Below are positions 1 through 56,101 of a DNA stretch of 56,101 nucleotides, one piece after another. The first letter of the stretch is position 1. Every line of letters starts with the position of its first letter. The DNA is from Chloroflexota bacterium. GTDB taxonomy: Bacteria > Chloroflexota > Dehalococcoidia > UBA2979. The stretch is from the NCBI GenBank assembly GCA_947470025.1, contig CANIRU010000004.1, forward strand, positions 1-56,101, in the 5' to 3' direction. The notes beneath the pieces were generated by a model. It saw only the letters and a program-made list of their open reading frames with translations, was not told the DNA's origin and searched no databases. The translations under genes and the position numbers were made by a program.

Positions 1-30
1 CGACCTGCTCACCGGCACCACAGGAGCCTG

Positions 31-1689
<1,659 letters not shown>

Positions 1690-1729
1690 TCGAGCAGTCC
1701 ACGAAGCCCGCAGGTCGGGCGCGGGGCGG

Positions 1730-1745
1730 GCCGGGTATTCCCGGC
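1730..1745 (+). other. Short stem-loop in the rnj-ftsK spacer
   Basis: A 6-bp stem GCCGGG/CCCGGC closes a TATT loop, 41 bp after the rnj stop. No T-run follows, so it is not a clear terminator. An ATG directly after it (1746) could begin a 22-codon peptide ending at 1814, but nothing supports translation. A very similar hairpin followed by ATGAGC occurs near 33890-33920. Confidence 0.4.
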
Positions 1746-1820
1746 ATGAGCTCCAAGAAGAAACTCGGTACGTCGATCGTTCCTGCTGGCGGGGAGGTGC
1801 GGTCGAAGGAGTAGAGAGCC

Positions 1821-4301
1821 ATGGCTCGAACCAGGTCCCGCCGTCCCCGCGCCAGCGCACGAGGCTCCACGCCCGCCATTCCCGACATCGTCTCGCTGGG
1901 ACGCGCCGTCGCGCGACCGGAGATCATCGGCACGGCACTCGTGGTGCTCGCCGCGGCGGCGATCCCCTACCTCCTCCCGCTGACCGGCGTCTTCGGCGCG
2001 GCGCGCGATGCCCTTGTGGCGCTGTTCGGCCTGCACGTGTTCACCGTCATCGGCCTGCTCGCCGGCCTCGGCGTCCTGCTCGCGCTGCACCGGGAGTATC
2101 TGATCAAGCGGCATCGACGCCACGTGCTGGGCTTCGCTGTATTCCTCGTGTTCCTCGCCGGACTGTTCGGCCTCTGGCACCCCGCGACGCACGTTGGTGA
2201 CGTCGACCTCGCACAGACCTCCGCGGGCGGCTACCTCGGCGCGCTGATCACCTCGACGTGGTGGAGCACAGTGCTCTGGGCGGTGCTGCTGCCCGCGAGC
2301 TACGCCCTGCTCTGGCCGCGCACCGCGCAGCGCGTCGCCCGTGCGACCCCCCCCGCCGCGTGGCAGGCGATGGTTTGGACGTGGGACCTCGGTCTGCACC
2401 GCGCCGCGGGGCGCGGCGTCGTCGCGCTCCTGAACCGCGCGCGCGGACGCACCGTCGAGGCCCTCGACGCAACGGATGTCGCGGAGGAGCCCGTCCCGAT
2501 CGAGTCCGCGCGAAAGCGCAAGGCGCGTGAGGCCGAGCTGGCTGCCGCCGTCGAGGCGCTCGCCCCGCTGCCGCCCGCGCCCCCGATCACCGGCCCGACC
2601 GACCTCGAGGGTCGTCCCGTGTCGCAGCTCGGCATGGACATGGACACGCCGGTCGGCGAATGGCGCACGGCCGCCGACGGCTGGCAACTCCCGCCGCTCA
2701 AGCTGCTGAAGAAGGTCGAAACCCGCGTGAAGCACGGGCCGGACAACCAGCGCCGCGCCAACCTGATCACGCAGACGCTCGCCTCCTTCGGCGTGGACTC
2801 GGCGGTGGTCGAGATCAACGAGGGCCCGACCGTCACGCAGTTCGGCGTCGAGCCCGGCTGGGATGTGAAGACGCGCATGGTCACCGAGCGCGATGCCACC
2901 GGCCGCGCGATCCTCGACCCCACGGGCAACGCGCGCCAGAACGAGGTCGAGGTCGCCCGCACCCGCATCCGCGTGAACCGCATCACCGCGCTGCAGAACG
3001 ACCTGGCGCTCGCGCTCGCCGCGCCCGCACTGCGCATCGAGGCCCCGGTCCCCGGCAAACCGATGGTAGGCATCGAGGTGCCCAACGGGAGCACGTCGAT
3101 CGTGTCGTTGCGCGAGATCATGGAGTCGGGGCCGTACCAGACGTTCGCCGCGAAGGCTGCGCTGCCGCTGGCCCTCGGCGCAGGCGTCTCCGGCGAGCCG
3201 ATCACGGCCGACCTCGCGCGCATGCCGCACCTGCTCATCGCCGGCGCGACCGGCTCGGGCAAGTCGGTCTGCCTCAACACGATCATCACCAGCCTGCTGA
3301 TGAACTACTCGCCGGAGCAGCTGCGCTTCGTGATGGTCGACCCGAAGCGCGTCGAGTTGACGGCGTTCGGCTCGATCCCCCACCTCGCATTCTCCGAGAT
3401 CGTCGTCGAGATGGACCGCGTCGTCGGAACGTTGCAGGCGGTGATCAACGAGATGGAGAACCGCTACCGGCGCTTCGCGCAGGTGGGCGTCCGCAACATC
3501 GAGAAGTACAACGAGAAGCCCGCCAACGGCCGCGCGCTGCCCTACTGGGTCGTGGTCATCGATGAGCTCGCCGACTTGATGATCGCCGCGCCGTTCCAGG
3601 TGGAGCAGCAACTGGTGCGCCTCGCGCAGCTCGCTCGCGCGACGGGCATCCACCTCGTCGTCGCGACGCAGCGCCCGAGCGTCGATGTCATCACCGGGCT
3701 GATCAAAGCGAACTTCCCGACCCGCATCGCGTTCGCCGTGTCGTCCTCGATCGACTCGCGCACGATCCTCGACCAGGGTGGCGCGGAGAAGCTGCTCGGC
3801 AAGGGCGACATGCTGTACGTCCCGCCCGACGCGCAGAAGCCCAAGCGCGTGCAGGGCGTCTACGTCTCCGACGAGGAGATCGAGGCGGTCGTGAACTTCT
3901 GGACCGCCGACCGCTTCAAGAAGCTGCGCCCCGAGAAGTACGACACCGAGCTCGAACGAGCCCTCGAACAGGCCGACATCCTGGCGCCCGACGGCGCGGG
4001 CGGCGACGACCCGATGCTGGAAAAGGCGATCGACGTCGCACGAGGCGCGCGCACGCTGTCCACCTCGATGCTGCAGCGGAAGCTCGGCATCGGCTACCCG
4101 CGCGCCGCGCGCGTGATGGACCTGCTCGAGGAGCGCGGGGTCGTCGGCCCCGGCGAGTCAGGCGGCAAGCCACGCAACGTGCTGATCGACGAGGACGGTG
4201 CCGTGGGCGGCATCGACGCCGCGGAATCGAGCCTGGCAGCGCACGCCGCTGCCTTCGTCCCGCGCAAGGACCCACCGAAGCCCTTCGACGCCGACGAGTA
4301 G
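1821..4301 (+). CDS. ftsK: FtsK/SpoIIIE-type DNA translocase
   Basis: This is a septal DNA pump of 826 residues that clears chromosomal DNA from the division plane using ATP. Four hydrophobic segments near residues 30-180 anchor it in the membrane, followed by a charged Ala/Pro linker. The motor domain carries Walker A GATGSGKS at about residues 475-482 and Walker B VVVIDELADLM near 577. The C-terminal winged-helix gamma domain (LGIGYPRAARVMDLLEERG) is present and would read FtsK-orienting DNA motifs. Its length fits SpoIIIE-type proteins, without the very long linker of E. coli FtsK. It shares orientation with rnj and converges on the lipoprotein gene downstream. Confidence 0.96.
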   Translation: MARTRSRRPRASARGSTPAIPDIVSLGRAVARPEIIGTALVVLAAAAIPYLLPLTGVFGAARDALVALFGLHVFTVIGLLAGLGVLLALHREYLIKRHRRHVLGFAVFLVFLAGLFGLWHPATHVGDVDLAQTSAGGYLGALITSTWWSTVLWAVLLPASYALLWPRTAQRVARATPPAAWQAMVWTWDLGLHRAAGRGVVALLNRARGRTVEALDATDVAEEPVPIESARKRKAREAELAAAVEALAPLPPAPPITGPTDLEGRPVSQLGMDMDTPVGEWRTAADGWQLPPLKLLKKVETRVKHGPDNQRRANLITQTLASFGVDSAVVEINEGPTVTQFGVEPGWDVKTRMVTERDATGRAILDPTGNARQNEVEVARTRIRVNRITALQNDLALALAAPALRIEAPVPGKPMVGIEVPNGSTSIVSLREIMESGPYQTFAAKAALPLALGAGVSGEPITADLARMPHLLIAGATGSGKSVCLNTIITSLLMNYSPEQLRFVMVDPKRVELTAFGSIPHLAFSEIVVEMDRVVGTLQAVINEMENRYRRFAQVGVRNIEKYNEKPANGRALPYWVVVIDELADLMIAAPFQVEQQLVRLAQLARATGIHLVVATQRPSVDVITGLIKANFPTRIAFAVSSSIDSRTILDQGGAEKLLGKGDMLYVPPDAQKPKRVQGVYVSDEEIEAVVNFWTADRFKKLRPEKYDTELERALEQADILAPDGAGGDDPMLEKAIDVARGARTLSTSMLQRKLGIGYPRAARVMDLLEERGVVGPGESGGKPRNVLIDEDGAVGGIDAAESSLAAHAAAFVPRKDPPKPFDADE

Positions 4302-4331
4302 CGGCAGCTACCAAACGCCGCCCGCGCCTGC

Positions 4332-5351
4332 CTACGTCTGCAGGCACCAGTTGCGGTCGTCGACGAGCGCGTTGTACGTCGGCACCAGCGCGTTGTAGCG
4401 CGCGGGCTGCGACGACCGCAGCGACGCCAGCGTCGAGGCCAGCGAGCCGACCTGCTGCTCGAGCGGGGCGCAGGCGGCCTTGATGCGCGCGGCGTCCTCC
4501 TCGTGGAAGCGGTCCTGCGCGCGGCGCTCGGCGTTGGTCATCTGCTGCACGGCGCCGTTGATCGTCTTCTTCAGCGCATCGCAGGTCGGCTCCGGCGGCA
4601 ACGCCTTCAACGTGCTCGCGAGATCCTCGAGGTGCTCACGCCGGATCTGCACGTGCCGTTCCTCGTGGACGCGAACGGCCTCGGTGAAGCGAGCGACCTT
4701 CGCTTCGAGATCCGCCGATCGGGCTGCCGGCGCGGGCTTCGGCAGCGTGATGACGATGGTGTTCTCGAAGCTCATGACGTCGAGCGCGCACCCGCCGTCG
4801 ATCTGCACCGTGCGCACGTCCTGCTTCCGCGTCCCGAAGGTCGTCAGTCCCGAGACCGGCGTGCTCGACTCGCCGTCGGTGAGCCCGTTGCGGCGGACCG
4901 AGGCGAACAGGGCGCGCGAGTCGGCCCCCTCGAGCGCATACGAGTCGCGTGACTCCGGCATGTCGATGACGACCGATGGGCCCACCTTGATCTCGGAGGA
5001 GACAGCGGCGCGGCTCGTGCGCTCCGCGGCTATGGCGGTGACGCGGACGGCGATCGCGTCGCCTCGGTCGCCCCGCCCCACCTGGCGCAGCTCGAGCGTC
5101 TGGTCTGAGGCACCCGGGATGTCCTTGCCGTTGCGCGTCCACTGGTAGGCGTAGGTCAGCTCCGCGTTGCGCGGGTCATGCGCGACGACGCGGGCGGTCG
5201 CCCGGCTGGTCGAGTCGAGCACGGCAGGCTCGATGCTCACCGAGTCGACGGCGGGCGGCGGCTCGAAGTACCCGCACGCGGCGCCGGCCAGCACGACCCC
5301 GGCGAGGAACGCCGCCCCGCCGATCCTCGATCGGACGAGGCGTGACAGCAC
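4332..5351 (-). CDS. Lipoprotein with DUF922-like putative metalloprotease domain
   Basis: This 339-residue protein has an N-terminal hydrophobic stretch ending in LAGAAC at residue 26. That is a possible but imperfect lipobox, since position -3 is Gly. An Ig-like region (about 34-125) precedes a C-terminal half resembling secreted DUF922 proteins: a FENTIVITLP strand, then HEERH at 229-233 and a conserved Cys/helical tail ending in AQDRFHEED. HExxH in this family is thought to bind zinc. The stop codon of uvrB directly abuts this start with no gap, so the gene is probably the last cistron behind uvrB. The family assignment rests on motif spacing seen by eye. Substrate and activity are unknown. 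Confidence 0.75.
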   Translation of the reverse strand: MLSRLVRSRIGGAAFLAGVVLAGAACGYFEPPPAVDSVSIEPAVLDSTSRATARVVAHDPRNAELTYAYQWTRNGKDIPGASDQTLELRQVGRGDRGDAIAVRVTAIAAERTSRAAVSSEIKVGPSVVIDMPESRDSYALEGADSRALFASVRRNGLTDGESSTPVSGLTTFGTRKQDVRTVQIDGGCALDVMSFENTIVITLPKPAPAARSADLEAKVARFTEAVRVHEERHVQIRREHLEDLASTLKALPPEPTCDALKKTINGAVQQMTNAERRAQDRFHEEDAARIKAACAPLEQQVGSLASTLASLRSSQPARYNALVPTYNALVDDRNWCLQT

Positions 5352-7481
5352 CTAGTTGTGACCGCGGTGGGTGCGGCCACCTCGGGCGGCACGCTTGTCG
5401 GGGCGGCGGGTCTGCGTGGAGAGCGACTGGAGCGCGGGGGACGCCTCGACGCCCTGCTGCTCGCGGCGCAACTCGACGACCTGGTCGCGGAGCAACGCGG
5501 CGCGCTCGAAGTCGAGCTCCTTCGCCGCCGTCTTCATCTGGCGCTCGAGCTCCATGATCATCCGCACGAGCTCGTCCTTTGGCAGATCGGCAGCGGTCGT
5601 ATAGGTCGCGGGCTCCTCGGCGACCTGTCGCAGCCGGTCACCGATGTCGCGGATCGTCTTCTGGATGCCGAGCGGCGTGATCCCGTGCTCCTCGTTGTAC
5701 GCGCGCTGGATCGTGCGGCGGCGCTCCGTCTCGTCCAGCGCGTATCGCATCGAGTCGGTAATGCGGTCGGCGTACATGATGACGCGGCCGAGCGGGTGCC
5801 GTGCGGCGCGCCCCATCGTCTGGATCAACGAGCCACCCGACCGGAGGTAGCCCTCCTTGTCGGCGTCGAGGATGCAGACCAACGACACCTCCGGCAGGTC
5901 GAGACCCTCGCGCAGCAGATTGATGCCGACGATCACGTCGTACACGCCGAGCCGCAGGTCGCGCAGGATGTCGATGCGCTCCAGCGTGTCGATCTCGGAG
6001 TGCAGGTACATGGACTTCACGCCCATCTCTTGCAGGTAGTCGTTCAGGTCCTCGGACATCTTCTTGGTCAGCGTCGTGAGCAGCGTGCGCTCGTTGCGCT
6101 TGACCCGCTCCTGGATCTCCGCGAGCAGGTCGTCGATCTGCCCCTTCGTCGGCCGCACCTCGACCTCGGGATCGAGGATGCCCGTGGGGCGGATGACCTG
6201 CTGCACGATCTGCGTCGAGACGTTCAGCTCGTAGGGGCCGGGCGTCGCCGAGAAGAAGATCACCTGGTTGATGTGGTTCTCGATCTCGTCGAAGCGCAGC
6301 GGGCGGTTGTCCATCGCGCTCGGGAGGCGGAAGCCGTACTCGACCAGCGTGGTCTTGCGGGCGCGGTCGCCCTCGAACATGCCGCGTGCCTGCGGCATCG
6401 CGATGTGCGACTCGTCGACGAACAGCAGCCAGTCGTCGGAGAAGTAGTCGAGCAGCGTCCACGGCGTCGACCCCGGCTCGCGCCCGGCGAGGTGCCTCGA
6501 ATAGTTCTCGATGCCGGAGCAGTACCCCACCTCGCGCAGCGTCTCGAGGTCGTACTTCGTACGCTCCTCGAGCCGTGCGGCCTCGATGATCTTGCCCTGG
6601 CTGCGGAACTCCGCGAGGCGTGCGTCCAGCTCGTCCTGGATCGAGACGATCGCTCGCTCCATGTGGTCCTCGGACGTCACGAAGTGCTTTGCCGGGTAGA
6701 TCGCCGTCTGGTCCGTCTCGCCGAGGATCTCGCCGGTCAGCGGGTCGAGCGTCGCGATGCGCTCGATCTCGTCACCGAAGAAGTCGACGCGGATCGCCAG
6801 GTCCTCGTACGCCGGGTGGATCGTGATCGAGTCGCCGCGCACACGGAAGGTGCCACGGATCAGGTTCATGTCGTTGCGGCCGTACTGCATCGCGACCAGC
6901 TGCCGCACCAGCGAGTTGCGGTTCACGTGCCGCCCTTTGAACAGGTACGCCACGAACGACTGGTACTCGCCCGGCTCGCCAAGGCCGTAGATGCAGGAGA
7001 TCGAGGCGACGATGATCGTGTCGCGCCGCTCGAAGAGCGCCTTCGTCGCGGCGTGGCGGAGCTTGTCGATCTCCTCGTTGATGTCCGCGTCCTTGGCGAT
7101 GTAGGTGTCGCTGCGCGGGATGTACGCCTCGGGCTGGTAGTAGTCGTAGTACGAGACGAAGTACTCGACCTCGTTGCGCGGGAAGAACTCGCGGAACTCC
7201 TGCGCCAGCTGCGCCGCCAGCGTGCGGTTCGGCGCGAGCACCAGCGTCGGCCGCTGGTACTGTTGGATGATGTTCGCCATCGCGAACGTCTTGCCGGTAC
7301 CCGTCGCGCCGAGGAGCGTCTGCGCCCGCTCGCCGCGTCGCAACCCCTCGACGAGGCCGGCGACCGCCGTCGGCTGGTCGCCCGTCATCTGGAAGTCGGA
7401 CACCAGCTCGAATGGCTTGGCGATGAGCGGCGGGCGCTCAGATGGCGTCGGCTGGCCAGGCGCTTGGTCGATCGTGGTCAC
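5352..7481 (-). CDS. uvrB: Excinuclease ABC subunit B
   Basis: UvrB is the damage-verification helicase of nucleotide excision repair. The 709-residue product is full length. It shows Walker A GATGTGKT near residue 58, the beta-hairpin segment [21 protein letters not shown]-type motif, helicase motifs including DESH and the C-terminal UVR helix hairpin that binds UvrC. The GTG start at 7481 follows an AG-rich region about 10 nt upstream. No uvrA or uvrC is nearby. A -10 box and a LexA-like palindrome precede it (separate entry), which suggests SOS control. Confidence 0.98.
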
Positions 7482-7503
7482 GGGGCGCTCCTGCTGCCCT
7501 CCC

Positions 7504-7541
7504 AGTGTACCTCGATCGCCGGTCAGTTAGCACACCCGTTC
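7504..7541 (-). promoter_or_regulatory. uvrB promoter with possible SOS box
   Basis: On the minus strand a TACACT -10 hexamer lies at 7509-7504, giving a short leader before the GTG at 7481. Upstream, 7541-7530 reads GAAC-GGGT-GTGC. This matches the Gram-positive-type LexA site GAAC-N4-GTTC at seven of eight specified bases. The -35 is weak. Binding is inferred, not shown. Confidence 0.45.
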
Positions 7542-7558
7542 TGTGACGACGGAGCGTG

Positions 7559-8353
7559 CTACGCCGAGGGTTGAGTGACCTCGACCGAGCCGGTGGGCGT
7601 CCAGCGGTGCACGCGGTTCTTGCCGGCGGACTTGGCGGCGTAGAGCGCGCGGTCGGCGCGCTTCACCAGCTCCGTTTCGTTCTGCGTCTCCTCGACGGGC
7701 CCGGAGGCGGTGCCGACGGAGATCGTGACGCGATAGGCGGGCTGACCGGCAGGCGGGAACTCGCCGGAGCGGTACTCGAGGCCCTCGATCGCCCGGCGGA
7801 GCTTCTCGGCGACGGCTGCCGCGCCATCCTCGTTCGTCTCGGGGAGCATGATCACGAACTCCTCGCCGCCGTAGCGGGCGACGACGTCCGAGTCGCGCGT
7901 CTGATCCGCGAGCGTGCGCGCCGTCGCGGTCAGCACGTAGTCGCCGAAGACGTGGCCGCCCTCGTCGTTCACGCGCTTGAAGTCGTCGATGTCGATCATC
8001 ACCACGGAGAGATCACGCCCGTAGCGCTGCGCGCGGCGGAACTCCGCGCTCAACACCGCGAAGAACGCTCGACGGTTCCGTAGGCCGGTCAGCGGGTCGA
8101 TGGTCGCGAGGCGCTCGAGCTCTGCCGTCACGACGCGCAGGTCGGTCGTAATCGAGATCAGCCGCCGCTCGCGCACGATGCCGTCTCGGTTGACGAGCAC
8201 GAGCTGGGACGCCAGCCCCGCGATCAACGCGAGCCCGGTGAGGGTGATCCCGCGGTCGCGCGGAATCGCATCGGTGAACGCGAGGACGAGGATCAGCGTC
8301 GCGGCGACTACGCCGGAGATCAGCGGCCACGACTGGCGCAGGCGGTAGTTCAC
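7559..8353 (-). CDS. Membrane diguanylate cyclase (GGDEF)
   Basis: The 264-residue protein has two N-terminal membrane helices (about residues 10-50), a short coiled linker and a C-terminal GGDEF domain that makes cyclic di-GMP from two GTP. The active-site loop reads GGEEF, and an RDSD product-inhibition site lies five residues before it, so both catalysis and feedback look intact. The substrate motif DPLTGLRNRR is present. The GTG at 8353 is chosen because it is 22 bp behind the ruvA stop and follows GAGGGGG; upstream extension would run antisense-like Ser/Arg sequence into ruvA. The signal it senses is unknown. It sits in the ruvC-ruvA transcription unit. Confidence 0.93.
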   Translation of the reverse strand: MNYRLRQSWPLISGVVAATLILVLAFTDAIPRDRGITLTGLALIAGLASQLVLVNRDGIVRERRLISITTDLRVVTAELERLATIDPLTGLRNRRAFFAVLSAEFRRAQRYGRDLSVVMIDIDDFKRVNDEGGHVFGDYVLTATARTLADQTRDSDVVARYGGEEFVIMLPETNEDGAAAVAEKLRRAIEGLEYRSGEFPPAGQPAYRVTISVGTASGPVEETQNETELVKRADRALYAAKSAGKNRVHRWTPTGSVEVTQPSA

Positions 8354-8375
8354 GCCTCGACTGCCCCCTCGTGCA

Positions 8376-9011
8376 TCAGCGAGGCGCCGGCGACTGCTGT
8401 TCGAGGACGACGCGGATGAGGTCCTCGAGCGCGTCGAGGCCGGGGTTGGCGCGCATCGCCTCCATGACGGCGCGCTCCGCCTCGCGGCGGGTGTACTGGA
8501 GCGCGACGAGCGCCTCGATGGCGTCTTCGCGGACGCCCGACCGGTCGCCGCCGCCCGAGGATGCGCGGCCCGCGGTCGCGGCGGGGAGTGCATCGAGCAT
8601 CAGCTTGCCGGCGAGCTGCGCGACGATCGTCTGCGAGAGGCGCTGGCCGATGCCGGGCAGTTGCTGAATCGCCTTCACGTCCTCCGCCTCGATCCAGCCG
8701 GCGATCTCGGCGACCGGAAACGTCAGCGCGCGCACCGCCTTCACCGGGCCGACGTCCGGCACCTCGATGAACTTGCGGAAGAAGTCGCGCGCAGCGAGGT
8801 CCGGGAAGCCGATGATCAATGGCTGCGGCGTGCGCTCCGAGACGTGGTAGTAGGTGTAGATCAGCGTGTCGGGTACGTCGCGCACGGAGTCGATCCACTC
8901 CGCGGCGAAGGCGGGGATGCGCACCTCGTACGTGACGCCCTGCACCTCGATCCAGGCGATTGAGGTGGTGTCATCCCAGTGCGTGACGGTGCCGCGCAGC
9001 GCGGCGATCAT
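8376..9011 (-). CDS. ruvA: Holliday junction branch migration protein RuvA
   Basis: RuvA recognises four-way junctions and loads RuvB. The 211-residue sequence starts MIAALRGTVTHW, the typical OB-fold opening. It contains the two helix-hairpin-helix elements (VPDVGPVKAVRAL and LPGIGQRLSQTIV) and ends in a small three-helix domain (ALVALQYTRREAERAV) that contacts RuvB. It lies 7 bp behind ruvC. No ruvB gene is in the window, so the partner must be encoded elsewhere. Confidence 0.95.
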   Translation of the reverse strand: MIAALRGTVTHWDDTTSIAWIEVQGVTYEVRIPAFAAEWIDSVRDVPDTLIYTYYHVSERTPQPLIIGFPDLAARDFFRKFIEVPDVGPVKAVRALTFPVAEIAGWIEAEDVKAIQQLPGIGQRLSQTIVAQLAGKLMLDALPAATAGRASSGGGDRSGVREDAIEALVALQYTRREAERAVMEAMRANPGLDALEDLIRVVLEQQSPAPR

Positions 9012-9018
9012 GCGCGCA

Positions 9019-9573
9019 TCATCGGCGCGCCATCGCGATCTCCATGCGGGCGTCGGCGATCCGCGCGAGGGCGATCGCGATCGCGTCGGTGACGTCGGTG
9101 GGCCCGTCCACCTCGGTCAGCCCGAGGGCGATGAGCACCATCTGCGCGACTTGCTGCTTCGGCGCGCCGCCCCAGCCGGTGACGGACTCTTTCACGGATG
9201 CCGGCGGGAACTCAAACACGGGGAGCCCGGAGATCGAGGCGGCGACCATGACGGCCGCGCGCGCCTCGCCGACGACCATTGCGCTGCGCACGTTGTCGCC
9301 GACGTACTGCTGCTCGATGGCGACCTCGTGCGGCTGGTACTCGGCGATGAGGGCGCGCGTCGCGTCGAAGATGCGGCCGAGGCGGTCGGCGCGCGGCATC
9401 TTCGTCGTGGACTTCACCGTGCCGCTGGTGACCAGCCCGCCGCCCTGCCCGCGCTCGTCGACGATCGCGTAGCCGGTCACGGCGAGGCCGGGGTCGACTC
9501 CGAGGACCCGGAGGGGGAGTCCAGATGGTCGAGGCGCGGCTAGGCTAGGCGTCGGAGGGCGGGGTTCAGACAC
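9019..9573 (-). CDS. ruvC: Crossover junction endodeoxyribonuclease RuvC
   Basis: RuvC cuts Holliday junctions symmetrically. The 184-residue protein has the RNase H-like core with acidic residues in VLGVDPG, AIEQQY and TDVTDAIAIAL. A roughly 20-residue Pro/Ser-rich N-terminal extension precedes the usual start. It is 22 bp downstream of yebC and 7 bp upstream of ruvA, giving the common yebC-ruvC-ruvA order on the minus strand. Confidence 0.96.
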   Translation of the reverse strand: MSEPRPPTPSLAAPRPSGLPLRVLGVDPGLAVTGYAIVDERGQGGGLVTSGTVKSTTKMPRADRLGRIFDATRALIAEYQPHEVAIEQQYVGDNVRSAMVVGEARAAVMVAASISGLPVFEFPPASVKESVTGWGGAPKQQVAQMVLIALGLTEVDGPTDVTDAIAIALARIADARMEIAMARR

Positions 9574-9595
9574 TCGCGCCTCCCTGCGCGGCAGG

Positions 9596-10345
9596 CTAGC
9601 CTGCCAGCGCCTCCATGACTTCGTCGTCGATCTCGGCGTTCGAATACACGCGCGACACGTCGTCGAGGTCCTCGAGCCAGTCGAAGAGCTTGAGCGCGGT
9701 CGCGGCCTGCTTCTCCTCGAGGTGCACCTTGTTCTGCGGCACCTTCGCCAACTCCGCGCTGTCGATGACGAACTTCGCCTCTTCGAGGGCGGCGCGCACC
9801 ACGTGCAGGTCGCCCGGCTCGGTGTAGACCTCGACGAGGCCGTCCGAGACGTCGACGTCGAGCGCGCCGGCCTCGATGGCCGCGAGCTGCACCTCGTCGG
9901 GATCGGCTTTCGTGGTGTCGACGGCGATCACGCCGCGGTTGTCGAACTGCCACGACACGGCGCCGTTGTCGGCCAGCGTCCCGCCATTGCGGGAGAACGC
10001 CATGCGGAGGTCGGCGACGGTGCGGTTCTTGTTGTCCGTGACGACCTGCACGATGACGGCCGTGCCGCCCGGGCCGTAGCCCTCGTACTGGACTTCCTGG
10101 AGCAGGTCAGCGTCGCCGCCGCCAGTGGCGCGATCGATCGCGCGCTTCACGTTGTCATTCGGCATGTTCGCCTGCTTCGCCTTCTGGATGGCGAGGCGGA
10201 GCGAGGGGTTCATCTCGGGGTTGGGGTCGCCGTTACGAGCCGCCATCGTGATGTCACGGGCGATCTTCGTGAAGGCCTGCCCCTTCTTGGCGTCGGTGGC
10301 AGCCTTCTTGTGCTTGATGGACGACCATTTGGAGTGACCGGACAC
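9596..10345 (-). CDS. yebC: YebC/PmpR family protein
   Basis: This 249-residue protein belongs to the YebC/PmpR/TACO1 family, described as transcription regulators and, more recently, as factors that relieve ribosome stalling at proline tracts. The family signature SGHSKWSSIKHKK sits at the very start when the GTG at 10345 is used. That GTG follows AGGGGAGA, whereas the longer reading would add eight unrelated residues. The gene heads the ruvC-ruvA unit and has its own promoter upstream. Confidence 0.95.
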   Translation of the reverse strand: MSGHSKWSSIKHKKAATDAKKGQAFTKIARDITMAARNGDPNPEMNPSLRLAIQKAKQANMPNDNVKRAIDRATGGGDADLLQEVQYEGYGPGGTAVIVQVVTDNKNRTVADLRMAFSRNGGTLADNGAVSWQFDNRGVIAVDTTKADPDEVQLAAIEAGALDVDVSDGLVEVYTEPGDLHVVRAALEEAKFVIDSAELAKVPQNKVHLEEKQAATALKLFDWLEDLDDVSRVYSNAEIDDEVMEALAG

Positions 10346-10416
10346 GCGCTGTCTCCCCTGCTCACGCACTCAACCGCGTCGCGCCTCGACGGCTGCGCCA
10401 CGGATTCACGGCCCTC

Positions 10417-10445
10417 ATGCTACCAGCGTTCAGCCGCACCCGGAA
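10417..10445 (-). promoter_or_regulatory. Predicted promoter of yebC-ruvC-ruvA-dgc
   Basis: On the minus strand, TTCCGG at 10445-10440 and TAGCAT at 10422-10417 are separated by 17 bp, a plausible sigma-70-type pair. It would give a leader of about 65 nt before the yebC GTG at 10345. Confidence 0.45.
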
Positions 10446-10473
10446 CGGGCACCCTGTTGCACGCCACCACGTG

Positions 10474-11340
10474 CTAGGGCGTCAGCAAAATGTTGTCGAT
10501 GAGGCGAGTCGCGCCGAAGCGCACCGCCAGCGACAGCAGTGCGGGCGCGCCGACCGCGCCCCGCAGCTCGTCGAGGGTGCCTTGGTTTGCCAGCGAGACG
10601 TAGTCGACGTTCGCCAGCGGCTGCGCCTCGATCTCGTCGAGAACGCGGCGGCGGAGCGAGTCTGCGTCGCGCACGCCGTCCTGCCACGCCGCCTCGGCGG
10701 CGCGCAGGCCACGCGAGAGCGAGAGCGCCTGCTCGCGCTCCTCCGGCGAGAGGTAGACGTTGCGCGACGACAGCGCGAGGCCGTCCGGCTCGCGGATGAT
10801 CGGGCAGCCAACGACCTCGGTCGGGATGCGGAGGTCCTCGGCGAGTCGGCGGATCACCATCAGTTGCTGCGCGTCCTTCTGCCCGAAGTAGCCGCGGTCG
10901 GCCTGCGCGATCGAGAAGAGCTTGGTGACGACCGTGGCGACGCCGTCGAAGTGCCCCGGCCGCGCGGCGCCCTCGAGGACGGTCGAGAGGCGACCGACGC
11001 TCACCGTCGTCTCGGCACCCGCGGGGTACATCTCCTCGACCCTGGGGGCGAAGACGATGTCCACGCCCTCCGCCTCGCAGATGGCGAAGTCACGCGCCTC
11101 GTCGCGGGGATATCGCGTGAAGTCCTCGTTCGGGCCGAACTGCGTCGGATTCACGAAGATCGTCGTCGCGACGATTGCGCAGTCAGCGCGCGCGCAACGC
11201 ATCAGGGAGCGATGTCCCTCGTGGAGGTAGCCCATCGTCGGCACGACGCCAACGAGGCCCGGCCGACCCTCGACAGCACGGGCAGCAAGCAGCGCGGCAC
11301 GGTGCGCGCGGTACTCGGCGATGGTGCGTGCAATCTGCAT
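10474..11340 (-). CDS. panC: Pantothenate synthetase (pantoate-beta-alanine ligase)
   Basis: PanC joins pantoate and beta-alanine with ATP, the last step to vitamin B5. The 288-residue product has the nucleotidyltransferase signature PTMGYLHEGH near residue 30, the NPTQFGPNEDF segment and SSRNVYLSPEER further on. The ATG at 11340 is preferred because it gives the canonical MQIARTIAEYR start. Upstream codons overlap the panB end region and are unlike the family. The gene lies 43 bp behind panB; panD is not in the window. Confidence 0.95.
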   Translation of the reverse strand: MQIARTIAEYRAHRAALLAARAVEGRPGLVGVVPTMGYLHEGHRSLMRCARADCAIVATTIFVNPTQFGPNEDFTRYPRDEARDFAICEAEGVDIVFAPRVEEMYPAGAETTVSVGRLSTVLEGAARPGHFDGVATVVTKLFSIAQADRGYFGQKDAQQLMVIRRLAEDLRIPTEVVGCPIIREPDGLALSSRNVYLSPEEREQALSLSRGLRAAEAAWQDGVRDADSLRRRVLDEIEAQPLANVDYVSLANQGTLDELRGAVGAPALLSLAVRFGATRLIDNILLTP

Positions 11341-11383
11341 GGGCGGGTCGACGCCTCCGGATCGGCAGTGAAGCAGTGCGCGA

Positions 11384-12313
11384 CTACTCGCTGCGCGTCG
11401 GCGCGTCCTCCAGGTCACGAAGCACGCGCTCGGCCTCGCTCATGTCCTGCTCCGCCGACGGCGTCATGGAGCGGATGAGCTCCAGCGCGTGCTCGTCCAT
11501 GTAGAACGACTCGGCTGCGGTCGGGAAGGCCGCCGTCTCGACCGCCTCGCGGTACTCAATCATCGCCTGCTGTGTCGCCTGCCCGATCTCGGCGAAGCGG
11601 CGCGCGTGCTTCGGCTGGCCCTCGTAGATGCCGAGGAGGTCGTGGACGACCTGCACCTGCCCGGAGCAGAACGGCCCCGCGCCGATACCGATGGTCGGGA
11701 CGCTGACGCGCTGCGTGATCATGTGGGCGAGGGCAGTCGGCACCAGCTCGAGGACGATCGCGTACGCGCCGGCCTCGGCGAGCGCCTTCGCGTCCTGGAT
11801 CAGGTGGACGGCCTCGCGCGGGGTCTTGCCCTGCACGCGGAAGCCACCGAAGGCGTTCACGGACTGCGGCGTGAGGCCGATGTGCCCCATCACCGGGATG
11901 CCGGCCTCGACGAGGTGACGCACGGTCTCGGCCGAGCGCTCGCCGCCCTCGAGCTTCACGGAGCCGCATCCGGTCTCCTGCATGATGCGAGTCGCGTTGC
12001 GGAGCGCCTCCTGCCAGCCGCCCTGGTAGGAGCCGAACGGCATGTCGACGACGACGTGCGCATGCCCCGCGCCTCGGACGACCGCCTTGCCGTGGTGAAT
12101 CATGTCATCGACGGTCACCGGCACCGTGGAGTCGTACCCGAGCACGACCATGCCGAGGGAGTCGCCGACCAGCAGGATCGGAATCCCGGCCTGGTCCGCG
12201 AGTTTCGCGGTCGGGTAGTCGTAGGCGGTCAGCATCGTGATCGGCTTCCCCTGCTCGCGCATGCGCTGCAGGTCGACCACGGTGACTGGTTTCTTCGTCG
12301 GGGTGGCGGACAA
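11384..12313 (-). CDS. panB: 3-methyl-2-oxobutanoate hydroxymethyltransferase
   Basis: PanB makes ketopantoate from 2-oxoisovalerate and methylene-tetrahydrofolate. The 309-residue sequence has the family motifs MLTAYDYPTAKLAD, VGDSLGMVVLG, MPFGSY and VKLEGG, and IGIGAGPFCSGQVQV near the C-terminus. The start is TTG at 12313, supported by GGAGG five nt upstream. It is the first gene of a panB-panC pair and has a good promoter about 110 bp upstream (separate entry). Confidence 0.95.
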   Translation of the reverse strand: MSATPTKKPVTVVDLQRMREQGKPITMLTAYDYPTAKLADQAGIPILLVGDSLGMVVLGYDSTVPVTVDDMIHHGKAVVRGAGHAHVVVDMPFGSYQGGWQEALRNATRIMQETGCGSVKLEGGERSAETVRHLVEAGIPVMGHIGLTPQSVNAFGGFRVQGKTPREAVHLIQDAKALAEAGAYAIVLELVPTALAHMITQRVSVPTIGIGAGPFCSGQVQVVHDLLGIYEGQPKHARRFAEIGQATQQAMIEYREAVETAAFPTAAESFYMDEHALELIRSMTPSAEQDMSEAERVLRDLEDAPTRSE

Positions 12314-12423
12314 GGTGGCCTCCGTCTCGGTCGCGCAATGGATCCAAGCGGTTCGAATAGCCTCGTGCTGTCGGTCTTGTCTCCGAATCGACTGGCTGCC
12401 CGCACGGGTCAGCGGTCGCCCTC

Positions 12424-12451
12424 AGTATAGGACAGCCACTACGCAAATCAA
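12424..12451 (-). promoter_or_regulatory. panB promoter
   Basis: Minus strand: TTGATT (12451-12446) and TATACT (12429-12424), 16 bp apart, one of the best sigma-70-like promoters in the window. The -35 overlaps the stop codon of the upstream peptidase gene. It predicts a leader of about 100 nt; I see no recognised riboswitch fold in it. Confidence 0.6.
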
Positions 12452-13497
12452 CGATTCCCAGCCCCCCGCCGGGCGCCTCGACGGCGCGCGCTCGCGGCCC
12501 ACTCAGCCGCCGAGGGCACCCCGGCCAGCCCGGTGGCCGCCCGGACGCCGGCCAGCACGGCACGTTCGATGACGAGCGCGCACATCGCCTCGATCGCCGG
12601 ATACTCATCTGCCTCGACGGGCTGCTCGCCCGTGGCCAGAGCGAAGATCACGTCGCCGTCGGCGCGGGTGTGGACGGGCCAAATGGCGCGCGCGAAGCCG
12701 TCGTGCGCGACGGTGGCGATGCGGTTGACCTGCGTCTTCGTCAGTGCGGCGTTGGTCGCGACGACGGCGATGGTCGTGTTCTCTGCCTGCTCGACCGGCT
12801 TGGCGTCGGCGCGGCGGCGTCCCCGCCCCGTCGCGAGGAGCTCGTCGATGTCGAGAAAGCCTGACTGGTCACCTCGAGGGCCCGCGACCACCTGGCCGGT
12901 ACGGCCGTCGCGGATGCCGCCGACGGCGTTCACCGCAGCGATGGCAGCGACCACGATGCCTGTTCCGAGCAGCTCGCTTGCGGTGCCGAGGCCGCCCTTG
13001 AGTGCGCGGTCCGGCCCGGCGAGCTTGGCGACGGTCGCGCCCGTGCCCGCGCCGACCGATCCCTGCTCAACGCGCCCGCCCGAGGCACGCGCGACGGCCT
13101 TGCGGCCCGCCTCGGCGTCCGGCCACTTCAGATTGCCGATGCCCAGGTCGAAGAGGATCGCGCTCGGCACGATCGGGATCCGCGCCCGACCGACCTCGAA
13201 GCCGACGCCCCGCTCCGCGAGCGCGTGCATCACGCCGGTTGCCGCCTCGAGGCCGAAGGCCGAGCCGCCCGCGAGGACGACCGCGTGGACTTCCTCGATC
13301 AGGTTGCCAGGGCGCAGCAGGTCGGTCTCGCGCGTGCCGGGGGCAGCGCCGCGCACGTCAACGCCGCCGACGGTGCCGGGAGGACAGAGGATCACGGTGC
13401 AGCCGGTGGCGGCGCGGCGGTCCGTCCAGTGACCGACGCGGATACCTCGGACGTCAGTGATCGCGTCGCGCCAGCCGGGCGGGCGGGCGGAGGACAC
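12448..13497 (-). CDS. P1 family (S58/NylC-like) peptidase
   Basis: This is an N-terminal-nucleophile hydrolase of the DmpA/NylC type, 349 residues. The start of the mature fold (DAITDVRGIRVGHWTD), the VLAGGSAFGLEAA segment and PVHTRADGDVIFALATG are all characteristic. Such proteins cleave themselves, with the new N-terminal Ser or Thr acting as nucleophile. The NylC-type site here would be Asn240/Thr241 in AENTTIAVVATN. The GTG at 13497 was chosen because it is 14 bp behind the hydrolase stop and keeps the family N-terminus. Substrates in the family range from beta-peptides to nylon oligomers, so the natural one is unknown. Confidence 0.9.
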   Translation of the reverse strand: MSSARPPGWRDAITDVRGIRVGHWTDRRAATGCTVILCPPGTVGGVDVRGAAPGTRETDLLRPGNLIEEVHAVVLAGGSAFGLEAATGVMHALAERGVGFEVGRARIPIVPSAILFDLGIGNLKWPDAEAGRKAVARASGGRVEQGSVGAGTGATVAKLAGPDRALKGGLGTASELLGTGIVVAAIAAVNAVGGIRDGRTGQVVAGPRGDQSGFLDIDELLATGRGRRRADAKPVEQAENTTIAVVATNAALTKTQVNRIATVAHDGFARAIWPVHTRADGDVIFALATGEQPVEADEYPAIEAMCALVIERAVLAGVRAATGLAGVPSAAEWAASARRRGARRGAGNR

Positions 13498-13511
13498 CCG
13501 TCTGAGCCGGG

Positions 13512-14414
13512 CTAACCGGCCTGCGCGACGAGGACGCGCGATGGCGCGACCTGCTCGACGACCTCGAGCACGCGGCGCATGTACGCGTCCGGGGCGTCGA
13601 GGTACGCGGTCGCGTGACCGCCGCGGTCGGCGATTACCCACACCTGGTCGCGCCCGTCGAGCGAGGCGGCCGCGAGGTTGAGCGAGTGCGCGACCGGGAC
13701 GCGCTCGTCGCCCTCGTTGTGGATCAGCAACACGGGCGCGGTGACCTGTGCGATGGACTTCACCGGCTGGAGCGCCTCGACGTCCGCGTGGAAGATGCGG
13801 TGAGCGAACACGGTGGCGAGCGCGAACAGCGGCGCGGGGACGTTGCGCCAACGGCTGCGCAGGTACTGGCGCATCGTGAGGAACGAGGAGTCCGCAATCA
13901 CGGCGGTAACATCGGTGTTGCGCGCCGCGGCGGCGATGCCGAGGGCGGCACCGAAGCCGAAGCCGTGGAGCAAGACCGGCTGCGCGCCCGACCGACGACG
14001 TACGAACGCGACCGCGGCGAGGACATCGAGGCGCTCATTGGTACCGAAGGAGTCGCGACGGCCGGCCGACTCGCCGTGGCCACGCAGGTCGAACGTGAAG
14101 ACGGAGATGCCGCGGCGCACGTAGTCGCGCGTGAGGTTGAGCAGACCGTGCGCGGGGTCGGCGCGGGTCGCCTCGAGGTCGTGGACAAGCACCACCGTGG
14201 CGCGCGCGCCGGGGGACTCGAGGAACCAGCCGCGGAGGGTGAGGCGGTCGGCGGTGAGGAACTGCACCTCTTCGTAGCGGAGGCCGAGGTCACCGGGCGT
14301 GCCCTGCACGCGGTTGCGCTTGGAGCGCGTCATCCCGTCCGCGAGGTAGAAGGCCGCGAACAGCACACCGACGGTGAGCGTCGCCGCAGCGACGAGGAGG
14401 AATCCGATAAACAT
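13512..14414 (-). CDS. Membrane-anchored alpha/beta hydrolase-fold protein, nucleophile missing
   Basis: The 300-residue protein has an N-terminal membrane helix (about 3-24) and an alpha/beta hydrolase core. VVLVHDLEATR corresponds to the oxyanion strand, FDLRGHGESAG to the following loop, and later HNEGDERVP and RGGHAT supply the acid and His positions. At the nucleophile elbow the sequence is HGFGFGAALG, so the expected G-x-S-x-G serine is Gly153. If correct, the protein cannot act as a serine hydrolase by the usual mechanism. The ATG at 14414 keeps the membrane helix at the N-terminus. It lies upstream of the P1 peptidase and is probably cotranscribed with it. Confidence 0.87.
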   Translation of the reverse strand: MFIGFLLVAAATLTVGVLFAAFYLADGMTRSKRNRVQGTPGDLGLRYEEVQFLTADRLTLRGWFLESPGARATVVLVHDLEATRADPAHGLLNLTRDYVRRGISVFTFDLRGHGESAGRRDSFGTNERLDVLAAVAFVRRRSGAQPVLLHGFGFGAALGIAAAARNTDVTAVIADSSFLTMRQYLRSRWRNVPAPLFALATVFAHRIFHADVEALQPVKSIAQVTAPVLLIHNEGDERVPVAHSLNLAAASLDGRDQVWVIADRGGHATAYLDAPDAYMRRVLEVVEQVAPSRVLVAQAG

Positions 14415-14577
14415 GAGTGCCCCGTTTCGATCGCGCTGGCAGTTCGAATGACTTCGTAACGCCTGCGGCACCGTCCAACCCTAGCAAGCCCCGTCGCCGG
14501 GAGGCAAGGTGAAATCCTGCACAAAGACCGATTATCTCCATCGGTGTGTCGATTAGGTACCGGCCAGATCGAGGCGA

Positions 14578-15399
14578 TTACCTCCGCTGACAGCCGGGAC
14601 AGAAATGCGTGCCGCGCCCTGCCACCCGGGTCTTCTCAATGACGCTGCCGCACCGCTCACAGGTCTGCCCCTCGCGGCGGAAGACGTGGACGCGGACGTG
14701 GTGGAGGCCCTCCCCTCCGAGGCCGTCCCGGTAGTCGCTGAACGAGGATCCTCGGTCGTCCAGGGAGTCGTGGAGCGTCTGAAGCACCGCAGCGTGGAGG
14801 CGCTTCGCGCGCGTCGGCCCGATGCGACTCGCAGGCGTCCGCGGGTCGATTGCGGCGATCCAGCAGGCCTCGTCGGCGTAGATGTTGCCCACCCCCGCCG
14901 CGACCGCCTGGTCGAGGAGCACGGCCTTCACGGCCACGCTGCGGCGCTTCAGGCACGCGAGGAGCCACACGGGCGTGAACTCCTCGGACAGCGCGTCCGG
15001 GCCGCTGTTCGGCATCGCCTCGAGCGGGTCCTCGACGAGGTGCCACGTACCGAACTTGCGGAGGTCGTTGAACCGGACGGTCGTGCCGTCGTCGAGGTCG
15101 ATGCGGGCGCGCTCGAAACGGTGCGCCGGAGCATCGGCGGGCGCGTGGACGAGCGATCCGGTCATGCGCAGGTGCATCACCCACGTGCGCCCGTCATCGA
15201 GCCGGAGCAGCAGGTACTTCCCCTGCCGCCCGACCGCCTCGACCCGCCGCCCCTTGAGTGCCCGTTCGAGGTCACGCGGGGCATCCGTCACGGCGAGGCG
15301 CTCCGCGCCGGGATGGATGCGCACGCGCGTCACCGTGCGCCCGACGATCAGCGGCGTCAGGTCGCGCCGGATCGTCTCGACTTCCGGAAGTTCTGGCAC
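14578..15399 (-). CDS. mutM: Formamidopyrimidine-DNA glycosylase
   Basis: This base-excision repair enzyme removes 8-oxoguanine and formamidopyrimidines and nicks the abasic site. The 273-residue product starts PELPEVETIRR with the catalytic Pro/Glu. It contains the Lys-bearing KGRRVEAVGRQGKYLL segment and the H2TH helix around GVGNIYADEACW. It ends in a zinc finger with Cys pairs CERCGS and CPGCQ. It lies 89 bp behind polA on the same strand. The polA-mutM order is common in bacteria. The 163-bp spacer on its downstream side holds no gene. Confidence 0.97.
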   Translation of the reverse strand: MPELPEVETIRRDLTPLIVGRTVTRVRIHPGAERLAVTDAPRDLERALKGRRVEAVGRQGKYLLLRLDDGRTWVMHLRMTGSLVHAPADAPAHRFERARIDLDDGTTVRFNDLRKFGTWHLVEDPLEAMPNSGPDALSEEFTPVWLLACLKRRSVAVKAVLLDQAVAAGVGNIYADEACWIAAIDPRTPASRIGPTRAKRLHAAVLQTLHDSLDDRGSSFSDYRDGLGGEGLHHVRVHVFRREGQTCERCGSVIEKTRVAGRGTHFCPGCQRR

Positions 15400-15488
15400 G
15401 GTTCCGCTCTCAGGTGGCCAAGACGTCTCGACGAACTTCTTGCGGCCGACGCGCGGGATACCCGCGCCGGGCCTCCGGGGCGGGTCGG

Positions 15489-18380
15489 CTAGTCCTGCTC
15501 CAGCTCGCCCCAGTTACGGCCCACCTTCATGCCGATGTCGAGCGGCACCTCGAGGTCGAGCGTGGGCATGAGGCGTGTGGCCATCCCGCGCACCTCGTCC
15601 AGTTCGGCGCGGGGGAGCTCGAAGATCAGCTCGTCGTGAACCTGGAGGATCATCCGCGCCTTCCGGCCCGCGGCGCGCTTCTCGATCAGCTCGGCGTCGA
15701 TGTGGTTCATCGCGATCTTGATGATGTCGGAGGCCGTGCCCTGGATCGGCATGTTCATGGCGATGCGCTCGGCCGCCTGTCGCAGGTTGCGGTTCCCGGC
15801 GCGCAGGTCCGGAATGTAGCGACGACGCCCGGTCAGCGTCTCCGCGTAGCCACGCTCGCGAGACTCGACGATTGTGCGCTCCCGCCACTCCGCGACCTGG
15901 GGGTACGCCTCGAAGTAGGCGGTGATGAATGCCTCCGCCTCGTCGCGCGGGATGCGCTCGCGGGTCGAGAGGCCGAAGGCGGTCAGGCCGTACAGGACGC
16001 CGAAGTTGAACACCTTCGCCCGGTTGCGGTCATCGCGGGTGACCTCGGACTCCGGTTTCTTGAACACGCGCGAGGCCGTCGCCGTGTGGATGTCCTTCTT
16101 CTCCGCGAACGCGCGCCGCAGCTCGGTGTCGCCCGAGATGTGCGCGAGGACGCGCAGCTCGATCTGCGAGTAGTCGGCGGACAGCAGCACCGGATCCTCG
16201 CCACAGTCGCGTGCGACGAAGGCGCGGCGCACGAGGTTGCCGATCTCCGTGCGCACCGGGATGTTCTGGAGGTTCGGGTCGTTCGAGGACAGCCGCCCCG
16301 TCGCCGCCGTCACCTGCGAGAACACCGAGTGAACGCGGCCTGTCCGCGGGTTCACCTGGTGCGGCAGCGTGTCCACGTACGTCGACTTGATCTTCGTCAG
16401 CTCGCGCCATTCGAGGATTGCGTTGACGACCGGGTGCACCTCCCGCAGCGGCTCGAGGGCGTCCGCATCGGTGGTGTAGCCGGTCTTTGTCTTGCGCGTC
16501 TTCGGCAGGTGGAGCTCCTCGAACAGCACGTTCGAGAGCTCCAGCGGGGAACCGATCTTGATCTGGTGCCCGACCGCCTCGTACACCGCGCGCTCGGCTT
16601 CGGCGATGCGCTCCGTCAGTCGGTTGTCGAGGTCGGACAGCACGCTGCTGTCCAGCGCGATGCCGAACTGCTCCATGCGCGCCAGCACGGGCACATGCGG
16701 CAGGTCGATCTCTTGGAACACGCGGTCGAGGGCGTTCGCCTCGAGCTCCTCCCGGAGCTTGTCCGAGGCGCGCAGGATCACGTCCGCGTCGATGGCGGCG
16801 TAGCGCCCAACGTCCTCGATGCTCGCCTGCGCGAAGGTGATCGCCTTGCTCGCGCTACCGAGGAACGACTTCGGGTCGATCGTCGCCACGCCGAGCCGGT
16901 CGAAGGCGAGCCGCTGCAGCGACATACTGGAATCGCCGAGGAGATACGCCGCGATCTGGGTGTCGAAGTCGATCGAGGCGGGCCAGACGTGCTCCGGCGA
17001 CTCCGCGAGCGCCAGCGTGACGTACTTGGCCTCGTGAGCCACGCGCTTGACCGCGGGGTCGAGGAGCACCGGCCGGAGCGCCTCGAACACCTCGCCGCGC
17101 GGCAGCTGCCGCGGGCCGTCGCCCGGCGCGTCGTCCATGAGCAGCATGCCCTGCCCGTGGGCGATGTGGCCGAACGGGATGTACGAGGCTTGGCCCAACT
17201 CCGCGCTGATCGCGAGGCCGACGAGGCCGTCGCCCGCCCGCATCGGATGACCGTCAGTCGCGACGACCTCGATCGCGAAGCGCCCACTGGCGCGGATCGC
17301 GGCGACGAGGGCGTTGAGGTGCGCACGGTCGGTGATCACCTCGTACCGGCCGTCGGCGGCGACAGCGGGCTGGAGCTCGGGCGTCGCGACCTGGCTCGAC
17401 TCGGGGAGCCGGTTGATCAGCGACCGGAACTCGAGCTCCTGGAACAGGTCGACGACCGCCTGGCGGTCGTAGTCGTCCAGCTGCGCCGCGTCGAGGTCCA
17501 ACGTGACGTCCGGCACGTCGCAGATGATCGTGGCCAGCTCGTGGGAGAGCTGCGCCTCAAGCACACCCTCGGACAGCGCGGTGCGCGTGCGCTTCGGCTC
17601 GATCTCCTCGATGTGCGCGATCATCTCGTCGAGGGTGCCGTACTGCTCGATGAGCGCCTTCGCACCCTTCTCACCGATGCCCTTGACGCCCGGGATGTTG
17701 TCGGAGGTGTCGCCGACCAGCGCCTTGTACTCAATCATCTGGCGCGGCTCGAAGCCGAAGCGCTCACGCACCGCGGCGTTGTCGTACATCACGTAGTCGC
17801 GCTGGTACGGGCGATACATATACACGCGCACACCCGGCTGCACGAGCTGGATGATGTCGTTGTCCAGCGTCACGATCACCACGTCGAGGCCCGCCTCGAC
17901 CGCCTGCGTCGCGAGCGTGCCGAGCACGTCGTCCGCCTCGTATCCCATCTTCTCGACGAGCGGGATGCCGAACGCGTCGAGGAGCTGGCGCACGCGGTCG
18001 AACTGCGGGATGAGGTCGCTCGGCGTCTCGGCACGGGTCGCCTTGTATCGCTCGTCCATGTCCTTGCGGAAGGTCTGCTCTGAGGCGTCCCAGGCGGCGA
18101 TGACGTAGGTGGGCTTCAGCTCGTTGAAGACGGTCAGGACGCTGTTCGCGTAGCCAAAGACGGCCGCCACTGGCTCGCCGGTCCGCCGCACGGTCAGCAC
18201 GTCCCGCAGCGCGAAGTACGACCGGAAGATGATCCCGTGCGAGTCGAGGACGACGAGCAGCGGCTTCCCGCTGGCGCTCTCGCCGGGCACCTCGGCCACC
18301 CCGGAAAGCTCGAGGTCGGCTGGCGGCGCCACCTTCGAGGCGCGCGATCGGGGCTGGGTGGCGGCGGGTTCGGTGGTCAC
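15489..18380 (-). CDS. polA: DNA polymerase I
   Basis: The 963-residue protein has all three Pol I regions. The N-terminal 5'-3' exonuclease shows LDSHGIIFRSYFAL and GDTSDNIPGVKGIGEK. The middle domain resembles the 3'-5' exonuclease, but its first acidic motif reads FAIEVVATD instead of a D-x-E pair, so proofreading may be weak or absent. The polymerase domain is complete with LSADYSQIELR (motif A), RAKVFNFGVLYGLTAFG (motif B) and LQVHDELIFEL (motif C). The GTG at 18380 is chosen because further upstream the frame runs antisense through the divergent permease gene. A roughly 40-residue low-complexity N-terminus precedes the exonuclease domain. Confidence 0.96.
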   Translation of the reverse strand: MTTEPAATQPRSRASKVAPPADLELSGVAEVPGESASGKPLLVVLDSHGIIFRSYFALRDVLTVRRTGEPVAAVFGYANSVLTVFNELKPTYVIAAWDASEQTFRKDMDERYKATRAETPSDLIPQFDRVRQLLDAFGIPLVEKMGYEADDVLGTLATQAVEAGLDVVIVTLDNDIIQLVQPGVRVYMYRPYQRDYVMYDNAAVRERFGFEPRQMIEYKALVGDTSDNIPGVKGIGEKGAKALIEQYGTLDEMIAHIEEIEPKRTRTALSEGVLEAQLSHELATIICDVPDVTLDLDAAQLDDYDRQAVVDLFQELEFRSLINRLPESSQVATPELQPAVAADGRYEVITDRAHLNALVAAIRASGRFAIEVVATDGHPMRAGDGLVGLAISAELGQASYIPFGHIAHGQGMLLMDDAPGDGPRQLPRGEVFEALRPVLLDPAVKRVAHEAKYVTLALAESPEHVWPASIDFDTQIAAYLLGDSSMSLQRLAFDRLGVATIDPKSFLGSASKAITFAQASIEDVGRYAAIDADVILRASDKLREELEANALDRVFQEIDLPHVPVLARMEQFGIALDSSVLSDLDNRLTERIAEAERAVYEAVGHQIKIGSPLELSNVLFEELHLPKTRKTKTGYTTDADALEPLREVHPVVNAILEWRELTKIKSTYVDTLPHQVNPRTGRVHSVFSQVTAATGRLSSNDPNLQNIPVRTEIGNLVRRAFVARDCGEDPVLLSADYSQIELRVLAHISGDTELRRAFAEKKDIHTATASRVFKKPESEVTRDDRNRAKVFNFGVLYGLTAFGLSTRERIPRDEAEAFITAYFEAYPQVAEWRERTIVESRERGYAETLTGRRRYIPDLRAGNRNLRQAAERIAMNMPIQGTASDIIKIAMNHIDAELIEKRAAGRKARMILQVHDELIFELPRAELDEVRGMATRLMPTLDLEVPLDIGMKVGRNWGELEQD

Positions 18381-18427
18381 GAGGGCCAGTGTACCGCCCT
18401 CGGTCGGCACGCTCCGCCCGGTATCCG

Positions 18428-18433
18428 TAGAAT
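18428..18433 (+). promoter_or_regulatory. -10 box for a leaderless permease mRNA
   Basis: TAGAAT ends 9 nt before the ATG at 18443, which places the likely transcript start within a few bases of the start codon. No ribosome-binding site is seen. The 62-bp gap also has to contain the divergent polA promoter. Confidence 0.45.
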
Positions 18434-18442
18434 GCGGCCCCA

Positions 18443-21400
18443 ATGACCTCTTACCGCGCGCTGCCTGTGCTCGCCATCCGCCGCATGCTCGGTAACTGGC
18501 GGCTGCTCTCCAGCGTGGTCGTGGGCACCCTGGTCGCCGCGGCCATCCTCTCCGCCACCGCCATCTACGCCGACGCCATCCGCGACCTCGGCCTCCAGTA
18601 CGCGCTCCGGCAGCAGTCGCCCGCCGCACTCGACGTCAGCATTCTGACCTCGAACGTGAACGTCTCGACGACCGCATACCCGCGCTCCATCGCACGACAG
18701 GACACCGCTGCCTCAAACGCGCTGCGCGGGAGTGTCGGCGGCGTGGTACGGGTCGCCACCAGCGCGACCTTCTACCCGGCGGCTCCCGGGCAGAAGCCGG
18801 ATCCGGCCAACCAGGCGCGACCGCGTGCAAACCTCATCGTGCGGAGCCAGCTCCAGGACGAGGTCGCCGTCGTGCAGGGCGCGTTGCCCTCGGCGTTCAC
18901 GCGCGGGGCGACCGGGCCGGTCCCCGTCGCCATCGGCGAGGAGACGGCGCAGAGTCAGAACCTGCGCATCGGCTCCACGATCGACCTGTTCCCTTTCTGG
19001 GACGACAAGACCGAGCCGCTCCAGGTGCAGATCGTTGGCACCCTCCGCGCGAAGGACCCGGGCGACCGTGCGTGGGGCACCAGCGGTGTCGGCGTGGATG
19101 CCTCGACGCGCGGTTGGCCGACCTACTTCCTCTACGTCCCGGACGCCACGCTCTTCGGCGCGTTACTCGAGCGCCTCCCGACGCTCTCCGCCGACTACGA
19201 GAACCGCTACTCCGTGCGGCCGGACGCGCTCAACGCGCGGATCGCGATCCCGGTCGCGGACGGCCTCAGCCACCTCCCGACGGCGCTCGCCGCGACCGAG
19301 ACACGCCCGAACGTACGCAGCGCACTGGAGCCGGTGCTGCGCTCGTTCGACCAGAAGTTGTTCTTCACGCGCGTCCCGCTACTCGTGCTGCTCCTCCAGA
19401 TCGGCGGCATCGTCGCGTACTACCTCGTGATGGTGTCCACCATGCTGATCGAGCGGCAGGCCGCCGAGATCGCGACGCTGCGCAGCCGAGGTGCCACGAC
19501 CTCCCAGCTCCTCGCGCAGTACGGCGTGGAGGGCGCGATCCTCGCGGCGCTCGCGGCGCTGGCGGGGCCGCCGATCGCCGCGCTCGTCGTGTCGTCGCTC
19601 GGGCCCACACCGTCCTTCGCCGCGCTGTCCGGGGGCGGGCCGCTGCCGGTACACGTCGGCAGCGGCGCCTACCTCCTCGCAGGGGCGGGCGCGCTGCTCG
19701 CGTTCGCCTCGCTAATGTTCCCCGCGTGGCGCGCGACGCGCGTCACGGTGCTCGAGTTCAAGCGCAGCGCAGCGCGCCCCCGCCCCACGCCCGTCCTGCT
19801 CCGCTACTACGTCGATGTCCTCGCGGTCGCGGTCGTCGCGCTGGCGTTCTGGCGGCTGTCGCGCGAGAACTCGCTGGTCTCGCCGTCGCTCTTCGGTACG
19901 GCCAAAGTCGACCCGTTCCTGCTCGCGACACCGGCGGTGTTCATGGTGACAGTCGGCGTCGTGTTCCTGCGTCTGTTCCCGCTCGTGATGCGTGGCATCG
20001 GCTGGATCGTCGGCAAGACGAAGAGTGTCGCCGTGCTCATCGGCGTGCGGTCGCTCGTCCGCAACCCCACGCACTACGCGCGACTCATCCTGCTGCTGAT
20101 GTTCGCCACCGGCGTCGGCATGTTCGGGGCGACCTTCTCCGCCACCCTCGACCGCTCGTACGAGGACCGCGCGAGCTATGCGGTGGGCGCCGATGTGCGC
20201 GCCGGCGGGATTCCGAACGGCGGCTTCGCCGGCGACGCCGAGTTCCTCGCGCGCATCGAGCGCGTCCCCGCCGATGCCCGCAGCGCGCTCACGCGCCTCG
20301 ACGGCTCGGTCACCAAGGACAAGCGGCAGGCGAACGTCGAGGTGCTCGGCATCGATCCCAAGACGTTCGAGCGCGTCGCATTCTTCCGAAGCGATTTCGC
20401 CGACGCGCGCCTCCATACGATGCTCGACGTCCTCGACCAGAACGCCGCAGCTCCCGCGCGGGGACCGATGCTGCCGGCGAACGCGCGGCAACTCGGCGTG
20501 TGGGTGCGCATGACCGACATCCGAGGTCGTGTGGTCCTCGGCGTGAGCCTGCGCGATGCCGCGGGCCGCGTGACGAATCGCCAGCTGGGCGAGGCACGCC
20601 CTGGCGACCCGGTGACCAGTGAGTGGACGTTCTTCAGCGCCGACCTCACGCAGCCGCGCTCGCTGTCCGGCGGTCAGATCCGCGAGACACAGCCCGCGAC
20701 CGGCCCGTTCGAGGTCCGCGGGGTCTTCGTCGTGCCGACCGGCGCGATCGCCAACCAGCGCGGTGTGGTGCAGTTCGGGCCCGCGCTCGCCACCGCATCC
20801 GCCCCTACCAGCGTCGTGAATCCCTCTCTCGCGATCAGCGGCATCGACGTCGCAACCACGGCGTGGCACGACGCCGTCCTCGTGCAAGACTTCACGCAGG
20901 CGGGCTTCGAGGCGATCCAGGGCACGCGCCCGGCACTGCTGCCCGACGTCGCCCGCGCGGCCACCGACGCCCCACCGCCCGGCTTTGCCTCGGCGATGCG
21001 TTACGAGTGGCAGGACACCGGCATCTCGCCCCCCCTGCGCGGCCTCCGCCCCGTCGTCGACGCGACCCCGGCGCGCGTGTACCTCGCCGCCGAGACGGCG
21101 AAGCGGCTCGAGGTCGATACAGGTGACACGGTCACCATCGGCGTCGGGTCGCGCAGCGTGGCTGCGGTCGTGGCGGGCGTATTCGAGTACTTCCCCACCT
21201 ATAAGCCCGGCGAGAGCAACGGACTCGCCGTGCTCAACGGCAGCCGTCTCTCGACCGCGATCAACAGCGCGATGCCCGACTCGCCCCTCGGTCCGAATGA
21301 GGCATGGTTCGCGACGAGACAGAGCGGCGCGACACGCGACGCCCTCAAGCCCTTTGCCCCGCTCACGGTGGAGACACGTGATGCGGTGCGCGCGGTGCAG

Positions 21401-21850
21401 CAGGACGACCCACTGATCGCCGCTGGCTGGGCGGGCATCCTCGCCATCGCGTTCGGCGCGGTGCTGCTGCTCTCCGCGATCGGCTTCATCGTCTACTCGT
21501 ACCTCACGGCACAGCAGCGGGCGCTGGAGTTCGCGATCCTCCGCACGCTCGGCTTCTCGAGGCCACAGATTTTCTCCGTCGTCCTGTTCGAGCATCTCTT
21601 CGTGATCGTCGCCGGGATGGGCCTCGGCACGGCCGTCGGACTGCGCGTGGGGCGACTGATGCTCGCGTTCCTCGGCGTGGACGAACGAGGCGGGCAGGTG
21701 GTGCCGCCATTCATCCAGCGCATCTCGTGGACCGAAGTCTTCGTGGTGTGGGGGATTCTCGGTACAGTGTTCGTCGCGACGATCGCCGCGGTCGTCGCGC
21801 TCTACTTCCGGCTCGCGGTGAGCCGCGCGCTCAGGATCGGCGACGTCTAG
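18443..21850 (+). CDS. FtsX-like ABC transporter permease
   Basis: This 1135-residue permease resembles MacB/FtsX-type ABC3 permeases that move lipids, lipoproteins or peptides across or out of the membrane rather than importing solutes. A membrane helix at about 20-43 is followed by a large external domain. A three- to four-helix FtsX block begins near residue 312 (VLLLQIGGIVAYYLVMVSTML). A second external domain and a final FtsX block near 990-1125 (IAFGAVLLLSAIGFIVYSYL) complete the duplicated layout. Its stop overlaps the start of the first ATPase gene, and a second ATPase follows, so the three form one transporter locus. The cargo cannot be told from sequence. Confidence 0.92.
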   Translation: MTSYRALPVLAIRRMLGNWRLLSSVVVGTLVAAAILSATAIYADAIRDLGLQYALRQQSPAALDVSILTSNVNVSTTAYPRSIARQDTAASNALRGSVGGVVRVATSATFYPAAPGQKPDPANQARPRANLIVRSQLQDEVAVVQGALPSAFTRGATGPVPVAIGEETAQSQNLRIGSTIDLFPFWDDKTEPLQVQIVGTLRAKDPGDRAWGTSGVGVDASTRGWPTYFLYVPDATLFGALLERLPTLSADYENRYSVRPDALNARIAIPVADGLSHLPTALAATETRPNVRSALEPVLRSFDQKLFFTRVPLLVLLLQIGGIVAYYLVMVSTMLIERQAAEIATLRSRGATTSQLLAQYGVEGAILAALAALAGPPIAALVVSSLGPTPSFAALSGGGPLPVHVGSGAYLLAGAGALLAFASLMFPAWRATRVTVLEFKRSAARPRPTPVLLRYYVDVLAVAVVALAFWRLSRENSLVSPSLFGTAKVDPFLLATPAVFMVTVGVVFLRLFPLVMRGIGWIVGKTKSVAVLIGVRSLVRNPTHYARLILLLMFATGVGMFGATFSATLDRSYEDRASYAVGADVRAGGIPNGGFAGDAEFLARIERVPADARSALTRLDGSVTKDKRQANVEVLGIDPKTFERVAFFRSDFADARLHTMLDVLDQNAAAPARGPMLPANARQLGVWVRMTDIRGRVVLGVSLRDAAGRVTNRQLGEARPGDPVTSEWTFFSADLTQPRSLSGGQIRETQPATGPFEVRGVFVVPTGAIANQRGVVQFGPALATASAPTSVVNPSLAISGIDVATTAWHDAVLVQDFTQAGFEAIQGTRPALLPDVARAATDAPPPGFASAMRYEWQDTGISPPLRGLRPVVDATPARVYLAAETAKRLEVDTGDTVTIGVGSRSVAAVVAGVFEYFPTYKPGESNGLAVLNGSRLSTAINSAMPDSPLGPNEAWFATRQSGATRDALKPFAPLTVETRDAVRAVQQDDPLIAAGWAGILAIAFGAVLLLSAIGFIVYSYLTAQQRALEFAILRTLGFSRPQIFSVVLFEHLFVIVAGMGLGTAVGLRVGRLMLAFLGVDERGGQVVPPFIQRISWTEVFVVWGILGTVFVATIAAVVALYFRLAVSRALRIGDV

Positions 21851-22815
21851 TGCAGTACCGCCCCCCGACTACGCAGGCACCGAGCACGCAGGCGATGCGC
21901 ACCCAGAGCGGGCGCATCGACCGGCCCGAGGCTGCCGAACCGCCGTACATCCACTGCGAAGACCTGTTCAAGATCTACAAGACCGATGACCTCGAGGTCG
22001 TCGCCCTGCGCGGCCTCGACCTGCGCGTGGCGCGCGGCGAGATGATGGCGATCGTCGGCGCGTCCGGCTCCGGCAAGTCGACGCTGCTCAACATCCTCGC
22101 GGGCCTCGACCAGCCCTCCGCGGGGCGCGTCACCGTCGGCGAGCGTGACCTGCTCACCACCGACGAGGCGGACCTGGTGCGCTACCGCCGCGTCGAGGTC
22201 GGGTTCGTCTGGCAGCAGACCGGCCGCAACCTCATCCCCTATCTCACCGCCGAGCAGAACGTCGAAGTGCCGATGATCCTCGAGGGCCGTCCGCGCGGCG
22301 AGACGCGCGAGCGGGCGCGGATGCTCCTCGATCAGGTCGGGCTCGGCGAGAAGCTGGCCAACAAGCCGCAGGAGATGTCCGGTGGGGAGCAGCAGCGCAC
22401 CGCGATCGCCGTCGCGCTCGCGAACGACCCACCGCTCCTCCTCGCGGACGAGCCGACCGGCGAGCTGGACAGCACGACTGCCGACGAGGTCTTCGCCGTG
22501 CTGCGCAGGTTGAACCGCGACCTCGGCGTGACGATCGTGATCGTGACGCACGACCGCCAGATCACCCAGCGGGTCGACCGCGTCGTCGCCATGCGCGACG
22601 GCCGCACGAGCACGGAGCTCGTCCGCCACGTGCAGTTCGCGCGCGGGACCGAGGCGAGCATCGACGAGTTCGCAGTCGTCGACCGCAGCGGCCGGCTGCA
22701 GATCCCGCGCGACTACCTCGACCAGCTCGACATCGGTGCACGCGCACGCATCGAACTCGCGGGCGACCACGTCGAGGTGCGTCCCGAGAGGCCCGGCGAC
22801 GGACGGCGCGCATGA
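21850..22815 (+). CDS. ABC transporter ATPase with C-terminal AbrB-like domain
   Basis: This MacB/LolD-class ATPase has Walker A GASGSGKS (residues 70-77), signature MSGGE (176-180), Walker B LLLLADEPTGELDS and the His switch VTHD. After the ATPase core, residues about 275-312 read VDRSGRLQIPRDYLDQLDIG followed by a basic, strand-rich tail. This matches the swapped-hairpin AbrB/MraZ/SpoVT type of DNA-binding or dimerisation module. The GTG at 21850 overlaps the permease stop (TAGTG), implying translational coupling; an ATG at 21895 is an alternative that removes 15 residues. The protein presumably pairs with the permease before it. Confidence 0.9.
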   Translation: MQYRPPTTQAPSTQAMRTQSGRIDRPEAAEPPYIHCEDLFKIYKTDDLEVVALRGLDLRVARGEMMAIVGASGSGKSTLLNILAGLDQPSAGRVTVGERDLLTTDEADLVRYRRVEVGFVWQQTGRNLIPYLTAEQNVEVPMILEGRPRGETRERARMLLDQVGLGEKLANKPQEMSGGEQQRTAIAVALANDPPLLLADEPTGELDSTTADEVFAVLRRLNRDLGVTIVIVTHDRQITQRVDRVVAMRDGRTSTELVRHVQFARGTEASIDEFAVVDRSGRLQIPRDYLDQLDIGARARIELAGDHVEVRPERPGDGRRA

Positions 22816-23609
22816 CCACTGCCTCGCAATCCGGACCGATGGTCGTCGCGGACCACCTCGTGCGCGTCTTCAGCGGCGGCGGCGGCGAGGTCACCGCGGT
22901 CAGCGACGTCTCACTGACCGTGCCGCGCGGCGAGTTCCTCGCGGTGATCGGGCGCTCCGGCTCCGGCAAGACGACACTGCTCAACCTGATCGCGGGCCTC
23001 GACACCCCGAGCAGTGGCACCGTCATGGTCGACGACCGCGAGGTGTCGAGCTTCAACGACGCGGAGATGACAGAGTTCCGCCGTCACACGGTCGGGTTCG
23101 TCTTCCAGTCGTTCGGCCTGCTGCCGCTGCTGTCCGCCGCGGAGAACGTCGAGCTGGCGTTACGCATCGCGGGTGCGGGCATCCGCGAGCGCGGCGAACG
23201 CACGCGAGAGCTGCTGCGCCTCGTCGGGATTGCCGAGCGGTCGAGTCACCGCCCGTACGAGATGTCCGGCGGCGAGCAGCAACGAGTCGCGGTCGCGCGC
23301 GCGCTGGCGAACTCACCTCGACTGATCATCGCCGACGAGCCGACGGGCGAGCTGGACAGCACGACCGGCGCGCAGATCTTCGAGCTGCTGCGCGGCGTGG
23401 CCCGCGAGGGCGTGACGGTGATCGCCGCGACGCACGACCCGTTCGTCATGGAGCACGCCGATCGCGTCCTCGAGATGTCGGACGGTCACCTGCTGCCGGA
23501 GGGTCAGGGCTCGCTCGTCGCGCAACACCGCAGTCCGCGCACGCACGAGACGCCGCCCGCGCCGCTGCCGAGCCTACACGTGCCGCCCGCACACCCGCCG
23601 CGTCGGTAG
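22812..23609 (+). CDS. ABC transporter ATPase (MacB/LolD type)
   Basis: A second 265-residue ATPase overlaps the first by ATGA. Walker A GRSGSGKT, signature MSGGEQQRVAVARAL, Walker B LIIADEPTGELDS and the AATHDP switch are intact. The last 40 residues are Pro/Arg-rich and probably disordered, with no AbrB-like tail. Two different ATPases behind one very large permease suggest a heterodimeric motor. Alternatively, one ATPase may serve another permease. Confidence 0.92.
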   Translation: MTTASQSGPMVVADHLVRVFSGGGGEVTAVSDVSLTVPRGEFLAVIGRSGSGKTTLLNLIAGLDTPSSGTVMVDDREVSSFNDAEMTEFRRHTVGFVFQSFGLLPLLSAAENVELALRIAGAGIRERGERTRELLRLVGIAERSSHRPYEMSGGEQQRVAVARALANSPRLIIADEPTGELDSTTGAQIFELLRGVAREGVTVIAATHDPFVMEHADRVLEMSDGHLLPEGQGSLVAQHRSPRTHETPPAPLPSLHVPPAHPPRR

Positions 23610-23622
23610 CGTCCGACACCCC

Positions 23623-23628
23623 TAAACT
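23623..23628 (+). promoter_or_regulatory. -10 box for a leaderless gene
   Basis: TAAACT ends 6 nt before the ATG at 23635, placing transcription start at or beside the start codon. No Shine-Dalgarno sequence precedes the ATG. Confidence 0.4.
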
Positions 23629-23634
23629 CCCCAC

Positions 23635-24243
23635 ATGCCGATCGTCCACATCATCTGCGCGACGCTGAAGGAAGACGCCTCCGAGGAGGCCGTCGCGCAC
23701 GCGCTGGCCCTCGGGCGCGCGCTGCCGAGCGCCGAAGGCGTGTGGCACACGACCCTGGGACGGTCGGTGAATCACCTCGTCGCCGCAACGTGGCTCGATG
23801 GGCGCGATGCGCTGGAGCCGTTCGCCGCGTCGCCCGTGCACATGGCCTTCATCATGCGCGGCCTCGCGCCCTGCATCCGCGGCATGTGGAGTGCCGCCGT
23901 CGAGAGCGAGGCGGCGCCACCCGCCACCGCCGAGTCGATGTGGGTCTTCGCGCTGCAGTCGCAGGAGACGCTCTTCGAGTGGCAGGTGCGCGACCTGTTG
24001 ACCGCCGTCGACACGCTCCCCGGTCTCGCCGCAGTCGGCGTGACCGTCGAGGAGCGCGAGCGCTACCGCGCCGGTGGCGTCGTGTGCCTCGTGCCCGGCG
24101 AGGCCGCGCCGTTCGACGACGCACTCGCCGCGGCGCGTGCGCAGTGGGGAGAGCTCGCCGAATCGATCGTCGAGTGCAAAGTCGAGGTGATTCCCCTACG
24201 TCCGACCACGGACAGGGACTCCAGCACCGCGCACGATCGGTAG
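23635..24243 (+). CDS. Dabb-like alpha/beta-barrel protein
   Basis: The 202-residue protein appears to be two ferredoxin-like halves. The first (MPIVHIICATLKEDASEEAV to about residue 85) resembles stress-responsive Dabb domains, with the typical switch from a helix rich in Ala to a TWLDGRDAL strand and a helix around PVHMAFIMRGLAPC. The second half (VFALQSQETLF to the end) has a similar strand-helix order. Dabb proteins form small dimeric barrels, and some are cyclases or monooxygenase-like, but no active site is recognisable here. It is followed directly by the nuclease gene. Confidence 0.65.
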   Translation: MPIVHIICATLKEDASEEAVAHALALGRALPSAEGVWHTTLGRSVNHLVAATWLDGRDALEPFAASPVHMAFIMRGLAPCIRGMWSAAVESEAAPPATAESMWVFALQSQETLFEWQVRDLLTAVDTLPGLAAVGVTVEERERYRAGGVVCLVPGEAAPFDDALAAARAQWGELAESIVECKVEVIPLRPTTDRDSSTAHDR

Positions 24244-24858
24244 ATGATCTCGATGCAGGAGACGCCCCCGCCGTTCCACTCGCGCAGCCGGTCGCGCACA
24301 CGCCCTGCTCGACGTCGTCCGGAGCCGGACCTCGCGCCTGACCTGCAACGCATTCAGCGCCGCTTATCACGCTCCTCGATCGGGATCGCCGCTCTGATCG
24401 CCATCCTCAGCCTGACCAGCGCCGGACTGCTGCGCGCACGACAGTCGAACGACGTCATCCCACCGACTGCACCGGGCGAGGCGACCCCGGTCGAAGTCTC
24501 CCGCATCATCGATGGCGACACCCTCGACGTCCGCGCCGCCGAGACGACCATTCGCGTGCGCCTCTACGGCGTGAACGCGACCGAGCGCGGCCAGGCCTGC
24601 TATCGCGAGGCCACTGAGCGCCTGACCACCCTGGCAGGCAACCGGGTGCTGCTGCTACCCGACGCGCGCCAGACCGACCAGTACGGCCGCGAATTGCGTT
24701 ATGTCTTTACGGCCGACGGCCAGTCGATCGACGCTGCGCTCGTCCGCGATGGCCTGGCGAAGGCATGGCGCGAGGACGGCAGCCGCAAGGCGGCCCTTGT
24801 CGCCCTGGAGGATGCCGCGCGCACTTCGAAGACGGGCTGCCTCTGGAGCGGCAACTAG
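24244..24858 (+). CDS. Membrane-anchored thermonuclease (SNase-like)
   Basis: The 204-residue protein has an Arg-rich cytoplasmic N-terminus, one membrane helix (about 45-65) and an external staphylococcal-nuclease fold. The calcium/catalytic segment IIDGDTLDVR, the active-site pair RVRLYGVNATE (Arg and Glu) and GRELRY (second Arg) are conserved. Two Cys residues, near ACYRE and TGCLW, may form a disulfide outside the cell. The ATG directly follows the stop of the preceding gene. It probably degrades nucleic acids outside the membrane. Confidence 0.93.
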   Translation: MISMQETPPPFHSRSRSRTRPARRRPEPDLAPDLQRIQRRLSRSSIGIAALIAILSLTSAGLLRARQSNDVIPPTAPGEATPVEVSRIIDGDTLDVRAAETTIRVRLYGVNATERGQACYREATERLTTLAGNRVLLLPDARQTDQYGRELRYVFTADGQSIDAALVRDGLAKAWREDGSRKAALVALEDAARTSKTGCLWSGN

Positions 24859-24896
24859 CGACTCGATCCGTGCCTAATCGACACGGCGGAGATTCG

Positions 24897-25691
24897 CTAC
24901 TCGGACTTCGTCAGCTCGAAGATCAGGTCGCCGTTGTCCCAACGCACGATCTGGTACGGCGGAGTGCTGCTAATCCACGCGGTGCGGACTGCGCGACCGT
25001 TACGCAGCAGGATCCGCCACGTGTCGAACTTGCCCGCGGGCACCTCGACCTGCTCGCGCTGGGGGATGCGGATCGCGACGTTCTGCTGCGTGCGGTCAAG
25101 GGCGTTCGCGGAGACGTAAGCCTGCTCGTACTGCTCGGCGAAGGTGATGCCGCGCCAGAGCCACAGCGACGATTCGTTGTCGTAGAAGTGCGGCCGGAGC
25201 GTCAGCTCGCTCACTGATGGCTTGCCACCGTCGCGCTCCGAGCTGGTCGCGAGACGCGTCTTGTCACCCTCGGCGGTGTAGGTCCAGGTCGTGCGGGTGT
25301 GCTGCGCCTTGCCGCCCTCCATGCGGGCGTCCGTCGTGCGCGCACCCTGCAACGGCTTCAGCGTCTTCGCGTCCACCGTGACCGTGATCTCGTCGCGTAC
25401 AGGCGGCGCCCCGACGGGGGTCGTCGCCTCGGTGTACGACTGGCCGAGGACGAGGCGGTCGCCATCGATCTTCGTGGTGAGCACCCCGGTGCCGACGGCC
25501 TGGCCGTCGCTATTGCGCAGCCGGTACTCGAGGCGCTCGTTCGCTTTCCACGGCGCGGCAGTGAAGACGTCGCTGGTCTTCACGTTCGGCGTGGCGCCCT
25601 GGCACCCAGCCAGCAACATTGCCGCGGTGAGCACAGTGAACATCGAGGCAGCGCGGAGCGGCTGCCCTCGATTCACGCGTGGAGCGATCAC
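24897..25691 (-). CDS. Putative lipoprotein, DUF3108-like
   Basis: The 264-residue protein has a Sec/lipoprotein signal ending LLAGC at about residue 30. The rest is beta-rich with no catalytic motif seen. The C-terminal segment VEVPAGKFDTWRILL, then WISSTPPYQIVRWDNGD, resembles DUF3108 outer-surface proteins. The GTG at 25691 overlaps the threonine aldolase stop (GTGA), giving translational coupling and a signal peptide of normal length; GTG 25676 is an alternative. Function is unknown. It converges with the nuclease gene across a 38-bp gap. Confidence 0.75.
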   Translation of the reverse strand: MIAPRVNRGQPLRAASMFTVLTAAMLLAGCQGATPNVKTSDVFTAAPWKANERLEYRLRNSDGQAVGTGVLTTKIDGDRLVLGQSYTEATTPVGAPPVRDEITVTVDAKTLKPLQGARTTDARMEGGKAQHTRTTWTYTAEGDKTRLATSSERDGGKPSVSELTLRPHFYDNESSLWLWRGITFAEQYEQAYVSANALDRTQQNVAIRIPQREQVEVPAGKFDTWRILLRNGRAVRTAWISSTPPYQIVRWDNGDLIFELTKSE

Positions 25692-26728
25692 GAAGCGGCC
25701 GGGAGCGACTGCAGCACCGATGCGACGATCGGGATCGCGGCGTCGATATCCTCGCGCGAAACGTCGAGGTGACACACCATCCGTACGCGCTGCGGCGACG
25801 TGCCGGTGCACAGCACGCCCTGCGCCGCGCACCTCGCACGGAACTCGTTGCCATCGACCCCGTCGAGCTCGAAGAACACGAGGTTCGTGTCCACGCCTGC
25901 GGGGTCCATGATCACGTGCGGCATCTCGGCGATCGCCGCGAACAGCCGCTTGGCGTTGGCGTGATCATCGGCGAGCCGCTCGATGTTGTGCTCGAGGGCG
26001 TACAGCGCGCCCGCGGCGACGATGCCAGACTGACGCATCGACCCGCCGAGAAGCCGGCGGTTCGCCCGCGCGCGCTCGATGAACTCGGTCGGTCCTGTGA
26101 CCACCGAGCCAACCGGCGCGCCGAGACCCTTCGAAAAGCAGAAGTCCACGGTATCCGCGCTCGCGACCAGCGATTTCGCGTCCGTCTCCAGCGCGACCGC
26201 GGCGTTGAAGATCCGTGCACCGTCCACGTGCACCTGCACGCCCGCCGCGTGCGCGACGTCCGCCACTGCGTTCATGTCGCTGACGCTGATCGCCGCGCCA
26301 CCTCGACGGTTGTGCGTGTTCTCGAGGCACACGACGTTCGTGCGCGGCCACGCCGCCCGGATCGTCGAAGCGACCTGCGCCGGGTCGATGTGCCCGCGCT
26401 CGTCGTTGTGCACCGCGCGGATCGAGATGCCGCCGAGCGCGGCGGAGCCCATGCCCTCGTGGTTCAGGATGTGCGACTCATTGCCGGCGATCGCCTCGTC
26501 GCCACGCCCGCAGTACGTCAGCAGCGTGACGAGGTTGCCCATCGTCCCGCTCGGCACGAACAGCGCGGCGGCCTTGCCAACGACCTCGGCCGACAGCTCT
26601 TCGAGGCGCTTCACGGTCGGATCGTCGCCGAGCAGATCGTCGCCGACCTCGGCGCGTGCCATCGCCTGCCGCATCCCCTCGGAGGGGCGGGTCACGGTGT
26701 CCGAACGGAGATCGATGACGCGGGCCAT
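25688..26728 (-). CDS. ltaE: Low-specificity L-threonine aldolase
   Basis: This fold-type I PLP enzyme splits threonine or allo-threonine to glycine and acetaldehyde. The 346-residue sequence starts IDLRSDTVTRPSEGMR, a family hallmark. It contains FVPSGTMGNLV, the PLP-binding VHVDGARIFNAAVAL and the Schiff-base lysine in FCFSKGLGAPVGS. The start ATG at 26728 follows GAGGGAG. It overlaps the downstream lipoprotein gene by 4 nt. Neighbours give no pathway clue, so a role in glycine supply or threonine use is inferred from the family. Confidence 0.96.
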   Translation of the reverse strand: MARVIDLRSDTVTRPSEGMRQAMARAEVGDDLLGDDPTVKRLEELSAEVVGKAAALFVPSGTMGNLVTLLTYCGRGDEAIAGNESHILNHEGMGSAALGGISIRAVHNDERGHIDPAQVASTIRAAWPRTNVVCLENTHNRRGGAAISVSDMNAVADVAHAAGVQVHVDGARIFNAAVALETDAKSLVASADTVDFCFSKGLGAPVGSVVTGPTEFIERARANRRLLGGSMRQSGIVAAGALYALEHNIERLADDHANAKRLFAAIAEMPHVIMDPAGVDTNLVFFELDGVDGNEFRARCAAQGVLCTGTSPQRVRMVCHLDVSREDIDAAIPIVASVLQSLPAAS

Positions 26729-26830
26729 ACGTCGCTCCCTCGCGCGCTACGGCGCGTCAGCAGTCGAGGCGGTCGAATGAGCGAAGCGTAGCAGAGGGTC
26801 CGGTCAGGTTCCCGCGGAGCGTAAGGAGGG

Positions 26831-27265
26831 CTACTTCTTCTCTCGCTCCCAGAGCGTCTCGTAGCCCTCGCCGCCGCGGATCGCCGCGAGGATGTCGGCA
26901 CGCTCGAGGCGCTGGCCGTCGCGGAACGCAGAGTCGGCGGCGCGCCTCGACGGTTCGCCGCCGATGTCGGCGACGCGGTCTTCGATGAACGACCACACGC
27001 CCAGCTCGCGCATCACCGCGATCGGGCGCGGCCACTGGAAGACGGTGATCTGCTCCGGCGGCGGCACGTCGGGGCGCTCTTTGCGAAGGAAGCGATAGCG
27101 CTCCTCGGCGGAGGTGACCGGCGGGACCATGCTGATGTACGGACGCCCGTCCGCATCGGGACGCGTGTCGACGAGCAGACGCTGCTCGATCATCGCGAAG
27201 CGGACGACGAAGACGTCCGCTTCCGCGATCACGCGCCGCATGGCCTCGATGTCGATGTCCACCAT
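26831..27265 (-). CDS. Hypothetical protein, 144 residues
   Basis: I do not recognise a family with confidence. The protein is soluble, with no signal or membrane segment. It is compact and mixed alpha/beta: MVDIDIEAMRRVIAEADVFVV forms a likely helix-strand, VFQWPRPIAVMRELGVW a second helix, and the C-terminus is charged (LWEREKK). The coding bias is normal and the gene is well separated, so it is likely real. The ATG at 27265 has a TAGACT box 7 nt upstream and no Shine-Dalgarno site, suggesting a leaderless message. Confidence 0.75.
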   Translation of the reverse strand: MVDIDIEAMRRVIAEADVFVVRFAMIEQRLLVDTRPDADGRPYISMVPPVTSAEERYRFLRKERPDVPPPEQITVFQWPRPIAVMRELGVWSFIEDRVADIGGEPSRRAADSAFRDGQRLERADILAAIRGGEGYETLWEREKK

Positions 27266-27272
27266 GCCGGAC

Positions 27273-27278
27273 AGTCTA
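27273..27278 (-). promoter_or_regulatory. -10 box for a leaderless gene
   Basis: Minus-strand TAGACT at 27278-27273 ends 7 nt before the ATG at 27265. No ribosome-binding site lies between. Confidence 0.45.
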
Positions 27279-27308
27279 GCGCAGCACGACCCCCGGGCGG
27301 TCGGGGCG

Positions 27309-28097
27309 CTAGCCCACCTGATACGTGCGATCGAGGTAGGGAATGTGGATGAGCCCGGCCATCTGCATCCCGAGCACCATCAGCACGATGCCTCCGGCGC
27401 GCGTCAGCACGTCCCCTTGCCCTGCCAGCAGCTCACCGAGCAGTCCCGCCGAGGCACCCGCGATCGCGAACACGAGGGTGAACCCGACGACGAACGCGAC
27501 CGCGTGGCCCATCACGTGGATCCGACTGCGCCGCGCATCGCCGGTCTGTCCGAGCACCGCCTCGCCAGCGATGTTCACGAGGTAGGCCGGCACCAGCGGC
27601 AACACGCACGGCGAGAGGAACGACACCACGCCGCCGAAGAACGCGACTCCCGGTCCGAACCAGCCGCTGACGCTGCCGCTCAGTTGCTCCTCGGCGGTCG
27701 CCGTGCTCGAAAAGATGAAGCCAAGGCCCTGGAAGTACGCGTTGAGTCGAGTGAACTCGCCGAGGAACATGAGCGCGCCGACGAGGATGAAGAACGCGCC
27801 GCTCGCGATCATCAGCGCGGGGAGGTACGGGTTCAGCCGTCTCATCCTCGGCGAGAGCCAGCCGAAGGCGGCACCAAACGCGAGGAACCAGACGCCGAGG
27901 CCGAGCGAGTAGCACGTGAGCAGGAGCGCACCCTGCAGCGCCTGCCCGGACGCCGCCGCCAGCGTCAGCACGACACCGAGGATCGGCCCGATGCACGGCG
28001 ACCACGCGAGCGAGAACGCCGCGCCAATCACGAACGACCGAGGAAGCCCCTCCGCCACGAGGCGACGTAACCCCCGCGCGGGCGTGGCGCCAGTCAT
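27309..28097 (-). CDS. CcdA-type membrane thiol reductase, circularly permuted
   Basis: CcdA passes electrons through the membrane to external thioredoxin-like proteins for cytochrome c maturation. It uses six helices built as two three-helix halves, each with one redox Cys. In ordinary CcdA the half with FLSPCVLPLVPAYL comes first and the half with GWTPCIGP second. Here the order is reversed: SLAWSPCIGPILG (Cys35) opens the 262-residue protein and SFLSPCVLPLVPAYL (Cys164) follows after a polar linker. The N-terminus is Arg-rich, consistent with a cytoplasmic start, which the swapped order requires. Both Cys residues are kept, so function is plausible. No thioredoxin or cytochrome-assembly gene is adjacent. 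Confidence 0.85.
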   Translation of the reverse strand: MTGATPARGLRRLVAEGLPRSFVIGAAFSLAWSPCIGPILGVVLTLAAASGQALQGALLLTCYSLGLGVWFLAFGAAFGWLSPRMRRLNPYLPALMIASGAFFILVGALMFLGEFTRLNAYFQGLGFIFSSTATAEEQLSGSVSGWFGPGVAFFGGVVSFLSPCVLPLVPAYLVNIAGEAVLGQTGDARRSRIHVMGHAVAFVVGFTLVFAIAGASAGLLGELLAGQGDVLTRAGGIVLMVLGMQMAGLIHIPYLDRTYQVG

Positions 28098-28114
28098 CGA
28101 GTGGTCGTCATCGA

Positions 28115-28342
28115 CTACCCGTCGATCCCGAGGAGACGACGGCGGGCGGCGTCGTACTGCTCCTTGGCGCGAGCCTCTCGGTTCAACAGGCCCTTGATCT
28201 GCTCGGGCGGCAGTCGGTTGCCCTCGAGCAGCAGCGAGTGCACGCCGGCCAGGTGCTTCTGCCACTGGTCGTAGGCGTCGCGATACGCCCGCTTCGGATC
28301 GGCGCTCGCGGGAACCTCGGTCGGTTCGGGTTCGTCCACCAT
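28115..28342 (-). CDS. Small conserved-looking helical protein
   Basis: This 75-residue protein has an acidic Pro-rich start followed by two amphipathic helices (YRDAYDQWQKHLAGVHSLLL and REARAKEQYDAARRRLLG). I recognise no family. It is supported as a gene by its position 17 bp before ccdA, by its helical composition and by a TACACT box 6 nt upstream of the ATG at 28342. It may be the first gene of a small operon with the permuted CcdA. Confidence 0.7.
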   Translation of the reverse strand: MVDEPEPTEVPASADPKRAYRDAYDQWQKHLAGVHSLLLEGNRLPPEQIKGLLNREARAKEQYDAARRRLLGIDG

Positions 28343-28348
28343 GCGGTC

Positions 28349-28354
28349 AGTGTA
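28349..28354 (-). promoter_or_regulatory. -10 box for a leaderless gene
   Basis: TACACT on the minus strand (28354-28349) followed by GACCGC and then ATG at 28342. The arrangement is nearly identical to that before the ASCH gene (TACACT-GACTGC-ATG). Confidence 0.5.
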
Positions 28355-28383
28355 AACCGGACGACTGCCCTCGTGACGAGCGG

Positions 28384-29322
28384 CTAGTCCTCGAGCACAT
28401 ATCCGTGGTGGTAGCGCAGCACGGCTTCCCGATCGCCCGCGATGAGCGGGCCGCGCTGGTGCGCCGAGGTGATCGGGACGTCGAGGACGGACTGCCTGCC
28501 GTCCATGGCGTCACCGCCGGCGGCCTGCAGGATGAAGCCGATCGGGCAGATCTCGTAGAGCATCCGCAACTTGCCAGCGGGCACGCTCGCGTCCTCCGGG
28601 TAGAGGAACACGCCGCCCGACATCAGCACGCGCAGAATGTCCTCGACCATCGAGCCGCTGTAGCGGCCACGGAGGCCGTCGGACGCGAGGTCCACGCCGC
28701 GCACGACGCGCGCCGGCCAGCGGTCGCGGTACATCCAGTTGATCGACGCGTACTGCGCCCGCGGCATCCGGATGCCAGGCGACACCAGCCGCCACGATCG
28801 GTCCTCGGGGTCGAACGCGAAGCCATCGACACGGTCATTCGACGCGACGATGAGCATCGTCGGCAGGCCGTAGACGGTGAACGCGGCAGCGACGAGCCCC
28901 CGTCCGGTGACGTTGAACTCCGGATAGAACCCGCCCGACTCGTTCGCGTACACGCCGAGAATCGAACCGACGCTCGCGACGCCGATGTTCGACGATCCGT
29001 CGAGGGGGTCGAAGCAGCAGGTGTATGCCCCCTCGCCCAGCTCTGCCGGCTCGGGCTCTTCCTCGGAGATCAGTCGGGCGACCTCCGGGAGACGCAGGGC
29101 GTCCATGAAGATCGAGTTCGCGCGCTGATCGAGCTTCGCCGTCGCCTCATCCTGGACGTTCGTCTCGCCCGTCGCGCCCAGCAGGTCACGCAGCGGCGCG
29201 ACCGCGAGGAGATCGCGCAGGGACGCGCTGGCGCCCGCAAACCCCTGCAGGATCGCGCTGACGGGAGCGGGGAACCGGTCGCTCAGCGCGCTCGCGAGGT
29301 CCGGGAAGTTCGATTCGGGCAC
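28384..29322 (-). CDS. fbp: Fructose-1,6-bisphosphatase class 1
   Basis: This gluconeogenic phosphatase removes the 1-phosphate of fructose-1,6-bisphosphate. The 312-residue protein has the metal-binding and catalytic core SEEEPEP then CCFDPLDGSSNI, and the substrate-binding RYSGSMVEDILRVL and GKLRMLYEICPIGFI. The start is GTG at 29322. It lies 38 bp behind a class I aldolase gene that makes the same metabolite, so the two form a gluconeogenesis/carbon-cycling pair on the minus strand. Confidence 0.95.
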   Translation of the reverse strand: MPESNFPDLASALSDRFPAPVSAILQGFAGASASLRDLLAVAPLRDLLGATGETNVQDEATAKLDQRANSIFMDALRLPEVARLISEEEPEPAELGEGAYTCCFDPLDGSSNIGVASVGSILGVYANESGGFYPEFNVTGRGLVAAAFTVYGLPTMLIVASNDRVDGFAFDPEDRSWRLVSPGIRMPRAQYASINWMYRDRWPARVVRGVDLASDGLRGRYSGSMVEDILRVLMSGGVFLYPEDASVPAGKLRMLYEICPIGFILQAAGGDAMDGRQSVLDVPITSAHQRGPLIAGDREAVLRYHHGYVLED

Positions 29323-29360
29323 TAAGCAATCCCGTCAGCGTGAACAGTCTTGAAAAGGGA

Positions 29361-30308
29361 CTAGATGGAGAAGTCGCGCGTGCCCTCGTAGACCGCGAGC
29401 GCGTCCTGCACCGAGGAGCCGCCGTAGGTGATCGAGCTGATCGCCTTGGTCATGCGCACCGCCTCGGCGAGCGGCTTCTGGTGGATGTTGCGACCGGTCG
29501 CACTGCCCGCAGCGCCGCTGATGAAGATCTGGTCGTGCAGCGTCTGGAGGAACGACTCGACGTCCGTGCCTTCGCCGCCGGCGGTGATCAGGCGCGTGCG
29601 GCCCGCGGCCTTGGCGGCCTCGCGGAACGCCTCGGCGACGCTGCCCTCGCTGACCTTCGGGTAGTTCACCTTGCAGAAGTCCGCCCCGAGCGTGGCGGCA
29701 AGGCCCGCACACCCGGCGATCAGGTGCGGGTTGCGCTCGTCCGGCACGGCCTTGCCGCGCGGGTAGACCCACAGCACCGTCAGCAGACCCTCGCGGTGCG
29801 CCTCGTAGCAGAGCTGGGCCGCCCCGGCCATCTGCTCCGCCTCGTACTGGCTACCCGGGTACACGGTGTACCCCACGCCGACGATGTTGAGACCGGCCTC
29901 GCGCAGCGAGACGACCTGATCCACGGTCACCCAGTCGCGGCTGCGCGGGTCACCGATCGAGGTGCCGATGAGGTGCGTCTTGCTGTTCACCTTCACGAGG
30001 TAGGGAACGTCGCTGTAGTTCGGCCCGTAGCGCGCCACCAGGCCGAGCTGGCTCGCGAAGCAGCCGACCACGCCCTGCTGTGCGATGCGGAACAGGTGTT
30101 CCGGGTCGTTGTCGTCCTCGGCGATCGGCCCCTGCTTGGTGGTGCCGAAGAAGTCGTCGTTGAGGTGTTCGACCTTTTGGTCGCCCGCGAAGAGCGCCAG
30201 ATTGCCCGTGCCCTTGGTGATCAGTTGGAAGTTGGCCTCGTAGAGGCTCCGCTTATTGGCGGGAACATCGGCGGGAACGCTGAACTGGACGGCATTGGTC
30301 AGGGTCAT
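29361..30308 (-). CDS. Class I fructose-bisphosphate aldolase (DhnA/FbaB type)
   Basis: The 315-residue protein is a Schiff-base aldolase of the DeoC/FbaB-like superfamily. ALFAGDQKVEHLNDDFFG near the N-terminus, the candidate lysine segment ADFCKVNYPKV, and ITAGGEGTD followed by SGAAGSATGRNI (phosphate binding) support this. The ATG at 30308 follows GGGGAGGG at ideal spacing. The long upstream extension of the frame crosses a terminator and tRNA-like sequence and is not coding. It is cotranscribed with fbp. Confidence 0.92.
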   Translation of the reverse strand: MTLTNAVQFSVPADVPANKRSLYEANFQLITKGTGNLALFAGDQKVEHLNDDFFGTTKQGPIAEDDNDPEHLFRIAQQGVVGCFASQLGLVARYGPNYSDVPYLVKVNSKTHLIGTSIGDPRSRDWVTVDQVVSLREAGLNIVGVGYTVYPGSQYEAEQMAGAAQLCYEAHREGLLTVLWVYPRGKAVPDERNPHLIAGCAGLAATLGADFCKVNYPKVSEGSVAEAFREAAKAAGRTRLITAGGEGTDVESFLQTLHDQIFISGAAGSATGRNIHQKPLAEAVRMTKAISSITYGGSSVQDALAVYEGTRDFSI

Positions 30309-30344
30309 AGTCACCCTCCCCGGGTGCAATGATTTGTTCGCCGC

Positions 30345-30350
30345 AGTGTA
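30345..30350 (-). promoter_or_regulatory. -10 box of the aldolase-fbp operon
   Basis: TACACT (part of GTTACACTGCGG) on the minus strand, giving a leader of about 30 nt that contains the strong GGGGAGGG ribosome site. Confidence 0.5.
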
Positions 30351-30408
30351 ACAAAGGCGGCGAGGGCCGAGCGCCAACGCGCGCAGCCGCCTGCCTTTCG
30401 CAGCAAAA

Positions 30409-30428
30409 CGGCCCTCCGAGGAGGGCCG
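30409..30428 (-). terminator. Rho-independent terminator
   Basis: A perfect 9-bp stem CGGCCCTCC/GGAGGGCCG with a 2-nt centre is followed on the minus strand by TTTTG. It would end transcription coming from the secreted-protein gene and the tRNA-like fragment before the aldolase promoter. Confidence 0.8.
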
Positions 30429-30456
30429 CGTCACCATCACGATCGTGGGAGGGGAG

Positions 30457-30500
30457 GTGCGTGCTTGGTGACCCGCAGCGGGTTCGAACCCGGCTGGGGT
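30457..30500 (-). other. tRNA 3'-end-like fragment
   Basis: The plus-strand word GTGCGTG-C-TTGGTGACCC matches 17 of 18 bases with the 3' end and flank of tRNA-Glu(CUC) at 32913-32930. It is followed by a T-arm-like palindrome GGGTTCGAACCC. The T-stem does not pair as in a real tRNA and no 5' half is found, so this is not a working tRNA. A terminator follows on the same strand, as with the true tRNA. It may be a duplicated tRNA end or attachment-site remnant. Confidence 0.4.
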
Positions 30501-30629
30501 GCCTCCGCACCCTCGGGGACTGTCGCGCCCGACGTTCCTGCGCCTACAGATCGAACCAGGCCCGGACGTTCCACTCTGCGCGGACCCTGCGCCGCGAGTT
30601 CTTCTATCCAAACCATCGACGGCCCGTGT

Positions 30630-31676
30630 CTACGGTGCCGCTGCACCGCGAGTGACAGTGACCGCGATAGCGGTAGCGAAGCCCGACGGGAACGTCTTCC
30701 GGAAGCTGTCGTTCACGAACGCCGGCGCGCCGAGTATTAGCAACACGTACTGGCCTCCCGCGCTCTGCGCCCAGACCCCGGTGGCACCCGCTTGCTTCGC
30801 CGCGACCTCGAGGTCGTCCACCGAACCGCCGTTGAAGACCACGAGGGCCAGGCCTCCCGCGCCGAACGTGGGCGGCGACGCGAAGGAGCCGCGGGCGCTG
30901 CTGCCGGGCGTCACGGGCGTCGGCGTGGGCGACGCGGGTGGGGTGGAGGTGTTCCGCATCTCGATCGCCGTCGCCGCGACGGGGCCCGATGCGGCGACTC
31001 CCGCAATTCCCGCCAGCATGTCCGTCAGCGACGCGATCTGGGACGCACCGTCGTCTGCCAGGTTCGCGACTCGAGAGATGGGAGAGCGAGCGCCGCTCGG
31101 CACCTGCGGCACACTGATGGAGCCGGAACCGCCGTAGGAACCGGTCACGGCGAACGGGCCGCGTGGACTGCTTGCGACGGTCCCGTCGTACTGGCCGTTG
31201 GCGATAGCGGTGAGCGCCCCGAGGTTATACGTGCCCTGGCCGCGATGGGTGCCAGACGCGCTCCCTCCGGTGGTCACGCCCCACTGACCGGAGCTCGTGA
31301 ACGTTCCTGAGGCGAAGGTGCCCGATGCGGTGTATGTCCCCTCGACGACGAACGCAGGGACACCGGTCGCGGTCACGGTGGCCGTGAACGGGCCGCTCGC
31401 CTGGTAACTGCCGCTGAAGCTCGCCGGGTCGAAGCCGGTGATTGCCACCGCGGCGGTAAAGGTGACCCGGGCATCGTACGTTCCGGCTCCCTGGAAGAAT
31501 CCCGCTGGAGTGTTCACGCGAGCGTCGTACGTGCCGGCCGACTTCACCGTCCCTGCGACCTGCGAGCTGCTGGGAGGGGATGCGGGCACCTGGGCATGGG
31601 CAGGTTGGCTCCCTCCCAGGGCGACTGAGGACATCGCGAAAACCAGCAGGCACAGTCTGGGCAAGCGGAATGACAT
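30630..31676 (-). CDS. Secreted beta-rich protein with shared C-terminal domain
   Basis: The 348-residue product has a clear signal peptide (MSFRLPRLCLLVFAMSSVAL to AHA). A Gly/Thr/Ser-rich beta region follows with imperfect repeats such as GTYDARV, then a Pro-Thr linker, then a C-terminal domain of about 85 residues. That last domain (SPPTFGAGGLALVVFNGGSV, a conserved W-x-Q, GAPAFVNDSF, end VTVTR) recurs in the two genes at 52.6 and 55.7 kb. The ATG at 31676 follows GGAGG with good spacing. No enzyme motif is seen. The domain may act in surface attachment or ligand binding, but this is a guess. Confidence 0.82.
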   Translation of the reverse strand: MSFRLPRLCLLVFAMSSVALGGSQPAHAQVPASPPSSSQVAGTVKSAGTYDARVNTPAGFFQGAGTYDARVTFTAAVAITGFDPASFSGSYQASGPFTATVTATGVPAFVVEGTYTASGTFASGTFTSSGQWGVTTGGSASGTHRGQGTYNLGALTAIANGQYDGTVASSPRGPFAVTGSYGGSGSISVPQVPSGARSPISRVANLADDGASQIASLTDMLAGIAGVAASGPVAATAIEMRNTSTPPASPTPTPVTPGSSARGSFASPPTFGAGGLALVVFNGGSVDDLEVAAKQAGATGVWAQSAGGQYVLLILGAPAFVNDSFRKTFPSGFATAIAVTVTRGAAAP

Positions 31677-32131
31677 GGAGGGATCCTCCGGGTGGCACGC
31701 CGAACCACGTCGAGTTGTTCGCCGCATCGGGGTTCGTAAGACGCGCGATCGAACAAGCGGATCATGACCGCTCGGTGCGGGCAGTGGACCTGCCGGAAGC
31801 CATCGGTGATGGGGGCCTTTAGTCCGTATGGCGCGAGTCCAACCGGGCCGCCGCCCGCTCGATGTCGTGACCGTGCTTGGGCACGCAAACGCCTCACCGT
31901 TCACGAGGACATCACTCGGGTCGGCGGCGGAGCCTAGCGCTTTCCGACGCCCGAGCATGCGTGCTGACCTCACTCGAGAGTTCCGCTACGCAGCCGACGC
32001 AATGCCGAGCGGTGCACAGCGCCAAACCCGCGACGAGGCTCGGGAGCGCCAGGTCGACTACGCCATCCTGATCAAGCGGATCCGCAATCCACCCACCGAC
32101 GCTCTCGTCTCGGGCCAGATCTCTTCGGAAG
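31677..32131. other. 455-bp stretch without a recognisable gene
   Basis: This lies between the secreted-protein start and the yaeQ stop. Open frames exist on both strands, but their translations are Arg/Ala/Pro-rich and match nothing I know. It presumably contains the promoter of the secreted protein. Composition looks slightly less GC-rich than the flanks. I see no tRNA, CRISPR or insertion-sequence ends. Confidence 0.5.
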
Positions 32132-32674
32132 TCAGCCCGCCGAAGCGCTTCGTGCGAGCACGGTCTGCAACATGGCATCACCGACGGTCAAGTAGATCTC
32201 GCCCCCGGAACGCGCCAGTGAGAACCGCATGCGTCGCTCCAATCGCGCGACGAACTGCGCGATCCACGCGCGGTCCAGCGCGAAGACTTCGAGCTTCTCG
32301 GCGCGATAGATCTTCGCAGACGCAAGCTTGACGGCCCATTGCTCAGGATCCCTGTGCGTGTACACGGCAACGCGCGGAGCAGCCTTGCTCGCGCGATGTA
32401 ATCGCTCGGGCTCGGGCAATCCGATGTCGATCCACACCTGCAGCGCGCCCGTGAGATCGCGAACGGCGATCGCGGGATCGCCGGGATCCGACAAGCCCTT
32501 GGAGAAGGCGATGCCTTCGGTGCACTCGAGGCAATACGCAATCACACGAGTGACCAGATAGTCCGCCGTCTCGCTGGGATGCTGCGCAACGCGCAGGTTC
32601 AGCGTCTCGTACACCGCGCGATCGGAATCGGCGAGCTCGATGTCGAAGGTGTAGATCGTCGCGCCGAGCGCCAT
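32132..32674 (-). CDS. yaeQ: YaeQ family protein
   Basis: This 180-residue protein matches E. coli YaeQ in its opening (MALGATIYTFDIELADSDR), in RVAQHPSETADYLVTRVIAYC, in EGIAFSKGL and in LQVWIDIGLPEPERLHRASK. YaeQ has a restriction-endonuclease-like fold, but its role is unsettled; an early report linked it to RfaH-like antitermination. The family is mainly proteobacterial, so its presence inside a tRNA-rich accessory pocket suggests horizontal gain. The ATG at 32674 sets the canonical N-terminus; longer frames run through the tRNA remnant. Confidence 0.93.
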   Translation of the reverse strand: MALGATIYTFDIELADSDRAVYETLNLRVAQHPSETADYLVTRVIAYCLECTEGIAFSKGLSDPGDPAIAVRDLTGALQVWIDIGLPEPERLHRASKAAPRVAVYTHRDPEQWAVKLASAKIYRAEKLEVFALDRAWIAQFVARLERRMRFSLARSGGEIYLTVGDAMLQTVLARSASAG

Positions 32675-32691
32675 GGGGTGCCAAATCTCGG

Positions 32692-32714
32692 AAAGGCCCG
32701 CGTCAGGCGGGCTT
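32692..32714 (-). terminator. Terminator-like hairpin after tRNA remnant
   Basis: GCCCGC/GCGGGC (6 bp, 5-nt loop) followed on the minus strand by CTTTCC. It sits between the tRNA-Gly remnant and yaeQ, in the place where the intact tRNA genes also have terminators. Confidence 0.5.
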
Positions 32715-32734
32715 CGTGCTCTATCCGGGGATAC

Positions 32735-32779
32735 AGCGGGAGACCGGATTCGAACCGGCGACCCCCTGCTTGGGAAGTG
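32735..32779 (-). pseudogene. tRNA-Gly(CCC) 3'-half remnant
   Basis: From the anticodon loop TTCCCAA (anticodon CCC, 32776-32770) to the discriminator U at 32735, the 3' half is intact: variable loop, T-arm GCCGG-TTCGAAT-CCGGT and acceptor strand CTCCCGC. The 5' half does not pair: no GCGGGAG acceptor strand exists upstream, and the D-arm and anticodon stem mismatch. No CCA is encoded. A 3' tRNA half of this kind is what tRNA-targeted integrative elements leave behind. Confidence 0.6.
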
Positions 32780-32877
32780 CATGTTCCAAATCGCAGCCCA
32801 CGCGCACGGTACCAGCCGACAATCACACGGTTCGGAGGAGTGACCTCCAACACGTGATCCTAGGATCATCCCAAATA

Positions 32878-32908
32878 CGAAGGCCCCTGATCATCTCAGA
32901 GGCCTTCG
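32878..32908 (-). terminator. Terminator of tRNA-Glu(CUC)
   Basis: Eight-base arms CGAAGGCC/GGCCTTCG enclose a smaller CCTGA/TCAG stem, followed on the minus strand by TATTT. It lies 14 nt past the CCA end of the tRNA. Confidence 0.7.
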
Positions 32909-32921
32909 TTGAGTGCGTGGT

Positions 32922-32998
32922 TGGTGACCCATACCGGATTCGAACCGGTGGTCTCCACCGTGAGAGGGTGGCGTCCTGGGCCGCTAGACGAATGGGCC
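32922..32998 (-). tRNA. tRNA-Glu(CUC)
   Basis: A complete cloverleaf on the minus strand: acceptor GGCCCAT pairs with ATGGGTC, the anticodon loop CTCTCAC carries CUC, and the T-arm is ACCGG-TTCGAAT-CCGGT. CCA is encoded at 32924-32922. It has its own terminator. Confidence 0.95.
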
Positions 32999-33060
32999 AC
33001 GCGTCCGGTGAAGGACGGGGCATAGCGTACCGAATCCTCGGCACACGCGCCAATACCCCG

Positions 33061-33822
33061 CTACTCCCCCGGGTACTCCAGCGAGACGCGGGCGGCGCTC
33101 CCGAAGAACGGCGCGAAGGCGACGCCGGCCCGGGCGAACACCCCCGGCGGGATGCCGAGGTCCGCGACCCAGAGCTCGCCCGCGCTGGTGCGAGTCAGCC
33201 CGCGTTTCGGCAGGCCGAGGGTCAGCGTCCGCGTCGGGAGCACCGCCGCGCCGGGGTTGACTCCTCCGTCGGCGTCGAGGCCCGACGGCACGTCAATGGA
33301 CAGCACCGGTACGCCCGCCTCGGCGGCGGCGCGAGCGGCGAGGATGAGCCCGCGCTGCACGGGCTGGGGCTCCCCGACGAGGCGGCAGCCGAGGATCGCG
33401 TCGATCACGATATCGGCGGCACTGACGTCGAATGCCTCGTCCCAGCGCGTGACGCGGGCGGGGGCCTCAGCGAGCGCCAGGAACGCCTCGCCCAGCGCGC
33501 CGTCCGCGCGCTGCGACGGGACGATCGTGATCACCTCGACGGCAACGCCGCGATTGGCGAGGTGACGCGCAGTGACGACGCCGGTCGCACCGTTGCGGCC
33601 CGACCCGCACAGCACAATGGCGCGCGCACCGCCCCAGCGATCACCGAGCAACTCGATAGCGGCGAGCGCGGTCTGCTGTCCGGCGACCTCGATCATCTGG
33701 AGCAGAGAGGGACCGGTCGCCTCTGTGGCGATGCGGTCAACCTCGCGCATCTCGGCCACGGTGACGGAGGGGACGCGCGCGCCGGCGAGAGTGGCGAAAT
33801 GCACGCGCTGCGTCGTGGTCAT
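33061..33822 (-). CDS. nnrE: NAD(P)H-hydrate epimerase (YjeF N-terminal type)
   Basis: The 253-residue protein has the YjeF-N Rossmann fold that interconverts damaged NADHX epimers. SVTVAEMREVDRIATE, IEVAGQQTALAA, VIDAILG and VLSIDVPSGLDADGG are typical. The nucleotide loop, usually GxGNNGGDG, reads CGSGRNGATGVV here, so one Asn and the Asp-containing part differ. There is no fused NnrD dehydratase domain, unlike in many bacteria. The ATG at 33822 gives a normal N-terminus. It stands between the two tRNA-Glu genes. Confidence 0.88.
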   Translation of the reverse strand: MTTTQRVHFATLAGARVPSVTVAEMREVDRIATEATGPSLLQMIEVAGQQTALAAIELLGDRWGGARAIVLCGSGRNGATGVVTARHLANRGVAVEVITIVPSQRADGALGEAFLALAEAPARVTRWDEAFDVSAADIVIDAILGCRLVGEPQPVQRGLILAARAAAEAGVPVLSIDVPSGLDADGGVNPGAAVLPTRTLTLGLPKRGLTRTSAGELWVADLGIPPGVFARAGVAFAPFFGSAARVSLEYPGE

Positions 33823-33930
33823 ACGCCGGTCGCTCGACGATGGTGAGGGGCGACTCCGCGCACGTGGCCGAGACGCCTCGCGACCTCCCGGAGGGCGGGC
33901 CGGTTCTGCCCGGCATGAGCCCGCATCGCG

Positions 33931-34005
33931 TGGTGCCCCCAAGGGGAGTCGAACCCCTGTCTGGACCTTGAAAGGGTCCCGTCCTGACCGCTAGACGATG
34001 AGGGC
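33931..34005 (-). tRNA. tRNA-Glu(UUC)
   Basis: Minus-strand cloverleaf: acceptor GCCCTCA/TGGGGGC, anticodon arm GGACC-CTTTCAA-GGTCC (UUC), T-arm AGGGG-TTCGACT-CCCCT. CCA is encoded at 33933-33931. Confidence 0.95.
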
Positions 34006-34083
34006 GCGCGCGGCCCTGCGAGGATACCAGCGCACTCCCGCGAGGTCATTGACCCGCGTCCGTCCGCCTCGATCGTCCGAGGA

Positions 34084-34782
34084 TTAGCGCGGCAGCCACG
34101 ATCGTCGCGGGTTGCCCGGCAGCTGCACCGGCGACGTCGCGAAGGGCACACGTGCCGCGCCGGGCGGACGGGTGCTCTCGATCGGCCGCTCGTCGCGCGG
34201 GCCGAGCCCGAACGTCGCGTGCGACGTGCCCGCAAACTCGCGCGCGGGCGACACGGCGTCCTGCGCCGCAACTATCGGCGTCTCGCGCGTCGGCTCGTCG
34301 TCGCTCGGCGCAGGGTCGGAGGGGCCGGCGGAGGGCGCGGACGGCGGCATCGACACCGGCTTGATGTCGGGATCGTCCGGCGTGTGCATGAGGTACGCGG
34401 GCTGCTCGTCACGGCGCTGCCACAGCAGATACGCGACGATGCCGGCGACCGCGATCACCGCGGCGACGGCGAACGGCAGCTTGGAGCGCGCACGACGCTT
34501 CTTGCGGCCCGTGGCGCGCTCGACGGCCTGCTCGATCATCGGCATCGCGCGCTCGACCATCGGGGCCGCCTCGTGGCGCAGGCCCTCGATCAGCGCGTTC
34601 ATGTTGTCCTGCGTCAGCTCGTGCGAGATCGAGTCGGCGATCGACTCCATGCGCTCACGACCGCGTTCCACGGCGCGTTCGATCTGGCGTGTGTCGATGG
34701 ACGACATCGATGGCATGGAGGCGAACGACGAGGGAAGCGACGAGCGGAGGGAACGTCGGCGCGAGAAGCGGAGTAGTGGCAT
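34084..34782 (-). CDS. Single-pass membrane protein of unknown function
   Basis: The 232-residue protein has a basic N-terminus, a helical region that likely coils (IERAVERGRERMESIADSI to VERATGRKKRR), one membrane helix (LPFAVAAVIAVAGIVAYLLW, about residues 118-137) and a Pro/Ser/Asp-rich disordered outer tail. I recognise no family. The ATG at 34782 is preceded by AGGGCGG within a 14-bp palindrome. It is divergent from malic enzyme across 244 bp. Confidence 0.7.
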   Translation of the reverse strand: MPLLRFSRRRSLRSSLPSSFASMPSMSSIDTRQIERAVERGRERMESIADSISHELTQDNMNALIEGLRHEAAPMVERAMPMIEQAVERATGRKKRRARSKLPFAVAAVIAVAGIVAYLLWQRRDEQPAYLMHTPDDPDIKPVSMPPSAPSAGPSDPAPSDDEPTRETPIVAAQDAVSPAREFAGTSHATFGLGPRDERPIESTRPPGAARVPFATSPVQLPGNPRRSWLPR

Positions 34783-34788
34783 AGAAGA

Positions 34789-34802
34789 CCGCCCTAGGGC
34801 GG
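34789..34802. promoter_or_regulatory. Perfect 14-bp palindrome at the ribosome site
   Basis: CCGCCCTAGGGCGG is fully self-complementary and covers the likely ribosome-binding site of the minus-strand membrane-protein gene, 6 nt from its ATG. It could be an operator or an mRNA hairpin that hides the ribosome site. Confidence 0.35.
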
Positions 34803-34965
34803 ATCCGCGTCGGCGACCGGCCAGCGCGAACCCTGTGGATAACGTGGGCTCCCCCGGCTGGGAGGCGAAGTCTAGCAGGTTCGCGGAACGCGAGGGCGGA
34901 AATGACGCAGCGGAAACCTCGGAAAAGCCGCCACCCGCCCGGCGAATGCCCGCCGCGCGGGTCAC

Positions 34966-34993
34966 TGTTCCCTGCGAACACGAGGGGTATAGT
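34966..34993 (+). promoter_or_regulatory. Malic enzyme promoter with operator-like inverted repeat
   Basis: TATAGT at 34988-34993 is a good -10. Over the -35 position lies TGTTC-CCTGC-GAACA (34966-34980), a perfect 5-bp inverted repeat, the kind of site a dimeric repressor binds. The leader to the ATG at 35027 is about 27 nt. Confidence 0.5.
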
Positions 34994-35026
34994 TGGCGGA
35001 TTCCGCAGCCCAGTTCAGGGGACGAT

Positions 35027-36490
<1,464 letters not shown>

Positions 36491-36516
36491 ACCAGCGGCC
36501 CGTTCGAGCAGATCGG

Positions 36517-36545
36517 GAAGCCCGGCCGTGAGGCCGGGCTTCTTC
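36517..36545 (+). terminator. Rho-independent terminator after malic enzyme
   Basis: An 11-bp stem GAAGCCCGGCC/GGCCGGGCTTC with a GTGA loop, followed by TTCGT, 27 bp past the stop codon. Confidence 0.85.
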
Positions 36546-36631
36546 GTGCGTGCGACGCCGCATTTTCACACCGATCGCTGGTAAATGGCCGTCGAGGCCC
36601 TCATTGCATTGCCTGTACATCGCAAGGTGCT

Positions 36632-38389
36632 ATGCCAGACACACTGGGCCCATCAAGGGCCTCAGGACTCCTCGCCACGCGCGGCAGTACGGAGTGTTCG
36701 GTGACCCACCGAGCAGCGGATCGATGGTTTGGGCTGCCGACGTCGCGCGACGAGCTGTTGCGCAACATGCTGGCGGGCGTCCTCGTCGGGGTCATCGCAT
36801 TTCCGCTGGCGATCGCGCTCGCCGTCGCCGTGGGCGTGAGCCCCGTGGCCGGGCTCTACACCGCGGCGTTCGCTGGAGCGGTCGCGAGCATCTTCGGCGG
36901 CTCGCGGTTCAACATCACAGGCCCCACCGCCGCCCTCGTCCCACTGCTGCTGCACGTCACGGTCAACCACGGCGTCGAGGCGCTCGCACTCGTCGGCTTC
37001 CTCGCGGGATTGATGCTGGTCGCGATGGGGCTGCTGAAGTTCGGCCGCCTCGTGCGGTTCATGCCCGGCCTCGTCGTCGTCGGCTTCACCGGCGGCATCG
37101 CGATCTCGATCGCGTTCGGGCAGTTGAACACGCTCCTCGGCCTGCGCGGCACGGACGGACGGCTCGAGTACTTCCACGAGAAGCTGGCCGACACGATTGC
37201 GCACCTTGGCACCGTCGAGCCTGCGTCGGCGATCATCGGCATCGCGGCGATCGTGTTCCTGTTCGCGTGGCAGTCGAGGCCGCAGCGCATCCCCGGCGCG
37301 CTGATCGTCGTGGTGGTCGCGACGGCGGTAGCGAAATTCTTCGACCTCGACGTGGCGACCGTGTCGACGAAGTACGGTGCGCTGCCGCGTTCCCTGCCCA
37401 TGCCGACATTCGCCTGGGTCGACCTCTCGCTCGCGATGGCGCTCCTGCCATCGGCGGCGGCGATCGCCGTCCTCGCGGCGGTGGAATCGCTGCTCTCCGC
37501 CGTCGTCGCGGACGGCATGTCGGGCCAGTCCGAGCGCCACGACTCCGACCGCGAGTTGATCGGCCAGGGACTCGCGAACCTGGTGTCCCCCGTGTTCCAC
37601 GGCATCCCGGCCACCGCCGCGATCGCGCGCACCGCCGCCGGCATCCGCAACGGCGCGACGTCGAGGCTGTCGGGCGTCGTCCATGCGGTGACGGTGCTCG
37701 CGCTGGCGATCGTGTTCGCGGGCGTCGCGGGCGACATCCCGCTCGCCGCGCTCGCCGCGATCCTCATCGTCGTTGCCTACGGCATCGCGGACGTGCCGGA
37801 GCTCGCGCGTCTGCTGCGCCGCGCGCCACGCGAGGACCTCGTCGTCCTGGTGGGTACGCTCGTCGTGACGGTGGTGCTCGACCTGACGTTCGCGATTGCG
37901 CTCGGCGTGATCGCCTCGACGGTGCTCTTGCTGCGGCGGCTGATCAGCGTCCCCGTCGCCAACGACATGCTCGCCGATGAGCCGTCGAGGACGCAGACAA
38001 TCCCGGAGTCGCTCCGCGAGCTCGTGAGGTCGAGACCTGACCTGCTGTTCTTCCACGCGCAGGGAGCGATCTCGTTCCACAGCGCCGCGACATTCGAGTC
38101 GATGCTCTCCGGCCACGACGAGCGCCCGCTGCTGCTGCGGATGCGCGACGTCCATCACATCGATTCGTCTGGTCTGATCACGCTGGCCGGGATCATCGAG
38201 CACCGCGAGCGCGCAGGCGGGCGCCTCGTGCTGACCGATGTGCAGCCCGACCTCGCCCCGGCGCTGCGGCGCTTTGGGATCTTCGAGCTGCTCGGGGCGG
38301 ACGGCGTGTTCGCAACGACCGAGGAGGCTATCGCGGCAATCCCCGCGCGGCCGTGGAGCTCGATGCCCACGGCCGGCGAGATCGACTAG
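36632..38389 (+). CDS. SulP-family anion transporter with STAS domain
   Basis: The 585-residue protein has about ten to twelve membrane helices starting at NMLAGVLVGVIAFPLAIALAV. It shows the SulP hallmark FNITGPTAALVPLLL, a cytoplasmic charged loop (GQSERHDSDRELIGQGLANL) and a C-terminal STAS domain from about 470, with DVHHIDSSGLITL. SulP carriers move sulfate, bicarbonate or other anions; substrate is not clear from sequence. It points toward a sulfite-oxidase-fold gene on the opposite strand, which hints at sulfur oxyanions, but that is only positional. The start could be up to 23 codons further in. Confidence 0.9.
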   Translation: MPDTLGPSRASGLLATRGSTECSVTHRAADRWFGLPTSRDELLRNMLAGVLVGVIAFPLAIALAVAVGVSPVAGLYTAAFAGAVASIFGGSRFNITGPTAALVPLLLHVTVNHGVEALALVGFLAGLMLVAMGLLKFGRLVRFMPGLVVVGFTGGIAISIAFGQLNTLLGLRGTDGRLEYFHEKLADTIAHLGTVEPASAIIGIAAIVFLFAWQSRPQRIPGALIVVVVATAVAKFFDLDVATVSTKYGALPRSLPMPTFAWVDLSLAMALLPSAAAIAVLAAVESLLSAVVADGMSGQSERHDSDRELIGQGLANLVSPVFHGIPATAAIARTAAGIRNGATSRLSGVVHAVTVLALAIVFAGVAGDIPLAALAAILIVVAYGIADVPELARLLRRAPREDLVVLVGTLVVTVVLDLTFAIALGVIASTVLLLRRLISVPVANDMLADEPSRTQTIPESLRELVRSRPDLLFFHAQGAISFHSAATFESMLSGHDERPLLLRMRDVHHIDSSGLITLAGIIEHRERAGGRLVLTDVQPDLAPALRRFGIFELLGADGVFATTEEAIAAIPARPWSSMPTAGEID

Positions 38390-38412
38390 CGGTCGAGGGC
38401 CATGACTACGGA

Positions 38413-39015
38413 CTAGCCGTAGCGCTCCTCGGTCCACGGGTCGCCGTGCATGTGGTAGCCGTACATCTCCCAGAAGCCGGGACGATCGCTCGACACGAAC
38501 TCGATACCGCGGATCCACTTCGCGCTCTTCCAGAAGTAGAGCGCCGGGACGAGGCCTCGCAACGGCCCTCCGTGCTCGCCGGTCAGCGGCTGACCGTTGT
38601 GCGTGTGCACGACCATGTTCTCCGCGCCGTGGAGCTCCGCCAGCGGCACGTTGGTAGTGTAGCCACCGTACGAGTGGAAGATGACGTGCTGCGCCTCCGG
38701 CTTCGGCTTCGCCAGCGCCGCAAGGTCATCGAAGGGCACGCCGACCCAGTCGTTGTCGTACTTGCTCCACGTGGTGACGCAGTGGATGTCGGAGCGGCTC
38801 TCCTGCTGCGGGAGCGCCATGAACTGCTCCCACGAGAGCGTCACTTCCTGCTCCACCAGCCCGAAGATCTTGAGCTCGAACGTCGTGAGGTCCACGTCCG
38901 GGATCGAGCCGTAGTGGAGCACCGGCCACCCATCGGTGAGGCGCTGGCCCGGGGGCAGGCGGGGTCGCCCGTCCGGCCTCGTCTCGCGCGTCTGCGAACC
39001 ACCGAACAGGGACAT
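38413..39015 (-). CDS. YuiH-like molybdopterin oxidoreductase (sulfite oxidase fold)
   Basis: The 200-residue protein is the minimal sulfite-oxidase-type molybdopterin domain. LTTFELKIFGLVEQEVTLSW and HCVTTWSKYDNDWVGVP contain the Cys expected to ligate molybdenum, and GGPLRGLVPALYFWKSAKW and WEMYGYHMHGDPW are typical of the YuiH group. No Tat or Sec signal is visible, so it is probably cytoplasmic. The ATG at 39015 follows GAGGAG; a TATGAT -10 lies at 39056-39051. Substrate is unknown. Confidence 0.9.
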   Translation of the reverse strand: MSLFGGSQTRETRPDGRPRLPPGQRLTDGWPVLHYGSIPDVDLTTFELKIFGLVEQEVTLSWEQFMALPQQESRSDIHCVTTWSKYDNDWVGVPFDDLAALAKPKPEAQHVIFHSYGGYTTNVPLAELHGAENMVVHTHNGQPLTGEHGGPLRGLVPALYFWKSAKWIRGIEFVSSDRPGFWEMYGYHMHGDPWTEERYG

Positions 39016-39144
39016 AGCCGGACTCCTCACATCGCGGTTGTGGGAGGCGAATCATAGCATCGAAGCCGTGGGGCCCCGAGCCGATCGAGGCCGTCGGGCG
39101 CCGATGCGGATCGTGCCGCGTGGGGCGTTTAGGATGGAAGGACG

Positions 39145-39702
39145 ATGACGTCACCCCCCCCCGCACCCCCTGCCTCGCCCGCGGGCACCGACACGCTCGC
39201 GCAGCGGACGATGCGCCGGCTGGCGGCGTTCCTCTCGGTGGCCGCTGTGGTCCTCGCCGCTGACCAGTGGACGAAGGCACTCGTGCGCGCGCGCCTCGAC
39301 TACGGCGACACGTGGCCGGACGGCTGGACGCTGATCCGGATCACCCACGTCGAGAACACCGGCGCGGCGTTCGGCATCTTCCAGGGCGCGGGGGGCGCGC
39401 TGACCGTGGTCGCCCTCGGGCTGGTCGCAGCGATCACGTTCGTCCTGCTGACGCTTCCCGTGACCAGCCGCTTCTACACCATCGCGCTGAGCGCGATCCT
39501 CGGCGGCGCGCTGGGCAACCTCATCGACCGGCTGCGCCTGGGTGCAGTGACCGATTTCATCGACCCGGCGTACTACCCGGCGTTCAACATCGCCGACTCC
39601 GCGATCGTGTGCGGCGTGATCGCGCTGCTCGCCCTGACGTGGTTCGAGAAACCGGCGCCTCCCCCCACCTCGTCGGCCGAGCCGTCCGAGGTGTCCCCGT
39701 GA
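39145..39702 (+). CDS. lspA: Lipoprotein signal peptidase
   Basis: LspA is the aspartic protease that removes signal peptides from prolipoproteins. The 185-residue protein has four membrane helices, the ADQWTKALV opening, HVENTGAAFGIF, and the catalytic pair GNLIDRLRLGAVTDFID and FNIADSAI. Both N- and C-terminal tails are Pro-rich. A TAGGAT box at 39130-39135 lies 9 nt before the ATG, with GGAAGG in between. It is the first gene of a coupled lspA-rluD-gltX operon and serves the several lipoproteins in this window. Confidence 0.96.
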   Translation: MTSPPPAPPASPAGTDTLAQRTMRRLAAFLSVAAVVLAADQWTKALVRARLDYGDTWPDGWTLIRITHVENTGAAFGIFQGAGGALTVVALGLVAAITFVLLTLPVTSRFYTIALSAILGGALGNLIDRLRLGAVTDFIDPAYYPAFNIADSAIVCGVIALLALTWFEKPAPPPTSSAEPSEVSP

Positions 39703-40640
39703 GCGCCGATGTCGCTTTCGTCGCGGACGCCGAGGACCGCCTCGACCGCGTTGTGACGGCCGCGATCCCCGCGCTGTCGCGCTCGCAGGTGCGTCGGCTG
39801 ATCGAGGACGGCCATGTGACCATCGGCGGCGTCGTCGCGGAGCGCGCGAGCACCACCGTGCATCCGGGCGCGCAGATTGAGGTCGACCAGCCTGTGACGC
39901 GTGACCTCGACCTCGCGTCAGAGGACGTGCCGCTCGACATCCTGTACGAAGACGAAGAGACGCTGGTGCTGAACAAGCAGCCCGGCGTGATCGTGCATCC
40001 CCGGCCCGGCGTGGACGAGGTGACGCTGATCAACGCCGTGCGCGCGCACTATCCCGAGGTGCGGGACATCAACGAGACCGACCGCGGCGGTGTCGTGCAT
40101 CGCCTCGACCGCGACACCTCCGGCGTGATCGTGTTCGCCAAGTCTGAGGGGGCGCAGTTCGCGCTCAAGGAGCAGTGGAAGCAGCGAGAGACCACGAAGC
40201 AGTACATCGCGATCGTGGAGGGCCACCCCGACTCGCGCGAAAGCATCATCGACGCGCCGCTCGGTGCCGACCCCGCCGATCCTCGACGCCGCGCGGTGGT
40301 CGAGCACGGACAGTCCGCACGCTCCGAGTACCGCGTCCTGGAGCAGTACGGCGACGAGGCCGCGCTGCTGTCCGTGCGCATCTACACCGGTCGAACGCAC
40401 CAGATCCGTGTTCACATGACGGCGATCGGCCACCCGGTGCTCTCTGACCGCCTGTACGGCCACCCGTCGGAACACATCGGCCGCCAGGCGCTGCACGCGC
40501 AACGACTCGGGTTCACGCTCCCCTCGAACGGTGCGTGGCGCGAGTTCGTCGCCCCGATCCCCGAGGACCTGCGCGACGCGATCAACGCCCTGCGCGCCAA
40601 GCACGACGTCACCCCCACCGAGATCGGACCGACCGCATGA
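39699..40640 (+). CDS. rluD: RluA/RluD family 23S rRNA pseudouridine synthase
   Basis: The 313-residue protein has an S4 RNA-binding domain at the N-terminus (LSRSQVRRLIEDGHVTIGG) and the catalytic pseudouridine synthase core with VVHRLDRDTSGVIVFAKS, where the Asp after HRL is the nucleophile. TGRTHQIRVHM and HPVLSDRLYG follow. The GTG at 39699 overlaps the lspA stop (GTGA). lspA followed by rluD is a widely conserved order. The exact target uridines cannot be read from sequence. Confidence 0.94.
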   Translation: MSADVAFVADAEDRLDRVVTAAIPALSRSQVRRLIEDGHVTIGGVVAERASTTVHPGAQIEVDQPVTRDLDLASEDVPLDILYEDEETLVLNKQPGVIVHPRPGVDEVTLINAVRAHYPEVRDINETDRGGVVHRLDRDTSGVIVFAKSEGAQFALKEQWKQRETTKQYIAIVEGHPDSRESIIDAPLGADPADPRRRAVVEHGQSARSEYRVLEQYGDEAALLSVRIYTGRTHQIRVHMTAIGHPVLSDRLYGHPSEHIGRQALHAQRLGFTLPSNGAWREFVAPIPEDLRDAINALRAKHDVTPTEIGPTA

Positions 40641-42118
40641 CTTCAATCACCCCGGCCCGCGTGCGCTATGCGCCGAGCCCAACCGGCGACCCGCACATCG
40701 GCAACATCCGCACCGCCATCTGGACGTGGCTCTACGCCCGCCACACCGGTGGCCAGTTCATAGTGCGCCTCGAAGACACCGACCAGACGCGCGAGGTGCC
40801 CGGTTCGCTGGAGCGCATCCTCGGCTCGCTGGAGTGGCTCGGCCTGACGTGGGACGAGGGCCCCGACATCGGCGGGCCGTACGCGCCGTACGTGCAGTCG
40901 CAGCGCCTCGACCTCTACCACGCGGCGACCGACCGGTTGCTCGCCGAGGGCAACGCGTACCGCTGCTTCTGCACCCCCGAAGAGCTCGATGAGATGCGCA
41001 AACGCCAGCAGGCGGAGAAGCGCGCCCCGGGCTACGAAGGCCGCTGCCGCGACATCCCGAGCGAGATCGCCGAGGCACGCGCCCTCGACGAGCACTTCGT
41101 CGTGCGCTTCAAGGTGCCACGCGAGGGCTCGACCACCGTCGAAGACCTACTGCGTGGGCCGGTGACCGTGGAGAACCGCACGCTGGACGACTTCGTGATC
41201 CTGAAGTCGGACCGCTTCCCCACGTACCACCTCGCACACGTCGTGGACGACACGGCGATGAAGATCACGCACGTCACGCGCGGCGACGAGTGGCTGCCGT
41301 CCGCGCCTCGACACGCGTTACTGTTCGACGCCCTCAGGTACCCGCGCCCGATGTACGTGCACAACCCGGTGATCCTCGCGCCCGGCGGCGGCAAGCTCTC
41401 CAAGCGCCACGGCGCGAAGTCCGCGCTCGAATACGCCGAGGACGGCTACCTGCCCGACGCGCTGCTGAACTTCCTGTGCATCACCGGCTGGGGCCACGGC
41501 GACGAGACGGTGATGAGCCGCCAGCGCCTGATCGAGGTGTTCGACATCGGCAACATCAGCCTCGCCCCGGCGACGTTCGATGCCGAGCGGCTCAACTGGA
41601 TGAATGGCATGTACCTGCGCCAGATGCCGGAGCGCGAGCTGGCGGAGCTGTTCGCGCGCCGCCTCGAGATCGACCTGCCGGCCGACGTCCCGCGCCCCCT
41701 CGACCGCTCGTTCGTCGAGGAGTTCACGCCGCTCATCCGCGAGCGCATCGAACTGCTGACCGACGTGCTACCGCTCGTGGACTTCTACTACCAGTCCGAG
41801 GTGCCGACACCGCCCGTCGAGCAGTTCCTCACCAAGCGCTGGAAGGACCAGGCCACCGCCGCCGCGCACGCCCTCGGCGCTGCCGCGAGCGACCTCGACG
41901 CGATTGGCGAGTGGGACGCCGAAACGCTCGAGGCGACCCTGCGCGCAACCGCGACGCGGATCGATGCGAAGGCGGGTGACCTGTTCAGCCTCGTGCGGCT
42001 CGCGGTCACCGGGAAGTCCGTCACCCCGCCGCTGTTCGAGTCGATGGTGATCGTCGGCGTCGGCCCGTGCGTCGACCGTCTGCGTGCTGCCGAGGCGGCG
42101 ATCCGGGCGGTCGCCTAG
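40637..42118 (+). CDS. gltX: Glutamate-tRNA ligase
   Basis: This class I synthetase charges tRNA-Glu and, in many bacteria, tRNA-Gln. The 493-residue protein shows the HIGH-type motif APSPTGDPHIGNIRTA, RLEDTDQTR, the YRCFCTPEEL segment and the KLSKRHG (KMSKS) loop. It overlaps rluD by ATGA. Both isoacceptors of tRNA-Glu and a tRNA-Gln gene lie in this window. Whether this enzyme is discriminating or non-discriminating cannot be judged by eye. Confidence 0.96.
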   Translation: MTSITPARVRYAPSPTGDPHIGNIRTAIWTWLYARHTGGQFIVRLEDTDQTREVPGSLERILGSLEWLGLTWDEGPDIGGPYAPYVQSQRLDLYHAATDRLLAEGNAYRCFCTPEELDEMRKRQQAEKRAPGYEGRCRDIPSEIAEARALDEHFVVRFKVPREGSTTVEDLLRGPVTVENRTLDDFVILKSDRFPTYHLAHVVDDTAMKITHVTRGDEWLPSAPRHALLFDALRYPRPMYVHNPVILAPGGGKLSKRHGAKSALEYAEDGYLPDALLNFLCITGWGHGDETVMSRQRLIEVFDIGNISLAPATFDAERLNWMNGMYLRQMPERELAELFARRLEIDLPADVPRPLDRSFVEEFTPLIRERIELLTDVLPLVDFYYQSEVPTPPVEQFLTKRWKDQATAAAHALGAAASDLDAIGEWDAETLEATLRATATRIDAKAGDLFSLVRLAVTGKSVTPPLFESMVIVGVGPCVDRLRAAEAAIRAVA

Positions 42119-42149
42119 CGCCCCTGCCGAGGCACCTCTACGCGTCTCG

Positions 42150-42180
42150 TTCGACGCAAAACGAGGGGGCTTGGTACAAT
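42150..42180 (+). promoter_or_regulatory. tRNA-Gln promoter
   Basis: TACAAT at 42175-42180 is a strong -10; TTCGAC at 42150-42155 is the likely -35 with a wide 19-bp spacer. The tRNA begins 11 nt after the -10. Confidence 0.5.
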
Positions 42181-42191
42181 CGGAGCCTCGC

Positions 42192-42265
42192 TGGGGATTC
42201 GTCTAATGGTAGGACAGCGGACTCTGAATCCGTCAGTCGGGGTTCGAATCCCTGATCCCCAGCCA
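42192..42265 (+). tRNA. tRNA-Gln(CUG)
   Basis: Acceptor TGGGGAT/ATCCCCA, anticodon loop CTCTGAA (CUG), T-arm CGGGG-TTCGAAT-CCCTG. CCA is encoded at 42263-42265. It lies behind gltX but has its own promoter and terminator. Confidence 0.96.
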
Positions 42266-42277
42266 ATCTGATTCACC

Positions 42278-42303
42278 AAGCCCCTCACCCTGAGGGGCTT
42301 TCT
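42278..42303 (+). terminator. Terminator of tRNA-Gln
   Basis: Nine-base arms AAGCCCCTC/GAGGGGCTT with a 5-nt loop, followed by TCTGTTGT. Confidence 0.85.
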
Positions 42304-42410
42304 GTTGTCAGACGTCGCCATCGTTATGTCGTTGGCTGTCCCCCCCGACGCGCCTACATTCCGCTTCCGACGCGCTACGCTGATACTCGACCGCACGAGG
42401 AGCACACGGC

Positions 42411-43316
42411 ATGCACGAGGCGCTACAGCTGTCCGGCGAGATCCCGTCGCTCCGGAACCCCGTGCTGCTCGCCGCCTTCAACGGCTTCACGGACGCCAAC
42501 GGCGGCGCAGTCGCGGCCGTCCGCTACCTCGCCGAGCAGTGGCATGCGACGCCTCTCGCCACGATCGACCCGGAGCGCTTCTACGACTTCACCGTGCAGC
42601 GCCCGCGCGTGCGCCTCGACCGTGGCGAGCGCGTGACGGACTGGCCGATGAACGCCTTCGCCGTCGCGAGCCCACCCGGCGCCGACCGTGACTTCGTGCT
42701 GTTCACGGGCATCGAGCCGCACCTGCGCTGGAAGACCTTCGTCGCGGCGATGGAGGACCTCCTGCGCGCGCTGCACTGCACCACCAGCGTGACGCTGGCC
42801 GCGCAGCCCGCGGCCGTGCCCCACACGCGCCCGCTCCCCGTCACCCTTTCCGCCTCGCATCCGGAGTTCGAGGACACGTTCGGCCTGAAGGCGCCCGCCT
42901 CGAGGTACCAGGGGCCGACCGGCATCGTCGGGGTGCTGAACCTGCACCTGCGCGCGCTGGGCTGGAAGAACGCCAGCCTCTGGGCGATGACGCCGCACTA
43001 CCTGACTGTCGGCCCCAACCCGAACGTCGGTGTGTCCCTGGTCGACCGCATCGACCACGCTTTCGGTACGACCACCTCCCGCGTGGGCCTCGACGAGCAG
43101 AGCGTGCTGTTCGAGGATCAGGTACGCGAAGCCCTCGAGGATTCCGCGGACGCCGGCACCTACGTCCGCCAGCTCGAAGAGCAGTACGACACCGAACGCC
43201 CCGCCCGGGCTGCTTCGACGCAGCCCGCCGACGACGCCGACGACCTCCCGTCCCCGGGCGACCTCCTCGATGACCTCGAACGGTTCCTGCGCGACCAGCA
43301 GAAGCCGAACCAGTAG
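42411..43316 (+). CDS. PAC2 family protein
   Basis: The 301-residue protein resembles PAC2 (proteasome-assembly-chaperone-like) proteins of actinobacteria and Chloroflexota. LRNPVLLAAFNGFTDANGGA at the start and FVLFTGIEPHLRWKTFVAAM are characteristic. GPTGIVGVLNLHLRALGWKN and WAMTPHYLTVGPNP follow. The family fold is shared with archaeal/eukaryotic proteasome assembly factors, but its bacterial role is not settled. No proteasome gene is nearby. The ATG at 42411 follows GAGGAG; a possible -10 is GATACT at 42382-42387. Confidence 0.9.
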   Translation: MHEALQLSGEIPSLRNPVLLAAFNGFTDANGGAVAAVRYLAEQWHATPLATIDPERFYDFTVQRPRVRLDRGERVTDWPMNAFAVASPPGADRDFVLFTGIEPHLRWKTFVAAMEDLLRALHCTTSVTLAAQPAAVPHTRPLPVTLSASHPEFEDTFGLKAPASRYQGPTGIVGVLNLHLRALGWKNASLWAMTPHYLTVGPNPNVGVSLVDRIDHAFGTTTSRVGLDEQSVLFEDQVREALEDSADAGTYVRQLEEQYDTERPARAASTQPADDADDLPSPGDLLDDLERFLRDQQKPNQ

Positions 43317-43353
43317 CGCCTCCGCCTCTCCCGGTCCGTTCTGTCTTCCGGCC

Positions 43354-43376
43354 CCCTCCCCCGTTGCGGGGGAGGG
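43354..43376. repeat. REP-like palindromic hairpin between convergent genes
   Basis: CCCTCCCCCG-TTG-CGGGGGAGGG is a perfect 10-bp inverted repeat, followed by CTGGGGTGGGGG. The pattern resembles short intergenic palindromes dispersed in many genomes. Without a T-run it may still act as a two-way transcription barrier between the PAC2 and UbiA genes. Confidence 0.6.
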
Positions 43377-43400
43377 CTGGGGTGGGGGCCTCCGGCTCCC

Positions 43401-44306
43401 CTACCTCGCCACCGTCAGCACCACAAACGCCACGACCGCGAAGATCACCACTGTCAGCAGCAACACCGGGTCGCGCGCGATCAACTCGTCGGCGTTGCGT
43501 GACGGCGCACGCATCGCGGCGACGCGGTAGCGCACGAGGCCGAACGCGACCAGCGGCACGGTGACCAGCATCGCGTGGTTCGCCGGCAGGTTCGGCGCTG
43601 TCCACGTGTACATCGCGTAGGCGACCACCGTGACCAGCGCGACCACGCGCGACGCGCGCGCAGCCCCCGACTCGCCGTAGACGCGCTGCGCCGCACGATG
43701 CTCGTCCGCCTCGTCGTGCAGCAGCTGCCGCTCCTGGGCGCGCTTCACCAGCACCACGTACGCCGCGCCAAGCGCCGTGCACACGAGGATCCACGAGGAC
43801 ACCGACATGTTGATGGCCTCGGCGCCCGCGACCACGCGCAGGACGAACCCCGTCGCTACGGCCACGACATCGAGGCCCGCGAAGCGCCGCAGCACGAGCG
43901 TGTACGCCATCGTGACGAGCGCGTACGCGCCGATCGTGGTGAACAGGGGCGTGCTGACGTACACCGCGACTACGAGCGCCGCGAAGATCAGCCCAAGACC
44001 TGCCGCAATGGCGCCGTCGATCGGCAGCAGGCCGGCGGCGATCGGGCGGTCCTGCTTCGTCGGGTGCAGGCGGTCCGCGCCGGCATCGCGCGCGTCGTTG
44101 AGCAGGTACCCACCCGAGGCCGCGAGGCACAGCAGCGCGAACGCGAGCGACGCCCCACCGAACAGCCGCACCGCCAGCGCGCCGTCCGAGGGATCCCAGC
44201 CGCTGCCGGCCGAGAACAGCAAGGGCGCGAACGCGATGAGGTTCTTTTGCCACTGGCCGGGGCGCATGGAGCGCCACAGGGCGGCCCACACGTTCTGCGA
44301 CGTCAT
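43401..44306 (-). CDS. Polyprenyl-phosphate phosphoribosyltransferase (UbiA family)
   Basis: The 301-residue UbiA-fold protein resembles Mycobacterium Rv3806c, which transfers phosphoribose from PRPP to decaprenyl phosphate. It has eight or nine membrane helices, an N-terminal RPGQWQKNLIAFAPLLFS segment and the Asp-rich motif NDARDAGADRLHPTKQDRPIA. The second Asp-containing loop lies around RRFAGLDVVAVATGFVLRV. The match to this subgroup is supported by the divergent DprE1-DprE2 pair beside it. The ATG at 44306 gives the family N-terminus. Confidence 0.88.
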   Translation of the reverse strand: MTSQNVWAALWRSMRPGQWQKNLIAFAPLLFSAGSGWDPSDGALAVRLFGGASLAFALLCLAASGGYLLNDARDAGADRLHPTKQDRPIAAGLLPIDGAIAAGLGLIFAALVVAVYVSTPLFTTIGAYALVTMAYTLVLRRFAGLDVVAVATGFVLRVVAGAEAINMSVSSWILVCTALGAAYVVLVKRAQERQLLHDEADEHRAAQRVYGESGAARASRVVALVTVVAYAMYTWTAPNLPANHAMLVTVPLVAFGLVRYRVAAMRAPSRNADELIARDPVLLLTVVIFAVVAFVVLTVAR

Positions 44307-44411
44307 CGGCTCTCCCGGGATCTTCGCCACGCCACGTCCCAGCGGCACGCCGAGCGTACCCCGTGACGCGACCACGCGCCGCGACCTACCGTGGAGGCAC
44401 AGGAGCACTCG

Positions 44412-45809
44412 ATGTCCACCGGCGATCCCTCGAACGGCACGCGACGCCGCCTCACCGGCTGGGGCGGCACCGCGCCATCCGTCGCCACGGTCGTCCATCC
44501 CGCGACGCGCGGCGATGCACGCGCGGCGTTCGAGGCAGCCGGGCCGCGTGGCCTGATCGCACGCGGCCTTGGGCGCGCCTACGGGGACGCCGCGCAGAAC
44601 GGGGGGGGCATGGTCCTCGCGACGGCTGGCCTCAATGGCACCGCCCTCACCGCCATCGGCCCGATCGACGGCCCCCGCGCCACGATCACCGTGGGTGGGG
44701 GCGCGAGCCTCGAGGCGATCCAGCGCGCGGTACTACGCACGGGGTGGAGCCTGCCGGTGCTCCCCGGCACCCGCCACGTCACCATCGGCGGCGCGATCGC
44801 CTCGGATGTCCACGGCAAGAACCACCACGTCGACGGCTCGTTCGGCGCGCACGTCGAGGCGTTCACGCTCCAGCCGCCAGCGGGCGATCCCATCGTCGTC
44901 ACGCGTGCGTCGGACGCCGCCCTGTTCGAGGCGACGACCGGCGGCATGGGGCTCACCGGCGTCGTGCTGGCCGCCACCTTGCGGCTGATGAAGGTGGAGA
45001 CGCGCCTGATGCGCGTCCACAACCAGCGCACCGCCGACCTCGACGCGACGATGCGCGCGCTCGTCGAGGCGGACGCCACGCACCGCTACTCCGTCGCGTG
45101 GCTCGACCTCGCATCGACACGCGCCCGCGGTCGAGGCATCGTCACCGCCGCCGACCACGCCCGCGCCGCCGAGGCACCTGCCGTCGGACTGCTCGACGAG
45201 CCGTCGTTGTGGCGGGCCACGGTGCCACCCGTCGTGCCGATGAACCTTGTGCGGCGTGCAGGCGTGTCACTGTTCAACGCGGCGTGGTTCCGCCGCCCCC
45301 TGCCGTCCGAGGCCCTCGCACCGATCGAGTCGTACATGGCGCCCCTGGACGCCCTCGGCGCATGGAACCGGCTGTACGGCCCGCGCGGCCTCGTGCAGTA
45401 CCAGTGCGCGCTGCCAGCGGGCGAGGAGGCCGTGCTGCGCGCGATCGTCGAGGCGATCACGCACGCGCCGGCGGTGCCTGCGCTCTCCGTCCTCAAGCGA
45501 TTCGGGCCGGGCAACGGCGCGCCGCTGTCCTTCCCGATCGAGGGCTGGACGCTCGCCGTCGACTTTCCGGCGGGCGACCCCGCGCTCGGCGCCTCCCTCG
45601 ATACGCTGGACGAGCACGTCGCTGCCGCGGGGGGCCGCGTGTACTTCGCAAAGGACGCGCGGATGCGGGCGGAGATGGTGCCGCTGATGTACCCGCGAAT
45701 TGACGAGTGGCGCGCGACGCAGGCGCGGATCGACCCGGCCGGCGTGCTCACGTCCGACCTCGACCGGCGCCTGCACCTGACCGCCGCCAGCACGAGGAGC
45801 GCACGATGA
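44412..45809 (+). CDS. dprE1: Decaprenylphosphoryl-beta-D-ribose oxidase homologue
   Basis: This FAD-linked oxidase turns polyprenyl-phospho-ribose into the 2-keto intermediate on the way to polyprenyl-phospho-arabinose. The 465-residue sequence follows mycobacterial DprE1 closely: LTGWGGTAPSVA, ARGLGRAYGDAAQNGGG, PVLPGTRHVTIGGAIA, DVHGKNHHVDGSFG, GPRGLVQYQCALP, and FAKDAR with the catalytic Lys. At the site equivalent to mycobacterial Cys387 (GWNICVDFP) it has Ala382 (GWTLAVDFP). The ATG at 44412 follows AGGAG. It overlaps dprE2 by ATGA. Confidence 0.92.
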   Translation: MSTGDPSNGTRRRLTGWGGTAPSVATVVHPATRGDARAAFEAAGPRGLIARGLGRAYGDAAQNGGGMVLATAGLNGTALTAIGPIDGPRATITVGGGASLEAIQRAVLRTGWSLPVLPGTRHVTIGGAIASDVHGKNHHVDGSFGAHVEAFTLQPPAGDPIVVTRASDAALFEATTGGMGLTGVVLAATLRLMKVETRLMRVHNQRTADLDATMRALVEADATHRYSVAWLDLASTRARGRGIVTAADHARAAEAPAVGLLDEPSLWRATVPPVVPMNLVRRAGVSLFNAAWFRRPLPSEALAPIESYMAPLDALGAWNRLYGPRGLVQYQCALPAGEEAVLRAIVEAITHAPAVPALSVLKRFGPGNGAPLSFPIEGWTLAVDFPAGDPALGASLDTLDEHVAAAGGRVYFAKDARMRAEMVPLMYPRIDEWRATQARIDPAGVLTSDLDRRLHLTAASTRSAR

Positions 45810-46582
45810 CCGACGCGACGGGCCGCCCTCGTACCGTGCTCGTGCTCGGCGGCGGCTCCGACATCGGCCTCGCGATCACGCACGCGCTGGTTGGCCGAGG
45901 CGCGCGGGGCGTCGTCCTCGCCGCACGCGACACGGCCCGCCTCGACGCCCCTGCCGCCGCCCTCCGCGCCGCGGGGGCCGCTGTCGAGACGATCGAGTTC
46001 GACGCAGAGCAGGTGGACACGCACGAGGATGTCGTCGCGCAGGCGTTCGAGCGCGCACGCGCGCTGACCGGCGACGTGGACATCGCGATCCTCGCCTTCG
46101 GTCTGCTCGACCAGGCGACGGTCCTCGAGGAGCCCCCGGCGACCGCCGGGCACGTGGCGATGGTGAACTTCGCCGGCGTCGTCTCCAGCGGCCTCGCCGT
46201 CGCGCAGCAGATGGCGGCGCAGGGGCATGGCACGATCGTCGTGCTGTCGTCGCTCGCCGGGCAGCGCGCGCGGCCATCGCTGCTGCCGTACGCAGCGGCG
46301 AAGGCCGGCGTGGACGCCTTCGGGGACGGCCTCGACGAGGCGCTCCTGGGCACGGGCGTCCGGGTGATGACAGTGCGGCCCGGCTGGGTGCGCAGCAAGA
46401 TGACGGCGGACCGGCGCTCGGCCCCCTTCGCCACCTCGACGGAGCGGGTCGCGAGCGATGTGCTGCGGGGGCTGGACCGAGGCTCGCGCGTAGTGTGGTC
46501 GCCGGGCGTGATCCGCCTCGTCGGCGCGATCATCCACTACCTGCCGCGCCCCCTCTTCCGCCTGCTGCTCGGATCGAGGTAG
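45806..46582 (+). CDS. dprE2: Decaprenylphosphoryl-2-keto-ribose reductase homologue
   Basis: The 258-residue short-chain dehydrogenase would reduce the DprE1 product to the arabinose form. VLVLGGGSDIGLAITHALV is the NAD(P) loop, IAILAFGLL matches the DprE2-type strand, and LSSLAGQRARPSLLPYAAAKAG contains the Ser-Tyr-Lys triad. VRPGWVRSKM and the C-terminal HYLPRPLFRLLLG also match mycobacterial DprE2. A GAGGAG site precedes the ATG. The coupled order dprE1-dprE2 is the same as in mycobacteria. Confidence 0.92.
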   Translation: MTDATGRPRTVLVLGGGSDIGLAITHALVGRGARGVVLAARDTARLDAPAAALRAAGAAVETIEFDAEQVDTHEDVVAQAFERARALTGDVDIAILAFGLLDQATVLEEPPATAGHVAMVNFAGVVSSGLAVAQQMAAQGHGTIVVLSSLAGQRARPSLLPYAAAKAGVDAFGDGLDEALLGTGVRVMTVRPGWVRSKMTADRRSAPFATSTERVASDVLRGLDRGSRVVWSPGVIRLVGAIIHYLPRPLFRLLLGSR

Positions 46583-46586
46583 TCTA

Positions 46587-46634
46587 GGAACCGGCACGAC
46601 AGGGACGTCCGAAAGACGTCACGGCCGGGGTTCC
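46587..46634 (+). other. Structured element downstream of dprE2
   Basis: Outer arms GGAACC-GGC pair with GCC-GG-GGTTCC, and an inner perfect GACGTC/GACGTC stem (46604-46620, CGAAA loop) sits inside. It starts 5 bp after the dprE2 stop and overlaps the -35 of the tRNA promoter. It may be a terminator or processing signal. Confidence 0.4.
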
Positions 46635-46659
46635 GCAACACGCGATCCATTGCTAGACT
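46631..46659 (+). promoter_or_regulatory. Promoter of the tRNA array
   Basis: TTCCGC (46631-46636) and TAGACT (46654-46659), 17 bp apart, 14 bp before tRNA-Trp. Confidence 0.5.
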
Positions 46660-46673
46660 CTGTCGCAGGCCGC

Positions 46674-46749
46674 AGGAGTGTAGCTCAGTTGGCAGAGCGG
46701 CGGTCTCCAAAACCGTAGGTCGGGGGTTCGAGACCCTCCACTCCTGCCA
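46674..46749 (+). tRNA. tRNA-Trp(CCA)
   Basis: Acceptor AGGAGTG/CACTCCT, anticodon loop CTCCAAA (CCA), T-loop TTCGAGA. The 3' CCA is encoded. First member of a five-tRNA array. Confidence 0.96.
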
Positions 46750-46766
46750 GCCAGTTTGAAGTCGGC

Positions 46767-46853
46767 GCCCAGGTGGTGAAATCGGCAGACACGCTGTCTT
46801 GAGGGGGCAGTGCCCTTACGGGCGTATGAGTTCAAATCTCATTCTGGGCACCA
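46767..46853 (+). tRNA. tRNA-Leu(GAG)
   Basis: Acceptor GCCCAGG/TCTGGGC, anticodon arm CTGTC-TTGAGGG-GGCAG (GAG), long variable arm TGCCCTTACGGGCGT, CCA encoded. The long variable arm confirms a class II tRNA. Confidence 0.95.
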
Positions 46854-46858
46854 ACCTC

Positions 46859-46878
46859 CGCACACCATGCGGTGTGCG
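46859..46878 (+). other. Hairpin between tRNA genes
   Basis: CGCACACC/GGTGTGCG (8 bp) with an ATGC loop in the spacer between tRNA-Leu and tRNA-Gly; probably a processing or pausing element of the polycistronic tRNA transcript. Confidence 0.45.
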
Positions 46879-46896
46879 ATATGAGGGGGTCGTCGG

Positions 46897-46971
46897 GCGG
46901 AAGTAGCTCAGTGGTAGAGCACGTCCTTGCCAAGGACGGGGTCGCGAGTTCGAGCCTCGTCTTCCGCTCCA
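46897..46971 (+). tRNA. tRNA-Gly(GCC)
   Basis: Acceptor GCGGAAG/CTTCCGC, anticodon loop TTGCCAA (GCC) closed by GTCC/GGAC, T-loop TTCGAGC, discriminator U and CCA encoded. Confidence 0.96.
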
Positions 46972-47038
46972 TTCTCCTCTCCCCTCACCCCCACGAGGCC
47001 CCCGAGCCACCGGCCTCGGATCGGCACTCGGACGTCGG

Positions 47039-47112
<74 letters not shown>

Positions 47113-47120
47113 ACAACTGA

Positions 47121-47261
47121 CCTAAGTCGTTCCCGCGCCCGCTCCACCGCGAGCTCGACGCCGCGGTGTTCGCCGCCTACGGCTGGCCGGAGCCGCCCGA
47201 CGCGCTGGACGACGACACCATGCTCGCGCGCCTGTTGGCGCTGAACCTCGAACGTGCGGGA
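47121..47261 (+). pseudogene. C-terminal remnant of a DNA methyltransferase gene
   Basis: Right after a stop codon (47118-47120) the frame reads LHRELDAAVFAAYGWPEPP, then an Asp-rich link, then ARLLALNLERA. Together these are the usual extreme C-terminus of large MmeI/type IIL-like restriction-modification methyltransferases. No start codon, catalytic domain or original stop is present, since the frame runs on into tRNA-Leu. It looks like the leftover tail of a restriction-modification gene between tRNA-Cys and tRNA-Leu(UAA). Confidence 0.6.
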
Positions 47262-47332
47262 AGTAGCACGCCTCCGGGCGCCAGCCCGCATCGCGTGCCG
47301 CACAAGGTTCGCCGTACGATGACCTCGACCGA

Positions 47333-47418
47333 GCCGGGGTGGCGAAATGGCAGACGCAGCGGGCTTAAACCCCGCGGCTCGAAAGAGCGTGAGGGTTCGA
47401 CCCCCTCTCCCGGCACCA
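47333..47418 (+). tRNA. tRNA-Leu(UAA)
   Basis: Acceptor GCCGGGG/TCCCGGC, anticodon arm GCGGG-CTTAAAC-CCCGC (UAA), variable arm around GGCTCGAAAGAGCGT, CCA encoded. Confidence 0.95.
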
Positions 47419-47572
47419 TCGCAACGACGGGGGACTGCGGCCACTCTGCCGAGCGCCGGGTTCGTGAGGAACCCGATCGTCCCCATCGGCCACGGCTCGC
47501 CCGAAAGACTTACTATCCACCCGGGCCGCCGATGTCATCGCCCTCGGCCCTCGAGAGATTGGGGACTCCGTC

Positions 47573-48733
47573 TTGCCCAACCCCACCCGCATGAAGTTTG
47601 GCATCTTCCTCGCCCCGTTCCACAGCCTGGGCGAGAACCCGACGCTGGCGATCCATCGTGACCTCGAGCTGATCGAGTGGCTCGACCAGCTGGGATACGA
47701 CGAGGCGTGGGTGGGCGAGCACCACAGCGCCGGCTGGGAACTGATCGCCTCGCCCGAGGTCTTCATCGCGGCCGCCGCCGAACGCACGAAGCACATCAGG
47801 CTCGGCACGGGCGTCTCCTCGCTCCCGTACCACCACCCGCTCATCCTCGCGGACCGCATCATCCTGCTTGACCACCTCACGCGTGGGCGCGTCATGTTCG
47901 GAGTCGGTCCCGGTGCGCTGTCCTCGGACGCCGCGATGCTCGGCATCGAGGCGGTGACGCAGCGCCCGCGCATGGCGGAGGCGTTGGACGTGATCCTGCG
48001 CCTGTTCACCGAGGTCGATCCAATCTCGGTGGAGACGGACTGGTTCGTGATGCGCAACGCGCGGCTCCAGCTCCGCCCGTACAGCGATCCGCACCCCCTC
48101 GTCGCCGTCGCCGCCGTGCAGTCGCCCGCGGGGATGCAACTCGCCGGCAAGCACGGCGCGGCCGTCCTGACGCTCGCCCTGCCTCGAGGTGAGAAGCGGG
48201 AGTCCGCGCTCAAGGAGTACTGGGCGATCGCGGAGGAATCCGCCGCGCTGCACGGCCAGACCATGGACCGCAGCCAGTGGCGCATCGTGATCCACTGCCA
48301 CCTCGCGGAGACCCGCGAGGAGGCGTTCGCCCAGACGCGAGTGAAGGCCGGTCAGTACCAGCGCGGCTACTTCACCGAGACGCTGGCGCACGACGACCCC
48401 GCGCCGGACCTGGCGCCCGAGGACATCCTGCCGGAGCTGGTGAACCGCGGCTCGTGGTGCGTCGGCACGCCTGACGATCTCATCGAGTTCATCGAGATGC
48501 TGCAAGAGCGCAGCGGCGGCTTCGGCGGCCTGATGATCCAGGCGGTCGAATGGGCCGACCGCGACGCCGTCCGCAAGAGTTACGAACTGCTCGCGCGCTA
48601 CGTCATGCCGAGGTTCCAGGGCGCGCTCGTGGGGCTTGAGGCGTCTCAGCGCGACGCCAGCGCGGACGCAAAGGTGCTGCGCGCGAAGTTCAACGAGGCG
48701 ATCGAGCGCGCCCGGCAGGAACCTGCCCGTTAG
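47573..48733 (+). CDS. LLM-class flavin-dependent oxidoreductase
   Basis: This luciferase-like monooxygenase of 386 residues has MKFGIFLAPFHSLGENPTLA, then WVGEHHSAGWELIASPEVF, LGTGVSSLPYHHPLILADR and RVMFGVGPGALSSDAAMLG, all typical of the bacterial luciferase fold binding FMN or F420. The TTG at 47573 has GGGGA at good spacing; the ATG at 47591 is an alternative that removes six residues. Downstream lactonase and CoA-transferase genes suggest a degradative context, but the substrate is unknown. Confidence 0.93.
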   Translation: MPNPTRMKFGIFLAPFHSLGENPTLAIHRDLELIEWLDQLGYDEAWVGEHHSAGWELIASPEVFIAAAAERTKHIRLGTGVSSLPYHHPLILADRIILLDHLTRGRVMFGVGPGALSSDAAMLGIEAVTQRPRMAEALDVILRLFTEVDPISVETDWFVMRNARLQLRPYSDPHPLVAVAAVQSPAGMQLAGKHGAAVLTLALPRGEKRESALKEYWAIAEESAALHGQTMDRSQWRIVIHCHLAETREEAFAQTRVKAGQYQRGYFTETLAHDDPAPDLAPEDILPELVNRGSWCVGTPDDLIEFIEMLQERSGGFGGLMIQAVEWADRDAVRKSYELLARYVMPRFQGALVGLEASQRDASADAKVLRAKFNEAIERARQEPAR

Positions 48734-48793
48734 CGACCAACAACAACCGGAAAACGGCGCCGTCGGGGACGGTGTGGGATGGGGGGCTCTCAC

Positions 48794-49705
48794 ATGAAGA
48801 TCGAAGACAACCGCGGCATCTCGGACCTCCTCGTCGGCGAGGCGCAGCAGCTCTGCACCGGGTTCGGGTTCCTCGAAGGCCCCGTGTGGGTGGCCTCGGA
48901 CAACGCGCTGCTGTTTAGCGACATCCCCAACGACCGTTCCTACCGCTGGCGTCCCGGCACGACGGTCGCCGAGGTGTTCCGCGAGCCCAGCGGCATGTCG
49001 AACGCGAACACCCTCGACGCCGAGGGCAACGTGGTGATCTGCGAGCACGCCGGACGGCGCGTCTCGCGCGCCTCGTACGACGCGCCGAACGAGGCGGTCA
49101 CACTCGCCGGGGAGTGGGAGGGCCAGCGACTCAACAGCCCGAACGACCTCGTCGTCCACTCGTCGGGGTCGATCTTCTTCACGGACCCGAACTTCGGATG
49201 CAACCAGGCGCGCGTGCCCCTCCTCGGGTACAAGGGACAGACGCAGGAGCTGACCTACCAGGGCGTGTACCGCATCGACCCGGACGGCTCGTTGCACCGC
49301 CTGGTGATGCAGGGCTTCTACCAGCCGAACGGCCTCGTCTTCACGCCCGACGAATCGGCGCTGTACATCAACGACTCCGCGAACCGGATCATCTGGCGCT
49401 TCGAGATGAACTCTGATCTCACGCTCGGCAAGCGCACCTTGTTTGTCGACCAGCACGGCGACCCACGTCCGGGCAACCCGGACGGCATGAAGGTCGACAC
49501 CGAGGGTCGCCTCTGGACGACGGGCGCCGGCGGCGTCTCGGCACACACGGCCAAGGGCGAGTACCTCGGCGTGTTCGAGACCGACACGCACGCCGCGAAC
49601 CTCGCGTTCGGGGGCGACGCGTTCTCGACGCTCTTCCTGACCGCGGGCACCACCGTCTGGAGCGTGGAGACCGCCGTCACGGGAATCGGGCCGGGGTCGC
49701 GCTAG
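48794..49705 (+). CDS. SMP-30/gluconolactonase family protein
   Basis: The 303-residue beta-propeller has FGFLEGPVWVASDNALLFSD, LNSPNDLVVHSSGSIFFTDP, QPNGLVFTPDESALYINDS and NPDGMKVDTEGRLWTTGAGG. These hold the metal-binding Glu, Asn and Asp positions of sugar-lactone hydrolases. The ATG at 48794 follows GGGGGG seven nt upstream; an in-frame ATG at 48779 would add five residues. It is 60 bp behind the LLM gene on the same strand and likely cotranscribed. Substrate is probably a lactone, otherwise unspecified. Confidence 0.92.
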   Translation: MKIEDNRGISDLLVGEAQQLCTGFGFLEGPVWVASDNALLFSDIPNDRSYRWRPGTTVAEVFREPSGMSNANTLDAEGNVVICEHAGRRVSRASYDAPNEAVTLAGEWEGQRLNSPNDLVVHSSGSIFFTDPNFGCNQARVPLLGYKGQTQELTYQGVYRIDPDGSLHRLVMQGFYQPNGLVFTPDESALYINDSANRIIWRFEMNSDLTLGKRTLFVDQHGDPRPGNPDGMKVDTEGRLWTTGAGGVSAHTAKGEYLGVFETDTHAANLAFGGDAFSTLFLTAGTTVWSVETAVTGIGPGSR

Positions 49706-49761
49706 CATGCCCGCAGCGGGAAGAGGGGTTGTCCCCTTCCCCGACGCGAGCAGCATCGCCG

Positions 49762-52386
49762 CTAGATCACACCGTCCCGTTCGAGGTCGCTCATCTGGCT
49801 GCTGCTGAGGCCGAGCAGGTCGCCGTAGACGTACTCCGTGTGCTCGCGCAGCTGCGGGGCGCGGCGAGCCGGGACGGCGGGCGTCCTCGACAGTCGAGGC
49901 ACGAAGCGCTCAATGCCGACCTCGCCGATCTCGGGCGTGGCGATCACCGGGTACATCTCCCGGTGACGGAGCTGGGCGTCGTACTCCACGCGATCCTCGG
50001 CGCCCTGCACCGCAACGGCGATCACGCCCACCTGCTGGAGCACCGACTGGATCTCATAGCGACGTCGAGGTGCGGTCCACGTCGAGATGATCTCGTCGAG
50101 CGTGTCCTGGTGGGCGACGCGTGCCTCGTTCGTCGCGAAGCGCGGGTCGGCGAGCAACTCAGGCTTGCCGATCGCGGTGCAGAGCGCCTCGAACTGCGGC
50201 TGCGTCTCGGCGGCGATGAATACCCACCAGTCCTGCCCCTGCCGGTCGATGCCGGCGCAGCGGTAGGTGTTGTGCGGCGCGACCGCGGGCCACTCGCTGT
50301 GGTTGCCCGGCGGGAAGCCGGGGCGGCGCGTCGGCCGTCCATTGACCTGGTAGTCGAGGAAGTACGGGCCCAGCAGCGCCATGCCCGCCTCGGTGACCGC
50401 GTAGTCGACGCGCAGGCCCTCGCCGGTGCGCTTCGCCTGCATCAGGCCCATCAGCAGGCCCAGGCCGCTGCACCAGCCGCCCGTGACGTCCATGTATGAG
50501 TAGCCCCACCCGGCAGGCATCTTCCCCGGCAGGCCCGAGGTGAACGTCAGCCCGCTCGCGCCCTGCGCGATCTGTCCGTACGAACGGAAGCCCCCCCACT
50601 CGCCCTGGTGCCCGAAGCCCGAGGTGCTGTGGTAGACGAGCTTCGGGTTGAGCGCGTGCAGCTGATCCCAGCCGAGGTCCCAACTGGACAGCACGCCGCC
50701 GCTGAAGTTCTCGGTCAACGCGTCGCTCCGCTGGAGCAGGCGCTCGAAGAGCTTCTTGCCCTCCGGGTGCCTCGTGTTGAGGTTCACCGCGAGCTTGCCG
50801 CTGTGCAGCTGGTTCCAGTACGGGTGCGAGTAGTACGGCGTCGTGTTGGAGTCGCTCCGCCACGGACGGCCCGTCCACTCCTGCTGCTCCGCGCCGTTCG
50901 AGGGGTGCGCATCGAAGCGGTGGTCATCCGGTCGCAACGGCGGCTCGATGTGAATCACCTCGGCGCCGTACGGGGTGAGCATGCGCCCCGCGACCGGGCC
51001 GACCGTCTTCCACGAGAGGTCGATGATCCTCGTGCCGTTGAGGAAGCCCGGCGCGATCTCCGGCGCGTGCGCGGTGCGCTGCGACTCGCGAGGCGGCGTC
51101 GAGGTGACGTGCGCAGCGATGCGCGGCGCGGCCACGGGAGCGGAGTCAGCGGCCGCATGCACGACGCCGGTCCGGATCAGCGCGTTCGTGGCGGCCTCGT
51201 CGACATCGATCTCGGCGAGGATCGTGCGCGTGTGCTCACCGAGGTGCGGCGCACGCCGCGCGGGCCGCGAGCCGAGCGCGTCGGCGGAGAAGAGCGCGCG
51301 CGGGAAGGCCACCGACTTGCCGATCTCCGGCTGCTCCACGTCCACCCAGTAGCCGCGCTGCTTGAAGTGCTCGAACGCGAGGTTCTCCTCGGGCGCGCGG
51401 ATCACCGTCCACGGGATGCCGACCGTCTGGCCTCGGACGAACGCCTCGTCAGCAGGCACCTTCGCGCAGAGCGCCTCGAGCACCGGGTCGATGACAGCGC
51501 GGAGATTCCCGTTGCGGTAGGTCGCGTCGTTCCACTGCTCGTCCCACAGATCCTCGCCGACGCCGACCTCTTTGATCCACGCGACGAACTGCGGCCAGTT
51601 GCGGTCGTTGAACTGCGCGTTGGAGCCCTGGATGAACTTGCCGTCCGCCGTGGGCATCGCGGCAGGGCGTCCCTGCGTCGGCCGCGCGTGCTGCCCGGTC
51701 TGGCGCAGCAGGCCCTGGTTGTACCAGAGCCACTGCGGCACCGCCGCCTCGGTGCTGACCGCGACGCAGTCATGGATCGACAGGTCGACGTACTGACCGA
51801 GGCCGCTCGACAGCCGCTCGAAGAGCGCAGCGGTGATCGTGTGCGTGGCGATCACGCTCGACATGCTGAACGAGTGGTTGCGCTGCCCGCCGATCGGCGT
51901 CTCGCGTGGGTCGGAGTAGCCGCTGCTGCCCATCACCCCGCCCGACGCAAGGTGCGCGTGGTCGTTCATCGCGTGGTCGACCCACGGCCCGTCCTGGCCG
52001 AAGTCGGTGAGCGAGAGGTACACGAGGCCAGCGTTGCTCGGCGCGATCGAGGCGTAGTCGAGGCCGAGCGCGGCCAGCGTCCTCGGCTGCGTGCTCTCGA
52101 TGAAGACGTCCGCCGTCGCGAGCAAGCGGCGCAGCAGGTCCTGCCCCGGCGCACGCTCGATGTCAATGCAGATGCTGTCCTTGCCGGTGTTGAAGAACCA
52201 GTAGTCGAGGCAGCGGTCGGGGTCGGGCTGGTCCTGCACGAACGGGCCGGTCCACCTGGACGGGCTGCCGGCAATCGGCTCGACCTGGATCACGCGCGCG
52301 CCGGACTCCGCGAGCAATTTGCCCGCGAACTGGTTCCGGCGATCAGCCAGCTCGACGACGGTGAATCCCTCGAACACTCCGGGCAT
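49762..52386 (-). CDS. Fused double class III CoA-transferase (CaiB/BaiF)
   Basis: The 874-residue protein contains two complete CaiB-type domains in one chain. The first (about 1-400) opens with VFEGFTVVELADRRNQFAGKLL; the second (about 430-874) opens with LNGTRIIDLSWKTVGPVAGRML. Each has its own CoA-binding and Gly-rich segments. The repeated ARRAPHLGEHT / ARRAPQLREHT motifs mark the two C-terminal ends. Class III enzymes move CoA between acids and normally form interlocked dimers, so a fusion could be a pseudo-dimer with different halves. The ATG at 52386 sets a standard N-terminus. It converges with the lactonase gene. Confidence 0.92.
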   Translation of the reverse strand: MPGVFEGFTVVELADRRNQFAGKLLAESGARVIQVEPIAGSPSRWTGPFVQDQPDPDRCLDYWFFNTGKDSICIDIERAPGQDLLRRLLATADVFIESTQPRTLAALGLDYASIAPSNAGLVYLSLTDFGQDGPWVDHAMNDHAHLASGGVMGSSGYSDPRETPIGGQRNHSFSMSSVIATHTITAALFERLSSGLGQYVDLSIHDCVAVSTEAAVPQWLWYNQGLLRQTGQHARPTQGRPAAMPTADGKFIQGSNAQFNDRNWPQFVAWIKEVGVGEDLWDEQWNDATYRNGNLRAVIDPVLEALCAKVPADEAFVRGQTVGIPWTVIRAPEENLAFEHFKQRGYWVDVEQPEIGKSVAFPRALFSADALGSRPARRAPHLGEHTRTILAEIDVDEAATNALIRTGVVHAAADSAPVAAPRIAAHVTSTPPRESQRTAHAPEIAPGFLNGTRIIDLSWKTVGPVAGRMLTPYGAEVIHIEPPLRPDDHRFDAHPSNGAEQQEWTGRPWRSDSNTTPYYSHPYWNQLHSGKLAVNLNTRHPEGKKLFERLLQRSDALTENFSGGVLSSWDLGWDQLHALNPKLVYHSTSGFGHQGEWGGFRSYGQIAQGASGLTFTSGLPGKMPAGWGYSYMDVTGGWCSGLGLLMGLMQAKRTGEGLRVDYAVTEAGMALLGPYFLDYQVNGRPTRRPGFPPGNHSEWPAVAPHNTYRCAGIDRQGQDWWVFIAAETQPQFEALCTAIGKPELLADPRFATNEARVAHQDTLDEIISTWTAPRRRYEIQSVLQQVGVIAVAVQGAEDRVEYDAQLRHREMYPVIATPEIGEVGIERFVPRLSRTPAVPARRAPQLREHTEYVYGDLLGLSSSQMSDLERDGVI

Positions 52387-52512
52387 GGCTGCACTCCCCG
52401 CGCTACGCGCTCGACGTTCGGCGCGTCTCCTCGTGACACGCGGGATGGTAGCGCACGAATCACGCGCGTTGTCCAACCGCCGGGAGTTCGCTGCATGAGC
52501 GCCGGACATGTA

Positions 52513-52540
52513 GACGGGCGCCCCTCTCGGAGCGCCCGTC
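52513..52540 (-). terminator. Hairpin terminator candidate
   Basis: Nine-base arms GACGGGCGC/GCGCCCGTC with a 10-nt loop lie 25 bp past the stop of the Ig-repeat gene. No clear T-run follows, so it is a candidate only. Confidence 0.5.
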
Positions 52541-52564
52541 CTCGAATGTCGCTCAGCCGCGAGG

Positions 52565-54082
52565 CTAACTGCGCGTCACCGTGACACCGGTCACCGTCGT
52601 GAACCCGACGGGGAACGCTGCCTCGAACGCCGACCGCAGGAAGGCGGGGGCGCCCACGATCAGCAGACGGAACGCACCGGTGCTGTCCTGCACCCACGCG
52701 CCCGTGCCGCCGGCGGCGCTGGTCGCCGCGTCGAGCTGAGCGACCGTGCCGCCGGTGAAGACGACCTGCGCCATCTTGCCGCTGCCGAAGTTCGGCGGCG
52801 ACGAGAAGGTGCCGGTGCCCGTGCCAGCGGTCAGTGCGAGGCCCGGCGGCAGGACGAATCCGCCCGGCTCGAACGTCACGGTCTGAGACGTCATCGCCCC
52901 GTTCACCGAGAACGAGATGACGTCGCCGGTCGCAGCTGTGAGCGCCGGGATGTCGAGGACCCAGTTGCCGCCGCTGTCGGCCATTGCCGTGGCGACCGTC
53001 ATTCCATGGTTGAGCGCGAGCACCGTTTCCCCCGCAGTCAGGCCTGAGCCGTACGCCTGGTACGGCAGCAGGTCAGTCCCCGTCGTCGGGCCCGTGCCCA
53101 CGACCAGCGAGTAGGTGCCATTGCCGCCCGACTGCCACGTCGCGGCGGGCGTCGCGACGGCGGTGTTGCCGCCAACCGTGAACCCGACTGTCGCCCCCGC
53201 AGTGGGAGCGCACGAGGCCGTCGAAACGATCGAGAGCGACCACATGCCCGCGTTGCTGACCGTCGCGGAGGCGCAGACGGTCCCATTGATGTACGCGGCG
53301 ACCAGGCTACCGCTGGTCAGTCCGCCGCCGGAGAAGGACGCCGTACCATTCGTGGACGTCGTCCCGGTGATCGGCGTCAGCGTGTATCCGTACGTGTCCA
53401 GCGGCAGCCCTCGCGGACGCCACTCCGCCGTGGGCGATGCCGTCGCCGGCACACCGTTGAGCGTGAACGCCACGGGCGAGCCCGGCTGCGGACGGCAGCG
53501 CGCGTCGGCGCGAATCAGGATCGACCACTGCCCGGACCGGCTCGCGATCGTCGTGCCGCACAGCAGGCCGTTGATGTACGCGCTGACTCGATCGCCGCGG
53601 TTCAAGGACTGACCGTAGAAGTAGTCCTGGAACGAACGGTGGTCGTTGTCGTACTTGCGCCGGTTGTCGTCCCACCGATCGTCCTTCGGCTTCGGAGTCG
53701 GAGTCGGCGTGGCGGTGGGGGCCGGAGTCGGGGCCGGGGTCGGCGTCACGACGACGTTGGTCACGTTGATCGACAGCGACTTCATCGCCACGTGGTAACC
53801 GCCGTCAGACAGCAGCACCACGAAATTGTACGTACCGGTCGCGCTCGGTGTGCCTTCGATGAGGCCCGTCGAGGTGTTCAGCGAGAGGTCCGGCGGCAGT
53901 ACGCCTGAAGAGATCGACCAGCTGTACGGGGCGACGCCGCCGATCACGCCCAGCGTCTGGGAGTACGCAACCGTCTTCACGCCACCGGGCAGCGAGTTCG
54001 TCGAGACGACCAGCGTCGCGGCAGCGGTGATGTTCAGCGGGTAGGTCGCCGTCGCCGTGTGCGACGCGGAGTCCGCCACCAA
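52565..54082 (-). CDS. Truncated Ig-repeat surface protein with shared C-terminal domain
   Basis: This open frame of about 505 codons lacks a signal peptide and a convincing start (TTG at 54082). It begins in the middle of a He_PIG-type Ig domain (VADSASHTATATYPLNI). One full Ig repeat follows, then a Pro-Thr linker and three repeats of about 90 residues. The first two repeats share a YINGxxC opening, G-x-W and a second Cys. The last 85 residues (SSPPNFGSGKMAQVVFTGG, then GAWVQ, GAPAFLRSAF, VTVTRS) match the C-terminal domain of the proteins at 30.6 and 55.7 kb. The 5' end appears cut off where it meets the PAS/GAF gene. Confidence 0.75.
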   Translation of the reverse strand: MVADSASHTATATYPLNITAAATLVVSTNSLPGGVKTVAYSQTLGVIGGVAPYSWSISSGVLPPDLSLNTSTGLIEGTPSATGTYNFVVLLSDGGYHVAMKSLSINVTNVVVTPTPAPTPAPTATPTPTPKPKDDRWDDNRRKYDNDHRSFQDYFYGQSLNRGDRVSAYINGLLCGTTIASRSGQWSILIRADARCRPQPGSPVAFTLNGVPATASPTAEWRPRGLPLDTYGYTLTPITGTTSTNGTASFSGGGLTSGSLVAAYINGTVCASATVSNAGMWSLSIVSTASCAPTAGATVGFTVGGNTAVATPAATWQSGGNGTYSLVVGTGPTTGTDLLPYQAYGSGLTAGETVLALNHGMTVATAMADSGGNWVLDIPALTAATGDVISFSVNGAMTSQTVTFEPGGFVLPPGLALTAGTGTGTFSSPPNFGSGKMAQVVFTGGTVAQLDAATSAAGGTGAWVQDSTGAFRLLIVGAPAFLRSAFEAAFPVGFTTVTGVTVTRS

Positions 54083-54833
54083 CCCGCACCGCCTGGCCGA
54101 TGCCGCTCAGCACGCCGTGGTACGCGAAGAGCTCCGACTTCCGGAACGGCTGGGCCTGCCGCAGATCCTCGAACTGGATCGGGTGGTTGCTCGCGATCGC
54201 GAGATCCGCGAACGACCCGGTGCGCGGTCCGATCTTCCAAAGCGCGAGGAACTCCTCGTCCCACCCACGCCCGGTGACCTGGCCGAGGTAACTCGACCCC
54301 ACCTCGATACGCATGCTGCGAGTCAGCGGCACGTCCAGGAGCCGTTCCAGCGCCGCCAGCGCCTCCTCGAACAACTCGTCGATGGGCGAGTCGGTCAGCG
54401 CTCGGTTGGCGATGCGGCGCAGCGCCTGCTGGCGCTCGGCCAGCTCCTGCGCGCGGGTCTCGCTGGCACGCAGGGCTTTGACGTCGATCACTGTCGCCGA
54501 CACGCCGATGACCGTGTCCTGGACGCGGACCGGGAACCAGTACACGTGGAACCCGCGAAGCCGTCCACCATCCTCCGGGTCAGGCAGCGACATGTCGAAG
54601 TCCGACGCCTCGCCGGCGAGGACCTCGGCGAACCGTTCCGCGACCAGCGGCCACACCTGGGGCCAGAGGTCGGCAACGGTGCGCCCGAGCTGCTCCTGCA
54701 TGGAGTGCTTGTTCATCGCCACGAAGCCGTCGCTGGCGAACATGAGACGCGCGCTCGTGTCGAGCAGCGCAAGGCCGACCCCTTGCGCAGGGTCAGGCAA
54801 CGAACGATCGGCCGCAGGCAACTGGCCGGTCAT
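53805..54833 (-). CDS. PAS-GAF sensor protein, 3'-truncated
   Basis: From the ATG at 54833 the frame encodes a PAS domain (LALLDTSARLMFASDGFVAM; FHVYWFPVRVQDTVIGVSAT), a short coiled linker (LRASETRAQELAERQQALRR) and most of a GAF domain (LDVPLTRSMRIEV; YHGVLSGIGQAVRVGG). After about 54085 the sequence no longer resembles a protein and simply reads the Ig-repeat gene in the wrong frame to a stop at 53805. The expected end of GAF and any output domain (kinase, GGDEF) are missing. The real coding part is about 54085-54833. A good promoter lies upstream. It is either a deletion junction or an assembly join. Confidence 0.7.
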   Translation of the reverse strand: MTGQLPAADRSLPDPAQGVGLALLDTSARLMFASDGFVAMNKHSMQEQLGRTVADLWPQVWPLVAERFAEVLAGEASDFDMSLPDPEDGGRLRGFHVYWFPVRVQDTVIGVSATVIDVKALRASETRAQELAERQQALRRIANRALTDSPIDELFEEALAALERLLDVPLTRSMRIEVGSSYLGQVTGRGWDEEFLALWKIGPRTGSFADLAIASNHPIQFEDLRQAQPFRKSELFAYHGVLSGIGQAVRVGGGLRVAHGDGDLPAEHHRCRDAGRLDELAARWREDGCVLPDAGRDRRRRPVQLVDLFRRTAAGPLAEHLDGPHRRHTERDRYVQFRGAAV

Positions 54834-54897
54834 AGACGCTCCGGGGATCGGTGGTCGGTCTCCGTGTGCCGGCATCATGCTCGACGGCGGCACCGCA

Positions 54898-54926
54898 TAT
54901 CTATTGCATGATGCAGGACGCCGCAA
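54898..54926 (-). promoter_or_regulatory. Promoter of the PAS-GAF gene
   Basis: Minus-strand TTGCGG (54926-54921) and TAGATA (54903-54898) with a 17-bp spacer; leader of about 58 nt with GGAG near the start codon. Confidence 0.5.
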
Positions 54927-55053
54927 CGTTTTCGTGATCTGCGCGTTCGCGCCGGCCCATCGGTATTCCCGCATACCATGGGCGGGCCAGACGCCACCCC
55001 GAGGCCACCACCCGAGCGGACGCGGTGGTCGCGAGGAGCGCCGGGGCGGGACG

Positions 55054-55659
55054 CTACGTCTCGACGGGTGCCTCGGTCGTGACCTCGAGGCCGACGAAGG
55101 CGCGGCCGCGCGGACTGAGCCGGTAGCCGACGTCAAGGCTCTCCGTCAGGCCCAGCGCCTTGAGTCGCCGCACGTCCGCCTTGAACCGCACCAGTTCGCG
55201 GTCGAAGCGCTCCGCGAGGTCGGCGGCGCGGGTGCCCTCGTGCTCCGCGATCGTGCGCAGCAGTTCCATCGTCCATGCACCGCGTCCGCCGCCGTCCATC
55301 CGCGCCAGGCCGGACGCGATCGTCGCGCGGTCCTCGTCGCTCAGCGCGCCGTCCGCGGCCAGCAGCGCACGCTCGTCCCGCACGTCGCCGCGGTAGCGGA
55401 ACCCGATACGGTAGAGGTCACCCTCGAACCCGTCGAGGTCTTCCAGCAGCTCGTTCGCGGAGTCGTAGCCCGCGGCGATCGCGTCCGCATCGTCGAGCTG
55501 GGACGGCGCGATCACCTCAACCTCGGTCGCTTCGACGAAGCCTCCCGTGTACAGACGGTAGATGCCGCCCGTGCGCGCCTGCGGGCGCTTCCACCGACGG
55601 ACGGTGAGCGTGATCAGGCCGCGGCGGATCGGCTCGTGGAACTGTTCGGCAAAGAGCAT
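55054..55659 (-). CDS. ASCH-domain protein with C-terminal winged-helix region
   Basis: The 201-residue protein starts with an ASCH (PUA-fold, putative RNA-binding) domain: FHEPIRRGLITLTVRRWKRP, RTGGIYRLYTGGFVEATEVE and LYRIGFRYRGD. The second half looks like a winged helix (LLRTIAEHEGTRAADLAERF, VRRLKALGLTESL, YRLSPRGRAFV), so it may bind nucleic acid at both ends. The ATG at 55659 is chosen because the fold starts there and a TACACT box lies 6 nt upstream. The longer frame adds 50 residues that overlap the next gene. Function is unknown. Confidence 0.82.
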   Translation of the reverse strand: MLFAEQFHEPIRRGLITLTVRRWKRPQARTGGIYRLYTGGFVEATEVEVIAPSQLDDADAIAAGYDSANELLEDLDGFEGDLYRIGFRYRGDVRDERALLAADGALSDEDRATIASGLARMDGGGRGAWTMELLRTIAEHEGTRAADLAERFDRELVRFKADVRRLKALGLTESLDVGYRLSPRGRAFVGLEVTTEAPVET

Positions 55660-55665
55660 GCAGTC

Positions 55666-55671
55666 AGTGTA
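55666..55671 (-). promoter_or_regulatory. -10 box for a leaderless ASCH gene
   Basis: TACACT on the minus strand followed by GACTGC and then ATG at 55659. No ribosome site fits in the 6-nt gap. Confidence 0.5.
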
Positions 55672-55679
55672 CGCGGAGG

Positions 55680-56101
55680 CTACCGGACCAGCGTCACGGC
55701 GGTGTTCGCGGCGATGCCCGCCGCGAACTTCGTGCGGAACGGCTCGTTCACGAACGTCGGGCCGTTCACCACGAACAGCAGGAACGCGCCCGATGAATCC
55801 TGGGCCCACACGCCCTTCGCCTCGCCGGCCTGCGCTGCGGCCTCGAGCTGCGCGACGGAGCCGCCGCCGTACACGACGAGCGCCATGCTGCCGGTGCCGA
55901 ACCGGGGCGACGTCACGAACGCGCCCGTCCCAGTCGCCGGCACTGGCGCCAGGGATGTCGAGGTGGGTGTGGCGGAGAACATCCCGACGAGGGTCCCGCA
56001 GGCGCTGTCGTTCCCCTGCGCGACGAACGACCCGCCCACGGCGGTCGGCGCGCTGACGACGGCCACGCTCCCGGTTGCGATCGACTTCGCGAGGTACGTC
56101 C
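55680..56101 (-). CDS. C-terminal part of a third protein with the shared domain (partial)
   Basis: The frame is open to the window edge, so the 5' end lies outside. The visible 140 residues comprise a small-residue-rich beta region and then the shared C-terminal domain: TSPRFGTGSMALVVYGGGSV, KGVWAQDSSGAFLLFVV, NGPTFVNEPF and the end TAVTLVR. It lacks the PAPAF-type Ala but otherwise aligns along the full domain with the genes at 30.6 and 52.6 kb. A signal peptide is expected upstream, beyond the window. Confidence 0.75.
   Translation of the reverse strand, partial: TYLAKSIATGSVAVVSAPTAVGGSFVAQGNDSACGTLVGMFSATPTSTSLAPVPATGTGAFVTSPRFGTGSMALVVYGGGSVAQLEAAAQAGEAKGVWAQDSSGAFLLFVVNGPTFVNEPFRTKFAAGIAANTAVTLVR

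Follow-up and report, generated by a model that had tools for sequence, protein, structure and literature searches.

Within a 56,101-nucleotide stretch of DNA from a member of the Dehalococcoidia (hereafter the window), we identified a gene for a CcdA-type membrane protein whose two three-helix halves are reversed in sequence relative to the CcdA family. It is very probable that the encoded protein functions as a CcdA-type transmembrane carrier of reductant and that its gene was naturally circularly permuted in place; electron transfer itself is inferred and has not been shown. A preliminary description of this DNA had recognized the reversed halves and an uninterrupted frame with its own start and stop. 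Both points are borne out, and the strand, which it did not give, is minus: translation of positions 27309 to 28097 on that strand yields a single unbroken frame of 262 amino acids, in which an N-terminal tail is followed by the WSPC-IGPILG half (Cys35), a polar linker, the LSPC-VLPLVPAYL half (Cys164), and a short tail. The gene (order TM4-5-6 then TM1-2-3, called type I here), its parts, and its two conserved neighbors are as follows; helix borders were estimated from the sequence.

27309..28097, minus strand: permuted ccdA gene, type I order, 262 amino acids, ATG at 28097, TAG at 27311-27309
28035..28097, minus strand: new N-terminal tail, residues 1-21, Arg-rich, predicted cytoplasmic, equivalent to the downstream end of the normal TM3-TM4 loop
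27756..28034, minus strand: TM4-5-6 half (B half), residues 22-114
27993..27995, minus strand: Cys35 codon in the WSPC-IGP motif, normally the second active-site cysteine, in TM4
27648..27755, minus strand: acidic linker from ancestral C terminus to ancestral N terminus, residues 115-150, predicted extracytoplasmic
27345..27647, minus strand: TM1-2-3 half (A half), residues 151-251
27606..27608, minus strand: Cys164 codon in the LSPC-VLPLVP motif, normally the first active-site cysteine, in TM1
27312..27344, minus strand: new C-terminal tail IPYLDRTYQVG, predicted cytoplasmic, equivalent to the upstream end of the normal TM3-TM4 loop
28115..28342, minus strand: upstream neighbor, soluble protein of 75 amino acids without a Pfam match, conserved
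26831..27265, minus strand: downstream neighbor, protein of 144 amino acids without a Pfam match, conserved

Antisense to permuted ccdA, an open frame of 318 codons (27114-28070, plus strand) would encode a hydrophilic product rich in Arg, Glu, and His and most likely merely reflects high G+C codon bias. Elsewhere in the window, positions 32132-32869 (minus strand) encode a YaeQ-family protein (PF07152; E value, 5e-54).

The reversed order was recovered with profiles trained only on the halves of normal-order CcdA genes. The TM4-6 half-HMM scored 120 bits on residues 16 to 125 of the permuted protein and the TM1-3 half-HMM scored 125 bits on residues 149 to 261, while the crossed pairing gave no more than 6 bits. 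Pfam likewise returned two split matches, with DsbD_TM best on the second half and DsbD_2 best on the first; positions 7 to 103 of DsbD_TM matched the downstream half and positions 128 to 192 the upstream half, and the PF02683 match (E value, 8e-16) lay above the curated cutoff. The sole sequence match in the PDB was 5VKV, the solved CcdA of Thermus, which has the normal order and aligned in two crossed pieces. One cysteine with flanking prolines in each half (S-P-C35-I-G-P and S-P-C164-V-L-P) is invariant in 19 relatives. The protein thus satisfies two requirements for membership in the CcdA/DsbD_TM family, homology of both three-helix halves and a proline-flanked active-site cysteine in each, but it lacks the linear order of TM1-3 followed by TM4-6; because the order is reversed, we class it as a circularly permuted variant, not as an ordinary member. 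The claim of a natural circular permutation would have been undermined had the halves matched the family in normal order in a profile alignment, and it survives that comparison.

The source is a metagenome-assembled genome of 152 contigs and 80% completeness, from which an artefact of assembly, binning, or sequencing that joined two genes or fragments in the wrong order might have arisen. We regard such an artefact as having almost no chance of being the explanation. Among the 36 genomes of the window's Dehalococcoidia family (f1) that were searched, its own included, 32 contained one continuous full-length match that crossed the junction of the halves without a stop codon, at identities of 92% down to 35%, and these genomes represented all 17 genera; the match was cut by a contig end in one further genome and absent from three. 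Records deposited separately (L031-L049) contain this continuous frame as well, the neighboring genes are conserved, and dN/dS was 0.02 to 0.25 in eight close pairs of permuted ccdA genes, demonstrating purifying selection. Family-wide conservation and synteny therefore rule out both an assembly artefact and a gene fusion; the two joined genes or sequencing error that the preliminary description had named as a possible refutation are excluded by the continuous matches, and the order that it had proposed to look for in related genomes proved to be fixed in the lineage. In the Pfam search of the f1 genomes, every DsbD_TM match fell inside permuted ccdA, in reversed order, and no second, normal-order CcdA was found elsewhere in the window's own genome by protein search or by the Pfam profile. 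The permuted gene is hence the only profile-detectable CcdA/DsbD_TM gene of the family; because the genomes are incomplete, a missed copy in any single one is not excluded.

Direct evidence that the order of ccdA changed at one locus came from the comparison of gene order between f1 and a second family, f25. In f1, the gene for the 75-amino-acid protein is followed by ccdA, the gene for the 144-amino-acid protein, and then mostly a Thr aldolase gene and a DUF3108 lipoprotein gene. At two f25 loci (L114 and L192), a normal-order CcdA is flanked by these same f1-type neighbors (75-amino-acid protein, 144-amino-acid protein, Thr aldolase, and DUF3108), and the halves of the permuted CcdA are 46 to 50% identical to those of the normal-order CcdA in the genome that carries L114. 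Since f25 has a normal-order CcdA at the same locus, the swap in f1 happened in place. The preliminary description said nothing of this f25 gene. The link between f1 and f25 rests on synteny; protein trees did not recover f25 as a supported sister of f1. More widely, the 75-amino-acid gene lies upstream of type I ccdA in f1 and f66 and of normal-order ccdA in f25 and f16, and the 144-amino-acid gene lies downstream of ccdA in f1 (permuted) and f25 (normal order). These two proteins (28115-28342 and 26831-27265, both minus strand) flank ccdA in several Dehalococcoidia families regardless of order, and it is possible that they are functional partners of CcdA.

The junction retains traces of both ancestral ends. 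The type I linker, LNAYFQGLGF...EEQLSG...GWFGPGVAFFGG, resembles the normal C-terminal tail (FNSYFDHFGRL), a spacer, and the normal N-terminal head (GLFGPFVAFLAG) of the f25 protein at L114, and the sequences at the new ends of the chain (IPYLDRTYQ and PRSFVIG) correspond to the opposite ends of the normal TM3-TM4 loop. The criteria for a natural permutation are met: an unpermuted orthologue at the same locus, joined old termini, and new termini within one former loop. Most of the f16 and f50 genes compared, as well as one of the two normal-order f25 genes, have a long, Gly-rich loop at this position, and the spacing between the A and B halves is 138 to 169 in long-loop normal-order genes versus about 124 elsewhere; a loop of this kind may have eased the cut. 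In the proposed course of events, the outward-facing C and N termini of the ancestor would have been joined through the acidic extracytoplasmic linker, and the chain would have been reopened in the cytoplasmic TM3-TM4 loop, leaving both new termini in the cytoplasm. We infer that this came about by tandem duplication and trimming, which predicts a linker with recognizable C-terminal and N-terminal segments, as found here. Fission of ccdA into two half-genes and their refusion in reverse order is not excluded. In its favor, each half is a structural repeat that might fold on its own as a separate chain, and a tandem-duplicate intermediate was not seen; no duplicated, partly trimmed, or half-length form turned up among about 240 loci read, a non-exhaustive sample. 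We nevertheless judge fission and refusion unlikely, given that half-length or split CcdA genes were likewise not seen at these loci and that the linker holds both original terminal segments in the order of a tandem junction, an order that fusion could also give.

In normal CcdA, the six helices leave both termini on the outside, and a cut in a cytoplasmic loop therefore places both new ends inside. Charge counts support this topology. In 42 nonredundant type I sequences, there were 1.69 Lys plus Arg residues per 10 amino acids in loops predicted to be inside and 0.47 in those predicted to be outside; the corresponding values for normal-order genes were 1.73 and 0.72. The similar bias in the two sets implies that individual helices keep their orientation. 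In the same type I sequences, the N-terminal tail had 1.76 Lys plus Arg per 10 amino acids versus 0.38 in the linker between TM6 and TM1, in agreement with the cytoplasmic N terminus proposed in the preliminary description. Unchanged helix orientation with both new termini in the cytoplasm is thus supported, and TM1 entering from the outside and TM4 from the inside accords with prediction, on positive-inside statistics from these 42 sequences alone. AlphaFold2 and Foldseek were applied to type I and to the type II order described below, and the models were too weak to test the fold. For the permuted protein, modeling from shallow alignments reached a pLDDT of 68 and a pTM of 0.66, and 5VKV was ranked only seventh (TM score, 0.37) by Foldseek, which matches structures in chain order. 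For these reasons, the CcdA fold, with its inverted repeats and O-shaped scaffold, lacks independent confirmation.

The likeliest role of the permuted protein is the CcdA role, the delivery of electrons supplied by cytoplasmic thioredoxin to thioredoxin-like proteins outside the cytoplasm, which is inferred in the absence of an adjacent partner gene. Electrons from thioredoxin would pass onto the Cys35/Cys164 pair in two central helices and would then go outward to TlpA/CcmG-like thioredoxins serving system I cytochrome c maturation. No redox partner gene lies beside permuted ccdA; the neighbors are the 75- and 144-amino-acid proteins of unknown function, Thr aldolase, DUF3108, and SNase. Because the locus has no thioredoxin or cytochrome gene, the partners were inferred from the genome. 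CcmE (system I) was present in 12 of 14 f1 genomes, several redoxins were found per f1 genome, and the window's own genome encodes a TlpA-like thioredoxin that has a CGPC motif and a hydrophobic anchor at its N terminus. ResB (system II) was absent from all 22 f1 genomes searched for it, and cytochrome maturation by system II is not supported as the client. The lack of a redox partner gene at the locus and of experimental support for the function would also fit a permuted paralogue that is no longer a CcdA and has lost its role or taken on a new one, such as metal or sulfur transport in the LysE superfamily. Such a change of role seems to us quite improbable: both active-site Cys-Pro motifs are invariant, the gene is the sole DsbD_TM gene in f1 genomes, it occupies the locus of a normal-order CcdA, and most f1 genomes have system I cytochrome maturation.

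A survey of 294 Dehalococcoidia genomes, in which counts by match pattern are lower bounds, showed that the type I order is not confined to f1. It was also found in f66 (six genomes), f31 (one genome, G065), and f50, a mixed family in which genome G102 has type I and G143 the normal order. In addition, a second permutation, type II (TM2-3-4-5-6-1), has TM1, the SPCVLP helix, moved to the C terminus (loci L054, L056, L066, L072, L078, L079, L085, L091, L102, L111, L112, L178-L182, and part of L207-L232). Type II was present in at least 20 genomes of f20 by match pattern, several of which were checked in full, in f5 and in the Chloroflexota families f107, f108, f137, and f147, whose sequences were read directly, in Trueperaceae (Deinococcota), and, as continuous matches, in at least 17 of 148 Vulcanimicrobiota genomes. 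The cut points of both types lie in cytoplasmic loops, TM3-TM4 for type I and TM1-TM2 for type II. The type II proteins of f137 and f147 (L212 and L214) carry about 80 to 100 extra, largely hydrophobic residues between TM3 and TM4. One Vulcanimicrobiota type II ccdA (G691:C26:18559-19301) is split over two frames and appears to be a broken extra copy.

Trees built from sequences put back in normal order required three changes for type I and three or four for type II. One origin for type II was rejected by the AU test (P = 4e-8). For type I, the three further families outside f1 amount to two further events on the tree, one of which comes from the single f31 genome, and a single origin was rejected only marginally (P = 0.033), so that this question is left open. 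It remains conceivable, if somewhat doubtful, that all type I genes stem from one permutation and that the nested genes of normal order result from reversion or transfer. In favor of this, every type I gene found belongs to the class Dehalococcoidia, and a single clade was rejected only marginally. Against it, type I genes of f50 and f66 form a clade that joins normal-order genes of f16 and f50 (support, 100/95), and both types in this group have the same 75-amino-acid upstream neighbor. We think it probable that CcdA underwent several independent in-place permutations, each by sealing of the outer termini and reopening of a cytoplasmic loop, with its function retained; repeated permutation at two cut points had not been part of the preliminary description.

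Compared with normal CcdA (5VKV, Thermus thermophilus) and the DsbD transmembrane domain (PF02683), the permuted protein has homologous halves, both Cys-Pro motifs, and six predicted helices in the same predicted orientation; it differs in placing TM4-6 before TM1-3, in its new TM6-TM1 linker, and in having both termini predicted to be cytoplasmic instead of outside. Few circular permutations have been claimed for helical membrane proteins, whereas they are well documented in soluble ones. One review states that they are not observed in membrane proteins (PMC7162841), and the relation between VKOR and DsbB, with helix order CDAB versus ABCD, was reported as the first (PMC4555120). These two are likewise thiol-redox proteins with membrane helices that differ by circular permutation; however, they are two anciently diverged families of very low similarity with one inferred event, whereas the CcdA proteins are orthologues with clear similarity and conserved neighbors, permuted more than once and at two cut points. 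In the BART fold, a repeat swap between Mem_trans and SBF_like (PMC8396727) inverted the protein's orientation and distinguishes entire families; in CcdA, charge counts indicate unchanged orientation, and the swap lies between neighboring families of one class. The DsbD family (TC 5.A.1) of the LysE superfamily similarly consists of two three-helix repeats from an intragenic duplication, as described in PMC4608589, in passages that present only the tandem 3+3 arrangement; permutation is not mentioned in that text. No description of a permuted CcdA or DsbD was found in the open-access full-text literature, to which the search was limited and which lacks the original report of the CcdA structure; within that scope, we concur with the preliminary description that the arrangement is undescribed. 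Permutation of a membrane protein has precedents; same-locus orthologues that differ by permutation, together with repeated events, are a notable novelty.

If repeated permutation in place is confirmed, CcdA would provide a natural permutation series of a helical membrane protein between orthologues. The system allows tests of how much the insertion order of helices matters for folding and topology, of whether permutation must keep the parity between N-out/C-out and N-in/C-in, and of whether the inverted repeats are interchangeable in the proposed elevator movement, a mechanism that has been postulated for CcdA and is cited in PMC7329351. Annotation pipelines give permuted proteins weak split matches, here two partial DsbD_TM matches, and permuted homologues of other pseudo-symmetric transporters may for this reason be overlooked.
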